Assembly (NCBI GenBank): GCA_013153405.1
Contig: JAADEM010000150.1
Span: 1 to 60,326 of the forward strand
From: Chlorobiota bacterium
GTDB taxonomy: Bacteria > Bacteroidota > Bacteroidia > Bacteroidales > Marinilabiliaceae
Length of the DNA: 60,326 bases
Reading direction: 5' to 3'
The notes under the pieces were generated by a model. The model did no database searches, had not been told where the DNA came from, and saw nothing but the letters and a program-made list of their open reading frames with translations. The translations under genes and the position numbers were made by a program. This document shows, in pieces, positions 1 through 60,326 of this stretch (its first letter is position 1; each line of letters opens with the position of its first letter).

Positions 1-106
1 TTCGCCATTATGGCTTTTTATTTTTTAACTGTCGCTTCCGACAGATTCTCGCTCTTTTTAATCAAACGGGCTGCAAAGATAATAACTTTTATTTTTCCTT
101 GCCAAA
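1..106 (-). promoter_or_regulatory. Promoter and leader of a gene leaving the window leftwards
   Basis: Read on the minus strand, TATCTTTG (74-81) is a perfect Bacteroidota -7 element with TTTG at 103-106 as the -33, 21 bases apart. The leader then carries a hairpin with a 6-bp stem and 4-base loop (29-44, CTGTCG/CGACAG). It reaches an ATG at 8-6 followed by GCG, so the product would begin Met-Ala. Only eight bases of that coding region are present, so the gene cannot be named. A strong promoter with a structured leader would suit a ribosomal protein or other translation gene, but that is inference. Confidence 0.6.
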
Positions 107-174
107 TGTTTTAATAAAAAAATTCAAGATGTTTTTGTTTCATTTTCGGGATACGTTTTTCCCAAAAGCGGGTG

Positions 175-206
175 CAAAGTAAACACCTTTAATTTTTACT
201 TCCAAA
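175..206 (-). promoter_or_regulatory. Second, upstream tandem promoter for the leftward gene
   Basis: On the minus strand TTACTTTG (175-182) lies 20 bases from TTTG (203-206). The -7 departs from TAnnTTTG at its second base. It sits about 100 bases upstream of the first promoter and points the same way, so the two would act in tandem. Confidence 0.4.
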
Positions 207-372
207 CTTTTTTATTGAATATTTTTGTTAAGAAATACTAATTCTCAAAAACCCTCTGATTATCCTTATTTTACAAATTATTTTTTTAATCATGTGTAAT
301 AAACATACTTTATACACCGTATTGATATGCATGTAAAATCCAATTAAGGATTCATAATATTAATATTAAATA

Positions 373-380
373 TATATTTG
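373..380 (+). promoter_or_regulatory. -7 promoter element of the glycosyltransferase gene
   Basis: TATATTTG is an exact match to TAnnTTTG, 40 bases before the ATG at 420. No clear TTTG lies at the -33 distance. Because the element overlaps an in-frame ATG at 378, that upstream ATG is unlikely to be the start. The preceding 207-372 shows only AT-rich sequence. Confidence 0.5.
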
Positions 381-419
381 CGTTTCATATATCTTAGTTT
401 TAAATATTTGCAGTTAAAG

Positions 420-1151
420 ATGAAACAAAACATTGTAATCATACCAACTTATAATGAAATAGAAAACATTGAATCCATCATAAAAGCCGTTTTTAAATTA
501 CCTGTTGAATTTCACGTGCTTATAATTGATGACAATTCTCCTGACGGCACAGCAACCAAAGTTCAGGAGTTACAGACAGAATTTCCTGACAAACTTCATA
601 TGATAAAACGTTCGGGAAAACTTGGTTTAGGCACAGCATACATTACCGGTTTTAAATGGTCAATAGAAAAGAAGTACGACTACATTTATGAAATGGATGC
701 CGATTTCTCACACAACCCTGAGGACCTCATTAAACTTTATAAGGCCTGCGAAGAAGAGGGAGCAGACATGGCTATCGGCTCAAGATACATTTCAGGAGTA
801 AATGTAGTAAACTGGCCGATGGGACGTGTCCTGATGTCATATTTTGCATCAGTATACGTAAGAACAATTACCGGAATGAAAATAATGGATACCACAGCAG
901 GGTTTGTGGGGTATCGCCGAAAAGTTCTTGAAACAATAAAACTGGACAAAATAAGATTAAAAGGATATGGTTTTCAGATAGAAATGAAATTCACAGTCTG
1001 GAAATACGGCTTTAAAATTATTGAAGTACCTATAATCTTCACAGAACGACGTGAAGGAGTATCCAAAATGACAGGAGGAATATTCAGAGAGGCTGTATGG
1101 GGAGTAATAAAAATGAAACTCGCTAGTTTTTTCAAAAAATTCAATCCTTGA
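420..1151 (+). CDS. Polyprenol-phosphate glycosyltransferase (DPM1-like, GT2)
   Basis: Family 2 glycosyltransferase of the dolichol/polyprenol-phosphate mannose synthase type. It would move a sugar from a nucleotide sugar to a polyprenyl phosphate at the inner face of the membrane, giving a donor for cell-surface glycosylation. The 243-residue protein shows PTYNE at 9-13, IDDNSPDGT at 37-45 and the metal-binding DAD at 94-96. It ends without the C-terminal membrane helices found in longer relatives. The ATG at 420 was chosen because family similarity begins there and the longer frame at 378 starts inside the promoter element. Next comes dihydroorotase, 51 bases on, possibly co-transcribed. 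The exact sugar is not determined. Confidence 0.88.
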   Translation: MKQNIVIIPTYNEIENIESIIKAVFKLPVEFHVLIIDDNSPDGTATKVQELQTEFPDKLHMIKRSGKLGLGTAYITGFKWSIEKKYDYIYEMDADFSHNPEDLIKLYKACEEEGADMAIGSRYISGVNVVNWPMGRVLMSYFASVYVRTITGMKIMDTTAGFVGYRRKVLETIKLDKIRLKGYGFQIEMKFTVWKYGFKIIEVPIIFTERREGVSKMTGGIFREAVWGVIKMKLASFFKKFNP

Positions 1152-1202
1152 CTATATTTTATTTTCAGACTAACTTGCCATTAATCCAATAAAGTTCCGT
1201 AA

Positions 1203-2543
1203 ATGTCAAAAACACTTATAGCCAATGCCATAATCATCAACGAGGGTGTCAAAAGAAAAGGAAGTGTTCTTATTAACAATAACATTATAGAAAAGATATA
1301 TAAGGACGGTGAAACATATCCGGAAGCTGATAACATCATTGATGCCACTGACAAGCTTCTGCTTCCCGGCATTATTGACGATCAGGTACATTTTCGTGAA
1401 CCGGGACTTACTCATAAAGGGGACATTCACTCTGAATCCAGAGCTGCTGTAGCAGGAGGAGTCACCTCGTTTATGGAGATGCCCAACACTATTCCGCAAA
1501 CCATTACATTAAAAGCATTGGAAGAAAAATATTCCATTGCATCAGAGAACTCGTTTGCCAACTACTCTTTTTATTTCGGTGCTACAAATGACAACACCCC
1601 AGAACTCACAAAGTTAGATCCGGGAAAAGTTTGTGGCGTAAAGGTTTTCATGGGCTCCTCCACTGGAAATATGCTGGTGGATAATGATAAGGCATTAAGC
1701 AGAATATTTTCTGAAGCCCCAACAATAGTAACAACCCATTGTGAGGATGAAGCGACAATAAAAAGAAACACTGAGTTTTACAGAAAAAGATACGGAGAAA
1801 ATATCAGTTTTAAATATCACCCCGCAATAAGATCGGCAGAGGCATGTTACATATCTTCGGCAAAAGCAGCGGAACTTGCATCGAAATACGGCACTCAACT
1901 TCACATTCTTCATCTTTCAACTGCAAAAGAGATGGCGTTATTCGACAACAACACTCCCTTAGAAGAAAAAAATATAACCGGAGAAGTCTGCGTGCATCAC
2001 CTGTGGTTTACTGATGAGGATTATGACAAATACGGCAGCCGCATAAAATGGAACCCTGCAATAAAATCACGTTCAGACCGTGATGCTTTGAGAGATGCTG
2101 TTAATTCAAACAAACTCGACATTGTGGCAACCGATCATGCCCCGCATACTATTGCAGAAAAAAATAACACCTATTTTAAAGCCCCTTCAGGCGGACCGCT
2201 TGTTCAGCACTCACTTGTTGCAATGCTCGAAATGGTTAAACAAGGGATTTTCACTTACGAAAAAGTAGTGGAAAAAATGTGTCATGCACCTGCCATACTC
2301 TATAGGATCAACAAAAGAGGATTTATCCGTGAAGGCTATTTTGCCGATCTTACTTTGATTGAACCGGCAAAGGAATGGACTGTTTCAAAAGACAACATAT
2401 TATACAAATGTGGCTGGTCTCCGTTTGAGGGCATACGTTTTACTCATAAGGTTTATAAAACTTTCATAAACGGAAAGCCGGTTTATGACAATGGCATCAT
2501 AAATGAAAACATAAGAGGTTCTCGTCTGAGCTTTAACAGATAA
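1203..2543 (+). CDS. pyrC: Dihydroorotase
   Basis: Amidohydrolase that reversibly cyclises N-carbamoyl-aspartate to dihydroorotate, the third step of pyrimidine synthesis, in the cytoplasm. The 446-residue length suits a class I dihydroorotase. Visible features are the N-terminal composite beta domain, DDQVHFREPG at about 59-68, the lysine of GVKVFMGSS that is carboxylated in this family, metal-ligand histidines in TTHCED and LHILHLS, and the catalytic aspartate of ATDHAPHT. The usual HxH of strand 1 is Gln61-Val-His63, so one canonical metal ligand is absent; from memory this variant is common in Bacteroidota dihydroorotases. No other pyrimidine gene is adjacent. A hydantoinase-like role is less likely. 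Confidence 0.9.
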   Translation: MSKTLIANAIIINEGVKRKGSVLINNNIIEKIYKDGETYPEADNIIDATDKLLLPGIIDDQVHFREPGLTHKGDIHSESRAAVAGGVTSFMEMPNTIPQTITLKALEEKYSIASENSFANYSFYFGATNDNTPELTKLDPGKVCGVKVFMGSSTGNMLVDNDKALSRIFSEAPTIVTTHCEDEATIKRNTEFYRKRYGENISFKYHPAIRSAEACYISSAKAAELASKYGTQLHILHLSTAKEMALFDNNTPLEEKNITGEVCVHHLWFTDEDYDKYGSRIKWNPAIKSRSDRDALRDAVNSNKLDIVATDHAPHTIAEKNNTYFKAPSGGPLVQHSLVAMLEMVKQGIFTYEKVVEKMCHAPAILYRINKRGFIREGYFADLTLIEPAKEWTVSKDNILYKCGWSPFEGIRFTHKVYKTFINGKPVYDNGIINENIRGSRLSFNR

Positions 2544-2572
2544 CTTAAACCTGAAAACAATAATCAAAAAAA

Positions 2573-3061
2573 ATGAAAACATTACTTTTTATTTTAGCGG
2601 TATTAGCTTTACTGTTCAGTTGTACTGAAAAAAACGATGTCATTAAAAAAAATAATCCGGATGTAATACCGGGAGTTATGCTTGCCGACACTATCAGCTA
2701 TCCGGTTGTAATAAAAAACCCTGACACAACCGACACCTGGACAACCCGGTGCCTTATACCACTCGACAGAAAAAAACTTGTAGATATGGTCTTTGATGCT
2801 GTATACAAACACAAGGCCCAACCATACAATTATTTCACAGATAAGCCGATGACAATAAAAGATGTGAAGGAGCTGGAAGCTTCTGATGATTTTTCACGTG
2901 ATAAAGTGGGCAAACTTCAGTTTTGGGAGAGCTGGTATTTTGATGAAAAACATCAGATATTCACTAAAAAGGTTCATAAAATACTGGTTGCATACGAACG
3001 TATTTCCGATGACGGTGAATTAAGAAATTACAAAGCTGCGTTTTACATTAAATTAAACTAA
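2573..3061 (+). CDS. Small lipoprotein with GldN/PorN-like C-terminus
   Basis: A 162-residue secreted protein. It has a hydrophobic N-terminus ending LLFSC, a lipobox giving Cys17. The remainder is soluble and polar. Two patches recall GldN of the type IX secretion/gliding machinery: a segment of the form LVDMVFDAVYKHKAQPYNYF followed by PMTIKDV, and WESWYFDEKHQ near the C-terminus, where GldN has a WFFDK-type stretch. The similarity is by eye only, and the protein is about half the usual GldN length. It follows dihydroorotase by 29 bases on the same strand. Lipoprotein nature is fairly sure; the family link is tentative. Confidence 0.55.
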   Translation: MKTLLFILAVLALLFSCTEKNDVIKKNNPDVIPGVMLADTISYPVVIKNPDTTDTWTTRCLIPLDRKKLVDMVFDAVYKHKAQPYNYFTDKPMTIKDVKELEASDDFSRDKVGKLQFWESWYFDEKHQIFTKKVHKILVAYERISDDGELRNYKAAFYIKLN

Positions 3062-3110
3062 GATACACCTGTTTGTAATGATTGGGAAACCTGAGATTGT
3101 CCGCTTTACG

Positions 3111-4379
3111 TTAAAACTTCCACTCCGATTTTCGCACAACATATCTGGCCGTATTTCTGCTAACCTGTGAATCGATGATATCTTTCCCTTTCAATATCTT
3201 TTTTATCGAATCATCGGTATAATGTCTTATAGATATCAGTTCCAGATTCTCATTATAGCGAACAACATATCTGTCCTGAAGTTCATTAACAAGGTCATTA
3301 AGTGTATCCATCCGATTTATACACACAGAAAAGTTTATTGCAGAATTATGCATAAGATTAATTTTAACCCGCCTGCGACTGAAAATACTGAATATCTCCG
3401 AAAGGTTATTTTCAACAATAAATGAAAAATCCTTTGGTGAGATAGTCAGCAATATCTGATCTTTCTTTAATATATAAACAGGAGGTAAATCGACGTGCCC
3501 CTTCAGATCGTAGATTTTTGTGCCCATGGCACCAGGCTCAACAAAAGACCTGACAAAAAGCGGAATTTTTTTATTCTCAAGAGGTTTTATTGTTTTAGGA
3601 TGTATAACCTGTGCGCCATAAAAAGATAATTCAATAGCCTCACGGTACGACATCTTTTCAATTTTTTCTGCCTCAGGATACCAGCGCGGATCAGCATTAA
3701 GAACACCTGGCACATCTTTCCATATTGAAACGGAATCTGCATCAAACACATATCCTAAAACTGCCGAGGTATAGTCAGAGCCTTCCCTTCCAAGTGTTGT
3801 TGAAAGGTTATTTACAGTTCCTCCAATAAATCCCTGGGTCACATATATATCAAATTCATTAAAATTCATATGCTTCAACATTAGTTGTCCGGTTAGTTCC
3901 CAGTCAGTTTCTGCCTCACGATATTGCTCATTGGTTTTAAGCAATGTTCTTATATCGATCCATTTGTTTTTTGTCCCTGCTAAATTAAGGTAATGACTTA
4001 CAATTAAGGTTGAAAACATTTCACCAAACGGCACTATCTGGTCATATTCAAAATCATAATTCAGCGATGGCGCTCCATTCAGTTTTTCAAACAGTTTTTG
4101 AAACCATTTTTGCAGTTCACTTTCACAACCGGATCCTGAACCGAACAATTCTCTTACAATATTAATATGATATCTCTTTACATTTTCAAACTCTGCTGAA
4201 GCAATATCCTTTTCGCCATTAAAGTACGATAGAGCAACCTGCTCCATTGCATTTGTTGTTTTTCCCATTGCAGACACCACAACTACGAGCCGCTCATTAG
4301 CACCATTAACAATAGAAGCCAGATTCCGAACCCCTTCGGCATCCCTTACCGACGCTCCGCCAAATTTATATACAATCAT
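3111..4379 (-). CDS. lysC: Aspartate kinase
   Basis: Monofunctional aspartokinase (422 residues) phosphorylating aspartate to aspartyl-4-phosphate, the entry to lysine, threonine, methionine and diaminopimelate synthesis. KFGGASV at 5-11 is the nucleotide-binding signature, GREGSDYT in the middle the catalytic/substrate loop, and the segment from about residue 300 looks like the regulatory ACT region. There is no homoserine dehydrogenase domain. It is a single gene read divergently from mfd, with 104 bases between the two starts. A degenerate TATCTTTTG on the minus strand at 4414-4422 could be its -7. Diaminopimelate output links it to MurE further along the window. Confidence 0.9.
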   Translation of the reverse strand: MIVYKFGGASVRDAEGVRNLASIVNGANERLVVVVSAMGKTTNAMEQVALSYFNGEKDIASAEFENVKRYHINIVRELFGSGSGCESELQKWFQKLFEKLNGAPSLNYDFEYDQIVPFGEMFSTLIVSHYLNLAGTKNKWIDIRTLLKTNEQYREAETDWELTGQLMLKHMNFNEFDIYVTQGFIGGTVNNLSTTLGREGSDYTSAVLGYVFDADSVSIWKDVPGVLNADPRWYPEAEKIEKMSYREAIELSFYGAQVIHPKTIKPLENKKIPLFVRSFVEPGAMGTKIYDLKGHVDLPPVYILKKDQILLTISPKDFSFIVENNLSEIFSIFSRRRVKINLMHNSAINFSVCINRMDTLNDLVNELQDRYVVRYNENLELISIRHYTDDSIKKILKGKDIIDSQVSRNTARYVVRKSEWKF

Positions 4380-4461
4380 TCAACCGTAATTATTTTCTAA
4401 TACAAGATAAAAACAAAAGATAAAAGAGTAACGAAAAAAGTTATTTTTTAGTACGATTGCC

Positions 4462-4469
4462 TATTTTTG
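4462..4469 (+). promoter_or_regulatory. -7 promoter element of mfd
   Basis: TATTTTTG, an exact TAnnTTTG match, 15 bases before the GTG start at 4484. The transcript would have a very short leader. The -33 is weak (TTATTTT region near 4440). Confidence 0.5.
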
Positions 4470-4483
4470 CAAAAAAATAAAAC

Positions 4484-7400
4484 GTGAAGTTAAGTCATCT
4501 GATAAGCCGATACCGGAAAACCCCACTCTTTGACATTTTAAAAAACCGGTTATCCGACAATTCCGAATTAACAATATTAAAAGGCTGCTCCGGCTCTGTT
4601 AAGGCGCTGCTCGTAGCAATGCTGAAGGATAAAAACCCCGGGATAATTATTCTGAACGACCATGAATCAGCTGCATTTTTTTATCATGATCTTGTTCAGC
4701 TAACCGGAGAAAAAGATGTTTTTTTTCTTCCGTCATCTTACAAACGCTCTCCGGAACAAGGCCGTAAAGACCCGCAAAATGTTTTGATGCGTACCGAAAC
4801 TCTGAATGCATTATTGAATAATCCTGACGGCATTTTTGTTGTAACTTATCCTGATGCCGTAGCCGAAAAAGTAATCGCATCATCTGTACTTGAAGACCAT
4901 ACCCTGAAAATAAGCAAAGGCGACAAACTTGACACTTCTTTCATAACAGACCTGTTGGGAGAATATGATTTCAGCAGGGTTGATTATGTGTTTGAGCCCG
5001 GGCAATATTCTGTACGCGGAAGTATAATCGACATATTCTCTTTTTCAAATGACAATCCGTACAGAATAGACCTGTTTGGTGACGAAGTAGACAGCATTAG
5101 AAGTTTTGATCTTGAAACACAACTATCTACCGAAAATCTTCAATCGGTTGAAATTATTCCTGACATTACTAACAATGAGCTTGAAGAATCATTCGTTCCT
5201 TTTTCCGATTTCATGCCCGGAAACAGTATAATATGGATTGAAGATATAAGGTTTACTTCCGAAATTATTGATAAAATAAAAACCAGGTTAGATTCAGCTC
5301 AATATATTGACGAAGATACATATGAAGAATCCAAAATCCCTTCATCCGATGATTTCTGCATCTCTTCGGAGCTGTTTAATCCCATGGAAAAAATGAAAGT
5401 ACTGACTTTCAACACTCATGTAGAACAATTACAAAAACATACAAGTACAATTCCCCTTAACACTTCTCCACAACCAGTTTTTCATAAAAACTTTGATTTA
5501 CTGGAAGAAAACCTTTCTGAACTCAACGACAAAGAGTACTCAACATTCATACTGTCCGATAATCCGAAACAACTGGAGCGCCTTAAGGCCATTTTTGAAG
5601 ACAAAGGAAGCAGTATTCTTTATGAAGAAACCAATCATTCGCTTCACGAAGGATTTATCGACAACGACAACAAAATAGCAGTTTATACGGATCATCAGAT
5701 CTTTGAAAGATATCATAAGTTCTCTTTACGCACCGAAAAAACAAAATCAGCCCAACAGGCTCTCACGCTAAAAGAACTTAACCGGTTAAATCCCGGCAAT
5801 TATGTTGTTCACATCGACCATGGTATAGGAAAGTTCGGAGGGTTAGTAACCACAGAGGTAAATGGACAGGTGCAGGAGGCAATACGGCTCATTTACCGCG
5901 ACAATGATGTACTACTTGTCAGCATACACTCATTACATCGCATAAGTAAATATAAAGGTAAAGACGGAACTCCGCCGAAAATAAACAAGCTTGGTACGGC
6001 AGCATGGAAAAACCTTAAGAAAAAAACAAAATCGAAGGTTAAGGACATTGCCCGTGAATTGATATCTCTTTATGCCAAACGAAAATCACAACCGGGATTT
6101 GCGTTTTCTCCCGACTCTTACCTACAGACAGAACTTGAATCATCATTTATATACGAAGACACCCCTGATCAGGTAAAAACGACCCAGGCGGTAAAAAAAG
6201 ATATGGAATCGCATACTCCTATGGACAGGCTGGTTTGCGGTGATGTTGGTTTTGGCAAAACCGAAATTGCTATCAGAGCTGCCTTTAAAGCCGTGACCGA
6301 CAACAAACAGGTTGCAGTACTGGTTCCTACAACAATTCTGGCACTTCAGCATTACACAACATTTAAAGAAAGATTAAAAAACTTTCCTGTCAAAGTAGAT
6401 TATATAAGCAGGCTCAGGACAGCCAAAAGCATTAAGAATGCTTTAAAGGATTTAAAGGATGGTAATCTTGATATCATTATAGGTACACACCGCCTCGTAG
6501 GGAAGGATGTGGAATTTAAAGATCTGGGGTTACTTATAATAGACGAGGAACAAAGGTTCGGAGTCGCCGTAAAAGAAAAACTAAAAAACTTCAGGGTGAA
6601 TGTTGATACACTTACCCTCACTGCCACTCCAATTCCGCGTACATTACAATTTTCATTAATGGGTGCCCGCGATTTGTCAATCCTGAACACCCCGCCTCCT
6701 AATCGTCACCCCATAAATACCGAACTCCACACATTTAATGAAGATGTAATAAAAGAGGCAATTACATACGAAACAGAGCGAAACGGCCAGGTGTTTTTCA
6801 TAAACAACCGGGTTCAGAATATTTATGAGATAGAAGAACTTGTCCGGCGCATTCTTCCTGATATAAGAATAATAACTGCCCACGGGCAAATGGATGGCCC
6901 AAAGCTGGAAAAGATAATGCTTGATTTTATTGCCGGAGAGTACGATGTTCTTATTGCAACAACCATAATAGAATCGGGACTTGATATTCCGAATGCAAAC
7001 ACAATTATAATAAATGATGCTCATCGTTTCGGGCTTAGTGAGCTTCATCAGTTAAGAGGAAGAGTAGGGCGTGCAAATAAAAAAGCATTTTGTTATTTAC
7101 TGGCCCCCCCTTTGTCAACCCTGACACAGGAAGCACGTCGCCGTCTAAAAATTATTGAAGAGTTCTCGGATCTGGGTAGCGGTTTCAATATTGCCATGCA
7201 GGATCTTGATATCAGAGGTGCCGGTGATATACTTGGTGCCGAACAAAGTGGTTTTATTTCGGACATAGGTTACGAAACATATATGCGTATCCTGAATGAA
7301 GCTGTACAGGAATTAAAAGAAACCGAATACAAGGAAGTGTTCGTAACGGAATTGGAACAAAAAGCGAAAGAGTCCCAAGTCTTTGTTCCCGATTGTCAGA

Positions 7401-7864
7401 TAGAAACCGACATTGAAATGAGGTTTCCTGAAGATTATATATCAAATATATCGGAAAGGATGCAACTTTATCGTGAGCTCGACAGCCTGAATGAAGAAGA
7501 TGAATTACTGACCTTTGAGAAAAACCTGACTGACCGTTTTGGCCCCGTTCCGGAAAGAGCGAAAACGCTTTTTGATATAGTAAGAATGAGACGAACAGCG
7601 AAAAAGCTAGGAATAGAAAAGATTGTTTTCAAATACAATAAACTTTATCTATACTTCATTGCTAATCAGGAATCATACTTTTACAACTCTCCGCAATTCG
7701 GTAAAATACTTCAATGGTTACAGGAAAACCCTTTAGTTGCAGAAATGAAAGAAGGAAAAGGTAAACTCTACCTGCATGTAAAAAAAACAGATTCCGTTAC
7801 AAAAATAAAAAAGCTGCTTGATGAGATTGAAAGTTTTGTTTATGAAAATATCAGGTCGGAATAA
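4484..7864 (+). CDS. mfd: Transcription-repair coupling factor Mfd
   Basis: Superfamily 2 DNA translocase that pushes stalled RNA polymerase off damaged DNA and recruits UvrA to start nucleotide-excision repair. The 1126 residues match the family. In order: an N-terminal UvrB-like module, the RNA-polymerase-interacting CarD-like domain around 430-500 (NYVVHIDHGIGKFGGL), then the translocase with Walker A GDVGFGKTE near 586, DEEQ near 686, TATPIPRT near 714 and motif VI QLRGRVGR, followed by the TRCF C-terminal domain. The start is GTG at 4484, supported by the promoter just upstream. Its last 14 bases overlap the 3' end of the convergent receiver-PAS gene. The related helicase recG lies at the right end of the window. 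Confidence 0.97.
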   Translation: MKLSHLISRYRKTPLFDILKNRLSDNSELTILKGCSGSVKALLVAMLKDKNPGIIILNDHESAAFFYHDLVQLTGEKDVFFLPSSYKRSPEQGRKDPQNVLMRTETLNALLNNPDGIFVVTYPDAVAEKVIASSVLEDHTLKISKGDKLDTSFITDLLGEYDFSRVDYVFEPGQYSVRGSIIDIFSFSNDNPYRIDLFGDEVDSIRSFDLETQLSTENLQSVEIIPDITNNELEESFVPFSDFMPGNSIIWIEDIRFTSEIIDKIKTRLDSAQYIDEDTYEESKIPSSDDFCISSELFNPMEKMKVLTFNTHVEQLQKHTSTIPLNTSPQPVFHKNFDLLEENLSELNDKEYSTFILSDNPKQLERLKAIFEDKGSSILYEETNHSLHEGFIDNDNKIAVYTDHQIFERYHKFSLRTEKTKSAQQALTLKELNRLNPGNYVVHIDHGIGKFGGLVTTEVNGQVQEAIRLIYRDNDVLLVSIHSLHRISKYKGKDGTPPKINKLGTAAWKNLKKKTKSKVKDIARELISLYAKRKSQPGFAFSPDSYLQTELESSFIYEDTPDQVKTTQAVKKDMESHTPMDRLVCGDVGFGKTEIAIRAAFKAVTDNKQVAVLVPTTILALQHYTTFKERLKNFPVKVDYISRLRTAKSIKNALKDLKDGNLDIIIGTHRLVGKDVEFKDLGLLIIDEEQRFGVAVKEKLKNFRVNVDTLTLTATPIPRTLQFSLMGARDLSILNTPPPNRHPINTELHTFNEDVIKEAITYETERNGQVFFINNRVQNIYEIEELVRRILPDIRIITAHGQMDGPKLEKIMLDFIAGEYDVLIATTIIESGLDIPNANTIIINDAHRFGLSELHQLRGRVGRANKKAFCYLLAPPLSTLTQEARRRLKIIEEFSDLGSGFNIAMQDLDIRGAGDILGAEQSGFISDIGYETYMRILNEAVQELKETEYKEVFVTELEQKAKESQVFVPDCQIETDIEMRFPEDYISNISERMQLYRELDSLNEEDELLTFEKNLTDRFGPVPERAKTLFDIVRMRRTAKKLGIEKIVFKYNKLYLYFIANQESYFYNSPQFGKILQWLQENPLVAEMKEGKGKLYLHVKKTDSVTKIKKLLDEIESFVYENIRSE

Positions 7865-8912
7865 ATACAAGTTTTGATACGTTTCCATTAAAATCGAGCA
7901 TCTTTAATGCAGAAAAATCACCTCTGTCTTCTCCGTTAACTACAATTTTTACAGAAATATGATTTTCATTGTTTAATGTAAGTTTTCTTTTGTCCTCTTC
8001 ACTTACATGCAGTTCAACATTTCTGTTTCCTGCTGATATTTCCTGATAGTGCATCGTCAGATTTTCATCAAAACATGATTCCAGTACGGTCAGATCCGGT
8101 TTGGCGATAACAAATGGCATGCCCGAATGTACAAGAGCAATTTTATAACTTTCCATCCTCTCCTGCACCTTAATATCTTCTGATATATCTCTTATTATTA
8201 TCTGTACCGATGATTTGTTGTTAAACTTAACCCCGGAACCATCAATTTCAACATAAGTAAAACGTCCGTGAACATCCTGAAAACGTATAGTCTGGCATTT
8301 AAAACAGCTACCTGCGTTATTAAAATCCTCAAACAACTTAATCACCACCTCCCTGTCTTCTTCAGCAACAAAATTAATAAACGGCTGTAACAAAACATCT
8401 TCTATGTAATGCGTTTTAAACACAACCTCGAGTGCCAGATTATTCAGGTACTGGATTTTACCATCATTTACTATCACAATTGGAACCGGAGATTCACTGA
8501 TAAACTGCCTGTATCCCCTCTCCCTCTCCTTTTGTTCCATATCAACCTTATGTTTATAATATGCAAGATCGATACTTATTCCTAACTCCTGTTTATTAAT
8601 TGGCTTTACCAGAAAACCGTATGAATTAGTAACAATTGCACGTTCAATGACATAACTGCTGGTATCAGAAGAAACATATATAACTGGAACATCAAATTCA
8701 TTTTTAAGCCTTTCGGTTGTCTGAATACCGTCAAGGTCTCCTTCAATATGTATATCCATCAGAACAACATCCGGTTTTACTTCTCTGCAAATTTCCAACG
8801 CATCTTCCCCCTTGTCACATTTGCCTACCAGTTCATGCCCAAGTTCTTTCAGGAACATTTCTATTATTGTAGAAATAAATCTGTCGTCTTCAACAATTAA
8901 AACCTTTCGCAT
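7851..8912 (-). CDS. Response regulator: receiver plus PAS domains
   Basis: 353-residue signalling protein. Residues 1-120 form a CheY-like receiver with the acidic pair Asp9-Asp10, phospho-acceptor Asp53 (VLMDIH) and Lys103 (LVKP). From about 130 to 250 there is a PAS fold (the segment beginning FISESPVPIVIV, then DISED). A second, possibly degenerate PAS-like segment runs to the C-terminus. No histidine kinase, GGDEF or DNA-binding domain is present, so output must be by protein contact or the PAS sensor must modulate the receiver. No partner kinase is adjacent. The gene is convergent with mfd and divergent from coaX. Confidence 0.85.
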   Translation of the reverse strand: MRKVLIVEDDRFISTIIEMFLKELGHELVGKCDKGEDALEICREVKPDVVLMDIHIEGDLDGIQTTERLKNEFDVPVIYVSSDTSSYVIERAIVTNSYGFLVKPINKQELGISIDLAYYKHKVDMEQKERERGYRQFISESPVPIVIVNDGKIQYLNNLALEVVFKTHYIEDVLLQPFINFVAEEDREVVIKLFEDFNNAGSCFKCQTIRFQDVHGRFTYVEIDGSGVKFNNKSSVQIIIRDISEDIKVQERMESYKIALVHSGMPFVIAKPDLTVLESCFDENLTMHYQEISAGNRNVELHVSEEDKRKLTLNNENHISVKIVVNGEDRGDFSALKMLDFNGNVSKLVFIPT

Positions 8913-8970
8913 TTAATAAATTAATAAGTTATTGTCATAAAAAAAGGTTACGCAGTTTTAAAAAACTCAG

Positions 8971-8978
8971 TATCTTTG
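8971..8978 (+). promoter_or_regulatory. -7 promoter element of coaX
   Basis: TATCTTTG, a perfect TAnnTTTG, 38 bases before the GTG of coaX. It would serve the forward run coaX to lptC and perhaps beyond. The -33 position carries only TTAC (8948-8951). Confidence 0.5.
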
Positions 8979-9016
8979 TTCTGAATTTACACCGTTATAA
9001 ACACTAATTCAATTTC

Positions 9017-9751
9017 GTGAATTTAATCATAGATCAGGGAAATACACAGATAAAGATTGGAGTTTTTGACAAATGGCAACTTGTATATTCCGATTCTTAC
9101 AATATCCTTGATAAAAACACATTGCTCAGTTTAAGGCATAAATATAACATTTCCAGGTGTATTTTTTCTTCTGTAATAAAAGAAAACACAAATCGGTTAC
9201 TTACTGCTTTAAAAGATATATTTCCCGGTTATATTTCGTTATCTCATAACATGCCTCTTCCTTTCGTTATAAATTACAAAACTCCCGAAACATTAGGTAA
9301 AGACCGTATCGCTGTGGTAGCTGGAGCACAGTCTCTGCACCCGGGGAAAGACATATTAATTATTGATGCCGGAACAGCTGTCACTTATGAACTTTTAACA
9401 GGAAATGGCATTTATCAGGGTGGCAACATTTCTCCAGGTTTACAAATAAGATATAAAGCCCTGCATAATTTTACGAGCCAGCTTCCGTTATTAAATATCG
9501 ACGAACAAAACAACATAATTGGAAGATCTACAAACGAAGCTATTCATTCCGGTGTTCAATATGGTCTTTTATTTGAAATTAAAGGTTATATTCGCCAACT
9601 AAAAAAAAGATATCCTGAAATTGTGGTATTATTTACAGGTGGAGATGCAGATTTTTTTGTCAAAAAGCTAAAAAAACGCATCTTTGTACACCCTAACCTC
9701 GTGTTGATCGGTCTTAATCGAATATTGGAATACAATGATAAACTTAAATAG
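9017..9751 (+). CDS. coaX: Type III pantothenate kinase
   Basis: Phosphorylates pantothenate in the first committed step of coenzyme A synthesis. The 244 residues have the ASKHA-fold signatures of CoaX: DQGNTQIKIG near the N-terminus, ETLGKDRIAVVAGA in the middle and the catalytic-face IIDAGTAVTYELL about residue 115-127. The start is a GTG at 9017, which puts DQGNT at residue 6 as in relatives; no upstream ATG is in frame. The stop overlaps the start of the next gene by 17 bases, indicating co-transcription and probable translational coupling. Confidence 0.93.
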   Translation: MNLIIDQGNTQIKIGVFDKWQLVYSDSYNILDKNTLLSLRHKYNISRCIFSSVIKENTNRLLTALKDIFPGYISLSHNMPLPFVINYKTPETLGKDRIAVVAGAQSLHPGKDILIIDAGTAVTYELLTGNGIYQGGNISPGLQIRYKALHNFTSQLPLLNIDEQNNIIGRSTNEAIHSGVQYGLLFEIKGYIRQLKKRYPEIVVLFTGGDADFFVKKLKKRIFVHPNLVLIGLNRILEYNDKLK

Positions 9752-11030
9752 AGTCCTTTTTTTAATTACTATTGGCTTAACAATATTAGCCAGTAATGTT
9801 AATGCCCAGAAATATACATACTCCCCATATTCACGTTATGGTGTCGGAGATCTTGAACAGCGAGGCTACGGAAGGGGAGCAGCCATGGGAGGTACGGGAA
9901 TAGCCCTTAGATCAAACAAGCACCTTAACGACCTCAACCCTGCTTCACTCACTGCGATGGACTCAACTTCATTCTTTTTCGAAGGAGGAATAAAAGGTTT
10001 TTATCAGGGACTGGAAACAACTGATAACAGTGCAGGTTTTTCTGATATAAATTTTGAATATTTTGCTATCGGATTCCCGGTTGCCAAATGGGCAGCGGCC
10101 ACATTAGGGATCAGGCCACAATCAGGAACCGGATATAATTTTGAAAACATAACAACAGACGATGTCCTGGGTGACATCAGCCAACAAGCATATGGAAGCG
10201 GCTCATTAACCAGAGCCTATACCGGAATCGGTTTCCAACCATTCAAGTTTTTATCTGCAGGATTTCATCTTTCATACATATTCGGTAATCTCATAAGTAT
10301 TAATACGGTTGATTATCTGCAACATCAGACGGCTCTTGCTTACGGAAGAAAACAAAACATACACGTAAATGATGTATTTCTTGATTTCGGGTTACAGGCT
10401 GTTGTTCCACTAAAAGACAAAAGCGAGCTTATTTTAGGTGTTACTTATAATCCCAAAACTCCTCTTAATGGATATACTGAAGAACTGGTAGCCAGAGGTA
10501 CTGCTATCGAACAAGAAAACGAACTTTTTATCGATTCCGATACTCTGTATTATAATAAAAAAGATTTTTCTGCCAGTGCCTTCGACTTACCTCTATCTTT
10601 AGGTTTTGGATTAACTTATGTATATGACAACAGATTGACACTTACTGCTGATTTTTCAACCAGTGCATGGGATGATATTACATTCCCTGACGAATTTACA
10701 CGCACAACCGACCGGTCAAGATTTGCATTCGGAGCAGAATTTATTCCAAATGACAGAAATCCCAAAACGTACTTATCCAGAATAAGATACAGAGTCGGAA
10801 CACACTATCTGAAAGATTATTTAGTAATAAATGATTACCAACTTAAAGATTTTGGCATAAGTTTTGGACTAGGTTTCCCATTGAAACGAAGTAAAACTTC
10901 ACTAAATTTGGCATTTGAATACGGTTCAAGAGGAACAACAGACTATAATTTAGTAAAGGAAAATTACTTTAATGTTAAGCTTAACATCACACTTTATGAG
11001 GTGTGGTTCATGAAACGGAAATTCGACTAA
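9735..11030 (+). CDS. Outer-membrane beta-barrel protein, function unknown
   Basis: 431-residue protein with a signal peptide (about residues 1-25, ending NVNAQ). A glycine- and aromatic-rich body alternates hydrophobic and polar residues as in a transmembrane barrel. It resembles the FadL/OmpP1-like group: the N-terminal YSPYSRYGVGD and a GRGAAMGGTGIALR stretch followed by NDLNPASL are typical of Bacteroidota members whose cargo is unknown. It overlaps coaX by 17 bases and is followed by a periplasmic TPR protein, LptC and a PpiD-like foldase, so a role in the envelope is likely. Specific transport activity is not claimed. Confidence 0.75.
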   Translation: MINLNRVLFLITIGLTILASNVNAQKYTYSPYSRYGVGDLEQRGYGRGAAMGGTGIALRSNKHLNDLNPASLTAMDSTSFFFEGGIKGFYQGLETTDNSAGFSDINFEYFAIGFPVAKWAAATLGIRPQSGTGYNFENITTDDVLGDISQQAYGSGSLTRAYTGIGFQPFKFLSAGFHLSYIFGNLISINTVDYLQHQTALAYGRKQNIHVNDVFLDFGLQAVVPLKDKSELILGVTYNPKTPLNGYTEELVARGTAIEQENELFIDSDTLYYNKKDFSASAFDLPLSLGFGLTYVYDNRLTLTADFSTSAWDDITFPDEFTRTTDRSRFAFGAEFIPNDRNPKTYLSRIRYRVGTHYLKDYLVINDYQLKDFGISFGLGFPLKRSKTSLNLAFEYGSRGTTDYNLVKENYFNVKLNITLYEVWFMKRKFD

Positions 11031-11065
11031 ATTAAATATGTTAATCATACTAAAAAGCTGAGATT

Positions 11066-12430
11066 ATGTTACTCAAAATTTCAAAATTAATTATACTTAC
11101 CCTAATCCTGTCAATAGGGAATGCCTACGCGCAAAAAGGAGTGGAAGATGGCTCTAAGTACGGCCACGGAGAAGACAGTATCAGATGTTTGAAAAATTTA
11201 TCACTATATGCTGAATACTTCAAGCAAAAAAACATAAAAGATGCTCTCCCATACTGGCAGCAAGCATTTGACGAATGCCCCAAGTCCACATCGAACATTT
11301 ACAAGCATGGAGAGGCAATGTACAAAATGCTTCTTTCAAAGGAGAAAGATCCTACTAAACGTGAGGAGTACTACAATAAGCTGATGCAAATTTACGATCA
11401 GCGAATAAAGTATTTTGGAAACAGCCGTAAATACCCTACTCCTTACATTCAGGGGAAAAAGGCGGTTGCCATGCTTAAATACAAAGGTTATGACCCCGAA
11501 GTGGTAAAAGAAGCTTTTGATTTGATGAACAAAGCGATTGAAGCACAGGGACCAAAAACACAAAATTCTGTTTTGGTCACCTTCATGACTACTACTGTAA
11601 ACCGTTACAAAGAAGGAGACTTATCTGCCGATGCTGTAATGCAGAATTATTCTACTGTATCCAACATTCTGAATAAAAAAATTGCCTCATCAACAGGTAA
11701 AAAGAAAGACGAAAATGTTGAAATCAAAAATATGATTGATAAGTTGTTCGCCACTAGTGGTGTAGCTACATGCGATAATATTGAAAAAATATTTGGTCCA
11801 ATGCTTCCAGAACATCAGGGTGACGAAAACTGGCTGCGCCGTATCAATCATCTGCTGGCAAAAAGTGATTGTGGTGATTCACAATTGTTTTTCAAGACTT
11901 CAGAATTGCTTTATAAAATTGAGCCTTCATCATCTTCAGCATATGGTTTGTTCAAGATGAACCTGAAAACTCAGAACCTGGATAAAGCAAAAGAATATAT
12001 TGAAGAAGCTATAAAACTTGAAGAAAACCCGGCAGATAAAGCTAAATTTTATACCAAACTTGCTTTGCTTTACCTTTCAGAAAAGAAATATCCTGAAGTT
12101 AAGGCTACAGCATTGAAAGCACTCAAGCTAGATCCGAAAAACGGTGATGCATACATCCTGATTGGAAAAGCTTATGCTGCATATGCTAAAAATTACGGTG
12201 ACACTGAGTTTGAACATTCAACCGTATACTGGGCTGCCGTTGATAAGTTTATAAAGGCAAAACAAGTTGACCCGGAAGTTGCAGAAGAGGCAAACAACCT
12301 TATCAGCATCTATTCGGCACACTTCCCCAACAAAGAAGATATTTTCTTCCAGAAAGACGTAAACCTTGGAGGAACTTATCACATTGGAGGATGGATTAAC
12401 GAAACTACTAAAGTCAGGGAAAAGAAATAA
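11066..12430 (+). CDS. Exported tetratricopeptide-repeat protein
   Basis: 454 residues with a signal peptide ending NAYAQ. TPR-like helical repeats are clearest in the last third: the ALKALKLDPKNGDAYILIGKAY unit (cut here only by my reading) and the preceding EEAIKLEENPADKAKFYTKLALLYL. It probably acts as a periplasmic scaffold. It lies between an outer-membrane barrel and lptC, with three bases to the latter, so it probably belongs to the same envelope operon. No enzymatic motif is visible. Confidence 0.75.
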   Translation: MLLKISKLIILTLILSIGNAYAQKGVEDGSKYGHGEDSIRCLKNLSLYAEYFKQKNIKDALPYWQQAFDECPKSTSNIYKHGEAMYKMLLSKEKDPTKREEYYNKLMQIYDQRIKYFGNSRKYPTPYIQGKKAVAMLKYKGYDPEVVKEAFDLMNKAIEAQGPKTQNSVLVTFMTTTVNRYKEGDLSADAVMQNYSTVSNILNKKIASSTGKKKDENVEIKNMIDKLFATSGVATCDNIEKIFGPMLPEHQGDENWLRRINHLLAKSDCGDSQLFFKTSELLYKIEPSSSSAYGLFKMNLKTQNLDKAKEYIEEAIKLEENPADKAKFYTKLALLYLSEKKYPEVKATALKALKLDPKNGDAYILIGKAYAAYAKNYGDTEFEHSTVYWAAVDKFIKAKQVDPEVAEEANNLISIYSAHFPNKEDIFFQKDVNLGGTYHIGGWINETTKVREKK

Positions 12431-12433
12431 ACC

Positions 12434-13015
12434 TTGAAACCTTTTTATACATATAAGGTTCATAAAAAACTTGATACAGCAAGCGTATTTATTGCGCTTG
12501 CTGTATCTTTTTTTGTAATATCCTGTAAGTCGAACGATCCCGAAGAAATAAAAGCGATAACCGAAATGCAGGATGCTCCATCGTTGCAGGTCGAGAATCT
12601 GGAAACAATTATGCTTGATTCGGGCCGTGTTAAACACAGGCTCATTACTCCAATGCTAATACGATACAGCAACACAGAAGAGCCTTACGATGATTTTCCG
12701 CAGGGATTGCATTTTCTGTCGTACAACAAAAACGGAGAAATCATTGCTCAGATAAAATGTAACAATGCCAGACATTATTCAAAAAAGAAACTTTGGGAAC
12801 TGAACAATAATGTGGAGGCTATAAATGAAAAAGGTGAAATTTTAAATACCGAACAGCTTTTCTGGGATATGAAAGAAAAGCTAATATATTCCGATAAACA
12901 CGTTAAAATCACTACCAAAACCGATGTTATAAACGGTGTGGGTTTTGAATCAAAGGAGGATTTATCGAATTACACCATAAAAAACATTATTGCAATAGCA
13001 GAGATTGAGGAATAA
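12434..13015 (+). CDS. lptC: LPS export protein LptC (lipoprotein form)
   Basis: LptC receives lipopolysaccharide from the LptBFG transporter at the inner membrane and passes it to the LptA bridge. The 193-residue protein has an N-terminal hydrophobic segment with VISC, a possible lipobox, in place of the plain membrane anchor of E. coli LptC. The rest is beta-rich (DSGRVKHRLITPMLIRY, NNVEAINEKGEILNTEQLFWD, GFESKEDLSNYTI), the pattern of the LptC/OstA beta-jellyroll. The start is TTG at 12434, three bases after the TPR gene; no suitable ATG precedes the hydrophobic segment. It overlaps the longest frame of the next gene. Confidence 0.85.
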   Translation: MKPFYTYKVHKKLDTASVFIALAVSFFVISCKSNDPEEIKAITEMQDAPSLQVENLETIMLDSGRVKHRLITPMLIRYSNTEEPYDDFPQGLHFLSYNKNGEIIAQIKCNNARHYSKKKLWELNNNVEAINEKGEILNTEQLFWDMKEKLIYSDKHVKITTKTDVINGVGFESKEDLSNYTIKNIIAIAEIEE

Positions 13016-13022
13016 TTCAGCA

Positions 13023-14294
13023 ATGGACGAAATAACAATAATATTACTTGCTCTTTTATTTTCAGCTTTTTTTTCAGGCTGTGAAATGGCCTATATCTCT
13101 TCGAATAAACTACTAATCGAGCTCAATAAAAAGAAATTTCCTTTCCTAGGACGAATAATTGAAAGATTCGTAAAGAACCCATCTGTATTCATAACCACAC
13201 TTTTAATTGGCAATAACATTGCTCTTGTTGTATACGGCCTGCAAATGGCGAAACTTATTGAACCCCGCATAAGAGAACTTGATATTGTTGAATCAGATAC
13301 CTTAATACTTTTAATACAAACAATAGTTTCGACCATAATAATTCTTGTTACCGCAGAGTTCTTACCAAAAACACTTTTCAGAATCAATCCTATACTAATT
13401 CTGAACATATTTGCCATACCATTGCTGTTTTTCTATATCATGTTCTATCCGATAAGCAAGGTAACCATATATGTTTCAAAAATAATAATGAGATTAGGAA
13501 TTGGTGTCGATATTCCAAAAGAAAAAAACGAACTCCCTTTCGGAAAAGTCGATCTTGATAATTTACTTTCACAGCACGAGAAGAAGGACAATGAGTCGAA
13601 GGACATACCGCAGGAAGTAAAACTACTGAAAAACGTAATTGATTTCTCGAAAATCAAACTTCGCGAATGTATTGTTCCCAGAACCGACATCGTGGCAATC
13701 GACATTAATGCAGATCTGAACGAGTTGAAAAAAACTTTCGTTGAAACAGGATTCTCCAAAATCCTCGTGTACAAAGAGAATATAGACAATATCATCGGTT
13801 ATGTTCATGTATCGCAAATGTTCAAGAAACCCAAACAACTAAGAAATATAGTTAGTCCGATATCCGTGGTTCCCGAGTCAATGCCGGCAAATGCTTTACT
13901 GAAGCAGTTTACCGAAGAGAATAAAAGTATTGCTCTTGTAGTAGATGAATTCGGAGGAACTGCCGGAATTATTACACTGGAAGATATTCTGGAAGAGATA
14001 TTCGGAGAAATCGATGATGAACACGACACTACGGATCTTATCGAAATTAAGCTTAACGATCGGGAATTTAAATTTTCCGGCCGGCTAGAGATCGACTATA
14101 TTAATGAAAAGTATAACCTGAATCTTCCCGAGTCTGACGATTATGAAACACTTGCAGGAATGATTCTGTACTTTTTTCAGTCTATACCAAAAGTTAATGA
14201 TGAAATAACAGTTGAATCGTTCAGAATAAAGATACTTGAAGCAACAAACTCAAAGATAGATCTGGTAAAAGTAACAGTTCTGGATACTGATTAA
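13023..14294 (+). CDS. CNNM/CorC-type membrane protein with CBS domains
   Basis: Predicted divalent-cation (Mg2+/Co2+) transporter or efflux modulator of the HlyC/CorC family. Residues 1-190 form a DUF21/CNNM transmembrane domain with about four helices. They are followed by a CBS pair (IVPRTDIVAID onward, and a second repeat with the signature VVDEFGGTAGIITLEDILEEIFGEI), and a C-terminal CorC_HlyC domain. The ATG at 13023 was chosen; a TTG at 13005 would add six residues and overlap lptC. The gliding protein GldE belongs to the same superfamily, but nothing here makes this GldE specifically. Confidence 0.85.
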   Translation: MDEITIILLALLFSAFFSGCEMAYISSNKLLIELNKKKFPFLGRIIERFVKNPSVFITTLLIGNNIALVVYGLQMAKLIEPRIRELDIVESDTLILLIQTIVSTIIILVTAEFLPKTLFRINPILILNIFAIPLLFFYIMFYPISKVTIYVSKIIMRLGIGVDIPKEKNELPFGKVDLDNLLSQHEKKDNESKDIPQEVKLLKNVIDFSKIKLRECIVPRTDIVAIDINADLNELKKTFVETGFSKILVYKENIDNIIGYVHVSQMFKKPKQLRNIVSPISVVPESMPANALLKQFTEENKSIALVVDEFGGTAGIITLEDILEEIFGEIDDEHDTTDLIEIKLNDREFKFSGRLEIDYINEKYNLNLPESDDYETLAGMILYFFQSIPKVNDEITVESFRIKILEATNSKIDLVKVTVLDTD

Positions 14295-14368
14295 CATAAG
14301 ATTAGAAAATTAAAAAACAATATTTCACGAATAAGAAAAACTTGCCTTTTTGCAATGGCTTTTTTTTG

Positions 14369-14376
14369 TATATTCG
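14369..14376 (+). promoter_or_regulatory. Possible -7 element of the PpiD-like gene
   Basis: TATATTCG, one base from TAnnTTTG, 46 bases before the ATG at 14423. Candidate -33 TTTG at 14349-14352 is a little close (16 bases). Confidence 0.4.
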
Positions 14377-14422
14377 TACCCTGAAATTTTAAGCACATTT
14401 ATAATTAATTATTTAGCATAGA

Positions 14423-16513
14423 ATGGCAACATTAGAGAAGATCAGAAACAAAGCAGGAGTACTTGTAGCTATTTTCATTGGATTTGCACTCTTGGCATTT
14501 GTATTAACAGACCTGTTAAACTCAACCGGCTCTATTTTACGCAGTTCGGAACAGGAAGTAGCCGAAATTGACGGTATTGCAATCAGCTATCCTGAATACC
14601 AGGCTAAAATAGATGAACAGGAAGAGTTCATAAAACTTCAATCGAGAAAAACATCTCTTGATCAGCAGGAAATGTACCGCATTGAAGATCAGGTATGGAA
14701 CCAAACAGTGTTCGAAACAATAATAAACAAGAAGGCAGAAGAACTTGGAATTAAGGTTACACCTGAAGAATTACTGACAATGGTTACAGGAAAAAATGTT
14801 CATCCAACCATACGTCAGATATTTACAAATCCTCAGACCGGCGTATTTGATCAGGCGCAACTTATAAATTTCCTTAAGCAAAAAGACAACGATCCTCAGG
14901 CATCGTTTTTCTGGAATTACATCGAAAAGCAGATTATTTCGGAGCGTATAAACCAAAAATACACAGCACTTCTTAAAAAAGGAATGTACATAACTTCGCA
15001 GCAGGCCAAAATGGAAGCTGATGCCAATTCTCGCAAAGTAGATTTTAAGTTCATTGCACAACGTTACATCTCAATCCCCGATAGTGCAGTACAAATTTCA
15101 GAATCAGAAATTGAAGATTACTATAATGAAAACATTAAAAGTTTTGAACGTGAAGCTACAAGAGATATCGAATATGTAACATTCACAGTTAAGCCTTCAG
15201 CCGAAGACAAGGAGATGGCAAAAGAGTGGATTACAAAAGCAATGGAAGTATTCGGTAATCCTGACACCGATCCCGAACAATATGTAAAAATGAACTCTGA
15301 TGCTCCGTACGTAGACAAATACTTAAGCATTAATCAGATAAACCCCAGACTTCAGGACTTTGTAAAAACTGCCGAAATTGACGAATTATACGGACCTTAT
15401 GAAGAAAACAATGCATTTAAAGTTACACGTCTTGTTGACATAAAAATGCTACCTGACTCGGTCAAAGCACGTCATATTTTGTTAAGAACCGGTGCTTCAA
15501 TTGAAGAACTTAATGCAAAAGCAGACAGCTTGATTAACCTTCTGAATAATGGTGCTGATTTTGCAAAACTCGCAAGAGCTAACTCTGAAGATCCGGGTTC
15601 TGCAATAAACGGTGGTGATCTTGGTTGGTTTAAAGATGGAGCTATGGTAAAACCATTCAATGATGCCTGTTTTAACGCCAAGAAAGGTGACATTGTTAAG
15701 GTTCAGACTCAATTTGGTGTTCACATAATAAATATCCAGGAACTGGGTAAACTTGTGGAAAAATATAAACTGGCAACTCTTGTAAGAGACATTACTTACA
15801 GCTCAAAAACATATCAGGATGTTTATTCGAAAGCTACCAAGTTTGCAGCACTGAATAACACTCCGGAGAAATTCAACAAAGCAGTGGAAGAAGAAAACCT
15901 GATTAAACGTTACGGTAAAGGAATTAAAGCCTCGGATCGTAATATTGGTTCTCTCGAATCACCACGAAGCCTTGTACGTTGGGCTTTTGAAAATGAAGTA
16001 GGTGCAATATCACCTATATACGAATTCGGAGATGAATTTGTAATTGCTGTTCTTACAGGAAAAACAGAAAAAGGACCTGCTCCGCTAGAGTCTGTTAAAA
16101 ATCAGATAAAGCGAGAGCTGATGAAAGAGAAAAAAGGTGATATCATTATTAATAACATCAAAAAGAATATGGCCGGCGTAAGCAGTATTGAACAACTTGC
16201 TGAAAAATTAGGAGTGAATGTTCAGAATGCAGAAGGAGTTACATTCGCCGACCGACAGGTTACCGGTGCCGGAATTGAACCATCACTTGTTGCTCTTGCC
16301 GTATACAGCAAAAAAGATGAACTTTCAAAACCGGTTAAGGGGAACAACGGCGTTTTCCTTGTTAATGTAACAAACGAAACAAAAGTAGAAGTAAGTCCTG
16401 AAGTTGAGAAACAACAGCTTCAACAGGCTATAAACTACAAAGTTGATTACGGAATATTTGAAGCATTAAAAAATTCGGTTGATATTACTGATAACAGAAT
16501 CAAGTTCTACTAA
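14423..16513 (+). CDS. PpiD-like periplasmic peptidyl-prolyl isomerase/foldase
   Basis: 696-residue membrane-anchored chaperone for proteins leaving the Sec translocon. A short cytoplasmic N-terminus and one transmembrane helix (about 12-32) are followed by a SurA/PpiD-type chaperone region. A parvulin domain lies around 345-450 (KARHILLRTG, SEDPGSAINGGDLGWF, QFGVHIINI), and a long C-terminal helical tail follows. Parvulin landmarks are intact, so catalytic activity is possible. It closes the coaX-lptC forward run and ends just before a strong terminator. The mix of SurA-like and PpiD-like features makes the exact orthology uncertain. Confidence 0.88.
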   Translation: MATLEKIRNKAGVLVAIFIGFALLAFVLTDLLNSTGSILRSSEQEVAEIDGIAISYPEYQAKIDEQEEFIKLQSRKTSLDQQEMYRIEDQVWNQTVFETIINKKAEELGIKVTPEELLTMVTGKNVHPTIRQIFTNPQTGVFDQAQLINFLKQKDNDPQASFFWNYIEKQIISERINQKYTALLKKGMYITSQQAKMEADANSRKVDFKFIAQRYISIPDSAVQISESEIEDYYNENIKSFEREATRDIEYVTFTVKPSAEDKEMAKEWITKAMEVFGNPDTDPEQYVKMNSDAPYVDKYLSINQINPRLQDFVKTAEIDELYGPYEENNAFKVTRLVDIKMLPDSVKARHILLRTGASIEELNAKADSLINLLNNGADFAKLARANSEDPGSAINGGDLGWFKDGAMVKPFNDACFNAKKGDIVKVQTQFGVHIINIQELGKLVEKYKLATLVRDITYSSKTYQDVYSKATKFAALNNTPEKFNKAVEEENLIKRYGKGIKASDRNIGSLESPRSLVRWAFENEVGAISPIYEFGDEFVIAVLTGKTEKGPAPLESVKNQIKRELMKEKKGDIIINNIKKNMAGVSSIEQLAEKLGVNVQNAEGVTFADRQVTGAGIEPSLVALAVYSKKDELSKPVKGNNGVFLVNVTNETKVEVSPEVEKQQLQQAINYKVDYGIFEALKNSVDITDNRIKFY

Positions 16514-16537
16514 AAAGATTTTAATTACAAGAAAGGT

Positions 16538-16569
16538 AAAGCGGTATTCTATGTGAGTACCGCTTTTTT
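16538..16569 (+). terminator. Rho-independent terminator after the PpiD-like gene
   Basis: Perfect 9-bp stem AAAGCGGTA/TACCGCTTT around an 11-base loop, followed by a run of T. It starts 25 bases after the stop codon. Confidence 0.85.
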
Positions 16570-17128
16570 CATAAAAAATTTATTGGATATAATACAAAAC
16601 AATAAATAACATAACCATCCAGGAAAGGTTTGACAGCCCCCCTGAAACAGGCATACAAGGAAATTCTATATCCCTTCATCCAAAAATAACAACGGCAAAT
16701 ATGCATTTAGCAAATGGGCAACCATCCTGAGATGCCTCCAGGCTGCTCTGGTAATATACCTTTTTAGTAATTTGCCAAAATGAATGTAGTTCTTTATCGA
16801 TATGCTCTTGAAAACTATTTTCAGTCTTCTAATGTAATGCATAGTTTGGTTTTGTTTCCCAAAGCACAAACAGATTAATTCCTCATCGTTTAAATGAAGA
16901 TAAGATTGACTATAACCGGGTACTGTAAACACATCGGAACTTAGACGAATTAAAGACCTTGTTTTCTTCAATGTCAACAATCAGTTTCTGAAAAACTTTT
17001 TAACACAAAAACAAGACAAATTTTCATTTTTTGACAACTTCTGATTGTTGATAAATTCTTAGTCCTCTGTTTTCCTGCCATTTAGCCTGTTGAAACGGAA
17101 AACTTTTAACAATGTGTAAATAAAAAAG
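16570..17128. other. Long intergenic region before nrdJ; no convincing gene
   Basis: About 560 bases without a recognised gene. The minus strand has an open frame of 104 codons (16666-16980) that could begin only at TTG and has basic, helix-prone content with no family I recognise. The frame begins inside the left arm of an 11-bp inverted repeat (16974-16984 and 17041-17051). It may be the remnant of a decayed gene or mobile element, or chance. Confidence 0.4.
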
Positions 17129-17160
17129 TTTGCCAAAAAAACATTCAATAGCTATATTGC
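17129..17160 (+). promoter_or_regulatory. Promoter of nrdJ
   Basis: TTTG (17129-17132), 20 bases, then TATATTGC (17153-17160), a good though imperfect Bacteroidota promoter. The leader would be about 65 bases. No B12-box-like element and no NrdR-type palindrome was seen in the leader. Confidence 0.5.
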
Positions 17161-17231
17161 ATGTACCAAAAACAAACAATTACAACAGAGTTAATTAATG
17201 ATTTATCAACCTCTTAACATCAATTACTACT

Positions 17232-19805
17232 ATGACAGTTAACACCATCGATCTTAAATCTGATGAAAAACAAAAAGTGTACACACATGACGAGGCATTC
17301 AACTCTTCGCTTGAGTATTTTCACGGCGACGAGCTGGCAGCCCGCGTATGGCTGAACAAGTACGCTTTAAAAGATGCTGAAGGCAATATCTTTGAGCTGA
17401 ATCCGGATGACATGCACTGGCGGTTGGCCCGTGAAATAGCCCGTATAGAAAATAAGTATCCGAATCCTATGACGGTAGAAGAACTATACGGATTATTTAG
17501 AAGATTCAAGTATATAGTACCGCAAGGCGGTCCGATGTCAGGCATTGGAAATAATCAGCAAGTAGCATCTTTATCAAACTGTTTCGTAATAGGAAATGAT
17601 GGTGATGCTGATTCATACGGAGGCATAATGAAAATAGATCAGGAACAAGTACAGCTAATGAAACGTCGCGGTGGTGTCGGCCATGATCTTTCTCACATTC
17701 GCCCCAAAGGTTCACCCGTTAAAAATTCAGCTATAACATCAACCGGTATTGTTCCGTTTATGGAACGCTACAGCAACTCGACAAGAGAGGTTGCTCAGGA
17801 CGGTCGCAGAGGCGCATTAATGCTTAGCGTATCCATCAAGCATCCCGATTCTGAACAGTTCATTGACGCTAAAATGGAACAGGGGAAGGTAACCGGAGCA
17901 AATGTTTCGGTAAAGATCGATGATCAGTTTATGAAGAGCGTAATAGACAACAAGCCATATATACAACAATATCCTGTAGATGCCAGCGAACCTAAAGTAA
18001 AAAAAGAAACCGATGCTGTCAAACTATGGAATAAGATAGTTCACAATGCCTGGAAATCAGCAGAACCGGGTATTTTGTTCTGGGATACCATTATAAGGGA
18101 ATCTGTACCAGATTCGTATGCCGATCTTGGATACCGCACCGTATCAACAAATCCCTGCGGCGAAATACCATTATGTCCTTACGACAGTTGTCGCCTGATT
18201 GCTATAAACCTGTATTCATATGTGGAAAACCCATTTACCCCGGAAGCTAAATTCAACTTCGAACTATTTAAAAAGCATGCAGGGTATGCTCAGCGTATTA
18301 TGGATGACATAATCGATCTTGAACTGGAGAAGATTGATGCAATATTAGGTAAAATAGAAGAAGACCCGGAACCCGATACTGTGAAGAGAGTTGAACGTGA
18401 ACTTTGGGAAAATATCCGGAAAAAAGCAGTGGAAGGAAGACGTACCGGTGTAGGCATCACAGGTGAAGGCGATATGCTTGCTGCACTTGGGCTTCAGTAC
18501 GGCAGTGATATAGCTACCGATTTTTCGGTAGAAGTTCACAAAACCCTTGCAATTTCAGCCTACAGATCGTCAGTGAATATGGCTAAAGAAAGAGGTTCAT
18601 TTCCAATTTACAGCTACGAAAGAGAAAAGAACAACCCTTTTATTAAGAGACTTTTCGAAGCAGATCCGTGGCTTGAGGCTGAAATGAAACAGTACGGAAG
18701 AAGAAATATTGCACTTTTGACCATAGCTCCTACCGGTACTACAAGCTTAATGACACAAACTACATCAGGTATTGAACCTGTATTCATGCCGGTATACAAA
18801 CGTCGCAGAAAAGTTAACCCGAACGATCCGGAAGTCAAAGTCGATTTTATTGATGAAGTTGGTGACCACTGGGAAGAGTACACAGTATTTCACCACAAGT
18901 TCGTAACCTGGATGAAGGCTAACAATTATGATGTAACCAAAGACTACACTCAGGAAGAGATTGATGAACTGGTTAAGAAGTCTCCTTACTACAATGCAAC
19001 ATCAAACGATGTAAACTGGTTGAACAAAGTACGAATGCAGGGTAAAATACAGAAGTGGGTAGACCATTCTATCAGTGTAACCATAAATCTGCCTGAGGAT
19101 GCAACAGAGGAGCTTGTAGGGCAACTTTACATCGAAGCCTGGAAGAGTGGTTGCAAAGGAGTAACCGTTTATCGTGAAGGCAGTCGTTCCGGTGTTCTTG
19201 TTTCAAACAAAAAAGAAGAGAAAAAAGAAGAAACAGAAGATAAACAGGAAAATAAATTTCCACAAAAACGTCCTCAGATTCTCGAGGCAGATGTTGTACG
19301 TTTTCAGAACAACAAAGAAAAATGGATTGCTTTTGTCGGACTAATCGATGGTAAACCTTATGAAATTTTCACAGGTCTTTCAGATGACGAAGACGGAATA
19401 CTACTGCCCAAATCTGTAAGTAAAGGAAAAATCATTAAAAACAGAGACGAAAACGGAGTAAGCCGTTATGACTTCCAATACGAAAACAAACGAGGCTACA
19501 AGACAACAATAGAAGGATTATCTCACAAATTCAACAAGGAGTTCTGGAACTATGCAAAACTTATATCAGGAGTTTTGCGTCACGGAATGCCTATCGAAGA
19601 TGTACTTAATCTCGTTTCAGGTTTACAACTCGACAGTGAATCGATAAACACCTGGAAAAACGGAGTAGAAAGAGCCCTTAAAAAATATATCCCGAACGGC
19701 ACCAAGGCCAAAAAAGGACATTGTGAGAACTGTGGTTCTGACAGTCTGATATATCAGGAAGGATGCCTGATATGTACAACCTGCGGAACGTCGAAATGCG
19801 GGTAA
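17232..19805 (+). CDS. nrdJ: Adenosylcobalamin-dependent (class II) ribonucleotide reductase
   Basis: Reduces ribonucleotides to deoxyribonucleotides using a cobalamin-generated thiyl radical, so it works with or without oxygen. The 857-residue chain has the 10-stranded barrel landmarks: LSNCFV (substrate-side cysteine), TNPCGEIPL (radical cysteine with the catalytic glutamate) and IAPTGTTS. A TSCPD-type domain around 690-810 is followed by a C-terminal zinc-ribbon-like tail with CENCG, CLICTTCG and a final CG that should supply the re-reducing cysteines. There is no N-terminal ATP cone. It stands alone between two terminators with no radical-generating NrdB or NrdG beside it, as expected for class II. 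Confidence 0.93.
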   Translation: MTVNTIDLKSDEKQKVYTHDEAFNSSLEYFHGDELAARVWLNKYALKDAEGNIFELNPDDMHWRLAREIARIENKYPNPMTVEELYGLFRRFKYIVPQGGPMSGIGNNQQVASLSNCFVIGNDGDADSYGGIMKIDQEQVQLMKRRGGVGHDLSHIRPKGSPVKNSAITSTGIVPFMERYSNSTREVAQDGRRGALMLSVSIKHPDSEQFIDAKMEQGKVTGANVSVKIDDQFMKSVIDNKPYIQQYPVDASEPKVKKETDAVKLWNKIVHNAWKSAEPGILFWDTIIRESVPDSYADLGYRTVSTNPCGEIPLCPYDSCRLIAINLYSYVENPFTPEAKFNFELFKKHAGYAQRIMDDIIDLELEKIDAILGKIEEDPEPDTVKRVERELWENIRKKAVEGRRTGVGITGEGDMLAALGLQYGSDIATDFSVEVHKTLAISAYRSSVNMAKERGSFPIYSYEREKNNPFIKRLFEADPWLEAEMKQYGRRNIALLTIAPTGTTSLMTQTTSGIEPVFMPVYKRRRKVNPNDPEVKVDFIDEVGDHWEEYTVFHHKFVTWMKANNYDVTKDYTQEEIDELVKKSPYYNATSNDVNWLNKVRMQGKIQKWVDHSISVTINLPEDATEELVGQLYIEAWKSGCKGVTVYREGSRSGVLVSNKKEEKKEETEDKQENKFPQKRPQILEADVVRFQNNKEKWIAFVGLIDGKPYEIFTGLSDDEDGILLPKSVSKGKIIKNRDENGVSRYDFQYENKRGYKTTIEGLSHKFNKEFWNYAKLISGVLRHGMPIEDVLNLVSGLQLDSESINTWKNGVERALKKYIPNGTKAKKGHCENCGSDSLIYQEGCLICTTCGTSKCG

Positions 19806-19827
19806 ACAACCTTTAGCATGGAAAGAG

Positions 19828-19865
19828 AAAGGGGGAGTAACCAAAAGGTTCTCCTCCTTTTTTTA
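19828..19865 (+). terminator. Terminator after nrdJ
   Basis: Imperfect hairpin (arms around GGGGGAGTAACC and GGTTCTCCTCC, AAAA loop, one bulge) followed by seven T, 23 bases after the stop. Confidence 0.75.
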
Positions 19866-19914
19866 ACATTAACGGTTAGCGGTGTTCATACATCAGTATG
19901 AGCATGTATTTTCT

Positions 19915-19922
19915 TATCTTTG
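19915..19922 (+). promoter_or_regulatory. -7 promoter element of gltX
   Basis: Exact TATCTTTG 15 bases before the ATG at 19938. It overlaps the TTG that would start the longest frame, which argues for the ATG. Confidence 0.55.
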
Positions 19923-19937
19923 CAAAAAAAAACAATT

Positions 19938-21452
19938 ATGTCAGATTCGAAAGTAAGAGTACGATTTGCACCAAGCCCAACAGGGCCATTGCATATGGGC
20001 GGAGTAAGAACCGCACTTTTTAATTATTTATTTGCAAAAAAAAATAACGGAACTTTTATTCTTAGAATAGAAGACACAGACCAAACCAGATATGTACCGG
20101 GTGCTGAAAAGTACATCATCGAGGCACTTGAATGGTGCGGGCTAAATCCCGATGAGAAACCCGGATACAGCTGTGGTTTCGGACCTTATCGTCAATCGGA
20201 AAGAAAAGATATTTATAAAACTTTTGCCCAAAAGCTAATCTCAACAGGGCACGCATATTATGCATTTGACACTCCGGAAGAGCTGGACTCAAAACGTAAA
20301 GAACTGGAAAAAGATAAAAAGGTATTCACATACAATGCCCACACTAGATCTCAAATGCGCAATTCTCTCTCTTTGTCTGAAGATGAAGTTACAGAATTGC
20401 TGAAGGGCGATTATGTAATACGGTTTAAAATGCCCGATAACGAAACCGTGGAAGAAGAGGATATTATACGTGGTAAAGTGTCTTTCAACACCCGAGAACT
20501 TGACGATAAAATACTTTTTAAGTCAGATGGCATGCCGACATATCATCTTGCAAATGTTGTTGATGACCATTTTATGAAGATATCGCATGTAATCAGAGGT
20601 GAAGAATGGCTACCATCATTACCGCTCCATATATTGCTTTACAAATCATTTGGATGGAATACCCCGAAATTTGCCCATCTGCCTTTGATTCTTAAACCCA
20701 CAGGCAAAGGTAAATTAAGCAAACGCGACGGAGACAAAGCCGGCTTTCCGGTATTTCCGCTTCAATGGAAAGATCCTGAAAGCGGAGATATTTCATCGGG
20801 ATACAGAGAGGAGGGCTATTTCCCCGAAGCATTTGTAAACATGCTGGCAATGTTGGGTTGGAATCCTGGCACCGAACAGGAAATTTTCAGTATGGATGAA
20901 TTAATCGAACTTTTCTCCCTTGAGAGAGTCAATAAGTCAGGAGCTCGATTCGATCCCGAAAAAACAAAATGGTTTAACCAGCAGCATCTTCTAAGAAAAA
21001 CAGACAGGCAATTAAGTGTTCTGTTCAGTAAAGAACTTGACAAAAGAGGAATCAAAGCTGATGAGAATTTCACCGAGAAAGTTGTTTCGCTTGTCAAAGA
21101 ACGTGTCTCTTTTGTTCATGAGATATGGGATCAGGCATCATTTTTTTTCATCGCCCCCGTTGAATACGACCCTAAGGTTGTAAAGAAAAGATGGAAAGGT
21201 GATGTTCCGGCATTTATGAAAGAACTTGCAGAAAAGCTTAATGAAGTAAATGAGTGGAAAGCCGATAAGATTAAATCCTACATTGCGGCTCTTATCGAAG
21301 AAAAAGGCCTTGGTTTCGGACTTGTTATGAATGCTCTGCGGCTGGCACTGGTTGGCGGTGGTTTCGGTCCCGACCTTATGACCATTGCCGAAATGATAGG
21401 AAAAGAGGAGACCATACAAAGGATAAAAAATGCTGTAGAGAAACTGGGATAA
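19938..21452 (+). CDS. gltX: Glutamyl-tRNA synthetase
   Basis: Class I aminoacyl-tRNA synthetase charging tRNA-Glu. The 504-residue protein carries the HIGH motif as PSPTGPLHMGG near residue 10 and the KMSKS motif as KLSKRDG near 260, with the helical anticodon-binding domain after about 330. The ATG at 19938 was preferred over TTG at 19920, which lies in the promoter. A repeat element follows the stop by 33 bases, and the gene faces the end of the dcw cluster. Confidence 0.96.
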   Translation: MSDSKVRVRFAPSPTGPLHMGGVRTALFNYLFAKKNNGTFILRIEDTDQTRYVPGAEKYIIEALEWCGLNPDEKPGYSCGFGPYRQSERKDIYKTFAQKLISTGHAYYAFDTPEELDSKRKELEKDKKVFTYNAHTRSQMRNSLSLSEDEVTELLKGDYVIRFKMPDNETVEEEDIIRGKVSFNTRELDDKILFKSDGMPTYHLANVVDDHFMKISHVIRGEEWLPSLPLHILLYKSFGWNTPKFAHLPLILKPTGKGKLSKRDGDKAGFPVFPLQWKDPESGDISSGYREEGYFPEAFVNMLAMLGWNPGTEQEIFSMDELIELFSLERVNKSGARFDPEKTKWFNQQHLLRKTDRQLSVLFSKELDKRGIKADENFTEKVVSLVKERVSFVHEIWDQASFFFIAPVEYDPKVVKKRWKGDVPAFMKELAEKLNEVNEWKADKIKSYIAALIEEKGLGFGLVMNALRLALVGGGFGPDLMTIAEMIGKEETIQRIKNAVEKLG

Positions 21453-21484
21453 ATATCCGAACAAAATGAAAGCCAACGAGGCAG

Positions 21485-21540
21485 CCAAAAAAGTAAAAAA
21501 ACAGACATCATTGTGAATCCCATTTTATGGGGTGAAGTCT
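21485..21540. repeat. Truncated third copy of the interspersed repeat
   Basis: Begins with CCAAAAAAGTAAAAAAACA, closely matching the left end of the 40031 copy. It continues with ATCATTGTGAA and the 19-base CCCATTTTATGGGGTGAAG (21519-21537), which recurs exactly at 21734-21752 in the neighbouring full copy. It ends where that copy begins, so the two are tandem or one has inserted beside the other. Confidence 0.65.
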
Positions 21541-21542
21541 GA

Positions 21543-21928
21543 GGATGTCCAAAAAGTAAGAAAATAACGCCATTGCGAGGAGGAACGACGAAGTATTCTC
21601 TTGATTTTCAACACATATAACCTTAGAGATTCCCTGCCTGCGCCGTGCTACGGCAGGCAGGCTTCACTTTGTTACCAATAACGGAATTGCTTAAAACATT
21701 GATTGTATACAAGACTTATACGTCATTGCAAACCCCATTTTATGGGGTGAAGCAATCTCAGAACCGTCGAGATCGCCTGCCCGACTTGGTCAAGCGGGCC
21801 TGTCTGACAGGATTATCCAGGCAGGCTTCTTCACTCGCGCTAATCGCGATGACGCTGATATTCCGTCATTTTCTCTTATCCTCAAAAATTTGGGGTGAAT
21901 TCTCCGAATGACGACTTTTTGGACATCC
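21543..21928. repeat. Interspersed repeat element, copy A (386 bp, TIR-bounded)
   Basis: Bounded by perfect 15-bp terminal inverted repeats GGATGTCCAAAAAGT (21543-21557) and its complement (21914-21928). The interior is a patchwork of hairpins: GC-rich CCTGCC/GGCAGG arms near 21633-21662, CCCC/GGGG near 21733-21747, CCTGCCCG/CGGGC near 21776-21799 and a CGCGCTAATCGCG-type arm near 21836-21848. Copies of a GTCATTGC...AAGCAATCTC-like unit recur. No open frame of note lies within. It resembles copy B at 40031-40388 along its length. It fills the space between the convergent ends of gltX and yqeY, so it may also stop transcription from both sides. Confidence 0.85.
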
Positions 21929-21957
21929 ACTTTTTCAAATATTTTTATGCAATATGA

Positions 21958-22407
21958 TCAGGAAAGCAGTTTTCTGACCACTGCCGATATCTCTTTCCCG
22001 TCAGCTTTACCTGCCAGCTTTTTGGATGCAATTCCCATAACTTTTCCCATCTCCTTCATTGATGTGGCACCAACCTCATCAATTACCTCTTTCACGGCCT
22101 TTTCTAGCTCCTCAGCGGACATCGGTTCGGGCAGGTAACGGCTTATTATCTTTGCCTCAGCTTCTTCTTTCTCGGCAAGCTCTGGTCTGCCTTGCTGAAT
22201 GTAAATGGCAGCAACATCAAGGCGCTGCTTAACCATCTTCTGCATTATTTTTATGGCATCCGATTCCGACACTTCACCTGAGCTTCCCTTTGCTGATCTT
22301 GCCTCAAGAAGCTCCTTTTTTATTGCGCGCAACGATTCCAGTGCTACTTTGTCCTTGGCTTTCATTGCGGTTTTTATATCTTCTGATATCTTATCTATAA
22401 AATCCAT
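21958..22407 (-). CDS. yqeY: GatB/YqeY-domain protein
   Basis: 149-residue cytoplasmic protein made entirely of the YqeY domain, the helical module that forms the tRNA-binding tail of the GatB amidotransferase subunit. The N-terminal MDFIDKISEDIKTAMKAKDK and the central KMVKQR with SRYLPEPMS are typical. The stand-alone family is linked to tRNA handling, but its activity is unproven. It is the last gene of the division cluster, 22 bases after ftsZ. Confidence 0.9.
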   Translation of the reverse strand: MDFIDKISEDIKTAMKAKDKVALESLRAIKKELLEARSAKGSSGEVSESDAIKIMQKMVKQRLDVAAIYIQQGRPELAEKEEAEAKIISRYLPEPMSAEELEKAVKEVIDEVGATSMKEMGKVMGIASKKLAGKADGKEISAVVRKLLS

Positions 22408-22429
22408 TATATTTAATTTTACGTTTCTC

Positions 22430-23926
22430 TTAATCTACATTATCGTGCAGGTAGGGATTATTTTTTCTTAATGTAACACCTTTTTCAGGGTCATCAATAA
22501 GCGAAAACCTGCTAACCTTTTCTCCTTTTGTTTTTTCTTTTTCCGACTCCTGTCTGCCTGCAGGAAATCCTCGCCTTTTATAGGCAGGCACATTCTCCAT
22601 TTGTTCTATTATCTTATCATCCTCAATATCATCAGGAAATACATCAGTCACAGGCTGAATTACCTGTTCAACATCGGGAACTGACTGTTGGGCATTGTGA
22701 GAATTTCCTCCTGTCTTTTTTATCACGGGTCTGTATAGTTCATCTATCATCTCCCGTTTTGCATCCTTATCTTTTCCCAGGTCAAAAGTTATTGTTTCTC
22801 CTACCTTTGGTTCAACCGAACCTGAAGGCATATTCTCTTCAGGCAACATTTTTCCGGAACGGGTATCTTTTTCCCTTGTACCATCAAAGCCATCGAGAGG
22901 AATACGAATTACATCATTGCCACCTTCCCTGCCGGCATCTTCATCCGATTCATATTCATATCCAAATCCGGTAGCAATAATGGTAACATTAACTTTATTC
23001 CCCAGTTTTTCATCAATGCCAGTTCCCCATATGATAGAAGCATTTGCTCCTACTATATCCTGAACAAAATCGGTTATCTGGCCAACCTCATCCATTGTAA
23101 TTTCATCTTTACCTGAAGTAATATTAAGCAGTATATTCTGAACCCCTGAGATGTCATAGTTATTAAGTAACGGAGAGTCGAGGGCTGCCTGAATAGCATC
23201 AATAGCCCTGTTTTCACCTTCAGCCGAAGCAGACCCCATAATTGCGACACCACTGTTTTTCATGACGGTTTCCACATCGGCAAAGTCTACATTTATATAT
23301 CCGTGAACGGTAATAATTTCAGCAATTCCCTTAGCTGCTGTTGCCAGAACATCATCTGCTTTGGCAAATGCATTCGACAGTTTCAGGTCTCCGTACATAT
23401 CACGCAGCTTCTCATTATTGATGATAAGCAGTGCATCAACATGTTTCTTTATTTCCGCTATTCCGTCAAGAGCCTGGGTTATTCTTTTTTCGCCTTCAAA
23501 CCGGAAAGGAATGGTAACTATTCCAACAGTAAGGATTCCCATCTCATGAGCAGCTTTTGCAATAATAGGTGCGGCTCCGGTTCCTGTTCCACCTCCCATC
23601 CCTGCTGTAACAAATATCATTTTTGTATTATCCTCCAGCACACGAACCACATCTTCCAGGTTTTCGATGGCTGCCTGTTTTCCGGTTTCCGGTTTATTGC
23701 CAGCTCCACGTCCCTCTGTCAGGGTTTCGCCCAACTGTATTTTAACCGGCACCGGACTATTGCTTAATGCCTGGGCATCGGTGTTACACACCACAAAATT
23801 CACATCCTTAATGCCCTTATTATACATGTAATTTACGGCATTTCCCCCGCCTCCACCGACACCGATTACTTTTATTATCGATGAGCGCTCGGCCGGTATC
23901 TCAAAATTCATCAAATCATCTTCCAT
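22430..23926 (-). CDS. ftsZ: Cell division protein FtsZ
   Basis: Tubulin-like GTPase that polymerises into the division ring. The 498 residues include the GTP-binding core with GVGGGGGNAVN near 22-32 and the tubulin signature GGGTGTGAAP near 115, followed by the T7 catalytic loop. An unusually long variable linker of roughly 130 residues precedes a short C-terminal conserved segment. In that linker the peptide GFPAGRQE is encoded by GC-rich repeat-like DNA (22556-22592). It follows ftsA by 25 bases and precedes yqeY. The start ATG at 23926 gives a normal short N-terminal tail. Confidence 0.97.
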   Translation of the reverse strand: MEDDLMNFEIPAERSSIIKVIGVGGGGGNAVNYMYNKGIKDVNFVVCNTDAQALSNSPVPVKIQLGETLTEGRGAGNKPETGKQAAIENLEDVVRVLEDNTKMIFVTAGMGGGTGTGAAPIIAKAAHEMGILTVGIVTIPFRFEGEKRITQALDGIAEIKKHVDALLIINNEKLRDMYGDLKLSNAFAKADDVLATAAKGIAEIITVHGYINVDFADVETVMKNSGVAIMGSASAEGENRAIDAIQAALDSPLLNNYDISGVQNILLNITSGKDEITMDEVGQITDFVQDIVGANASIIWGTGIDEKLGNKVNVTIIATGFGYEYESDEDAGREGGNDVIRIPLDGFDGTREKDTRSGKMLPEENMPSGSVEPKVGETITFDLGKDKDAKREMIDELYRPVIKKTGGNSHNAQQSVPDVEQVIQPVTDVFPDDIEDDKIIEQMENVPAYKRRGFPAGRQESEKEKTKGEKVSRFSLIDDPEKGVTLRKNNPYLHDNVD

Positions 23927-23951
23927 AGTAAAATACAGTTTGGATTCTTAA

Positions 23952-25340
23952 TTACATATCTGCATCCTTCTCATCGAACATTGAAGCCAGAGAATTCTTC
24001 ATTCCGTCAAACATACCGTCGAAAAGGGAACCGGTAAATCCGGCTGTGTTTTTCCTGGTTCTTTCTTTTTTCCTTGTGCCCCATGACGATGTTTTATTTT
24101 TATTTTTTTCTTTTTCTGCAATTACCCGTTCTGTTTCAGGTTCCAGATCGCCGAACAGTTCCGGCTCACCAATTGAACTGGTTTGTTTCTGAAGTGCACT
24201 AAGCAACAGACCTATACTTGTAGCATACATAGGCAGTGCCGCCTTCTCCGGAACATTACCCTTCAGAAACCTGTCGGGAATTCCAATCCTCACATCAAGG
24301 GCGGTTCGGTACTTAATCAAATCATCTATATTTTTAAGCAATGCACCGCCTCCGGTAACCACAATTCCTGCTCCCAGTTCATCGTAAAAACCAGACTTCT
24401 CAATCTGACGCTGCACCAGGTCAATAATCTCCTCCATGCGTGCCTGAATTATATATGACAAATTACGGAATGATATCTCTTTAGGCTCCCAGCCGTCAAG
24501 ACCGGGAATGGTAACCACCATATCATCACGTTCTCTCTCTCCTATTGCAGCACCAAACTGAACCTTGAGTGCTTCGGCCTGTTTATACAAGATTGAGCAA
24601 CCATGTTTAATATCAGAGGTAACAACATTGCCTCCGAAAGGAATAACTGCTGTATGGCGGATTATTCCATCATAAAAAACAGCAACATCGGTAGTTCCGC
24701 CACCAATATCAACAAGAACAACACCGGCCTCTTTTTCGTCCTCTGTAAGCACACTGTGAGAGGATGCCAATGGTTCAAGAATAAGTCCCTGAAGTTCAAG
24801 GCCGACTTTCTTTATACATTTCTGGATATTATTTACCGATGCAATACGTCCCAACACAATATGAAAGTTTCCTTCAAGACGACGTCCTGACATTCCTACC
24901 GGCTGTTTAACACCGGCTTCGTTATCCACTTTATAGTCCTGTGGAATTACATGCATAATTTTTTCACCGGCTTCAATCAAAATCTTAAAGTTATCCCTGT
25001 AAAGCTGATCAACATCATCTTTAGTAATTTCCGAATGATCGGTTATAAACCTGGAAACCTTATTCTGAAGACTGCGAATATGTTGTCCGGCTATACCTAC
25101 ATACACTTTTTCCAGCTTGATACTGAGATTACTTTCCACTTTTTGCAAAACATCCCGTATAGCCGCCACCGTTTCTTCAATATTTAACACAACACCTCTT
25201 TTCACTCCGGTAGAAGGTACACTCTCCATACCAAGCAATTCAAGGCCGCCGTCTTCGGTTTTCCGGCCTACAACCGCAACAATCTTAGTTGTTCCAATGT
25301 CAATAGCTGCAATCAGGTTTGATTCACTCATCATAGTCAT
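23952..25340 (-). CDS. ftsA: Cell division protein FtsA
   Basis: Actin-fold ATPase that tethers FtsZ to the membrane. About 462 residues. The N-terminus has the phosphate-binding AAIDIGTTKIVAVVG. The SHS2/1C region and VLVDIGGGTTDVAVF follow, then GAGIVVTGGGALL. The last residues, SLFDGMFDGMKNSLASMF, can form the amphipathic membrane-targeting helix. The ATG at 25340 was selected because it overlaps the ftsQ stop as ATGA; a TTG at 25355 and an ATG at 25334 are alternatives. It is translationally coupled between ftsQ and ftsZ. Confidence 0.95.
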   Translation of the reverse strand: MTMMSESNLIAAIDIGTTKIVAVVGRKTEDGGLELLGMESVPSTGVKRGVVLNIEETVAAIRDVLQKVESNLSIKLEKVYVGIAGQHIRSLQNKVSRFITDHSEITKDDVDQLYRDNFKILIEAGEKIMHVIPQDYKVDNEAGVKQPVGMSGRRLEGNFHIVLGRIASVNNIQKCIKKVGLELQGLILEPLASSHSVLTEDEKEAGVVLVDIGGGTTDVAVFYDGIIRHTAVIPFGGNVVTSDIKHGCSILYKQAEALKVQFGAAIGERERDDMVVTIPGLDGWEPKEISFRNLSYIIQARMEEIIDLVQRQIEKSGFYDELGAGIVVTGGGALLKNIDDLIKYRTALDVRIGIPDRFLKGNVPEKAALPMYATSIGLLLSALQKQTSSIGEPELFGDLEPETERVIAEKEKNKNKTSSWGTRKKERTRKNTAGFTGSLFDGMFDGMKNSLASMFDEKDADM

Positions 25341-26074
25341 TTGGCTTTTGAGCAAACAATTTGCCCTTCATATTTTAAACTTACTTTTTTATATACATTC
25401 CACTCTCTGGCATCCCAACCGTTTTGGTATAATGCTTTCAGATTCCTGAATTTCTCTTCCATTCTGTCAATAGGTCCGAACTCCACAATATGGTCGCCAA
25501 CCCTTGGAACAAGAATAAATTCACCATTTTTATTCACATAAATCTGTTCAATCTGTGACCTCCAGAACTCATCATTACTTATAAAACCGGCAAGTTTAAA
25601 AAGCTCATCCCTGTTTTTAAGCTTTTTAATATATCCATTTGCCACCAGCACATGTGCTGTATATTTTGCAGAAAGCGGCATTTTTTCACCGTCTTCATCA
25701 ATATAATATGATGTATGCGAATCTTCAAATACCCTTAATACCGGCCTTTTCTGGTCTACTTCAACATGCATAACACCACCTACGGTAAAAAACACCTCAC
25801 AGTTCTCTATTGCCGGGTTCTTTTCAATAAAGTGTTCTATATTCTCGGTATTAATATCATTTATGTTTTTTCCAAGAATTCCCGGATATTTCTGCAGTAT
25901 TGCCAACCGCAATTCATCAGATGATATAAAACGATTGACTGTACTGTCATTAATTTCCGTACGTATATCCCTGCAAACCGTCTTATTCCTGTCTGCTGAC
26001 ACAAATCCCAGTATAACCGGAAAATACAAGACTAATGCCGCAACAGCCAATATCTTCACTACTCTCTTCATCAT
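25337..26074 (-). CDS. ftsQ: Cell division protein FtsQ
   Basis: Bitopic division protein that links the early ring to the septal synthase. The 245-residue chain has one N-terminal membrane helix (about 8-27), then a POTRA-like region with INDINTENIEHFIEKNPAIENCEVFF and a beta-rich domain ending VSLKYEGQIVC. Sequence conservation in this family is low, so the call rests on topology, the POTRA segment and position between murC and ftsA. It overlaps ftsA by four bases and is separated from murC by 92 bases. Confidence 0.88.
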   Translation of the reverse strand: MMKRVVKILAVAALVLYFPVILGFVSADRNKTVCRDIRTEINDSTVNRFISSDELRLAILQKYPGILGKNINDINTENIEHFIEKNPAIENCEVFFTVGGVMHVEVDQKRPVLRVFEDSHTSYYIDEDGEKMPLSAKYTAHVLVANGYIKKLKNRDELFKLAGFISNDEFWRSQIEQIYVNKNGEFILVPRVGDHIVEFGPIDRMEEKFRNLKALYQNGWDAREWNVYKKVSLKYEGQIVCSKAK

Positions 26075-26166
26075 TGCACAGTTTACCTCCGCTTAAATAT
26101 ACATTTTTTAACAATTCCGAAACCTCTCATAAACAGTTTTTTATTAACATTTTATCCAGAGGTAGT

Positions 26167-27552
26167 TTATAACTTCATAAGTGTCCTGAATTTAGCTTCA
26201 AGTTCAGGAACCTCCCTGTCTATATCTCCTGCTCCCATTGTAAGAAGCACATCGGGCATATCCTTAATTATTTTATCAAACAATTCTTCTTTTTCACAAA
26301 TTTCAACCTCAGCATTCTTCATATACTTCATAATAAGTTCCGACGTAACCCCTTCGACAGGCAACTCCCTGGCCGGATAAATATCAAGAAGTATAACCCT
26401 GTCGAGAATATCAAGAGCCTCGGCAAACTCTTTTGCAAAATCTCTTGTTCTGGTATAAAGATGGGGCTGAAATATTCCCATTATCCGTTTTCCTTCATAT
26501 ATAGCCTTTACAGATTTTACGGTAGCTTTTATCTCTGCCGGATGATGGGCATAATCGTCGATAAAAACGAACTTTCTGGTTTTAATTATATAATCGAACC
26601 TCCTCTTTATTCCTTTAAATGAAGCAAGTCCTTTCTTTATCTCTTCTTCCGAAACACCACCTATAAGAGCAAGTGCACAGGCGGCCACAGCATTTTCCAC
26701 ATTCAGGAGTCCGGGAATACCGAGTTGCAAACCTTCAATCTTCCCGAAAGGACTGTTCAGGTCAAAAATATACCGGTCTTTTATCATCAGAATATTTGAT
26801 GCATAAAAATCAACATCATCCTCATCAAGCGAATAGACAAACTGAACCGTTCCCTCAGGAACAGGAAGCTCAGGCAGTCCTTTTTTCACTATAACAGTTC
26901 CACCCGGACGCGTCAGTGATACAAATTCCCTGAAAGACTTTTCCAGCTCTTTCTTATTGCCGTAAATATCAAGATGATCGGCATCCATCGATGAAATAAC
27001 AGAAAGATACGGATTGAGATGCAGGAACGACCTGTCAAACTCATCAGCTTCAAGTATCACATATGGCGACTTTGATGAGTGCAGATAGTTTGTGTTGTAA
27101 TTTTTTGCAATACCGCCAATAAACGCCGAGCAGCCAATCTTCGACTTTGTATACAGATGGGCGGCAAGTGTTGATATAGTTGTTTTACCATGCGTCCCTG
27201 CTACACACACCGCATCCCAGCTATTCGAAATAAGACCGAGCACTTCAGCTCGTTTTTTCATATCGAAACCTGCTTCCCTGAAAAACAAAATCTCTTTGTT
27301 ATCGCCGGGTATGGCCGGAGTATACACAACCAATGTATCATAAGGCAAAAAACCCTTTTCTGCAGGCCAGTTAATATCTTCCTCATAATGAATCTGTATG
27401 CCTAGCATCTCAAGCTCGGAAGTAAGAACAGACGGAACCCTGTCGTATCCGCTCACATCGACTCCCTGACGATGAAAAAAACGTGCCAGGGCACTCATTC
27501 CAATGCCTCCTATTCCAATAAAATATGCGTATTTTAGGTTCTTGAATTCCAT
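26167..27552 (-). CDS. murC: UDP-N-acetylmuramate--L-alanine ligase
   Basis: ATP-dependent ligase adding L-alanine to UDP-MurNAc, the first amino acid of the peptidoglycan stem. The 461 residues contain GIGGIGMSALARF (UDP-binding Rossmann motif) near the N-terminus and the P-loop AGTHGKTT near 117. DDYAHHPAEI is the Mur-ligase signature near 335, and the C-terminal domain ends with TMGAGDI. It lies between murG and ftsQ as in many dcw clusters. Confidence 0.96.
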   Translation of the reverse strand: MEFKNLKYAYFIGIGGIGMSALARFFHRQGVDVSGYDRVPSVLTSELEMLGIQIHYEEDINWPAEKGFLPYDTLVVYTPAIPGDNKEILFFREAGFDMKKRAEVLGLISNSWDAVCVAGTHGKTTISTLAAHLYTKSKIGCSAFIGGIAKNYNTNYLHSSKSPYVILEADEFDRSFLHLNPYLSVISSMDADHLDIYGNKKELEKSFREFVSLTRPGGTVIVKKGLPELPVPEGTVQFVYSLDEDDVDFYASNILMIKDRYIFDLNSPFGKIEGLQLGIPGLLNVENAVAACALALIGGVSEEEIKKGLASFKGIKRRFDYIIKTRKFVFIDDYAHHPAEIKATVKSVKAIYEGKRIMGIFQPHLYTRTRDFAKEFAEALDILDRVILLDIYPARELPVEGVTSELIMKYMKNAEVEICEKEELFDKIIKDMPDVLLTMGAGDIDREVPELEAKFRTLMKL

Positions 27553-27568
27553 CTGCTTCCTTTTAAAA

Positions 27569-28654
27569 TTATCCCTCAGCCAGTTTTAAAACTTCCTCAG
27601 CAATTTTTGCCGCGGCATCAGGTTTAGCATATTTTTTAATATTTCCTGCCAGTTTTTCAAGCAAAGCCTTGTCATTAAGCATTTCGACAGCCTTACCTGC
27701 AAGAGTATCCGTTTCATCATCCTTAACCATCAATGCTGCATCATTCTCAACCATCACCATAGCATTTTTAGTCTGATGGTCTTCTGCAACATTAGGACTT
27801 GGCACAAAAATCGCCGGTTTGCCAGCAATGGCAATTTCCGAAACCGACAATGCACCTGCTCTTGATATCACAACATCGGCAACAGCATAAGCATAGGCCA
27901 TCTCTTTTATGAAAGGTAAAATTTTCACATTTCCTGTATTCTTTTCTGATACTTTTTTTTCAATTTCATTGAAATAATATTTCCCGGTTTGCCACAATAT
28001 CTGCACATCATCATCAAGGTCTTTCAGTCCATTCATAATTCCTTCATTTACCGACCTTGCACCCAAGCTGCCACCTATAACCAGAATTGTTTTTTTCCCG
28101 CTTTCGAGACCAAAATGTCTGAATGCTTCTTCCCGGTCTGCCTTAACGGTTATATCCTGCCTGACAGGATTACCTGTCAGCACTATTTTTTCTGTTGGGA
28201 AAAAACGCTCCATTTCAGGATAAGCAACACATATCTTTTTAGCCTTCTTAGAAAGAATCTTATTAGTCATTCCTGGATAAGAGTTCTGTTCCTGCAACAA
28301 ACACGGGATGCCTTTTCCCGAAGCCACCCTCAACACAGGTCCAGAAGCATATCCGCCTACTCCGACAGCCACATCCGGTTTAAATTCCCTCACTACTTTC
28401 CTTGCCTGCCACATTCCGGCAAGAAGCTTAAAAGGGAACAACAGATTTTTAAGTGTGAGACGGCGTTGCAGTCCGGCCACAGTCAGACCTGTAATTTTAT
28501 ATCCAGCCGCCGGCACTTTCTCCATCTCCATTTTACCCTTTGCCCCCACAAAAAGTATTTCTGCATCGGGTTTTGCCTCCTTTACGGCATTTGCTATTGC
28601 AATAGCCGGGAAAATATGTCCTCCGGTACCTCCTCCGCTAATTATTATTTTCAT
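27569..28654 (-). CDS. murG: MurG glycosyltransferase (lipid II synthesis)
   Basis: Adds GlcNAc from UDP-GlcNAc to lipid I at the inner membrane face, giving lipid II. The 361-residue GT-B protein has the N-terminal SGGGTGGHIFPAIAIA loop, GVGGYASGP, QEQNSYPG and the C-terminal SRAGALSVSEI, all diagnostic of MurG. Its start overlaps ftsW by 17 bases. Confidence 0.96.
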   Translation of the reverse strand: MKIIISGGGTGGHIFPAIAIANAVKEAKPDAEILFVGAKGKMEMEKVPAAGYKITGLTVAGLQRRLTLKNLLFPFKLLAGMWQARKVVREFKPDVAVGVGGYASGPVLRVASGKGIPCLLQEQNSYPGMTNKILSKKAKKICVAYPEMERFFPTEKIVLTGNPVRQDITVKADREEAFRHFGLESGKKTILVIGGSLGARSVNEGIMNGLKDLDDDVQILWQTGKYYFNEIEKKVSEKNTGNVKILPFIKEMAYAYAVADVVISRAGALSVSEIAIAGKPAIFVPSPNVAEDHQTKNAMVMVENDAALMVKDDETDTLAGKAVEMLNDKALLEKLAGNIKKYAKPDAAAKIAEEVLKLAEG

Positions 28655-29825
28655 TTGCGAGCTCTTTTTCTTTTAGTTCTTTTGCATACATACTAACGCT
28701 CAATATCATTCCAAAAGCAAGACATGAGAACACAACCGAAGTTCCTCCCATACTTACCAAAGGAAGTGTTTGTCCGGTAACCGGGAATACTCCAACCGAA
28801 ACTCCCATATTTATAATTGCCTGAACCACAAGAACAGTCGTAAGTCCGACCACAAGCAGAGCAGGAAAAACTCTTTTACTGTACCTGACTATTACCCCAG
28901 CCCGGTAAAGTAATACCAGGTAAGCCAGAAGAACAACAAGGCCACCTGCCAGACCGTACTCTTCAACTATTATTGCATAAACAAAGTCACTATATGGATG
29001 CGGAAGGAAATTACGCTGAACACTGTTTCCCGGCCCCTTACCGAAAAGTCCGCCGTTGGCAACAGCCATTTTTGCTCTTTCCGACTGATACGAATGAGCA
29101 TCTTTGATTTTGTCATCACCGGATTCTCCTGCACTAAAAGCTTCCAGCCTTGCTACCATTATCCTTATCCTCCGAGGAGAATATTCCGGATACATTTTTC
29201 CAAACATAAGCATTAAAGCGAGTAACCCGACAGCTATACTTCCTGTGGAGATAAGATATCTGAGTGGAACCCTTCCGATAAACATCAAAACCATTCCGGC
29301 AAAACCTATCAGTACAGATGTGGAGAGATCTTCCGGAATTATCAGAATTATAATTAAAAATAACGGGGCCAGTAATTTTCTCAGATATATCCTGAGAGTA
29401 ATTTTCTCGTTCTGATAACGCGCAAGCTCCCGCGCCAGATATACTACTATTGCAATTTTAGCAAATTCGGATGGTTGAAACCTGATACTTGTAAATGGTA
29501 TCTGTATCCACCTTTTGGCATGATTTATTTCCGGCCCGAAAAGCAAAGTATAGGCCAATAATACAACGGCTACAATAAAAAATATCATATACAACTTTGC
29601 AAACCATTTGTACGGCACATTATGAATACCTATAATAACCAGAAGCCCTATTAAGAAAAAGAAAGCCTGACGAAGCATAAACCCCAGTGCACTTCCTGTA
29701 TGGTACTGTGATGCCAGGTTACCTGTAGAACTGTATATTACCAGCATAGACACAACGGACAACCAGGCAATAATAACCCAAATTATTCTGTCTCCCTTAA
29801 AATATTTCCAAATTGAATCTTCCAT
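28638..29825 (-). CDS. ftsW: Septal peptidoglycan polymerase FtsW
   Basis: SEDS-family glycosyltransferase with about ten membrane helices that polymerises lipid II with its partner FtsI. The 395 residues include RWIQIPFTSIRFQPSEFAK, the SEDS signature, and GKGPGNSVQRNFLPHPYSDF with the conserved aspartate region in the large periplasmic loop. GVFPVTGQTLPLVSMGGTS is the C-terminal signature. The paralogue RodA has the same fold; position next to murD/murG and in the cluster with ftsI favours FtsW. Confidence 0.93.
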   Translation of the reverse strand: MEDSIWKYFKGDRIIWVIIAWLSVVSMLVIYSSTGNLASQYHTGSALGFMLRQAFFFLIGLLVIIGIHNVPYKWFAKLYMIFFIVAVVLLAYTLLFGPEINHAKRWIQIPFTSIRFQPSEFAKIAIVVYLARELARYQNEKITLRIYLRKLLAPLFLIIILIIPEDLSTSVLIGFAGMVLMFIGRVPLRYLISTGSIAVGLLALMLMFGKMYPEYSPRRIRIMVARLEAFSAGESGDDKIKDAHSYQSERAKMAVANGGLFGKGPGNSVQRNFLPHPYSDFVYAIIVEEYGLAGGLVVLLAYLVLLYRAGVIVRYSKRVFPALLVVGLTTVLVVQAIINMGVSVGVFPVTGQTLPLVSMGGTSVVFSCLAFGMILSVSMYAKELKEKELANENNN

Positions 29826-29846
29826 AATCAGGACTGTTCCGGTCTT

Positions 29847-31187
29847 TTACAATCTTCTTACATACTCTTTAAACAATCTACCCCTGTGCTCATAATTATC
29901 GAACAGGTCGAAACTGGCACACGCCGGCGACAAAAGCACAACATCCCCTTTTTTACCCATCCGGTATGCTGTTCTGACTGCATCTTTCATCGAAGAGGTT
30001 TCTAAAATTTCGGGTACAACTCCTTTAAAATAGTTCACAAGCTTACTGTTATCCTTTCCCAAACAGATCAATACTTTAACTTTCTCACGAACAATACCCT
30101 CCAGTTCAGAATAGTCGTTACCCTTATCGGTACCGCCGGCAATCCAGATCACCGGACTATCCATACACTCGAGAGCATACCAGGCGGAATTTACATTGGT
30201 AGCTTTTGAATCATTAATAAATTTTATTCCACGCACTGCTGCAACTTTTTCAAGGCGGTGTTCCACTCCTTTAAAGTTTGCCAGACTGTCGCGGATTATT
30301 TTTTTACGTATCCTTAAAACCTGTGATACGATACCGGCTGCCATTGAATTATAAATATTATGACGTCCGTCCAGTGAAAGCTCGTGTGTAAAAAAGCTCA
30401 TAGAACTGTTTTTATAATTAATCACTATTTTGTCATTATCGAGAAAAGCTCCCTGCTCAACCTTATGTTCGAGCGAAAAAGGAATCAATTGTGCTTTTAT
30501 ATTCCGTTTTTTTATTTCTGCCGTAATTATCTCATCATCGTCACAATAAACAAATGTGTCATTCTCCTTCATATTTCTGACTATTCTGAATTTCGAATCA
30601 ACATAGTTTTGCATCTGATACCCGTACCTGTCAAGATGATCGGGGGTAATATTCAGAATAACAGCAACATCGGCCTTAAACGAGAACATTCCATCGAGCT
30701 GAAAACTACTAAGTTCGAGTACCCAATATTCGGGTTCACGACCTTCTGCCACCAGCCTAGCAAAACCAAATCCCACATTTCCGGCCGGTTCTGCATCAAT
30801 TCCGGCATTTGTCAGTATGTGATGTATCAGCATTGTTGTAGTTGTCTTGCCGTTACTGCCTGTGATACAAATCTTTTTTCCTGTGGCATACCGACCTGCA
30901 AATTCAATTTCAGATATAACAGGAATACTTTTTTCTTTCAACTTAACTATAAGATGAGCATTGTCCGGAATTCCGGGGCTTTTAACAACCTCATCAGCAT
31001 TCAAAATAAGCTCTTCGCTATGTTTTCCCTGCTCGAATGCTATCCCTGCCTCTTCAAGCTCTTTTCTGAATCTTTCTTTTATCTCCCCTTTATCAGAAAC
31101 AAATACATCGAAACCGGTTTTCACCCCCAATAAAGCAGCACCAATACCACTTTCTCCAGCTCCCAGTATTACCAGTCTCTTTTTCAT
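29847..31187 (-). CDS. murD: UDP-N-acetylmuramoylalanine--D-glutamate ligase
   Basis: Adds D-glutamate to UDP-MurNAc-L-Ala. The 446 residues show GAGESGIGAALLG at the N-terminus, the P-loop TGSNGKTTTTML near 110, NITPDHLDRY near 180 and the C-terminal VLLSPACASFDLFDNYEHRG typical of MurD. It sits between mraY (18 bases upstream) and ftsW. Confidence 0.96.
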   Translation of the reverse strand: MKKRLVILGAGESGIGAALLGVKTGFDVFVSDKGEIKERFRKELEEAGIAFEQGKHSEELILNADEVVKSPGIPDNAHLIVKLKEKSIPVISEIEFAGRYATGKKICITGSNGKTTTTMLIHHILTNAGIDAEPAGNVGFGFARLVAEGREPEYWVLELSSFQLDGMFSFKADVAVILNITPDHLDRYGYQMQNYVDSKFRIVRNMKENDTFVYCDDDEIITAEIKKRNIKAQLIPFSLEHKVEQGAFLDNDKIVINYKNSSMSFFTHELSLDGRHNIYNSMAAGIVSQVLRIRKKIIRDSLANFKGVEHRLEKVAAVRGIKFINDSKATNVNSAWYALECMDSPVIWIAGGTDKGNDYSELEGIVREKVKVLICLGKDNSKLVNYFKGVVPEILETSSMKDAVRTAYRMGKKGDVVLLSPACASFDLFDNYEHRGRLFKEYVRRL

Positions 31188-31205
31188 CTGTTATATTTTT
31201 TGTCT

Positions 31206-32438
31206 TTAACGTATTTTTAATGTTACAACAGTAAGTATGGCAAGCACTATACCCACAATCCAGAACCGTGTAACTATTTTCGGTTCCGAATACCCCATCA
31301 TCTGATAATGATGATGCAAAGGTGCCATTTTGAATATCCTCCTTCCTTCACCATACTTTCTTTTGGTGTATTTAAACCAGGAAACCTGTATCATAACCGA
31401 AAGGTTTTCGACAAGGAAAATCCCACAAAGAATAGGGATAAGCAGCTCTATTCGTATCATTATTGCATAAACTGCTATTATACCACCCAGAGTAAGGCTG
31501 CCCGTATCTCCCATAAAAACCTGCGCAGGATAAGAATTATACCACAGAAACCCTACCGTAGCACCGATGAAAGCTCCAATAAAAACCACCAGCTCTTCTG
31601 AAAACGGGATATACAGAATATGCAGGTAATTGGCATAAATAATATTACCCGACAGATATGCAAAAACTCCGAGTGTTGAGCCCACAATGGCAGATGTTCC
31701 GGTTGCAAGGCCATCGAGACCGTCAGTCATGTTAACTCCATTCGAAACAGCGGTTATGATAAAAATAACAGCCAGAACGAATACTATCCATCCGTATTTT
31801 TTTGCATTCTCACCAAGAAATCCCAGCAATGACGAATAATCGAATTTGTTATTTTTAAAGAACGGAACCGTGGTTATCGTTCCTTTCACATCACGCATTT
31901 TAGGCAGTTCCTGTATCTGTCCCTGAGTATTCTCAACCACTACTGTTTTTTCAGGCACACGCTCTCTTATTATTACATCATCATTCAGGTATAGTGTAAG
32001 GCCGACAATCAACCCAAGTCCTATCTGTCCGGCAATCTTAAACCTTCCTGCCAGACCCTCTTTATCTTTTTTAAATACCTTTATGTAGTCGTCGATAAAA
32101 CCGATTGTACCAAGCCAGAGGGTGGTTATTATCATCAGAATAACATATACATTCTCAAGTTTGGCAAATAGGAGTGTGGGAATAAGTATAGAACCTATAA
32201 TTATTATTCCTCCCATAGTTGGAGTTCCCTTTTTTTGATACTGCCCTTCAAGACCAAGGTCGCGTACGACTTCGCCTATCTGTTGTTTTTGCAATAAACG
32301 GATAATTCTTTTGCCGGTGATAGTGGCAAAAAACAATGAGAAAATAACAGCCATACCTGTCCGGAATGAGATATACTGGAACATCCCGGCACCGGGGAAA
32401 TCCAAATCTGAAAGATATTGAAACAGATAGTAAAGCAT
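31206..32438 (-). CDS. mraY: Phospho-N-acetylmuramoyl-pentapeptide transferase MraY
   Basis: Polytopic enzyme that moves phospho-MurNAc-pentapeptide to undecaprenyl phosphate, making lipid I. The 410-residue chain has KKGTPTMGG and GFIDDY (catalytic acidic pair) in the first third, [12 protein letters not shown] with its metal-site aspartate, and the PLHHHYQ histidine cluster in the C-terminal loop. It is some 50 residues longer than the E. coli enzyme owing to an inserted periplasmic segment around 160-210, a feature I associate with Bacteroidota MraY. murF, often located just before mraY, is absent. Confidence 0.96.
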
Positions 32439-32444
32439 AGTAAT

Positions 32445-33905
32445 TTATTTATGTGCAAATATTTCCCTGACAATTTCCCTGTCATCAAAATGTGTTCTGA
32501 CTCCTTTAATCTCCTGATATGTTTCGTGCCCCTTTCCTGCAATAAGAATAATATCTCCAGGATTAGCCACCATACATGCGGTACGTATTGCCTCCTCTCT
32601 GCTGGTTATCGACAAAACCTTTATTCTCTCTTTAAACGAAATACCCTCCATCATATCCCTGATAATCTGCTCTGGTTCTTCACTCCGGGGATTATCAGAT
32701 GTAAGGATAACTTTCGTACTTCCCTTAACAGCCTCGGCTGCCATTACCGGACGCTTAGCCTTATCCCTGTCTCCTCCGGCTCCAACAACAGTTATCAGTT
32801 GATTATCAAAACTTCTTATTTCATTTATGGTCTCTATCACATTTTTTAATGCATCAGGGGTATGAGCATAATCGACAACTGCCGTTATCCCGTCATTCGA
32901 ACGTATTGTTTCGAAACGCCCAGCTACAGGTTTTAACCTGCTCAGCTCCACAAGAACATTCTCTTTCTCAAATCCAAGAAGAACGGCAGCACCATATACA
33001 GCAAGCAGATTCTGAGCATTGAAAAATCCCACAAAGGGAGTCCATACTTCTTTACCGTCAATACTCAGCTGCATTCCTTCAAACATATTCTCGATTATCT
33101 TCCCTTTAAAGTCAGCCATACCTTTTACCGAATAAGTATAAACTGCAGCTTTTGTATTCTGGACCATCACACTTCCGTTTTTATCGTCGGCATTTACAAG
33201 TGCAAAAGCAGTTTCGCCGAGAGAGTCGAAAAATCCTTTTTTAGCCTCAATATATGCCTTAAATGTTTTGTGATAATCCAGGTGGTCGTGGGTTATATTG
33301 GTAAAAATTCCGCCTGCAAACTCAAGTCCTGCTATACGTTTCTGATGTACCGAATGAGAACTGACCTCCATAAAGCAATAGGTACACCCCTCATCAGCCA
33401 TATGTCTCATTATGCGGTTCAGAGAAACAGCATCGGGAGTAGTGTGTGTTGCAGGAATCTCCTTTTCTCCTATATAATTCTGCACGGTAGAAAATAATCC
33501 CGCTTTCTCACCCAGGAGCCCTGTTATCTCATACAGCAATGTTGCAACTGTAGTCTTACCGTTGGTTCCGGTAACGCCAACCAGTTTTAAATCGCGGGAC
33601 GGATGATCGTAAAAAGCCGATGCCAGCAATCCTAGTGCCTCAGCCGAATCAGGTACAGATACACACACCGCATCATCAGGAATATCTTCAGGCATATCCT
33701 CACAAACCACAGCACGGCATCCCGCTTCAAAAACAGAAGGAATGAATTTATGACCATCGGTGCGGGTTCCTTTTACAGCAACAAAAACACTGTCCTTACC
33801 GGCTTTACGTGAATCAAACTCAACCGAAGATATATCAGGATCTACTGCTCCTTTGCGTGAAACAACATTCAACTCAGCCAGTATTTCGGATAACTTTTTC
33901 AACAT
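32445..33905 (-). CDS. murE: UDP-MurNAc-tripeptide synthetase, DAP-adding
   Basis: Adds the third stem residue to UDP-MurNAc-L-Ala-D-Glu. The 486 residues include the P-loop GVTGTNGKTTVATLLY near 110, ITHDHLDYHKTF, and DNPRSEEP near 400. DNPR is the substrate-selecting motif for meso-diaminopimelate, so this organism should have DAP-type peptidoglycan. The first base of the ATG is the last base of the ftsI stop (TGATG), implying coupled translation. Confidence 0.96.
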   Translation of the reverse strand: MLKKLSEILAELNVVSRKGAVDPDISSVEFDSRKAGKDSVFVAVKGTRTDGHKFIPSVFEAGCRAVVCEDMPEDIPDDAVCVSVPDSAEALGLLASAFYDHPSRDLKLVGVTGTNGKTTVATLLYEITGLLGEKAGLFSTVQNYIGEKEIPATHTTPDAVSLNRIMRHMADEGCTYCFMEVSSHSVHQKRIAGLEFAGGIFTNITHDHLDYHKTFKAYIEAKKGFFDSLGETAFALVNADDKNGSVMVQNTKAAVYTYSVKGMADFKGKIIENMFEGMQLSIDGKEVWTPFVGFFNAQNLLAVYGAAVLLGFEKENVLVELSRLKPVAGRFETIRSNDGITAVVDYAHTPDALKNVIETINEIRSFDNQLITVVGAGGDRDKAKRPVMAAEAVKGSTKVILTSDNPRSEEPEQIIRDMMEGISFKERIKVLSITSREEAIRTACMVANPGDIILIAGKGHETYQEIKGVRTHFDDREIVREIFAHK

Positions 33906-35998
33906 CAGCCCATTTTTAAAATTATTAATTGACCTTTTCTGAAAACATCACCGGGTCGCAGCGACTGATTTCGCACCCTGCCTGCACCCTGCACTATTAC
34001 TTTAAGACCCGCATTCTCAAGGACACAAACAGCATCTTTTGCTCCCATTCCTCTTACATCAGGAACTCTTCCTTCTGGAATAGTCTTCGGACGAAGCAAG
34101 ATCTCATATTCCCTGGCTTTGGTTGAAAGCCACTCAGAATCAATATCTGCATTTTCCACATCAACATTTATATCCTCAAATACAGTCAACAACTCATCTT
34201 TTTTACCACCTTTGGAATAAGGCATATTTCCGGTAGTCTCTTTAACCACCTCATCGTTTGCCACCTCCTGTCGTTCAAAACTTTTTGCATAAACCTTATC
34301 GGCAATATCCCTGAATACAGTTCCGGCCACAAGATTACCATAGTAAACACCACGCCTCGGACTGTTCACGACAACAATGCAACTGTATACAGGCTCATCG
34401 GCAGGGAAATATCCCACAAATGTTCCCTGATACTCTTTTCCTTTTGAATGATAACCGGATGTTCCGTGTGCAATCTGAGCGGTCCCTGTTTTACCAGCAA
34501 TACCGTAACTACTGCCGCTGATGTTACGTGCTGTTCCATGTTCCACTACACCTTTCAACAACTCATGAACTTTCTCAACCGTACTTCGTGAACAGATGGA
34601 GGCATTCAGCACTTCAGTATCAAACTCCTCCACAACTTTACCGTTATCAAGTATCGCTTTCACAAATCTCGGTTTCACCTTTGTTCCGTTATTAGCTATT
34701 GCATTGTAAAAAGCAAGAATCTGCATCGGAGTCATCTGAACCTCATAACCAATAGACATCCACGGCAATGAAATACCCGACCACAAAGTATCGCCCGGAT
34801 AACGGAATACGGGTTTGCCTTCTCCCTTTATATCCAGCCCCAGGGGTTCATTCAGTCCCATAGAGTATACCCTGTCTACAAATCGTCTGGGATTATCCTT
34901 GTAATTATCATAAATAATGCTTGAAATTCCCACGTTCGACGATTTCTCAAACGCCTCACGAACTGTAATACGTCCATATCCGCCATGATGGCTGTCCCTC
35001 ATTATACTTTTGTAATATTTTCTTTCACCGTTACGGGTATCCACAGTATCATCAAGAGTTACCACATCATCTTCAAGAGCAGCAATAACCGAAGCCAGCT
35101 TGAATGTAGAACCCGGTTCTGTTGCATCTCCAACAGCATAATTATACACTTCCCCGTATATGCCCGGAGCTACTCGTTTAAGGTTAGCAATAGCCTTTAC
35201 TTCACCGCTTTGCACCTCCATAAGAACTGCTACACCGTACAGTGCATCCTGTTTTTTCAACTGATTAAGCAGAGCATTTTCTGTAATATCCTGCATTTCA
35301 ACATTAATGGTTGTCAGAATATCCCTACCATTTACCGAAGGAATTATTTCCTGAGTTATCCACCGTCCGGGAACTTTTATCCTCTGACCTTTACCAGGCC
35401 TTCCCCTCAGATCCTTATCATACGATTTTTCAAGTCCCACTTTACCTCCCAGTGATTTATCTCCATAAATTGACCCAATAGTACGCGAAGCAAGCAGACC
35501 GAATGGTTTTTCTCTTGAATCGTATGGCTCAACAATAAATCCGCCTTTGTATTGACCCCTCCGGAAAATGGGAAACTTTTTAACCTTTTGAAGGTCTGTA
35601 TAAGATATTTTTTTACTGTTTATACGGTAATATCGTTTCCCTGCTTTTCTGGCATTTATTAATCTTTTTTTATAAGTCTGTTTTGAAGCATCACCGTAAA
35701 ATCCTGAAAGGCACAAAGCCAGACTATCGACCTTACTTCTGAAGACATCATCGGTAAGGCCGTCGGCACATACATCCATAAAAATCCTGTAGCTAGGAAC
35801 AGAGCAGGCCAGCTCTCTGCCGTCGTCAGAAAGGATATCGCCTCTCACTGCCGGTATATCAACTATTTTAGGCGGCTCAGAAGGAGCTCCTTCGACAAAC
35901 TGAAGAGTTACCATACTGTATACAACAAGCCCTGCCATAATTGCCACAATGATATACAGCAGGCCGAATCGTAAAACAATAAATCTTTTCAGGTCCAT
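33905..35998 (-). CDS. ftsI: Septal transpeptidase FtsI (PBP with PASTA domain)
   Basis: Class B penicillin-binding protein that cross-links septal peptidoglycan. The 697 residues comprise one N-terminal membrane helix (about 8-28), the pedestal domain, and a transpeptidase domain with the active-site STFK of EPGSTFKLAS near 300, SSN and KTGTAQ. One C-terminal PASTA domain covers about 635-697 (VPDVRGMGAKDAVCVLENAG). A PASTA domain at this position also occurs in SpoVD-like proteins, but there is no sporulation context here. It lies nine bases after the ftsL-like gene. Confidence 0.94.
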   Translation of the reverse strand: MDLKRFIVLRFGLLYIIVAIMAGLVVYSMVTLQFVEGAPSEPPKIVDIPAVRGDILSDDGRELACSVPSYRIFMDVCADGLTDDVFRSKVDSLALCLSGFYGDASKQTYKKRLINARKAGKRYYRINSKKISYTDLQKVKKFPIFRRGQYKGGFIVEPYDSREKPFGLLASRTIGSIYGDKSLGGKVGLEKSYDKDLRGRPGKGQRIKVPGRWITQEIIPSVNGRDILTTINVEMQDITENALLNQLKKQDALYGVAVLMEVQSGEVKAIANLKRVAPGIYGEVYNYAVGDATEPGSTFKLASVIAALEDDVVTLDDTVDTRNGERKYYKSIMRDSHHGGYGRITVREAFEKSSNVGISSIIYDNYKDNPRRFVDRVYSMGLNEPLGLDIKGEGKPVFRYPGDTLWSGISLPWMSIGYEVQMTPMQILAFYNAIANNGTKVKPRFVKAILDNGKVVEEFDTEVLNASICSRSTVEKVHELLKGVVEHGTARNISGSSYGIAGKTGTAQIAHGTSGYHSKGKEYQGTFVGYFPADEPVYSCIVVVNSPRRGVYYGNLVAGTVFRDIADKVYAKSFERQEVANDEVVKETTGNMPYSKGGKKDELLTVFEDINVDVENADIDSEWLSTKAREYEILLRPKTIPEGRVPDVRGMGAKDAVCVLENAGLKVIVQGAGRVRNQSLRPGDVFRKGQLIILKMG

Positions 35999-36007
35999 AG
36001 CACCTTC

Positions 36008-36385
36008 CTATTTTGAAACATACAATATTCTTGGCGGTTCTTTAAGTTCTTCCATTTCAACCCCCATCTTTTTCATTCGTCGAAGCACCTCACTGGGCTT
36101 GCTCATCGACATCAGCTCAGAGGATGTTGTCACAGCTTCAAACCTCAGCTCTTTAACCTCCTCGTTAAGGGAATGCAGTTCTTTCTGCATTCTCTCAACC
36201 TCATGATGGTTCATTATATAAAAAAAGCCAAGCACTGCGAGGTAAAAAACAAACAGCATCTGCTTACGAAAAAATTTCCGGGTAACAAGACGTCCGGTAA
36301 AAATATCTTTCACCGAAATTCCTTTAAGCTCTTCCATCTCATCGTAATGGCTCTCAAATTCGTTTCCTTTGAGCAGATCTTTCAT
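36008..36385 (-). CDS. ftsL: FtsL-like division protein
   Basis: Small 125-residue bitopic protein. About 40 polar cytoplasmic residues precede a membrane helix (about 43-60), then a coiled-coil-prone stretch rich in Glu, Leu and Lys (VERMQKELHSLNEEVKEL) and a short tail. Size, topology and position between rsmH and ftsI match FtsL, which forms a complex with FtsQ and FtsB. Direct sequence identity to FtsL is not visible, so the call is contextual. The start overlaps the rsmH stop by four bases. Confidence 0.75.
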   Translation of the reverse strand: MKDLLKGNEFESHYDEMEELKGISVKDIFTGRLVTRKFFRKQMLFVFYLAVLGFFYIMNHHEVERMQKELHSLNEEVKELRFEAVTTSSELMSMSKPSEVLRRMKKMGVEMEELKEPPRILYVSK

Positions 36386-37287
36386 CTTCTTTCAGCTATT
36401 CTCAATTTCGCACTGCGTGCCCTGTTATTTTTTTCAATCTCTTCATCCGACGGAACAATAACTTTTCGGTTAACTGCCTTGAGCGGAACATCCGCGTTAC
36501 CAAACATGTCGGTTTCAATTTGTGACTTACGACAATCACCTGTTTTTATGAAATTTTTCACAAGCCTGTCTTCCAGGCTATGATATGAAATTATTGACAC
36601 TCTTCCCCCTTTTTTCAATACAGACGGAATCTGCATAAGAGTTTCTTCAAGCACTGTCATTTCTCCGTTCACCTCTATTCTGAGTGCCTGAAACACCTTT
36701 GCAAGGTATTTCGACACATCTTTTTTAGGAGCCGTCTTTTCAGCTACCTGTTTGAGATCGTCGGTAGTTTCAAAAAAACGGCTATGCCTGAATGCTGCAA
36801 TTTCTTTCACAAGACGCCCGGCATTCTTTATTTCACCGTAATTATAAAAGATATTTTTAAGGTCCTTTTCCTCATAGTTATTAAGAACGGATGCTGCATC
36901 TTTTCCTGCCTTACCGTTCATTCTCATATCAAGAGCGCCACTGTGCCGGAAAGAAAAACCACGCGAAGCATCATCAAAATGATGTGACGACACGCCAAGG
37001 TCTCCCAGAATACCATCAACCTGTTCTATTCCCAGATATCTCAGAAAATTCGTAAGATATCTGAAATTATGCCTGACAAAAACCAGCCTGTTATCATCCG
37101 GCCTGTTTCTGTACGCATCCTCATCCTGGTCAAAAACAACAAGTTTGCCATTTCCCAGCCGGCTCAGGATTTCACGACTGTGCCCTCCTCCTCCGAAAGT
37201 CAGGTCTACATATATTCCGCCTTCCCTGACATCAAGCCCATCAACCGACTCCTTTAGCAAAACAGGTATGTGATATTGCTCATTCAT
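36382..37287 (-). CDS. rsmH: 16S rRNA (cytosine1402-N4)-methyltransferase
   Basis: SAM-dependent methylation of C1402 in 16S rRNA (MraW). About 301 residues starting MNEQYHIPVLLKES. VDLTFGGGGHSREIL is the SAM-binding motif near 28-42, GDLGVSSHHFD the second signature, and ISYHSLEDRLVK the C-terminal signature. The ATG at 37287 is preferred; a TTG at 37293 would overlap the mraZ stop. A conserved companion of mraZ at the head of dcw clusters. Confidence 0.95.
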   Translation of the reverse strand: MNEQYHIPVLLKESVDGLDVREGGIYVDLTFGGGGHSREILSRLGNGKLVVFDQDEDAYRNRPDDNRLVFVRHNFRYLTNFLRYLGIEQVDGILGDLGVSSHHFDDASRGFSFRHSGALDMRMNGKAGKDAASVLNNYEEKDLKNIFYNYGEIKNAGRLVKEIAAFRHSRFFETTDDLKQVAEKTAPKKDVSKYLAKVFQALRIEVNGEMTVLEETLMQIPSVLKKGGRVSIISYHSLEDRLVKNFIKTGDCRKSQIETDMFGNADVPLKAVNRKVIVPSDEEIEKNNRARSAKLRIAERR

Positions 37288-37289
37288 AA

Positions 37290-37757
37290 TCAATCAGTCA
37301 GCTTCAAATCATCTTTCCCCAGAATATCTTCGGCAAGCCTTCCAAGCTCGTCAGGATCAACCTCACTTTCATGATATGCTTTACTGTTCCATATCTCGAT
37401 ATTACTATCCACTCCTACCAGCACCACCTCCTGTTCCGCACCTATCTCGTCCTTAAGCTTTCGTGGTATCAGAATACGACCGTTTCCATCAAAACTCACT
37501 TCAGACAAGCCCCTGAAAAAAGCCCTCATAAACTTATTATGATCCCTGTTATACGGGTTTATTTTGGCCCTTATCTTCTCAAGCTCCTTTTCCCACTGGT
37601 TGAACGGAGTTAACACCAGACAGTTTTCATAAAGATTTTTACGCACCACAAAGCGGTCACTTCCATTGCCTACCATCGTTTTTTTGAACGGTGCCGGAAG
37701 TACTATACGCCCCTTTGCGTCAAGCTTACATGTAAAATCTCCGATGAATGCTGCCAT
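37290..37757 (-). CDS. mraZ: Transcriptional regulator MraZ
   Basis: AbrB-like DNA-binding protein that represses its own operon in E. coli. The 155 residues are two tandem SpoVT/AbrB-like halves, with KLDAKGRIVLPAPFK (about 11-25) and SFDGNGRILIPRKLK (about 88-102) as the matching DNA-contacting segments. It is the first gene of the division cluster. Four TGG boxes at exact 10-base spacing lie 39-78 bases upstream and are the likely target. Confidence 0.96.
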   Translation of the reverse strand: MAAFIGDFTCKLDAKGRIVLPAPFKKTMVGNGSDRFVVRKNLYENCLVLTPFNQWEKELEKIRAKINPYNRDHNKFMRAFFRGLSEVSFDGNGRILIPRKLKDEIGAEQEVVLVGVDSNIEIWNSKAYHESEVDPDELGRLAEDILGKDDLKLTD

Positions 37758-37771
37758 TTTCTTAAATCTAT

Positions 37772-37799
37772 CAAAAGGTAAAAGTAATAATTTTTCAAA
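37772..37799 (-). promoter_or_regulatory. Candidate promoter of the dcw cluster
   Basis: On the minus strand TTTG (37799-37796), 15 bases, then TACCTTTT (37780-37773) followed by G: a near match to TAnnTTTG with one extra T. Spacing is shorter than usual. The -33 overlaps the last MraZ box, as expected for repression by occlusion. Confidence 0.45.
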
Positions 37800-37834
37800 C
37801 CACTATCAACCATTTTACACCACTTTATTCCACC
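37796..37834 (-). promoter_or_regulatory. Putative MraZ operator: four TGG boxes at 10-bp spacing
   Basis: Minus-strand pentamers GTGGA, GTGGT, ATGGT and GTGGT have their TGG cores at 37832-37830, 37822-37820, 37812-37810 and 37802-37800. The cores are exactly 10 bases apart, separated by AT-rich 5-base spacers. Known MraZ targets are direct TGGGN repeats separated by five bases, which this closely mimics. The array lies 43 bases upstream of the mraZ ATG. Confidence 0.8.
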
Positions 37835-37859
37835 TTGTTAATAACTTTTTCCCTAAAGG

Positions 37860-38078
37860 CTATATTTCAGAGGGATAAAGAACAGCTGAATATCCGGTCT
37901 TACGGAAACTGTTTTTACACATTACAACGATAATATCAAACCGGATTCTACCGCAGACATCACAAGTATCTTTTAAGTCCGGAAAATACAACCGGAGCCT
38001 GACAGCATGGTTGATTTTACCGAACAAACAACGTGAACAATTCATTTCCATACATTTATTGCTACCTAAAACCACCAC
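37860..38078 (-). CDS. Possible mini-protein with two CxxC motifs
   Basis: Open frame of up to 72 codons in the gap between mraZ and glsA. With an internal start near codon 10 or 12 it would read MEMNCSRCLFGK and later TCDVCGR: two CxxC pairs about 25 residues apart, the spacing of a small zinc ribbon. The frame ends just before the MraZ operator, so it would be read in the same direction as the dcw cluster. No family was recognised, and a chance open frame is quite possible. A 7-bp inverted repeat (38085-38104) lies directly upstream. The rest of 37758-38211 holds only the MraZ operator and AT-rich sequence. Confidence 0.3.
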   Translation of the reverse strand: MVVLGSNKCMEMNCSRCLFGKINHAVRLRLYFPDLKDTCDVCGRIRFDIIVVMCKNSFRKTGYSAVLYPSEI

Positions 38079-38084
38079 ACTGAC

Positions 38085-38104
38085 ATACCTGTATAATCAG
38101 GTAT
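38085..38104. repeat. Short inverted repeat between glsA and the mini-ORF
   Basis: ATACCTG, six-base AT loop, CAGGTAT: a perfect 7-bp palindrome. It could be an operator or a weak terminator (TTTTATTT follows on the plus strand). It lies 108 bases upstream of glsA. Confidence 0.5.
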
Positions 38105-38211
38105 TTTATTTATGAATTAACATTTGGCATAACACAGATTTCATTTCACAATTAATAATTTGATTAGAATCTCAAAAAAGATTATTTTAACCGAAAACAA
38201 ACAGCAGAATT

Positions 38212-39048
38212 ATGACAAAAAAGGAAGTTCATAATAATGACAAATTAATAGACCTGAACAATGTTTTTAAAAGCAAAAACCCCAGGCTTTACAAATACTT
38301 CCCCAAGTTCATCATAAGCATCCTGAAGCGTATAATCCATCAGGATGCCATAAACGATTTCATAAACAGAAACAGGCACAAACACGGATTGGACTTTGCC
38401 CGTGCCACAGCTGATGAGTTTTTGAAAGATTACAATAGTTATGGTCTTGATGAGATTCCGGACGGACGCTATATCTTTGCCTCGAATCATCCGCTCGGAG
38501 GTCTCGACGGTATGGTATTCTTAACTCTGGTAGGAGAAAGGTTTCCCAATGTACTTTTCCCAGTAAACGACATATTGCTAAACATTGACAATATGAAAGA
38601 TCATTTTGTGCCTATCAACAAACACGGTTCACAAGGACGGGAAGCTGCAAAAAAGCTTGAAGATGCCTATGCTTCCGACAATCAGATACTGATGTTTCCG
38701 GCCGGACTAGTAAGCCGAAAAATAAACGGTAAAATAACAGATTTGGAATGGAAGCGCAATTTCATAAAAAAAGCCATTAAGCACAAACGCGACATTGTTC
38801 CCGTTCACATCACAGGTCGAAACAGCAATTTCTTTTACAACCTTGCCAATCTTAGAAAAAAACTTGGAATAAAAGCAAACATAGAGATGCTGTTTTTACC
38901 CGATGAAATGTTCAAGACAAAATCAAAACACATCACTGTTAGATTTGGCAAACCCGTTAAGTGGGAAGAGCTGAACAACGGTGACAAACCTGAAAAGTGG
39001 GCACAAAAAATAAAGGAACTCTCTTACAACTTGGCAAAAAACAATTAA
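38212..39048 (+). CDS. glsA: O-acyltransferase of the glycine-lipid pathway (GlsA-like)
   Basis: PlsC-superfamily acyltransferase of 278 residues. It probably adds the second, ester-linked acyl chain to an N-acyl glycine, the step assigned to GlsA in Bacteroides. The acceptor/catalytic motif is SNHPLGGLD (His93, Asp99) with five residues between His and Asp, where classical PlsC proteins have four. FPAGLVSR lies near 163 and VPVHITGRNSNFFYN near 195. Only weakly hydrophobic, so a peripheral inner-membrane protein is likely. The partner N-acyltransferase glsB starts 23 bases after the stop. A hemolysin-type lysophospholipid acyltransferase role is the alternative. Confidence 0.8.
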   Translation: MTKKEVHNNDKLIDLNNVFKSKNPRLYKYFPKFIISILKRIIHQDAINDFINRNRHKHGLDFARATADEFLKDYNSYGLDEIPDGRYIFASNHPLGGLDGMVFLTLVGERFPNVLFPVNDILLNIDNMKDHFVPINKHGSQGREAAKKLEDAYASDNQILMFPAGLVSRKINGKITDLEWKRNFIKKAIKHKRDIVPVHITGRNSNFFYNLANLRKKLGIKANIEMLFLPDEMFKTKSKHITVRFGKPVKWEELNNGDKPEKWAQKIKELSYNLAKNN

Positions 39049-39071
39049 CTTTGTAGTAAATATCTAAATAT

Positions 39072-40022
39072 ATGAATAAATCTAAACCTGTAATCCCACC
39101 GGTACCTAAAGAGAAGTTGCTGTCGGAACTGACAGATAAGATTTTTGTGCGCAGAACCAACAAGGGGAACAATGAGATTTATGACTTCACCGCTCACGAC
39201 GCACCGGCCCTGATGGAAGAGGTAGGCCGTCTGCGGGAAATAACGTTCCGCCTTGCAGGTGGCGGCACGGGAAAACCTGCCGATATTGACATCTACGATA
39301 CTGCAGAAATACCTTACCGGCAACTGATAGTGTGGGATCCTGATGCACAGGAAGTCCTGGGTGGTTACAGATATATTCTTGGGAATAACCTGCCGAAAAA
39401 TGAAAAAGGCGAGATTATACTTGCTACATCAAGGTTATTTCACCTGTCTGATAAATTCATAAACGAATACCTTCCTTATACAATTGAGCTGGGAAGATCT
39501 TTTGTACAACCGGAATATCAGTCGAGCAAAGCAGGAGCCAAAAGTCTGTTTGCACTCGACAATCTATGGGACGGATTAGGTACTCTCATAATTCACCATC
39601 CCGACATGAAATATTTTTTCGGTAAAGTAACAATGTACACAAACTTTAACCTTGAAGCACGAGATCTCATCCTGGGTTTTATGAAAAAACATTTCAGAGA
39701 CAAGGACAACCTTGTTTATCCACACAAACCCGTTAAAATATCTCTTACCGAAGAACAGCTAAATGAAATATTCTCAGGTGAGAATTTTGAAGAAGACTAT
39801 AAAATATTAAGCAAAAAAGTTCGTGCCCTTGGTGAGAATATTCCACCGCTCATAAATGCCTACATGAACCTGTCGCCTTCGATGAGAACATTCGGAACAG
39901 CTATTAATGATCACTTCGGCGATGTGGAAGAAACAGGAATAATCATCACCATTAAAGATTTATATTCACAAAAAGTAGGACGACACGTTTCTTCATACAA
40001 ACCGGGGAAAGAGAAAAATTAA
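39072..40022 (+). CDS. glsB: N-acyltransferase of the glycine-lipid pathway (GlsB/OlsB-like)
   Basis: 316-residue acyl-ACP-dependent N-acyltransferase of the GNAT-like OlsB family. It should acylate the amino group of glycine with a 3-hydroxy acyl chain, giving the substrate for the O-acyltransferase encoded just upstream. The core has VGRLREITFRLAGGGTG, IVWDPDAQEVLGGYRYILG, YTIELGRSFVQPEYQ and a domain ending near residue 220; the last ~90 residues are an extension. Ornithine rather than glycine as acceptor cannot be excluded from sequence. A repeat element begins nine bases after the stop. Confidence 0.82.
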   Translation: MNKSKPVIPPVPKEKLLSELTDKIFVRRTNKGNNEIYDFTAHDAPALMEEVGRLREITFRLAGGGTGKPADIDIYDTAEIPYRQLIVWDPDAQEVLGGYRYILGNNLPKNEKGEIILATSRLFHLSDKFINEYLPYTIELGRSFVQPEYQSSKAGAKSLFALDNLWDGLGTLIIHHPDMKYFFGKVTMYTNFNLEARDLILGFMKKHFRDKDNLVYPHKPVKISLTEEQLNEIFSGENFEEDYKILSKKVRALGENIPPLINAYMNLSPSMRTFGTAINDHFGDVEETGIIITIKDLYSQKVGRHVSSYKPGKEKN

Positions 40023-40030
40023 AGAACACC

Positions 40031-40388
40031 AGAGGATATCCAAAAAGTAAAAAAACAAACGTCATTGGTAGAAGGAACGACGAACCCTGCCTGGAAAATC
40101 AACTCAGACAGGCCCGCCTGACCAGCGCAGTCTGGTCTACCTGGCGGTCAGACAGATGATTGCTTAATGCGTCATTGCAAATCCGTCGGTAGACGGGTGA
40201 AGCCTGCCTGCGCCGGGCCATCGGTAGACAGACAATTTCAGAACGGTTAAGATAGCCTGCCCGACTTATTCAGGCGGGCTTCTTCGCTCGCGCTCATCGC
40301 GATGACGCTGACATTTCGTCATTTACTCATTATGCCCCAAGAATCTGGGGTGAAATCTCGCAATGACGTTTTTGGGGGGATATCCTCT
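40031..40388. repeat. Interspersed repeat element, copy B (358 bp)
   Basis: Bounded by AGAGGATATCC (40031-40041) and its perfect complement (40378-40388). The inner GGATATCCAAAAAGT corresponds to the terminus of copy A. Shared blocks include ATTGCTTAA...CGTCATTGCAAA near 40159, GCCTGCCCGACTTattCAGGCGGGC near 40255-40279, CTTCTTCGCTCGCGCTCATCG near 40279 and GGGGTGAAATCTCGCAATGACG near 40347. No gene lies within. It separates glsB from the flavoprotein gene; 40389-40501 has no further feature. Confidence 0.85.
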
Positions 40389-40501
40389 TTTTTATGAAAA
40401 AAGTTACGGATCTGATCTGACTGAATATAAATACCATTCCCGAAACAAAAAGGCATTTAAAAAGTTATTATTTTTAAGCAATCACAACTTAGATTCAACA
40501 A

Positions 40502-41995
40502 ATGCATGATAATACAACTTACGACATTACCGTAATCGGCAGCGGTCCGGCAGGATTTGCTGCAGTAAACAGAGCTCTCGACTATGGAATGAACATATGC
40601 CTTGTGGAAGAAAAAAACATTGGCGGCACAGGGGTAGTAAACGGGGTACTGACCTCAAAAACAATGTATGAGCTATCGATGGACTATGCAATTGCCGCCA
40701 GGATTGACCGGGGCTATCGTGCAGGAACCCTTGCCGTAAACTACAACGAAGTAAAAAAAACAATCATTCAGGCTGCCAAAGAAAAGCAGTATCAAATGCT
40801 TAGTCAGATAGAGACCTTTGCTCCCGGCAAAAAGAACAAAAAAGGAAGCGTTACTCTGAAAAAAGGCAGGGCTTCGTTTATCGACACAAATACTATAAAA
40901 ATAACCTCCCCCGACAGCAAAGAAGAAATAGTAAACAGCAAAAATTTCATTGTTGCCACTGGGTCGAAACCAAGAAAATATCCCGGACTTGAAATAGACG
41001 GTAAAAGAGTTATTACATCAGACCACATTTTAAGCCTAGACAAATTTCCGGAAAGAATGCTTATAGTCGGTTCTGGAATCATCGGTTGTGAATTTGCAAC
41101 CATCTTCTCGAATTTCAGGCAAACGGAGGTACATTTGCTTGATCGCGCCCATCGTGTTATACCATACGAAGATGATGATGTAAGTGATTTCGTATCTGAC
41201 AACCTTGAAATGAACGGTGTGATAATTCACCACACGGCATCACTACGGGAAATAAGGAAACAACCTGACCACCTGGAAATAATTCTTGATTACGATAACG
41301 GCTACAGCAAAGTTTTTGAAGTTGATGTGGTTCTTATAGCTATTGGCCGTGAACTCAATACTAAAAACCTGGGGCTTGAAAACATTGGCATAACAACAAA
41401 CAAACGTGGTGTTATTAAAATAAACAAAGACTGTCTGCTCGAAAACGACAAAGGAATCTGCAATATCTTTGCGGCAGGTGACATTACAGGACATTATCAG
41501 CTTTTCAGTGTTGCCGAACACCAGGGACGCCTTGCCGTAGAAAAAATTGCAGGCAATGAGTGGTTTGCTCCCGACTATTCCCATCTGTCCACTCTTATGT
41601 TCTTTAAACCCGAAGTAGCTGCTGTAGGAGCAAACGAAAAGATCCTGCGCGAGAAGAAAACTCCATACAAAGTGGCTTATTACTCAAACAAGCTGGTAAA
41701 CCGTGCCATTGCAATGCGAAACACAGGCGGATTCGTAAAAATACTTGTAAGCAACGATGACGAACAAAGGCTGCTGGGGATGCGGGCAGCAGGTCCTCAG
41801 GCTTCATCTCTCATTGTTGCGGCAGCCCATCTCATCAGCAAAGGCATATCTCTGAAAGACGCCCTGAATATATTTTATCCACACCCAAGCCTGCCAGAAG
41901 GAATCCAGGAGTGTATGCGTTTATTGCACAACAGTTCGGTGTACAAACCCGAAGCCTTTCCTGACTACATATACATCAGAGAATGGCAACCATAA
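40502..41995 (+). CDS. Dihydrolipoamide-dehydrogenase-fold flavoprotein lacking redox cysteines
   Basis: 497-residue class I pyridine nucleotide-disulfide oxidoreductase by fold. It has FAD-binding GSGPAGFAA at 13-21, NAD(P)-binding VGSGIIGCEFATIF near 190, the second FAD motif IFAAGDITGHYQLFSVAEHQG near 320-340, and a C-terminal dimerisation domain with HPHPSLPEG retaining the catalytic His and Glu. The motif that normally reads GGTCxxxxC is GGTGVVNGV (Gly44, Val49), so the redox-active disulfide is gone. It cannot be a lipoamide dehydrogenase in the usual sense; an NAD(P)H transhydrogenase-like or other hydride-transfer role is possible. No 2-oxoacid dehydrogenase genes are near. A serine hydrolase follows. 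Confidence 0.85.
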   Translation: MHDNTTYDITVIGSGPAGFAAVNRALDYGMNICLVEEKNIGGTGVVNGVLTSKTMYELSMDYAIAARIDRGYRAGTLAVNYNEVKKTIIQAAKEKQYQMLSQIETFAPGKKNKKGSVTLKKGRASFIDTNTIKITSPDSKEEIVNSKNFIVATGSKPRKYPGLEIDGKRVITSDHILSLDKFPERMLIVGSGIIGCEFATIFSNFRQTEVHLLDRAHRVIPYEDDDVSDFVSDNLEMNGVIIHHTASLREIRKQPDHLEIILDYDNGYSKVFEVDVVLIAIGRELNTKNLGLENIGITTNKRGVIKINKDCLLENDKGICNIFAAGDITGHYQLFSVAEHQGRLAVEKIAGNEWFAPDYSHLSTLMFFKPEVAAVGANEKILREKKTPYKVAYYSNKLVNRAIAMRNTGGFVKILVSNDDEQRLLGMRAAGPQASSLIVAAAHLISKGISLKDALNIFYPHPSLPEGIQECMRLLHNSSVYKPEAFPDYIYIREWQP

Positions 41996-42038
41996 CTTTT
42001 TTATTTAAATTTACTAACCTAACAAAAAACCATCAGTT

Positions 42039-43190
42039 ATGAGTAAAGAAAATCAAAACAGAACCCGCAAAGTAATCTCAATATTCCTGCTTGTTCTGTT
42101 TATCATCTGGAGCTTTTCACCATACTACCTGAAAAAAGCACTAATACACTGGTATCCGGGAATTGATGATTATGAAATATTTGAAAACCGGACAGTAAAG
42201 GCATCCGACAGTCCCGTACCCTGGGCAAAAGCAAAGAACTACAATAAACCGGAATTGTCAAAAACACTAAAAGACACTCTTGAAAACTATGAATCAGTTG
42301 CTTTTGTGGTAATCAGGAACGACAGTCTGCTCATCGAGAAATACTGGGATAATTACGGACCAGACTCCTATTCCAACTCTTTTTCTATGGCCAAAAGTAT
42401 AGTTTCTCTGCTGATTGGTGCCGCTATTGATGAGGGAAAGATAGGCTCTGTTGATGATCCGGTTTACAGATATCTTCCTCATCTGAATGAAGGGAAAAGC
42501 CGTGACCTGACTATTCGAGATTTGCTTACCATGAGCTCGGGAAGCAACTGGGATGAGAGCTACAACAGCCCTCTGAGTATGACAACCGAAGCATATTACG
42601 GAAACAATCTGCCGGAACTTGCCAAAAGAATACACGTTGTGGATCAACCCGGAAAGCAGTTCAGTTATAAAAGCGGAGATTCCCAGCTGCTCGGATTATT
42701 AATCAGAAATGCCACAGGGAAAACTCTCAGCGAATATTGCTCAGAAAAACTCTGGCAACCAATAGGAGCTGTCAATGATGCACTTTGGTCGCTAGACAGA
42801 AAAGACGGATACGAAAAAGCATACTGCTGTTTTAACAGTAACGCTCTTGATTTTGCAAGGTTTGGAAAACTCATGCTTAACAAAGGCAGATTCGATGATA
42901 AACAGATAATACCTGAACGATACATTACTAAAGCAATGTCACCGGCATCATATCTGACCGACAATTCAGGAAAGCCTGTAGACTTTTACGGTTATCAATT
43001 CTGGATTATGCATGACGGAGGTAAAAGCTATCCGTATATGAGAGGAATCCTCGGACAATATATAATTGCTGTCCCCGAGAAAAATGCAATCATAGTACGG
43101 CTGGGCCATAAGCGCAGCAAATCGTACAACGGCCATCACCCATGGGATGCATACACCTACCTGAAAGAAGGGTTGAAGCTTTTGAAGTGA
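42039..43190 (+). CDS. Membrane-anchored serine hydrolase (beta-lactamase/DD-peptidase fold)
   Basis: 383-residue member of the class C beta-lactamase-like family. An N-terminal membrane helix (about 12-30) anchors the domain outside the inner membrane. The nucleophile motif is SMAK (SFSMAKSIVSLL near 112), the second motif SYKSGDS supplies the Tyr, and HDGGKSY may be the KTG equivalent. The family includes esterases, D-amino-acid peptidases and true beta-lactamases; resistance should not be inferred. It follows the flavoprotein by 43 bases, but no functional link is evident. Confidence 0.82.
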   Translation: MSKENQNRTRKVISIFLLVLFIIWSFSPYYLKKALIHWYPGIDDYEIFENRTVKASDSPVPWAKAKNYNKPELSKTLKDTLENYESVAFVVIRNDSLLIEKYWDNYGPDSYSNSFSMAKSIVSLLIGAAIDEGKIGSVDDPVYRYLPHLNEGKSRDLTIRDLLTMSSGSNWDESYNSPLSMTTEAYYGNNLPELAKRIHVVDQPGKQFSYKSGDSQLLGLLIRNATGKTLSEYCSEKLWQPIGAVNDALWSLDRKDGYEKAYCCFNSNALDFARFGKLMLNKGRFDDKQIIPERYITKAMSPASYLTDNSGKPVDFYGYQFWIMHDGGKSYPYMRGILGQYIIAVPEKNAIIVRLGHKRSKSYNGHHPWDAYTYLKEGLKLLK

Positions 43191-43300
43191 TAAAAATATT
43201 ATTATAAAAAACGGATGTCAGGGAAGTCATCATTCTGAATGAAATGACAGAGTGATTATACTTTTCAGACACCCGCTTCTTCGTCTTCAATATATTTCGA

Positions 43301-45202
43301 TCAATACGATCTTATATTCTTACCTTCATAAAAATTGATAAACGACTGATTTACCACTTTATTCCCTCCAGGGGTTGGATAATTACCGGTAAAATACCAG
43401 TCTCCGTTGTCGTTAGGACAGGCTTCGTGCAGGTTCTCTATTGTCTGATAAACGATTTCAACCTCTGCTTCAATATCTTCAGGTCGTAACATTTCAGACA
43501 TTTTAGCCGAGATTTCTTCAGCCGAAAACGGTGCATATATTTCTTTTACATAATTCACAACCTCTTCTTTAGGAAGATTCTGCTGCTCCTTGCACTTTTT
43601 GTAAACATCATCAATAATCTTCTCTTTCCCATGCTGCTTAAGCAATTCTATGGCAGCATTAAATGCTATAAAATCCTGAAGCTTGGCCATATCAATACCG
43701 TAGCAGTCGGGATAACGAATCTGAGGTGCCGAAGAGACAATGATAATCTTTTTAGGATGAAGACGGTTTAAAATTTTCAGAATACTCTTCTTCAGTGTTG
43801 TTCCTCTCACAATAGAGTCATCTATTATCACCAATGTATCTTTATAGTTGTGAACAATACCGTAGGTGACATCATAAACGTGGGCAACCATATCATCCCT
43901 GCTGCTGTCGTCAGTGATGAATGTACGCATTTTAACATCTTTTATTGCCACTTTCTCCACCCTTGGTTTTATGCTCATTATTTCATCAAGTTTTTCGGGC
44001 GAGATATCAGCTCCGAGCTCTAAAATTCTTTTCTTCTGAAGATTCAATATATGTTCCCGTATTCCTTCCATCATACCGTAGAATGCTGTTTCTGCAGTAT
44101 TAGGTATATACGAAAAAACAGTATTCTCAAAATCGTAGTTTACCTTTTTAAGGATAATAGGAGCAAGTAGTCTGCCCAGTTGTTTACGTTCAAGATAAAT
44201 TGTCCGGTCACTTCCTCTGGAGAAATATATCCTTTCGAAAGAACAAGACTTACGCTCCTGTGGTACCCTTACAAGTTTCTCCTGAACCGTACCGTCTTTT
44301 TTAATTATCAGTCCGAATCCGGGCTGAAGTTCCTTTACGTCATCAACACCAACATTAAAAGCTGTTTGTATCACAGGACGCTCTGAGGTTACAACAACAA
44401 TTTCGTCATCAATATAATAGTGAGCCGGCCTTATTCCCCACGGATCTCTTACCACAAAAGCATCTCCATGGCCTATCATGCCAGCAATGGCATATCCCCC
44501 GTCCCACCTGCGGCTTGAACGCTCAAGTATCTTAAAAAGGTCAAGTTCTTTTTCAATATGGAACGAGATATCCCTGTTATTCAAGCCTTCGTTCTTGTAC
44601 CTTCTGAACCAGTACTGGTTTTCTTCGTCGAGGAAATGCCCTACATTTTCAAGTATAGTAACTGTATCAGTATAATCTTTCGGATGTTGTCCGAGATCCT
44701 CGAGCGATTTAAATATTTCATCAACATTAGTAAGGTTAAAGTTCCCTGCCAATACCAGGTTACGCGACCGCCAGTTATTTTCTCTCATCACCGGATGAAC
44801 ATAATCTAGGCTCTGACGACCAAAGGTTCCGTAACGCAAATGCCCGAGATAAACCTCTCCCACAAACGGCAGGTTTTCTTTGGCAAACTCCGAGTCTGAG
44901 TACATATCAGGATTCCCTTCACCTTCCTTTACTATGCTTTTCTGGATGTGCTGAAAAACATCGTGTATCGGGTTCTCCTTGTTTGAGCGTTTTCTGAAAA
45001 TATACTTTTTACCCGACGGCTGGTCAATTTTAATACTGACAACACCTGCTCCGTCCTGGCCCCTGTTATGCTGTTTTTCCATCAACAGGTACAGTTTATT
45101 AAGGCCATACATCCAGGTTCCGTATTTTTTCTGATAGTATTCAAGCGGCTTACGAAGCCGTATTAACACAATGCCACATTCGTGTTTTATCTGGTCGCTC
45201 AT
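43301..45202 (-). CDS. Amidophosphoribosyltransferase-family protein (long form)
   Basis: 633-residue protein with an N-terminal class II glutamine amidotransferase domain and a C-terminal type I phosphoribosyltransferase domain. It is the arrangement of PurF, which makes phosphoribosylamine from PRPP and glutamine. The nucleophile is Cys9 after an eight-residue leader (HECGIV), which would have to be removed. HNRGQDGAGVVSI follows, and the PRPP loop is VIIDDSIVRGTT near 465. It is about 130 residues longer than E. coli PurF, with extra segments around 60-100 and at the C-terminus. Bacteroidota often carry such a long form beside a standard PurF, so I leave the symbol blank. It has its own promoter. 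Confidence 0.85.
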   Translation of the reverse strand: MSDQIKHECGIVLIRLRKPLEYYQKKYGTWMYGLNKLYLLMEKQHNRGQDGAGVVSIKIDQPSGKKYIFRKRSNKENPIHDVFQHIQKSIVKEGEGNPDMYSDSEFAKENLPFVGEVYLGHLRYGTFGRQSLDYVHPVMRENNWRSRNLVLAGNFNLTNVDEIFKSLEDLGQHPKDYTDTVTILENVGHFLDEENQYWFRRYKNEGLNNRDISFHIEKELDLFKILERSSRRWDGGYAIAGMIGHGDAFVVRDPWGIRPAHYYIDDEIVVVTSERPVIQTAFNVGVDDVKELQPGFGLIIKKDGTVQEKLVRVPQERKSCSFERIYFSRGSDRTIYLERKQLGRLLAPIILKKVNYDFENTVFSYIPNTAETAFYGMMEGIREHILNLQKKRILELGADISPEKLDEIMSIKPRVEKVAIKDVKMRTFITDDSSRDDMVAHVYDVTYGIVHNYKDTLVIIDDSIVRGTTLKKSILKILNRLHPKKIIIVSSAPQIRYPDCYGIDMAKLQDFIAFNAAIELLKQHGKEKIIDDVYKKCKEQQNLPKEEVVNYVKEIYAPFSAEEISAKMSEMLRPEDIEAEVEIVYQTIENLHEACPNDNGDWYFTGNYPTPGGNKVVNQSFINFYEGKNIRSY

Positions 45203-45228
45203 TTTATATTTTATAAAATTTTGAAATG

Positions 45229-45259
45229 CAAATTTATCCTTAATTTATCAATACTCAAA
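45229..45259 (-). promoter_or_regulatory. Promoter of the PurF-like gene
   Basis: On the minus strand TTTG (45259-45256), exactly 19 bases, TAAATTTG (45236-45229): full match to the Bacteroidota consensus, 27 bases upstream of the ATG at 45202. Confidence 0.75.
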
Positions 45260-45329
45260 CCTGAAACTTAAAAATGAATACAAATATTTTTCCGGCCTGT
45301 ACTATTTCTCAAAGAGTACTGACATGCAG

Positions 45330-45363
45330 AAAAAGAAAAAGCCGGGAAATGTATCGACCCGGC
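45330..45363 (-). terminator. Terminator after the SPOR-domain gene
   Basis: Minus-strand hairpin GCCGGG/CCCGGC with an 11-base loop followed by TTTTTCTTTTT, 28 bases after the SPOR gene stop. It isolates the PurF-like gene transcriptionally. Confidence 0.75.
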
Positions 45364-45391
45364 ATTTATAAATTCGTATGAACTCTCCATA

Positions 45392-45862
45392 TTATTCAGT
45401 TTCACCTAAATAAAGGTCATCCAGTTTTATCTTACCATCCTTAACAATATAGGCATTCGGAAATTTCTTTCTCAGCTTACCCAAAAGCTCCAGTGCCTCA
45501 TTTTTATTACGATAATTTCCAACTCTTACTCTCCAGAAAGGAGCTGTGAAAGACAGATAAACTTTTTCATCGGGGTATAACTCGAGTAGTTTTGCCTTAA
45601 CATCCATTGCCGAATGTTTTGCTCTTTGTCCCGAACCCGAATATAACTGAATCCTGTATCCATCAAAGTACCTATGACGTTTATTCATCTCTATATGTGT
45701 ATCGAGCAGAAAATCAATACCGGGCTCCTGATGAATTACCACCTCGCCTTCTCCCGGAACATTCTGCTGCACCCAGTCTGTAGGAAGCTCATTTGTTACA
45801 ATTTGCCCCTTTGCAACAAATGAAACAAATATCATAAATACAACAATAAACTTAATCATCAC
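45392..45862 (-). CDS. Exported SPOR-domain protein
   Basis: 156 residues with a signal peptide (about 1-20, ending VAKGQ) and a SPOR domain in the C-terminal half: YRIQLYSGSGQRAKHSAMDVKAKL, VYLSFTAPFWRVRVGNYRNKNEALELLGKL, AYIVKDG. SPOR domains bind glycan strands stripped of stem peptides at septa, so a periplasmic role in division or wall turnover is likely. TATATTTG on the minus strand at 45887-45880 is an exact -7 element 18 bases before the start. Confidence 0.87.
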   Translation of the reverse strand: MMIKFIVVFMIFVSFVAKGQIVTNELPTDWVQQNVPGEGEVVIHQEPGIDFLLDTHIEMNKRHRYFDGYRIQLYSGSGQRAKHSAMDVKAKLLELYPDEKVYLSFTAPFWRVRVGNYRNKNEALELLGKLRKKFPNAYIVKDGKIKLDDLYLGETE

Positions 45863-45968
45863 CTATCTGTTTGTGGGTGCAAATATAATAAAGTTAAAGG
45901 ATACATTCCCTGTAAATGAAAAAAGAACACCGTCTCAAAATAATTATAAACCATAACACACAACAGAA

Positions 45969-46814
45969 TTACATATCCGTGGTAGGAACAACTAAAACAG
46001 GCACGGAAGAGTTATTGATAATGCAATTAGTAAAAGGCCGGAAAATATTCTCGAAAGGATTAGAAGAGTGATGAATCCGTATAGCAAGAACATCAACGTT
46101 CGCTTCTTCAGCAAATGTTATGAGTTTTTTAGCCAGATTTCCTCCCGAAACAACAACTTTTTCGACCTCAATATCAGCATGTTCCTGTATGTATCTTTCC
46201 ACAAGAGCCATTTGTGATTTTATTCGTAACAACACATGTTTAAATCCGGAATCTCTAAGCCCGACAAGAATAATCTTTGAATGATATACGGTAGCAAGGC
46301 CTGCTACCACGGGAACTATCTTTGTACTTTCCTTACTGAAATCGACAGGAATAATAATTTTTTCTATATCTGAGTCATAAACAACACCATGTCTTACAAC
46401 AATAACCGGACAAGGAGCATTGGCCACCAGGCGGTATGCATTGCTTCCTATAAATTTATCCTGAAAACCTGAAGCTCCATGCGATGCGACTACAATCAAG
46501 CTTGTATCGTCATATTTTGCCTGATTGGCAATTTCCTGAAACACATTGCCCTCTCGTATTTTCCAGTCTATTTTCCCTCCTGCAACATAATAATCAACCT
46601 TTACTCTTTCAAGCAGTTCTTTTATCCAGATTTCAAGCTGATCGTTTATTTTCAGCATCACCTCATTACCTGCAAATTCAGGAGCATAATTATCTCCTGT
46701 CCTGACATGAATCAGCCTCACGTCAGCACTAAGTTTATTAGCAACATTAATACCGTATTTCACGGCATTAACCGAGTCTTTAGAGAAATCGACAGGGATA
46801 AGTATACGTTTCAT
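45969..46814 (-). CDS. Universal stress protein, tandem UspA domains
   Basis: 281 residues forming two UspA folds in tandem. The first (1-145) ends with the nucleotide-binding pattern VASHGASGFQDKFIGSNAYRL, matching G-2x-G-9x-G-S/T, so it should bind ATP. The second (from about 150, IIIPVDFSKEST) lacks that loop. Cytoplasmic, presumably acting in stress survival; the partner is unknown. It is transcribed with or after yebC, 112 bases downstream of it. Confidence 0.87.
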   Translation of the reverse strand: MKRILIPVDFSKDSVNAVKYGINVANKLSADVRLIHVRTGDNYAPEFAGNEVMLKINDQLEIWIKELLERVKVDYYVAGGKIDWKIREGNVFQEIANQAKYDDTSLIVVASHGASGFQDKFIGSNAYRLVANAPCPVIVVRHGVVYDSDIEKIIIPVDFSKESTKIVPVVAGLATVYHSKIILVGLRDSGFKHVLLRIKSQMALVERYIQEHADIEVEKVVVSGGNLAKKLITFAEEANVDVLAIRIHHSSNPFENIFRPFTNCIINNSSVPVLVVPTTDM

Positions 46815-46926
46815 CCGATTCTTTTTAATTCATTGATTTATCAGAAACCTTTATTCCGGCTTAATCATTCTGACTAACAACGTATACGCAAAAAAACCAA
46901 TAAGGTTAATAATCTTTAATAAATTT

Positions 46927-47676
46927 TCATTCCTCAAGAGCGCTTGCCAATTCTTCGGTCATCTCCAGGTTATGAAAAACATTCTGGACATCATCATCAT
47001 TTTCAAAGTCCTCGATCATTCTCAGGAAGCGAGTAGCGTGGTCTACATCAAGTTTTTTATAAATATTCGGAATACGCTGAAGCCCTGCATTCTGAACTTT
47101 AACATTCATCTCCTCAAGTTTTTTCTGTACTGCGGCAAAATCTTCCATAGCAGTTGTGATAACTATAAGCTCACCCTCTATCTCAAAATCTTCGGCTCCG
47201 GCATCTATCAGCTCCAGTTCAAACTCATCAATATCAACGACATCTGATTTGAGAACATTTATCACTCCTTTTCTATCAAAGATGAAGCTTAATGAGCCAT
47301 TTGTTCCGAGATTACCACCCCGTTTATTGAAAATGTGCCTGATATTGCTAACGGTACGATTATGATTATCGGTCGCACATTCAACAAACACCGCTACTCC
47401 ACCGATACCGTATCCTTCAAAAGTAACCTCTTCATACTTTTCACCACTCCCCTCTGCTGCCTTTTTAATTGCCCTGTTCACATTATCTTTGGGCATATTT
47501 ACAGAACGGGCATTCTGCAATGCAAGACGAAGACGCGGATTGGAATCGGGATCGGCACCTCCCTCTTTAACTGCTATCTGTATCTCTTTGGTTATACGGG
47601 TAAATATTTTTCCTCTTTTGGCATCCTGTGCTCCTTTACGATGCTTTATGTTCGCCCATTTACTGTGTCCTGACAT
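46927..47676 (-). CDS. yebC: YebC/PmpR-family translation/transcription regulator
   Basis: 249-residue member of the YebC family: MSGHSKWANIKHRKGAQDAKR, ARSVNMPKDNVNRAIKKA and YEEVTFEGYGIGGVAVFVE are diagnostic. The family has been described both as DNA-binding regulators and as factors easing ribosome stalling at proline-rich stretches. No regulated neighbour is obvious. Confidence 0.94.
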   Translation of the reverse strand: MSGHSKWANIKHRKGAQDAKRGKIFTRITKEIQIAVKEGGADPDSNPRLRLALQNARSVNMPKDNVNRAIKKAAEGSGEKYEEVTFEGYGIGGVAVFVECATDNHNRTVSNIRHIFNKRGGNLGTNGSLSFIFDRKGVINVLKSDVVDIDEFELELIDAGAEDFEIEGELIVITTAMEDFAAVQKKLEEMNVKVQNAGLQRIPNIYKKLDVDHATRFLRMIEDFENDDDVQNVFHNLEMTEELASALEE

Positions 47677-47804
47677 ATTACAAAATTTATTTACCTGCAG
47701 TTAATCCGCCGGCAGATTACGAACTCTTAATTTACAAAATAATTATGGATTATAAAAAGAAGGTTATTTACGGTAGTAAAACCAACACCGGAAAACAGCT
47801 GCTG

Positions 47805-49583
47805 TTATTCATCGGAAAAATGAACCAACACACGCCTGTAAACAGAGAATATCTTAGATTTTGAAACAAACCCCAGATATTTACCATCTTTAACTACAGG
47901 GAGGTTCCACGCTCCTGTTTTTTCAAACTTCTGCATTACCACATCCATTGTGTCATCATGGTTAATAAATGCCGGAGGAAGTGTCATCAAATCTTCTACG
48001 GTAGTTTCGTTATACAGATTACTATTGAACATAATTTCCCTGATATCGTTGAGAGTAACAATTCCCAACAGGTTGTTGTTTACATCAACCACCGGAAAGA
48101 TATTACGTGTTGATTTTGCTATAATTTTCACCAGTTCACCAAGTGTTGTATTCGGTCTGACTGGACTGAAGTCTGTTTCAATCACCTTATTGAGCTTCAT
48201 TAATGTCAGCACTGCTTTATCCTTGTGATGTGTTATCAGCTCCCCTCTACGTGCAAGTCGCTTGGTATAGATAGAGTGTGGTTCAAAATACATTATTGTA
48301 AGATAGGCAATGGTGGATGTTATCATAAGAGGAATAAACAGACCGTAACCATGTGTAATTTCAGCTATCAGGAAAATAGCAGTGAGAGGTGCGTGCATAA
48401 CACCTGACATTACCGCTGCCATACCAACAAGTGTAAAATTAGCCTCCGGTAGTGTATAAAGCCCTGTAATATTAACAAAAAGAGCAAAGGCATACCCCAA
48501 CACTCCTCCCACAAACAGAGACGGAGCAAAAATTCCACCAACACCTCCGCTCGCTGTTGTCACGGCAGTTGCAAATGCTTTCAGGGCGACCAAAGAAACC
48601 AGGAAGATAAATATTGCCCATAGATTATTATGAAAGCCGTAAAACATACTCTCTTGTACTACGGCATCCGTGTTTTTATCAAGCAATGCAATTATTGTAT
48701 CATAACCTTCACCCCATAGAGGAGGAAGAAGAAATATCATAAAACTAAGAGCAACTCCACCGATTATCCATTTAACATACACATTACTGAATTTTGCAAA
48801 CCAGCCTTCAACACCCATTACAACTCGGGTAAAATAAAGGGATATAACACCTCCCACTATTCCCAGAAAAATATAAAACGGGATTTCATTAAGCACAAAT
48901 GGTGCATTAAGCTGAAATGTAAACTCCACTCCTTTACCCAGAAAAAAGTAAGCTATAGTAGCAGCAGAAACTGCTGATATAAGCAACGGAACCAATGAGG
49001 CCATCGTCAGATCCAGCATCAGTATCTCCAGGGTAAAAACAATTCCGGCAATTGGAGCCTTAAAAATTCCGGCTATAGCTCCTGATGCTCCGCAACCTAT
49101 CAGAAGAATGATTGTTTTATAATTGAGATGAAACATACGTCCGAGTGTAGAACCCAGCGATGCTCCTGTAAGTACAATCGGTGCCTCTGCTCCTACCGAA
49201 CCGCCAAATCCGATTGTAAACGTACTTGCAATTATTGATGAATAGTTATTGTGAGGTTTGAGTTTCCCGCCCAGCTTTGATATTGCATATAATATTTTAC
49301 TGACACCGTGCCCCAGATTATCTTTCACCACATACTTAACAAACAGTACTGTTATAAGTATCCCTACTATAGGATAAACAAGATATAAAAAGTTTTTAGT
49401 ATCGATAGAGAATCCTTCGGTAAGAATTTTATGCATAAAATGAATTGCATTTTTAAGCACAACAGCAGCCAAACCACTGAGAATACCAATGATAAGACTT
49501 AAAATCAGAATAAACTGGCGATGATTAATATGCTTTATCCGCCAAATCAGAATTCTCCTTATTAACTTGCTTGAACGATTCAT
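47805..49583 (-). CDS. ClC chloride channel/transporter with CBS pair
   Basis: 592-residue ClC protein with about ten membrane helices and a cytoplasmic CBS pair (about 450-590). Selectivity-filter regions are recognisable. GGSVGAEAP corresponds to GKEGP and keeps the gating glutamate, and GGIFAPSLFVGG corresponds to GIFAP. The first motif, normally GSGIP, reads GHGVS, a divergent form that may alter anion preference. The retained gating glutamate is consistent with a proton-coupled exchanger but does not prove it. 128 bases separate its stop from the yebC start. Confidence 0.92.
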   Translation of the reverse strand: MNRSSKLIRRILIWRIKHINHRQFILILSLIIGILSGLAAVVLKNAIHFMHKILTEGFSIDTKNFLYLVYPIVGILITVLFVKYVVKDNLGHGVSKILYAISKLGGKLKPHNNYSSIIASTFTIGFGGSVGAEAPIVLTGASLGSTLGRMFHLNYKTIILLIGCGASGAIAGIFKAPIAGIVFTLEILMLDLTMASLVPLLISAVSAATIAYFFLGKGVEFTFQLNAPFVLNEIPFYIFLGIVGGVISLYFTRVVMGVEGWFAKFSNVYVKWIIGGVALSFMIFLLPPLWGEGYDTIIALLDKNTDAVVQESMFYGFHNNLWAIFIFLVSLVALKAFATAVTTASGGVGGIFAPSLFVGGVLGYAFALFVNITGLYTLPEANFTLVGMAAVMSGVMHAPLTAIFLIAEITHGYGLFIPLMITSTIAYLTIMYFEPHSIYTKRLARRGELITHHKDKAVLTLMKLNKVIETDFSPVRPNTTLGELVKIIAKSTRNIFPVVDVNNNLLGIVTLNDIREIMFNSNLYNETTVEDLMTLPPAFINHDDTMDVVMQKFEKTGAWNLPVVKDGKYLGFVSKSKIFSVYRRVLVHFSDE

Positions 49584-49650
49584 ACCGGCAGCAAAGTTAA
49601 TACATTTGTTAAGTAAATGTTTACAAGAACAGTTTTAAATTTTTTATATT

Positions 49651-50355
49651 CTATACAACAGTTACATGCTCATTAATCACATCCGACTCAACCAACCCGT
49701 CCATTAACCTTATTATTCTGTGAGCATGAAGTGCAATATCTTCTTCGTGAGTTACAATGATTACGGTATTTCCTTCTTTATGAATCTCATCAAAGAGTCT
49801 CATAATATCAAGTGATGTCCTTGAGTCAAGATTTCCGGTTGGTTCATCAGCGAGAATTATTGACGGGTTATTAACAAGAGCTCTTGCAACTGCAACCCTT
49901 TGACGCTGCCCTCCCGAAAGTTCGTTGGGTTTATGAGTCATTCTGGTTTCAAGACCTACACTGATTAAAACATCTTTTGCCCGCTGTATTCTTTCAGGCT
50001 TTGGCATTCCGGCATAAATCAACGGAAGCTCAACATTCTCAAGAGCAGTATTTCTGGGCAGAAGATTAAATGTCTGAAATACAAAACCAATCTCTTTGTT
50101 TCGAACTGCAGCCAGTGATTCATCATCCATATGACTAACATCCGTACCGTTAAGTATATATTTACCTGCTGTAGGAGTATCAAGTGCACCAATCAGATTC
50201 ATAAGTGTGGACTTACCCGAACCCGAAGGTCCCATTATTGCCACATATTCTCCTTTATGTATAGTTACAGACACACCACGAAGAGCCTTAACCGTTTGTG
50301 TTCCTACCGTATAATATTTTTTAAGACCGGTTATTTCGATAAGCTTCGAATCCAT
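49651..50355 (-). CDS. ABC transporter ATPase of the MacB/LolD/FtsE type
   Basis: 234-residue ATPase with Walker [10 protein letters not shown] (42-50), Q-loop QTFNLLPR, signature [15 protein letters not shown] and Walker [13 protein letters not shown], all intact. The sequence class is that of MacB, LolD and FtsE, which drive extrusion of lipoproteins, peptides or macrolides through an FtsX/MacB-like permease. No permease is adjacent, so the partner must be encoded elsewhere. It lies between a methyltransferase and clc, on the same strand. Confidence 0.9.
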
Positions 50356-50451
50356 ATTTATTTCTTTATTCTTAACAAATATAACCGTTTTTAGATTTAG
50401 TCAAAATGTTTTGACAAGTTTTAACTAAAAACTTCGTTATGTCAGAATTAA

Positions 50452-51246
50452 TCAAAAGAATATTGTATAATTCTGCTTCCTGCACTCTTTGCAAAAAAAC
50501 ACCAGTCCCAATTGATAAAGATCCACCGACAGAGTAACATATTCGTCATTTCGTATTTCCTCCCATGCTTCCTCCATCCCTTTTGACCAATGAATATCAT
50601 CGAACACAAATATTGAGTTATTACCCGCCTTAGCTTTACACATTTCATAATATTCCAAAGTGGCATCTTTCTCATGATGCCCGTCCACAAAAAGAAAGTC
50701 AATAACATCAACTTTCTTAAATATTTCAGGTAAAACATCAACAAACTTGCCTGTAAAAGCATTTATATTATTCATTCCCCTCTCTTCAAATGCTTCACGC
50801 GCCATTTTTGCCGTTTCCGGACATCCTTCAATAGTATAAATCTGGTTCGATTTGTCTGGAAATGCAAGATACATTGTAGACACTCCAAGCGATGTTCCAA
50901 GCTCAACAATTGTCCTGCTTTTATATCTTGTAATAAGCCGAAAAAGAAATTCACCGTATTTTCTCTTTATGGCTGAGTTTTTATAAATGGAAGAAACCTT
51001 TCTTCTGGTATTTTTCAGTTTATGACTTCCAGCTCCGTAATCTGTCACCTCTATCTCCTTGTCGGAATAATATAACAAACTCCGGTATATGTTTATATCG
51101 TCAAAAGCATAGTAGTGATACTTATCCCATAACACCTCGCTAACAAGCTCATACATAAAAGGACTGTGAATGCCATGTCCTTTATAATGCCCTGCTTTAA
51201 GAAAATATTCAATATAGCTTTTAACCTGAAATAAACCCATATTCAT
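50452..51246 (-). CDS. Class I SAM-dependent methyltransferase
   Basis: About 264 residues. The Rossmann core has IVELGTSLGVSTMYLA (motif I), IYTIEGCPETAKMARE (motif II) and IDFLFVDGHHEKDATLEYYE, the layout of O-methyltransferases related to catechol/caffeoyl-CoA types, but no substrate can be named. Start taken as ATG 51246; ATG 51240 is equally possible, and the longer frame to 51303 would cross the TATCTTGC promoter-like element at 51254-51261. Divergent from the small membrane-protein gene. Confidence 0.8.
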   Translation of the reverse strand: MNMGLFQVKSYIEYFLKAGHYKGHGIHSPFMYELVSEVLWDKYHYYAFDDINIYRSLLYYSDKEIEVTDYGAGSHKLKNTRRKVSSIYKNSAIKRKYGEFLFRLITRYKSRTIVELGTSLGVSTMYLAFPDKSNQIYTIEGCPETAKMAREAFEERGMNNINAFTGKFVDVLPEIFKKVDVIDFLFVDGHHEKDATLEYYEMCKAKAGNNSIFVFDDIHWSKGMEEAWEEIRNDEYVTLSVDLYQLGLVFFCKECRKQNYTIFF

Positions 51247-51305
51247 TTTTTTTGCAAGATAATATTTTAAGAAGTAACTTGTCTTTCGGAATATTAAGAC
51301 CATAC

Positions 51306-51758
51306 ATGAATTGCAAAATAAAACCTGAAAGATTAAAAATTAATTATTGGAGTATTGTTCTGGGCATTGTAATGCTCGGATATGTTACTTTACGTTTTTT
51401 TCTTTACAAAGAAGACAACTCTTTTTGGAATTACTGGTACATTTTGTTTTACATTCCGGCTGCAATAATTATTTTCATTGATGGTTCAGGTTATACTTTT
51501 GGTAAATACACCATCAACATTAACGATGATGCAATATCAGTTTCGTCAGGGCTGTTATTCAGCCATAAACAAGTTTTAAAATGGAATGATATAACAGAAA
51601 TAGAAATACAAAAAAAGAGGTTGTTCTTCAAATTAAAAGAAAATAAAAACAGTTACATACAAACCTCAAGAATCCCTGATGAAACTTTAAACTCTGTAAT
51701 TGAGGCCATAACAAAAACAGCAAAAGAGAAAGGGATTTACATTAATAACGTTTCTTAA
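51306..51758 (+). CDS. Small membrane protein with PH-like C-terminal domain
   Basis: 150 residues with two membrane helices (about 14-32 and 40-58) and a cytoplasmic beta-rich tail resembling bacterial PH-like domains: the stretch IDDDAISVSSG-like (NINDDAISVSSGLLF) followed by KWNDITEIEIQKKRLFFKLKE. ATG 51306 was chosen because the longer frame from 51252 overlaps the divergent methyltransferase start. Eight bases separate it from the FKBP gene. Function unknown. Confidence 0.65.
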   Translation: MNCKIKPERLKINYWSIVLGIVMLGYVTLRFFLYKEDNSFWNYWYILFYIPAAIIIFIDGSGYTFGKYTININDDAISVSSGLLFSHKQVLKWNDITEIEIQKKRLFFKLKENKNSYIQTSRIPDETLNSVIEAITKTAKEKGIYINNVS

Positions 51759-51766
51759 AATTAAGC

Positions 51767-52198
51767 ATGGGCAGAAAAGAAGGAAAGAAAAAAAACAGTG
51801 GCAGTGCCGGACAAAATAAAAAGAAAAGCTACGATTTTCTGGAGAAAAACAGAAAAAAAGAGGGTATTTACGAAACAGCATCAGGACTTCAATATGAGAT
51901 ACTAAAAGAGACAACAGGCCCTAAACCGAATGAGAACAGTATCGTAACAGTCCATCAGCGGGCAATGCTGATAGGAGGTAAAATACTTGATGATACTTAC
52001 AAAGATAATAAGCCAATGGAATTCAACCTGAATGAAGTTATAGAAGGGTATCAGGAGGGATTAATGATGATGAGTAAAGGCAGCCGGTATAAGTTTTATG
52101 TACCGCCGGAACTGGGATGGGGTAAGAAAGGCAGCGGAGGTCGTATCGGCCCTTTTGCTGTTGTTATTTTTGATGTGGCTCTTATTGATTTTTATTGA
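51767..52198 (+). CDS. FKBP-type peptidyl-prolyl isomerase, cytoplasmic
   Basis: 143 residues: a very basic N-terminal tail (about 1-35, rich in Lys and Arg) without a signal peptide, then one FKBP domain. Landmarks are GLQYEIL, VTVHQRAMLIGGKILDDTY, FNLNEVIEGYQEGLMMM and YKFYVPPELGWG. Several usual active-site aromatics are replaced (for example QRAML where many have YTG), so catalysis may be weak. The basic tail suggests nucleic-acid or ribosome contact, an inference only. Confidence 0.85.
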   Translation: MGRKEGKKKNSGSAGQNKKKSYDFLEKNRKKEGIYETASGLQYEILKETTGPKPNENSIVTVHQRAMLIGGKILDDTYKDNKPMEFNLNEVIEGYQEGLMMMSKGSRYKFYVPPELGWGKKGSGGRIGPFAVVIFDVALIDFY

Positions 52199-52240
52199 TG
52201 ACTTTTTTCCTGATTCATTTTTTTATTATACATTTTTTTC

Positions 52241-52248
52241 TAATTTCG
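52241..52248 (+). promoter_or_regulatory. Possible -7 element before the small hypothetical gene
   Basis: TAATTTCG, one mismatch to TAnnTTTG, 25 bases before the ATG at 52273, with TTTT at the -33 distance. Confidence 0.35.
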
Positions 52249-52272
52249 TCATAGAAATAAAAAACACGCTCA

Positions 52273-52611
52273 ATGCCTTTAATTGGATTGTCAACATCTT
52301 TCATCCCTTACATCATGGCGATAATATTCACCATGTTGGTTTTTAACGGGGATAAGCAGATTGCTGAGAACACTCATTCAAAGGCAAACATTATAGTTTC
52401 TGCAAGAGTAATATCATTTACATCAAATGCCGAAGTTTCTCAAAGCAGTTATCATTCTGATTTTTCTAGTCATTTTTATGATTTCTTCACTAATAATTCT
52501 CCCTCGTTACTAAAAATTCCGATCCCGGAAAAAATTCTGACAGAAAAGGATACTCTATCTTTTAAAGTCTTCCAGCGTACGGTACACCGCAGGGGGCCGC
52601 CATTGGCATAA
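52273..52611 (+). CDS. Small membrane-associated hypothetical protein
   Basis: 112-residue open frame with a hydrophobic N-terminal helix (about 5-24) followed by a soluble polar tail rich in Ser and Thr. No family recognised. It lies between the FKBP gene and the TonB-dependent receptor on the same strand and has a plausible promoter, which favours a real gene. It might be part of the heme-uptake unit. Confidence 0.5.
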   Translation: MPLIGLSTSFIPYIMAIIFTMLVFNGDKQIAENTHSKANIIVSARVISFTSNAEVSQSSYHSDFSSHFYDFFTNNSPSLLKIPIPEKILTEKDTLSFKVFQRTVHRRGPPLA

Positions 52612-52640
52612 AACTTCACACATAATTATTACTTGATCGG

Positions 52641-52681
52641 GCACAAAGCACTCATTGTGCTGTATTATCCGTTGTGCACAA
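52641..52681. promoter_or_regulatory. Cluster of GCACAA hexamers before the heme receptor
   Basis: GCACAA at 52641-52646, its complement TTGTGC at 52655-52660 and 52672-52677, and GCACAA again at 52676-52681. The last two form the perfect palindrome TTGTGCACAA. AGCAC/GTGCT (52647-52661) forms an additional small stem. The cluster is about 90 bases upstream of the receptor ATG, and the rest of 52612-52772 shows only a CAGGGA/TCCCTG inverted pair near 52710. A regulator-binding site is likely; its identity is unknown. Confidence 0.4.
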
Positions 52682-52772
52682 TTTCATTTTTCACAACATC
52701 AGGGATCATTCCACATATTCCCTGAGCAGGGTTATATGGAAATAAAATCAATAAATCCTTATCTGAAGTTTT

Positions 52773-54968
52773 ATGAAAAAACACTTTTTAATATTGTTTT
52801 TAAGCTTAAGCATTCTTGTTTCGGCCCAAAACAATACTATCATAACCGTAATTGATAAAATATCAAAAGAACCTGTGCAGTTTGCCCACGTTCTGCTAAC
52901 CCCTGGTAATTCTGGTGAAAAACTATTTGCTACAACCGATAGCAATGGCAGGGCTTCGTTCTATGCAAAAGGAAACTACCTGCTTAACGTTTCATTTCTC
53001 GGATATAAAACATATACCGACACCATCGAAGGAGGAAGTAATATTAATGTTATGCTGAAACCTGAATCATTCAAAATAGATGACGTTGTAGTAACAGGAC
53101 AGGCAATGCCGGTAAAAGCAGATAAGTCAATCTACAACATCAAAGTGCTTGACCTGAAACGGGAAGAAGGCAAAGCAGCTCCCGACCTTTACCACATGCT
53201 TAATACTGAGTCAAACATACGGTTACAACAGGATATGCGTGTAGGCGGTAAAATGACAATGCAAGGATTAACGGGTGATTATGTGAAAATACTTGTAGAC
53301 GGAGTCCCTGTCACAGGCCGGATGGACGGAAACATCGACATAACACAGATAAACATGAACGATGTGGATCATATTGAAATAGTAGAAGGCCCTTTGTCGG
53401 TGATATACGGAAGTGGCGCCCTGGCGGGAACCATCAACATCATAACCAAAGAGATGAAGCAGGACGGTATGAATGTTTATGCCTCGACTTATACAGAAAG
53501 CGTAGGGATAATCTCGGGAGATGCGTCAGTGATGTACAAAAAAGGAAGAAACAGCTTCGGCATTTCCGGCATGGGATACAATTTTAACGGTTGGGACGAT
53601 TCGGATACACTATACCGCTCACAGGCCTGGAACCCTAAAACCAAATTCAACACATCAGGATACTACTCATACAATGTAAATAATATGAAGCTAAAAGCAA
53701 CAGCAAATTTTTTCAACGAAAATATGCTGAACCGGGGTGAGCCCTTTGGCGACAGAAATCAAAACGCTTTTGATTTCAATTACATCACACGACGCTTGAG
53801 TGTTGAAACAAGAGGATCACATTTTATAAAAGACAAATACAACGTCGATGTGCTTTTAGCATACAACTACTATCTAAGATTAAATAAAACAACCTTTCTC
53901 GATTTCGACAACAACACATCAACACTTACCAAAACCGACAGTACACGCTTTGATCAGATAACTTCAAGAATGATCTACTCATCAGCCGCAAATAAAAAGC
54001 TTAGCTACTCAACAGGTTTCGATATCTTTTGGGAAGCATACAGTGGCGACAGGGTAATGGGAGGCAGACAGGATATAGGCGACTATGCGGGTTTTGCAAC
54101 ACTAAACTACAAACCATTGCCTGCTTTTGAAATTCAGCCCGGAATACGTTTAATGTACAACACTATGTACAGTGCTCCTGTTGTATACTCATTCAACATC
54201 CTGCATAATGCAAGACATAAATGGCAAAACAGATTTTCATTCAGCCGGGGTTTTAAATCTCCCGACCTGAAACAACTGTATCTTGACCTTGCAATTTCAA
54301 CAGTCACTATTCTGGGCAACCCTGATCTTGATGCCGAAGATTCATACAACCTTAACATTAACAGCACCTACAACATTGATAAAGACAAGTTTTTATATTC
54401 CTTCTCTGCAAAAGGTTTCTACAACAAAATAAATAACAAAATTGAGCTTGTAACCATCAATAATGACAATATGCGCTGGACATATGTGAATATAAACGAA
54501 GTAAGAAGTGCGGGTTACGGACTGGATTTCAGTTTCAAAAACTACCCTCACTATTCATTCACTCTTAGCTGGACAAGAACAGGACTTTGGAATAGTTTTA
54601 ACAACATTGAAGATTCACCTGATAAATACACCTGGTATTCGGATATAACATCCACGTTCAATTATAGTTTCAGAAAACCCGGCATCGACCTTTCGTTAAA
54701 TTACAAGTTTAATGGCAAGTCTCCACAATACATACTGATAGATGACAGAGCAGCCCTTTACGAACGCGACAAATACAACATGATGGACTTTTCGGCTTCA
54801 AAACGACTTCTGAAGAATAAATTCAAAGTTATGGCCGGAGTGAAAAATATATTTAATGTAACCGATGTAAAACAAACCCTCGACGGCAATGATTACATCT
54901 CGGTGCGAGGCAGCGATCTAATTGCCTATGGAAGGTCATGGTTTCTGAAAATAACTTATTCGCTATAA
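52773..54968 (+). CDS. TonB-dependent outer-membrane receptor (heme type, HmuR-like)
   Basis: 731 residues. A signal peptide ends ILVSAQ, followed by a carboxypeptidase-regulatory-like domain (about 22-95). The plug domain is about 105-220, with KILVDGVPVTGRMDG, VDHIEIVEGPLSVIYGSGALAGTINIIT. A 22-strand barrel extends to the C-terminus (WFLKITYSL). The following gene encodes HmuY, which in Porphyromonas captures heme and hands it to HmuR, so heme is the probable substrate. No TonB, permease or chelatase genes are adjacent. Confidence 0.9.
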   Translation: MKKHFLILFLSLSILVSAQNNTIITVIDKISKEPVQFAHVLLTPGNSGEKLFATTDSNGRASFYAKGNYLLNVSFLGYKTYTDTIEGGSNINVMLKPESFKIDDVVVTGQAMPVKADKSIYNIKVLDLKREEGKAAPDLYHMLNTESNIRLQQDMRVGGKMTMQGLTGDYVKILVDGVPVTGRMDGNIDITQINMNDVDHIEIVEGPLSVIYGSGALAGTINIITKEMKQDGMNVYASTYTESVGIISGDASVMYKKGRNSFGISGMGYNFNGWDDSDTLYRSQAWNPKTKFNTSGYYSYNVNNMKLKATANFFNENMLNRGEPFGDRNQNAFDFNYITRRLSVETRGSHFIKDKYNVDVLLAYNYYLRLNKTTFLDFDNNTSTLTKTDSTRFDQITSRMIYSSAANKKLSYSTGFDIFWEAYSGDRVMGGRQDIGDYAGFATLNYKPLPAFEIQPGIRLMYNTMYSAPVVYSFNILHNARHKWQNRFSFSRGFKSPDLKQLYLDLAISTVTILGNPDLDAEDSYNLNINSTYNIDKDKFLYSFSAKGFYNKINNKIELVTINNDNMRWTYVNINEVRSAGYGLDFSFKNYPHYSFTLSWTRTGLWNSFNNIEDSPDKYTWYSDITSTFNYSFRKPGIDLSLNYKFNGKSPQYILIDDRAALYERDKYNMMDFSASKRLLKNKFKVMAGVKNIFNVTDVKQTLDGNDYISVRGSDLIAYGRSWFLKITYSL

Positions 54969-55003
54969 ATAAAAACTATATATTAATTTAAAACTCAAGA
55001 AAA

Positions 55004-56023
55004 ATGAAATCAAAACTCAAAAACCTAATTATTGCGGCTGCCATGATAATATCGGCATCAGCATGTAACGATGAAGACACAGACTTTGTTATTCCCAAAG
55101 GAGAGAATAACGAGGTAAACATCCAGAATTCCGTTTACACACATCAGACTTACTACGACCTGAGCACTAATAACGTTGTGCTGACTGTGGAAAATACAGA
55201 CTGGGATCTTGAAGTGGAAACCAGTGGTGAAATGAAAATTATTAAACTTAATCCGGCCAACAGCTACAGGGTATTTAAAACTTCTTCTAAAGACATTACA
55301 GAAGATATTACAATACCGGATGAAGCAGACTGGAGATATGATGATCCCTCAGGTGACATTAATGATTTTGCATTCAGTGACTGGGAGGACAATGACGTTT
55401 ATGTAATTGCCAAAAAAGTTATCAGTTATGATCCAACGGCTCCATCTATCTCTGTATTTGCAAGAATTTCATTCTCACATCAGAATGGCGGCATTGAACT
55501 TAACTGGGTTTTGGAAGGCGAAAATGATATTAATTCCTCTCTCCTTCCTTCCACCGATCAGGCACATCCATACACGTGGTTCTCTTTTGACACAAAAGGA
55601 GAGGCTGCTGTTCAACCACCTGCTCCCGATTCTTATGATTTAATTATAACAACATACACAGACGAAATTGAGGACGGTGATGTAACGTTCGACATGGAAG
55701 TCAGAGGTGTTCTTATAAACATTGAAAACAATACCTCTTCTTACAGATACGAACCGGGTGAAGCTACTGACGAAGAATACATCGAAATTTTCAATAATAT
55801 TACGAAAGACGACATTGACATCACGGAATTTGACGATGATGCCGATGAAATCGGTTATGAATGGAAAGAGTTTAACAGAAACTCAATGAGCTATGAGATA
55901 GATAAATCAAACATGTATTTTATTAAAGACGGAGACGGTAATTACTATAAATTAAGATTCACAAATTTTTATGACTCTACCGGAGAAAAAGGATACATAT
56001 CTTTCACCTATGCACTGTTATAA
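55004..56023 (+). CDS. HmuY-family heme-binding lipoprotein
   Basis: 339-residue lipoprotein. The signal sequence ends SASAC, and the mature N-terminus CNDEDTD is acidic, like the surface-export signal of Bacteroidota lipoproteins, so it is probably on the cell surface. The body has the HmuY hallmark YYDLSTNNVVLTVENTDWDLEVET followed by beta-rich segments. It is longer than typical HmuY (about 215 residues), with an acidic insertion rich in Asp/Glu around 245-290. It is 35 bases downstream of the receptor and is followed by a terminator. Confidence 0.85.
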   Translation: MKSKLKNLIIAAAMIISASACNDEDTDFVIPKGENNEVNIQNSVYTHQTYYDLSTNNVVLTVENTDWDLEVETSGEMKIIKLNPANSYRVFKTSSKDITEDITIPDEADWRYDDPSGDINDFAFSDWEDNDVYVIAKKVISYDPTAPSISVFARISFSHQNGGIELNWVLEGENDINSSLLPSTDQAHPYTWFSFDTKGEAAVQPPAPDSYDLIITTYTDEIEDGDVTFDMEVRGVLINIENNTSSYRYEPGEATDEEYIEIFNNITKDDIDITEFDDDADEIGYEWKEFNRNSMSYEIDKSNMYFIKDGDGNYYKLRFTNFYDSTGEKGYISFTYALL

Positions 56024-56032
56024 AAACAACAA

Positions 56033-56060
56033 AGAGGGTGCTGCCAAAACAGCATCCTCT
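56033..56060 (+). terminator. Terminator after hmuY-like gene
   Basis: 11-bp stem AGAGGGTGCTG/CAGCATCCTCT with one G-T pair and a six-base loop, nine bases after the stop. The following T-run is interrupted (TCTTACTT). Confidence 0.65.
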
Positions 56061-56090
56061 TCTTACTTATTCATAGATATTGGATATAAC

Positions 56091-56768
56091 TTATAGTTGA
56101 ACTTCTTTTACCTGAGACGAATAAACCAACTGCAAATCACCACCTGCAGATGATATATTTTCAAGCTCAACAGTTTTGATTCTGACAAGTTTCAGTTCAA
56201 CCAGTTCTCCTGAAAACTCCTCTACAATATCATTATCAACAACAATAACATTATCTTCACCCGGCTCAACATCAAATTTTATACTCTTTCCATTATTGCC
56301 GGAAATAACAATTTCGAAAGTTTCATTTTCTGTTTTGCATTCACCTGTAAATGTAACAACAATAGTATGCTTAACACTATCGGTATAAACATTCACATCA
56401 CCAACAGTTGCTAGCGAATCGAGCATAAAACAGTGAGCATACATATTCTCCTTAAAATCGACGAAATCGACCACTGCCATTGGCAGACGGGATTCGTAAT
56501 CTATCGTATAAGGAAAATCCTCTGATACATTAAAATCACTGCAGATTTCATCATTCACAGTCAGAAAGGCCGGAGGAACAAGCTTTACTTTTTCTCCTTC
56601 TCTGGAACCTGCTCTGAAAACAGCGCCTACTTCCGTGATATTAAAATACTCATCATACTCAAACCTGTAACCCTGATATACATCTATGTCACAGACCGAT
56701 AACTCATCAGAGTTGCTACAGGCAAGCACACCCAGAGCAAAAAATATTGCTAAAATAAACTTAGTCAT
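56091..56768 (-). CDS. Lipoprotein of unknown function
   Basis: 225 residues with a signal sequence and lipobox LACS (Cys17), then SNSDEL, a mildly acidic start. The remainder is predicted beta-rich and acidic, perhaps two immunoglobulin-like halves (first near 30-110, second near 125-225 with VYTDSVKHTIVVTFTGECK and FEIVISGNNGKSIKFDVEPGED). No family is recognised with confidence. It converges on the hmuY-like gene across a shared 67-base gap and could be an accessory surface protein. An inverted repeat TTGTCAG/CTGACAA (56778-56804) lies in its leader. Confidence 0.65.
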   Translation of the reverse strand: MTKFILAIFFALGVLACSNSDELSVCDIDVYQGYRFEYDEYFNITEVGAVFRAGSREGEKVKLVPPAFLTVNDEICSDFNVSEDFPYTIDYESRLPMAVVDFVDFKENMYAHCFMLDSLATVGDVNVYTDSVKHTIVVTFTGECKTENETFEIVISGNNGKSIKFDVEPGEDNVIVVDNDIVEEFSGELVELKLVRIKTVELENISSAGGDLQLVYSSQVKEVQL

Positions 56769-56866
56769 TCCAAGAGGTTGTCAGTTTCTGTATTTAACTG
56801 ACAATTATTTCATACAATACACGTATATAAAAAAAGAATTATTATCGAACAACAATTTCGGGAGAG

Positions 56867-58060
56867 TTACTGACGCTGAATCTGTTTTATCATATCGTCA
56901 AGCATTTTAAATACGTGATGTTCCGGCGGCAGTACCATCTCAAACTGCTCACGTGCCTTTTTAAACATTCGTACAGCTTTACGGTGATGCCCTTCAAGAT
57001 AAAGAAGTTTTCCGTAATGAAACCTGATATTACCATTCGCTTCAGGGTTATACTGATATTCTTTAAGAAGTGTTTTGAATAAAGTTGCCAACAACTTTCC
57101 CTCCCCTTCCATTCTGAACATCTCCAGAAGTTCGTCAGGCACATCAGGGTCTATCGGTGCCTGGTCAAAAATAACTTTGGCTAGTTCCAGAGCAGGTTCT
57201 CGTTTACCAAGTTGCAATTGCGAACGAAGCAAAAACATTTGATTCGGATGATATAACGGAGATAAAGAATCGGCTATACTAAACATCTCGTATGCCTTCT
57301 CTTCTTTTCCGGTTTTATAATACATAATTCCCAGAACTCTGGCGGCATCACTCTTTTTTAGTGAATCGGTAAAAAAATCATACGCAATTTTCATCGGGAC
57401 AATGCCGTCACGCGGATGCTTACTCATCAGCTGTGTCACACCTGCTCCATATGCAACTAATGGATTAAATGGATCAAGTTCACGTGATCTGTCATACCAT
57501 TTTTCCGCCTCTTTATAATTTTCAAAAACACTGTAGTAAAAAGCAATACCATACAAACTCATCGCATCATACACCCTGTGCTCATAGGCTGCTTTATAAT
57601 ATCTGAAAAACTTTTTCAAAAGCTCTTTAGCAGGAATAAACCACCTGTCGCCCATTTCAGTGTATGTATCATAATAAAAATCACCAAGAGCTTTTACAAT
57701 TCTGTAATCATGAGGAAACCTGCGCTGAAGCTGCAACAAAACAGAATCAGCTTTGAATTCAAAAAAAGTAAAACTATCGTTTTTAAGAACTTGTTTCAGA
57801 CTCTGCAAATCCTCATCATCCCTCAGGTCGACAAAAGCAAACAAGTGGTTTCGTACTGTCTTCACGTTGTATTTCAATGCCAGCTCAACTTTTTTCAGTA
57901 CAATATCCGGATTTTCATTATTCGGATCTGCACGTTGATAACATTCGAATGCCGACAAGTATTTCCCCTGTTCACGTAAAGAATCACAATGTCCGGAATC
58001 ACTTTGTGCATAAAGTGTAAACGAAAAAAAAAGAGTAAATACAAAAACGATATATCTCAT
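56867..58060 (-). CDS. Exported tetratricopeptide-repeat protein
   Basis: 397 residues beginning with a signal peptide (MRYIVFVFTLFFSFTLYAQ). At least five TPR-like units follow, for example in the segments EAEKWYDRSRELDPFNPLVAYG, AARVLGIMYYKTGKEEKAYEMF and RFHYGKLLYLEGHHRKAVRMFKKA (each a helical pair). No enzyme domain. Likely a periplasmic protein-interaction scaffold; targets unknown. Divergent from recG. Confidence 0.75.
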   Translation of the reverse strand: MRYIVFVFTLFFSFTLYAQSDSGHCDSLREQGKYLSAFECYQRADPNNENPDIVLKKVELALKYNVKTVRNHLFAFVDLRDDEDLQSLKQVLKNDSFTFFEFKADSVLLQLQRRFPHDYRIVKALGDFYYDTYTEMGDRWFIPAKELLKKFFRYYKAAYEHRVYDAMSLYGIAFYYSVFENYKEAEKWYDRSRELDPFNPLVAYGAGVTQLMSKHPRDGIVPMKIAYDFFTDSLKKSDAARVLGIMYYKTGKEEKAYEMFSIADSLSPLYHPNQMFLLRSQLQLGKREPALELAKVIFDQAPIDPDVPDELLEMFRMEGEGKLLATLFKTLLKEYQYNPEANGNIRFHYGKLLYLEGHHRKAVRMFKKAREQFEMVLPPEHHVFKMLDDMIKQIQRQ

Positions 58061-58155
58061 TTGTTATTTTTAAGCCACAGTAAAACTAACGGATTAAGTT
58101 TAATACGACAAGTATTATATTTTTTTCCGCAATATTTATTTTAAAATTCATCACT

Positions 58156-58196
58156 GCCGGCGTGACTGTCAGTCACGCCTATATGTAAGCACCGGC
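58156..58196. repeat. GC-rich palindrome between the TPR gene and recG
   Basis: GGCGTGACTG, one T, CAGTCACGCC: a perfect 10-bp inverted repeat at 58159-58179, flanked by GCCGG (58156) and CCGGC (58192-58196). It is far GC-richer than its surroundings. It is upstream of both neighbouring genes, so it is not placed as a terminator. Confidence 0.6.
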
Positions 58197-58201
58197 GGCC
58201 T

Positions 58202-58232
58202 TTTGCAAAACCAAACCTTTCTGCTATTTTTG
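58202..58232 (+). promoter_or_regulatory. Promoter of recG
   Basis: TTTG (58202-58205), exactly 19 bases, TATTTTTG (58225-58232): a full match to the Bacteroidota consensus, eight bases before the ATG, giving a nearly leaderless transcript. Confidence 0.75.
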
Positions 58233-58239
58233 ATTTATA

Positions 58240-60326
58240 ATGATCGATCTCTCAACCGAAATAAAATTTCTGCCGGGAGTAGGGCCTAAAAAAGCTGAAC
58301 TACTTGGAAGTGAAGCCGGTGTCTACACTTATGAAGACCTGCTTTACTATTTCCCGTACAAGTACATCGACAGAAGCAGGTTTTATACAGTCCGGGAATT
58401 AACCCCTAATCTGCCATATGTACAGGTAAAAGGGAAATTCACTTCGCTTAAAACAATTGGTTCAGGACGGCAGGCACGATTAACCGCAACATTCTCAGAC
58501 GGAACAGGCACAATGGAGCTTGTATGGTTCAAAGGCATAAAATACGTAAAAGAAAGTATTGTGCCCTCTGCCGAATACATCGTTTTCGGTAAACCAACCC
58601 TGTTCAACGGAGTTATAAACGTAGCCCACCCGGAACTTGAGAGGGTTGATACTGCCAAAACAATTATCCGTTCAAAACTTCAGCCGCTTTACAATACGAC
58701 TGAAAAGATGAAAAAAGGATACCTTAATTCAAGGGCAATACTGAAATTGATGCAGAACCTTTTCAAGCTCATCCAAAGGGAAAAAATCCCTGAAACAATG
58801 CCTGCCCCACTCACAAAAAAACTGAAGCTGATACATCTGAACGAGGCCCTAAGGTATGCCCATTTCCCGGAAAACCCGAAACAGCTCGAAGCAGCACAAT
58901 TCCGGCTGAAATTTGAAGAGTTGTTTTATCTTCAGCTTAACATCCTCAAGCTAAAGAACCAACGTAAAAAGAACATCAAAGGTCACATTTTCAAGGTAGT
59001 CGGCGAAAACCTCAACACCTTTTACAAAAACAACATTCCGTTTGAGCTTACCAATGCACAGAAAAGGGTGATACGTGAGATAAGGCACGATATGGGCTCG
59101 GGTAAGCAGATGAACCGGCTTTTGCAGGGCGATGTGGGTTCGGGTAAAACACTGGTGGCACTCATGGTTATGCTGATTGCCGTGGATAACAATTACCAGG
59201 CAACACTAATGGCCCCCACCGAAATACTGGCAAACCAGCACTTTGAGACAATCTCAGAAATGCTGAAAGGATTAGATGTTTCCATTGAATTGCTGACAGG
59301 TTCAACCAAAAAGAAAAAAAGAGATGAACTGCATGCAAAGCTGCAAAGCGGTGAACTGGATATTCTTATCGGAACCCATGCTCTGATAGAGGACACGGTT
59401 AAGTTTAAAAACCTGGGGCTGGTAATAATTGACGAACAACACCGTTTTGGTGTAGCACAAAGGGCAAAGCTATGGAAAAAGAACATCCATCCTCCACATG
59501 TTCTGGTGATGACTGCAACACCAATTCCGCGTACTCTTGCAATGACCGTTTACGGCGACCTCGACGTTTCAATCATTGATGAGCTGCCTCCGGGCCGTAA
59601 ACCGATAAAAACCGTTCACTACTTCCATAACAAACGAAATAACCTCAACCGTTTCCTTCGCAGTGAACTGGAAAAAGGCAGGCAGATTTACGTTGTGTAT
59701 CCGCTCATCAAGGAATCCGAAAAGATGGATTTTAAAAACCTCGCTGAAGGATTTGAGTATATGCAGAAGGCATTCCCTGAATACAAAACAACGATGGTAC
59801 ACGGAAAGATGAAGCCAGCCGAAAAAGATGAGGCAATGCAGGAGTTTGTGTCAGGTCGCTTCCACATACTTGTTTCAACAACCGTAATTGAAGTCGGGGT
59901 AAACGTCCCCAACGCCTCGGTAATGGTAATTGAAAGTGCCGAGCGTTTCGGGCTGTCACAGCTGCACCAGCTCAGAGGTCGTGTGGGCCGCGGTGCCGAC
60001 CAGAGCTACTGCATACTGATGACCGACTACAAAATGTCGGAGGAGACGCGGAAACGAATGAGCATTATGACCCAAACCACCGACGGATTTGAGATTGCCG
60101 AAGCGGATATGAAACTTCGCGGCCCCGGTGACCTGGAGGGTACACAACAATCAGGACTGCCATTCTCACTGCGCATTGCCAGTCTGGGCCGCGACAGTCA
60201 GTTGCTGCAATACGCAAGACAAGTAGCCGAAGAGATACTGCAAAATGACCCGCTGCTTGAAAAAGACGAAAACCTGCTTCTGAGAAAACAGGTCGCAAAA
60301 CTTACATCACGTAAGATGAACTGGAG
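58240..60326 (+). CDS. recG: ATP-dependent DNA helicase RecG (3' end outside window)
   Basis: Superfamily 2 helicase that rewinds stalled replication forks and branched recombination intermediates. 695 codons are present with no stop before the window ends; relatives have about 700, so nearly all is here. It opens MIDLSTEIKFLPGVGPKKAELL, the wedge/OB-fold region follows (VQVKGKFTSL...ATFSDGTG), then Walker A QGDVGSGKT near residue 297, DEQHRFG near 400, MTATPIPRT near 425 and QLRGRVGRG near 575. The start ATG at 58240 gives the standard N-terminus and follows a consensus promoter. Confidence 0.96.
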   Translation, partial: MIDLSTEIKFLPGVGPKKAELLGSEAGVYTYEDLLYYFPYKYIDRSRFYTVRELTPNLPYVQVKGKFTSLKTIGSGRQARLTATFSDGTGTMELVWFKGIKYVKESIVPSAEYIVFGKPTLFNGVINVAHPELERVDTAKTIIRSKLQPLYNTTEKMKKGYLNSRAILKLMQNLFKLIQREKIPETMPAPLTKKLKLIHLNEALRYAHFPENPKQLEAAQFRLKFEELFYLQLNILKLKNQRKKNIKGHIFKVVGENLNTFYKNNIPFELTNAQKRVIREIRHDMGSGKQMNRLLQGDVGSGKTLVALMVMLIAVDNNYQATLMAPTEILANQHFETISEMLKGLDVSIELLTGSTKKKKRDELHAKLQSGELDILIGTHALIEDTVKFKNLGLVIIDEQHRFGVAQRAKLWKKNIHPPHVLVMTATPIPRTLAMTVYGDLDVSIIDELPPGRKPIKTVHYFHNKRNNLNRFLRSELEKGRQIYVVYPLIKESEKMDFKNLAEGFEYMQKAFPEYKTTMVHGKMKPAEKDEAMQEFVSGRFHILVSTTVIEVGVNVPNASVMVIESAERFGLSQLHQLRGRVGRGADQSYCILMTDYKMSEETRKRMSIMTQTTDGFEIAEADMKLRGPGDLEGTQQSGLPFSLRIASLGRDSQLLQYARQVAEEILQNDPLLEKDENLLLRKQVAKLTSRKMNW

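Follow-up and report, generated by a model that had tools for sequence, protein, structure and literature searches.

The window analysed here, a 60,326-nucleotide stretch of a Chlorobiota bacterium genome, carries on its minus strand mraZ, the first gene of the dcw cluster, followed by rsmH/mraW as the next gene of a presumed operon (Table 1). The mraZ product gave two PF02381 matches above the cut-off, matched PDB chains named MraZ with E-values from 2.8e-14 to 1.1e-10, and is 77-79% identical to the MraZ proteins of named Marinilabiliaceae relatives, from which the class sampled below is taken to be Bacteroidia. Its residues D13, R17, D90, and R94 are invariant among 18 sequences (K15 was counted as invariant too), and we take the two D..R motifs of MraZ to be its DNA-binding motifs. 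Three properties of a MraZ operator thus occur together at this locus: a site directly upstream of the mraZ gene that heads the division cluster, four repeats in 10-bp steps within that site, and a cognate MraZ with both D..R motifs. A long gap separates mraZ from the divergent gene at 38212, and it contains a terminator-like hairpin followed by T-rich sequence (positions 38085-38104 of the window, plus strand).

Table 1. Genes and candidate regulatory features at the mraZ locus (window coordinates)
Feature	Sequence or form	Position	Strand	Remarks
GTTWTYAACA element	GTTATTAACA	37836..37845	minus	abuts box 4; 3 bp before the box 4 TGG
MraZ box 4	GTGGA	37829..37833	minus	sequence read; farthest from mraZ
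MraZ box 3	GTGGT	37819..37823	minus	sequence read
MraZ box 2	ATGGT	37809..37813	minus	sequence read
MraZ box 1	GTGGT	37799..37803	minus	sequence read; nearest to mraZ
Likely -33 element	TTG	37807..37809	minus	flanked by boxes 1 and 2; -7 element follows at 20 nt
Likely -7 element	TACTTTTA, form TAnnTTT	37779..37786	minus	a second TAnnTTT match starts at 37780
mraZ		37290..37757	minus	ORF, 155 aa; first gene of the dcw cluster
rsmH/mraW		36382..37293	minus	ORF, identity recognised by eye; next gene of the presumed operon

The initial annotation had placed four TGG cores on the minus strand at 37832, 37822, 37812, and 37802, and on re-reading their 10-bp steps proved exact. The boxes are separated by the spacers ATAAA, GTAAA, and TGATA, and the last TGG is followed by 42 bases before the mraZ start codon (ATG at 37757). 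By chance, 0.36 occurrences of three TGGs in 10-bp steps would be expected in the window; two are observed, both within the mraZ array, and 2 of 100 shuffles reached that number. In the 3.78-Mb genome the four-TGG pattern matches only once, at the mraZ array, so that a search for a wider MraZ regulon with this pattern gave no further exact match. Since the backwards control pattern equally has one match, the four-TGG motif alone is not extremely rare genome-wide, and the weight of the observation rests on the place of the array directly before mraZ and on its conservation rather than on the rarity of the motif.

Conservation was examined in three sets of regions upstream of mraZ. Among 61 relatives, 54 had a MraZ match, and the upstream regions of 50 of these were read (G039, G041, G045, and G049 were left out). 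A further 106 distinct regions from the class were pooled from two sources, a class sample in which 274 of 296 genomes had a MraZ match and the class members of a phylum sample (186 of 198); they were picked from the listed matches, with at least one per family plus the top-scoring loci, a choice that over-represents some families. Twenty regions, one per family (L164-L183), came from other classes of the phylum. At least three TGGs at exact 10-bp steps were found in 40 of the 50 relatives and 83 of the 106 further class members, the remaining 10 and 23 having fewer. In the other classes six of the 20 regions have at least three phased TGGs and the remaining 14 have two; at one locus, L175, the longest run, which the script selected, probably does not correspond to the true array. 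The phasing across Bacteroidia that the initial annotation had proposed to look for is therefore kept where mraZ is kept. None of 137 mraZ upstream regions contained a run of three TGGs at a period of 7, 8, 9, 11, 12, or 13, and on their opposite strand no such run was found at any period. Between congeners (four genomes, six pairs) the array is 82-92% identical and the 60 bp on its upstream side only 28-43%, and box 4 is degenerate in several relatives (for example, AAGTGT). That the TGGs are a chance product of an AT-rich promoter would agree with the single genome-wide match of the backwards control, but retention of the 10-bp phasing in 123 of 156 class regions, and of no other period, leaves this explanation with a negligible probability.

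The bases around the cores were counted in the regions with at least two phased TGGs, which omits 3 of 50, 7 of 106, and 0 of 20 regions and makes TGG 100% by construction. In the class regions the base before TGG is G in 92-96% of the boxes, with A/T-rich sequence further 5'. After TGG, T leads in the window's class (62-63% of the boxes, against 25-28% with G and 8-12% with A), whereas the 20 regions from other classes have G in 67% and T in 30%. The proposal that TGGT/TGGA defines a Bacteroidota form of the site thus holds as far as T is preferred in the window's class; for the phylum it fails, because G prevails in the other classes, and T after TGG is a class-level preference. The array in the window accordingly represents the general MraZ box, in a class that favours T.

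The TTG and TAnnTTT sequences downstream of box 2 are taken here as the -33 and -7 elements of a Bacteroidota-type promoter. Measured from the first base of the last TGG, a TAnnTTT follows at 14-16 bp in 43 of 47 upstream regions of the window's order or family and in 63 of 99 from the class (there at 14-15 bp); where several matched, the one nearest to 15.5 bp was taken, a choice that favours values of 14-16 bp. TTG stands exactly 20 nt ahead of TAnnTTT in 29 of 39 order or family regions. The wider class shows no dominant TTG position (the commonest gap accounts for only 7 of 67 regions), and the overlap with the -33 element is therefore well supported only in the window's order. There the description of the array as abutting the promoter is an understatement, boxes 1 and 2 flanking the likely -33 TTG. 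In 13 of the 20 regions from other classes a TTGAC begins 29-41 bp before the first box, which places these arrays near the start site, as in the available published descriptions of Escherichia coli and Burkholderia; the array in the window does not have this placement downstream of -10 and over the start site. Classes of the phylum thus differ in where the predicted operator sits on the promoter, upstream of -7 in the window's class and near the start in most of the regions from other classes.

The initial annotation missed a further feature, the GTTWTYAACA element adjoining the array. In the class regions it stands 3-4 bp ahead of the first box or is set back by an additional 10-bp step. A full 10/10 match was found in 19 of 47 order or family regions, 39 of 65 class regions, and none of the 20 from other classes, with about no full match in mononucleotide shuffles; on the opposite strand 5 of the 65 class regions also have one. 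The relaxed form TTWTYMACA occurs in register in 19 of 47 order or family and 60 of 99 class regions (79 of 146) and in 0 of 20 from other classes. Its distance from the array is constant, whereas that from the -7 box takes values of about 38 or 48 bp, varying with the number of box positions. Additional TTWTCMACA copies lie farther upstream in a set of 78 sequences, 7 on the same strand versus 0.82 in dinucleotide shuffles and 5 on the other strand versus 0.72. A single GTTWTYAACAA is not specific by itself, being common in the bacterium's own genome (59 sites versus 41 for the backwards control). The window holds a second exact GTTWTYAACA at 49867-49876 on the plus strand, for which chance can account, since two matches arise in 36 of 100 shuffles.

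Related pairs of the form TTWTCAACA-N9..12-TTWTCAACA were found at 88 places in 75 of 296 class genomes, versus about 10 matches, counted manually, for the backwards control. The genes behind them, named by eye and by tblastn to one representative each, could be assigned at 63 places: HU at 30, transketolase at 24, purH at 5, parA at 2, and clpC and a DNA polymerase III exonuclease-like gene at one each. The pair is located 90-107 bp ahead of the gene start in 29 of the 30 HU cases. Tandem pairs about 20 bp apart appear as a class-wide motif at loci L224-L309 (for example, L249, L226, and L267). With looser spacing, a search of 14 genomes found pairs beside HU, dnaB, and dnaN, the last in opposite orientation in two genomes, and between ftsA and ftsZ. 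Pairs of TTATCCACA occur in 27 of the 296 genomes; downstream of their 30 places lie parA (4), mraZ (1), and dnaB (1), and the other 24 are unassigned, although one of them falls between ftsA and ftsZ while three adjoin nadA. At one locus (L312, genome G132), roughly 150 bp ahead of mraZ, a TTATCCACA pair is accompanied by a third copy on the opposite strand.

The regulator of the GTTWTYAACA element may be DnaA, so that the replication initiator and MraZ would meet at the division promoter, and we give this a serious though less than even chance. The DnaA box TTATCCACA resembles the window element, and some class members carry the canonical form there: 4 of the 60 class cases have TTATCCACA or TTTTCCACA in the register of the mraZ element. 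The positions of TTATCCACA pairs before parA, dnaB, and mraZ, and of TTWTCAACA pairs before parA, point in the same direction, as do the putative origins upstream of nadA, where three genomes have eight TTATCCACA clustered within 300 bp. One nadA upstream region (G215) mixes TTATCCACA with TTATCAACA, mixed or A-type boxes stand upstream of the gene in G004 and G218 also, and in 18 stretches of 20 kb boxes are 6.6-fold enriched upstream of nadA compared with the remaining sequence. In addition, TTATCAACA is listed as a predicted DnaA box of a cyanobacterium in the available part of one report (PMC4674748). Several observations speak against DnaA. The window carries TTATTAACA in place of the DnaA 9-mer TTATNCACA, and position 6, which is C in TTATCCACA, is A in 19 of 19 order or family elements and 55 of 60 class elements (74 of 79). 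The genome G312 has five clustered TTATCCACA and yet TTATTAACA at mraZ, and 7 of the 18 nadA upstream regions are without any box. HU, transketolase, and purH would be unusual targets, since they are not typical of DnaA. Moreover, the accessible text on E. coli DnaA describes a preference for pairs 2-3 bp apart (PMC11317965), whereas the copy at mraZ is usually single. Given the A-for-C change at position 6, the G312 cluster, and the box-less nadA regions, DnaA was rejected as a settled identity.

The element may instead belong to another global regulator of growth genes (HU, transketolase, purH, parA, and mraZ), to which we assign nearly an even chance. The excess of TTWTCAACA pairs over the backwards control and the 63 of 88 places before HU, transketolase, purH, parA, clpC, or the exonuclease-like gene favour such a regulator; on the other hand, parA and mraZ are common to C-type and A-type sites, which favours one regulator for both. 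The bacterium's own DnaA reads GNKDHATVLHA at the place of the E. coli motif GGRDHTTVLHA, a lead only. No GTTWTYAACA-like element was seen at a constant place in the dnaA upstream regions, and a recurring TTTTTCACA before dnaA was rejected as evidence for DnaA, as the sequence around it is T-rich and resembles a promoter. In several families (L381, L383, L384; L310/L386; L390; L405) 9-mers similar to DnaA boxes cluster immediately upstream of nadA and possibly mark the replication origin. Within the window's family, G004 has three TTATYAACA upstream of nadA, with the origin there only presumed; a nadA gene was not found in the window's own genome.

As for the array itself, it is very probably an operator of MraZ. 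This reading of the initial annotation is backed by the conserved phasing and, taken with the outcome for the TGGT/TGGA form, leaves that annotation partly supported overall. From the boxes, their phasing, the cognate MraZ, and the overlap with the promoter we infer MraZ binding, contact by the ring, and the sign of regulation, and consider it highly probable that the predicted operator of the dcw cluster is read by a MraZ ring that autorepresses mraZ and the genes behind it. The ring, an AbrB-like oligomer, would read three to four GTGG boxes, which, being one helical turn apart, all lie on one face of the DNA. Bound at boxes 1 and 2, MraZ would exclude RNA polymerase from the promoter, because these boxes flank the -33 TTG, and the outcome would be autorepression of mraZ and the downstream genes. 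Such blocking of the polymerase is the likeliest mode of action for the predicted operator. In agreement with repression, the available accounts describe raised mraW, MG_223, and ftsZ transcripts upon mraZ deletion in Mycoplasma genitalium and report E. coli MraZ as a repressor likewise. However, repression by the same contact cannot be assumed, because the E. coli and Burkholderia sites sit downstream of -10, and a site upstream of -7 may instead activate. MraZ bound to the array would then act mainly as an activator, the ring and a partner at GTTWTYAACA recruiting the polymerase. The position of both the array and the element upstream of -7, the position of the array near the likely start in 13 of 20 other-class regions, and the partial account linking MraZ overexpression with raised FtsZ in M. 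gallisepticum are consistent with activation. Nevertheless, the likely -33 TTG flanked by boxes 1 and 2 in the window's order and the repression by M. genitalium MraZ make it unlikely.

A broader model can be put forward tentatively, at somewhat less than even probability: the division promoter of this class would be a two-input switch. One input would be MraZ, on phased GTGG boxes that cover the -33 element; the other, on an element fixed to the edge of the array, would be a regulator linked to replication, either DnaA with the altered box TTWTYAACA or another protein. If so, the same regulator would control HU, transketolase, purH, and parA, and in some lineages dnaB and ftsZ, and chromosome replication and growth would be coupled to division. 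This makes the coupling of replication, growth, and division in these bacteria directly testable. The kind of MraZ operator is already known, and what is unusual here is its position in the promoter and the adjoining second conserved signal. The analysis extends the predicted operator to a whole bacterial class with a different promoter type, suggests that its place in the promoter has shifted from one sister class to another, and points to a further conserved input to the division promoter, one also present before HU, transketolase, and purH.

Among the open-licence papers listed for these topics, we recognised none that describes this operator or the GTTWTYAACA element in Bacteroidota; a LexA site is reported at a mraZ homologue from gut metagenomes in the available part of one study (PMC3998124). 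Comparison with the MraZ sites known from other bacteria shows a common plan with lineage-specific changes. Upstream of mraZ, E. coli K-12 has, by our reading, GTGGG AAATT GTGGG GCAAA GTGGG, direct repeats with a GTGG core in 10-bp steps as in the window; however, all three consecutive E. coli cores are TGGG, a form seen in none of the four window cores and not required by the Mollicutes form. In Burkholderia cenocepacia, according to the available text of PMC7761207, MraZ binds four 7-nt repeats with 3-nt spacers before mraZ, so that the number of repeats and the 10-bp step (7 + 3 nt) agree with the window. The same text places the E. coli sites downstream of -10 and the Burkholderia site over the transcription start, whereas the window array lies upstream of -7 and overlaps the likely -33 element; it also describes a GTG motif as conserved in Bacillus subtilis, E. 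coli, and mycoplasmas. The mraZ promoter repeats of Mollicutes, given as AAAGTG[T/G] in the accessible part of PMC8475190, are likewise direct repeats with an A-rich GTG core, but the second G of GTGG, nearly constant in the window's group, distinguishes the latter, and the lineage and promoter type differ as well.
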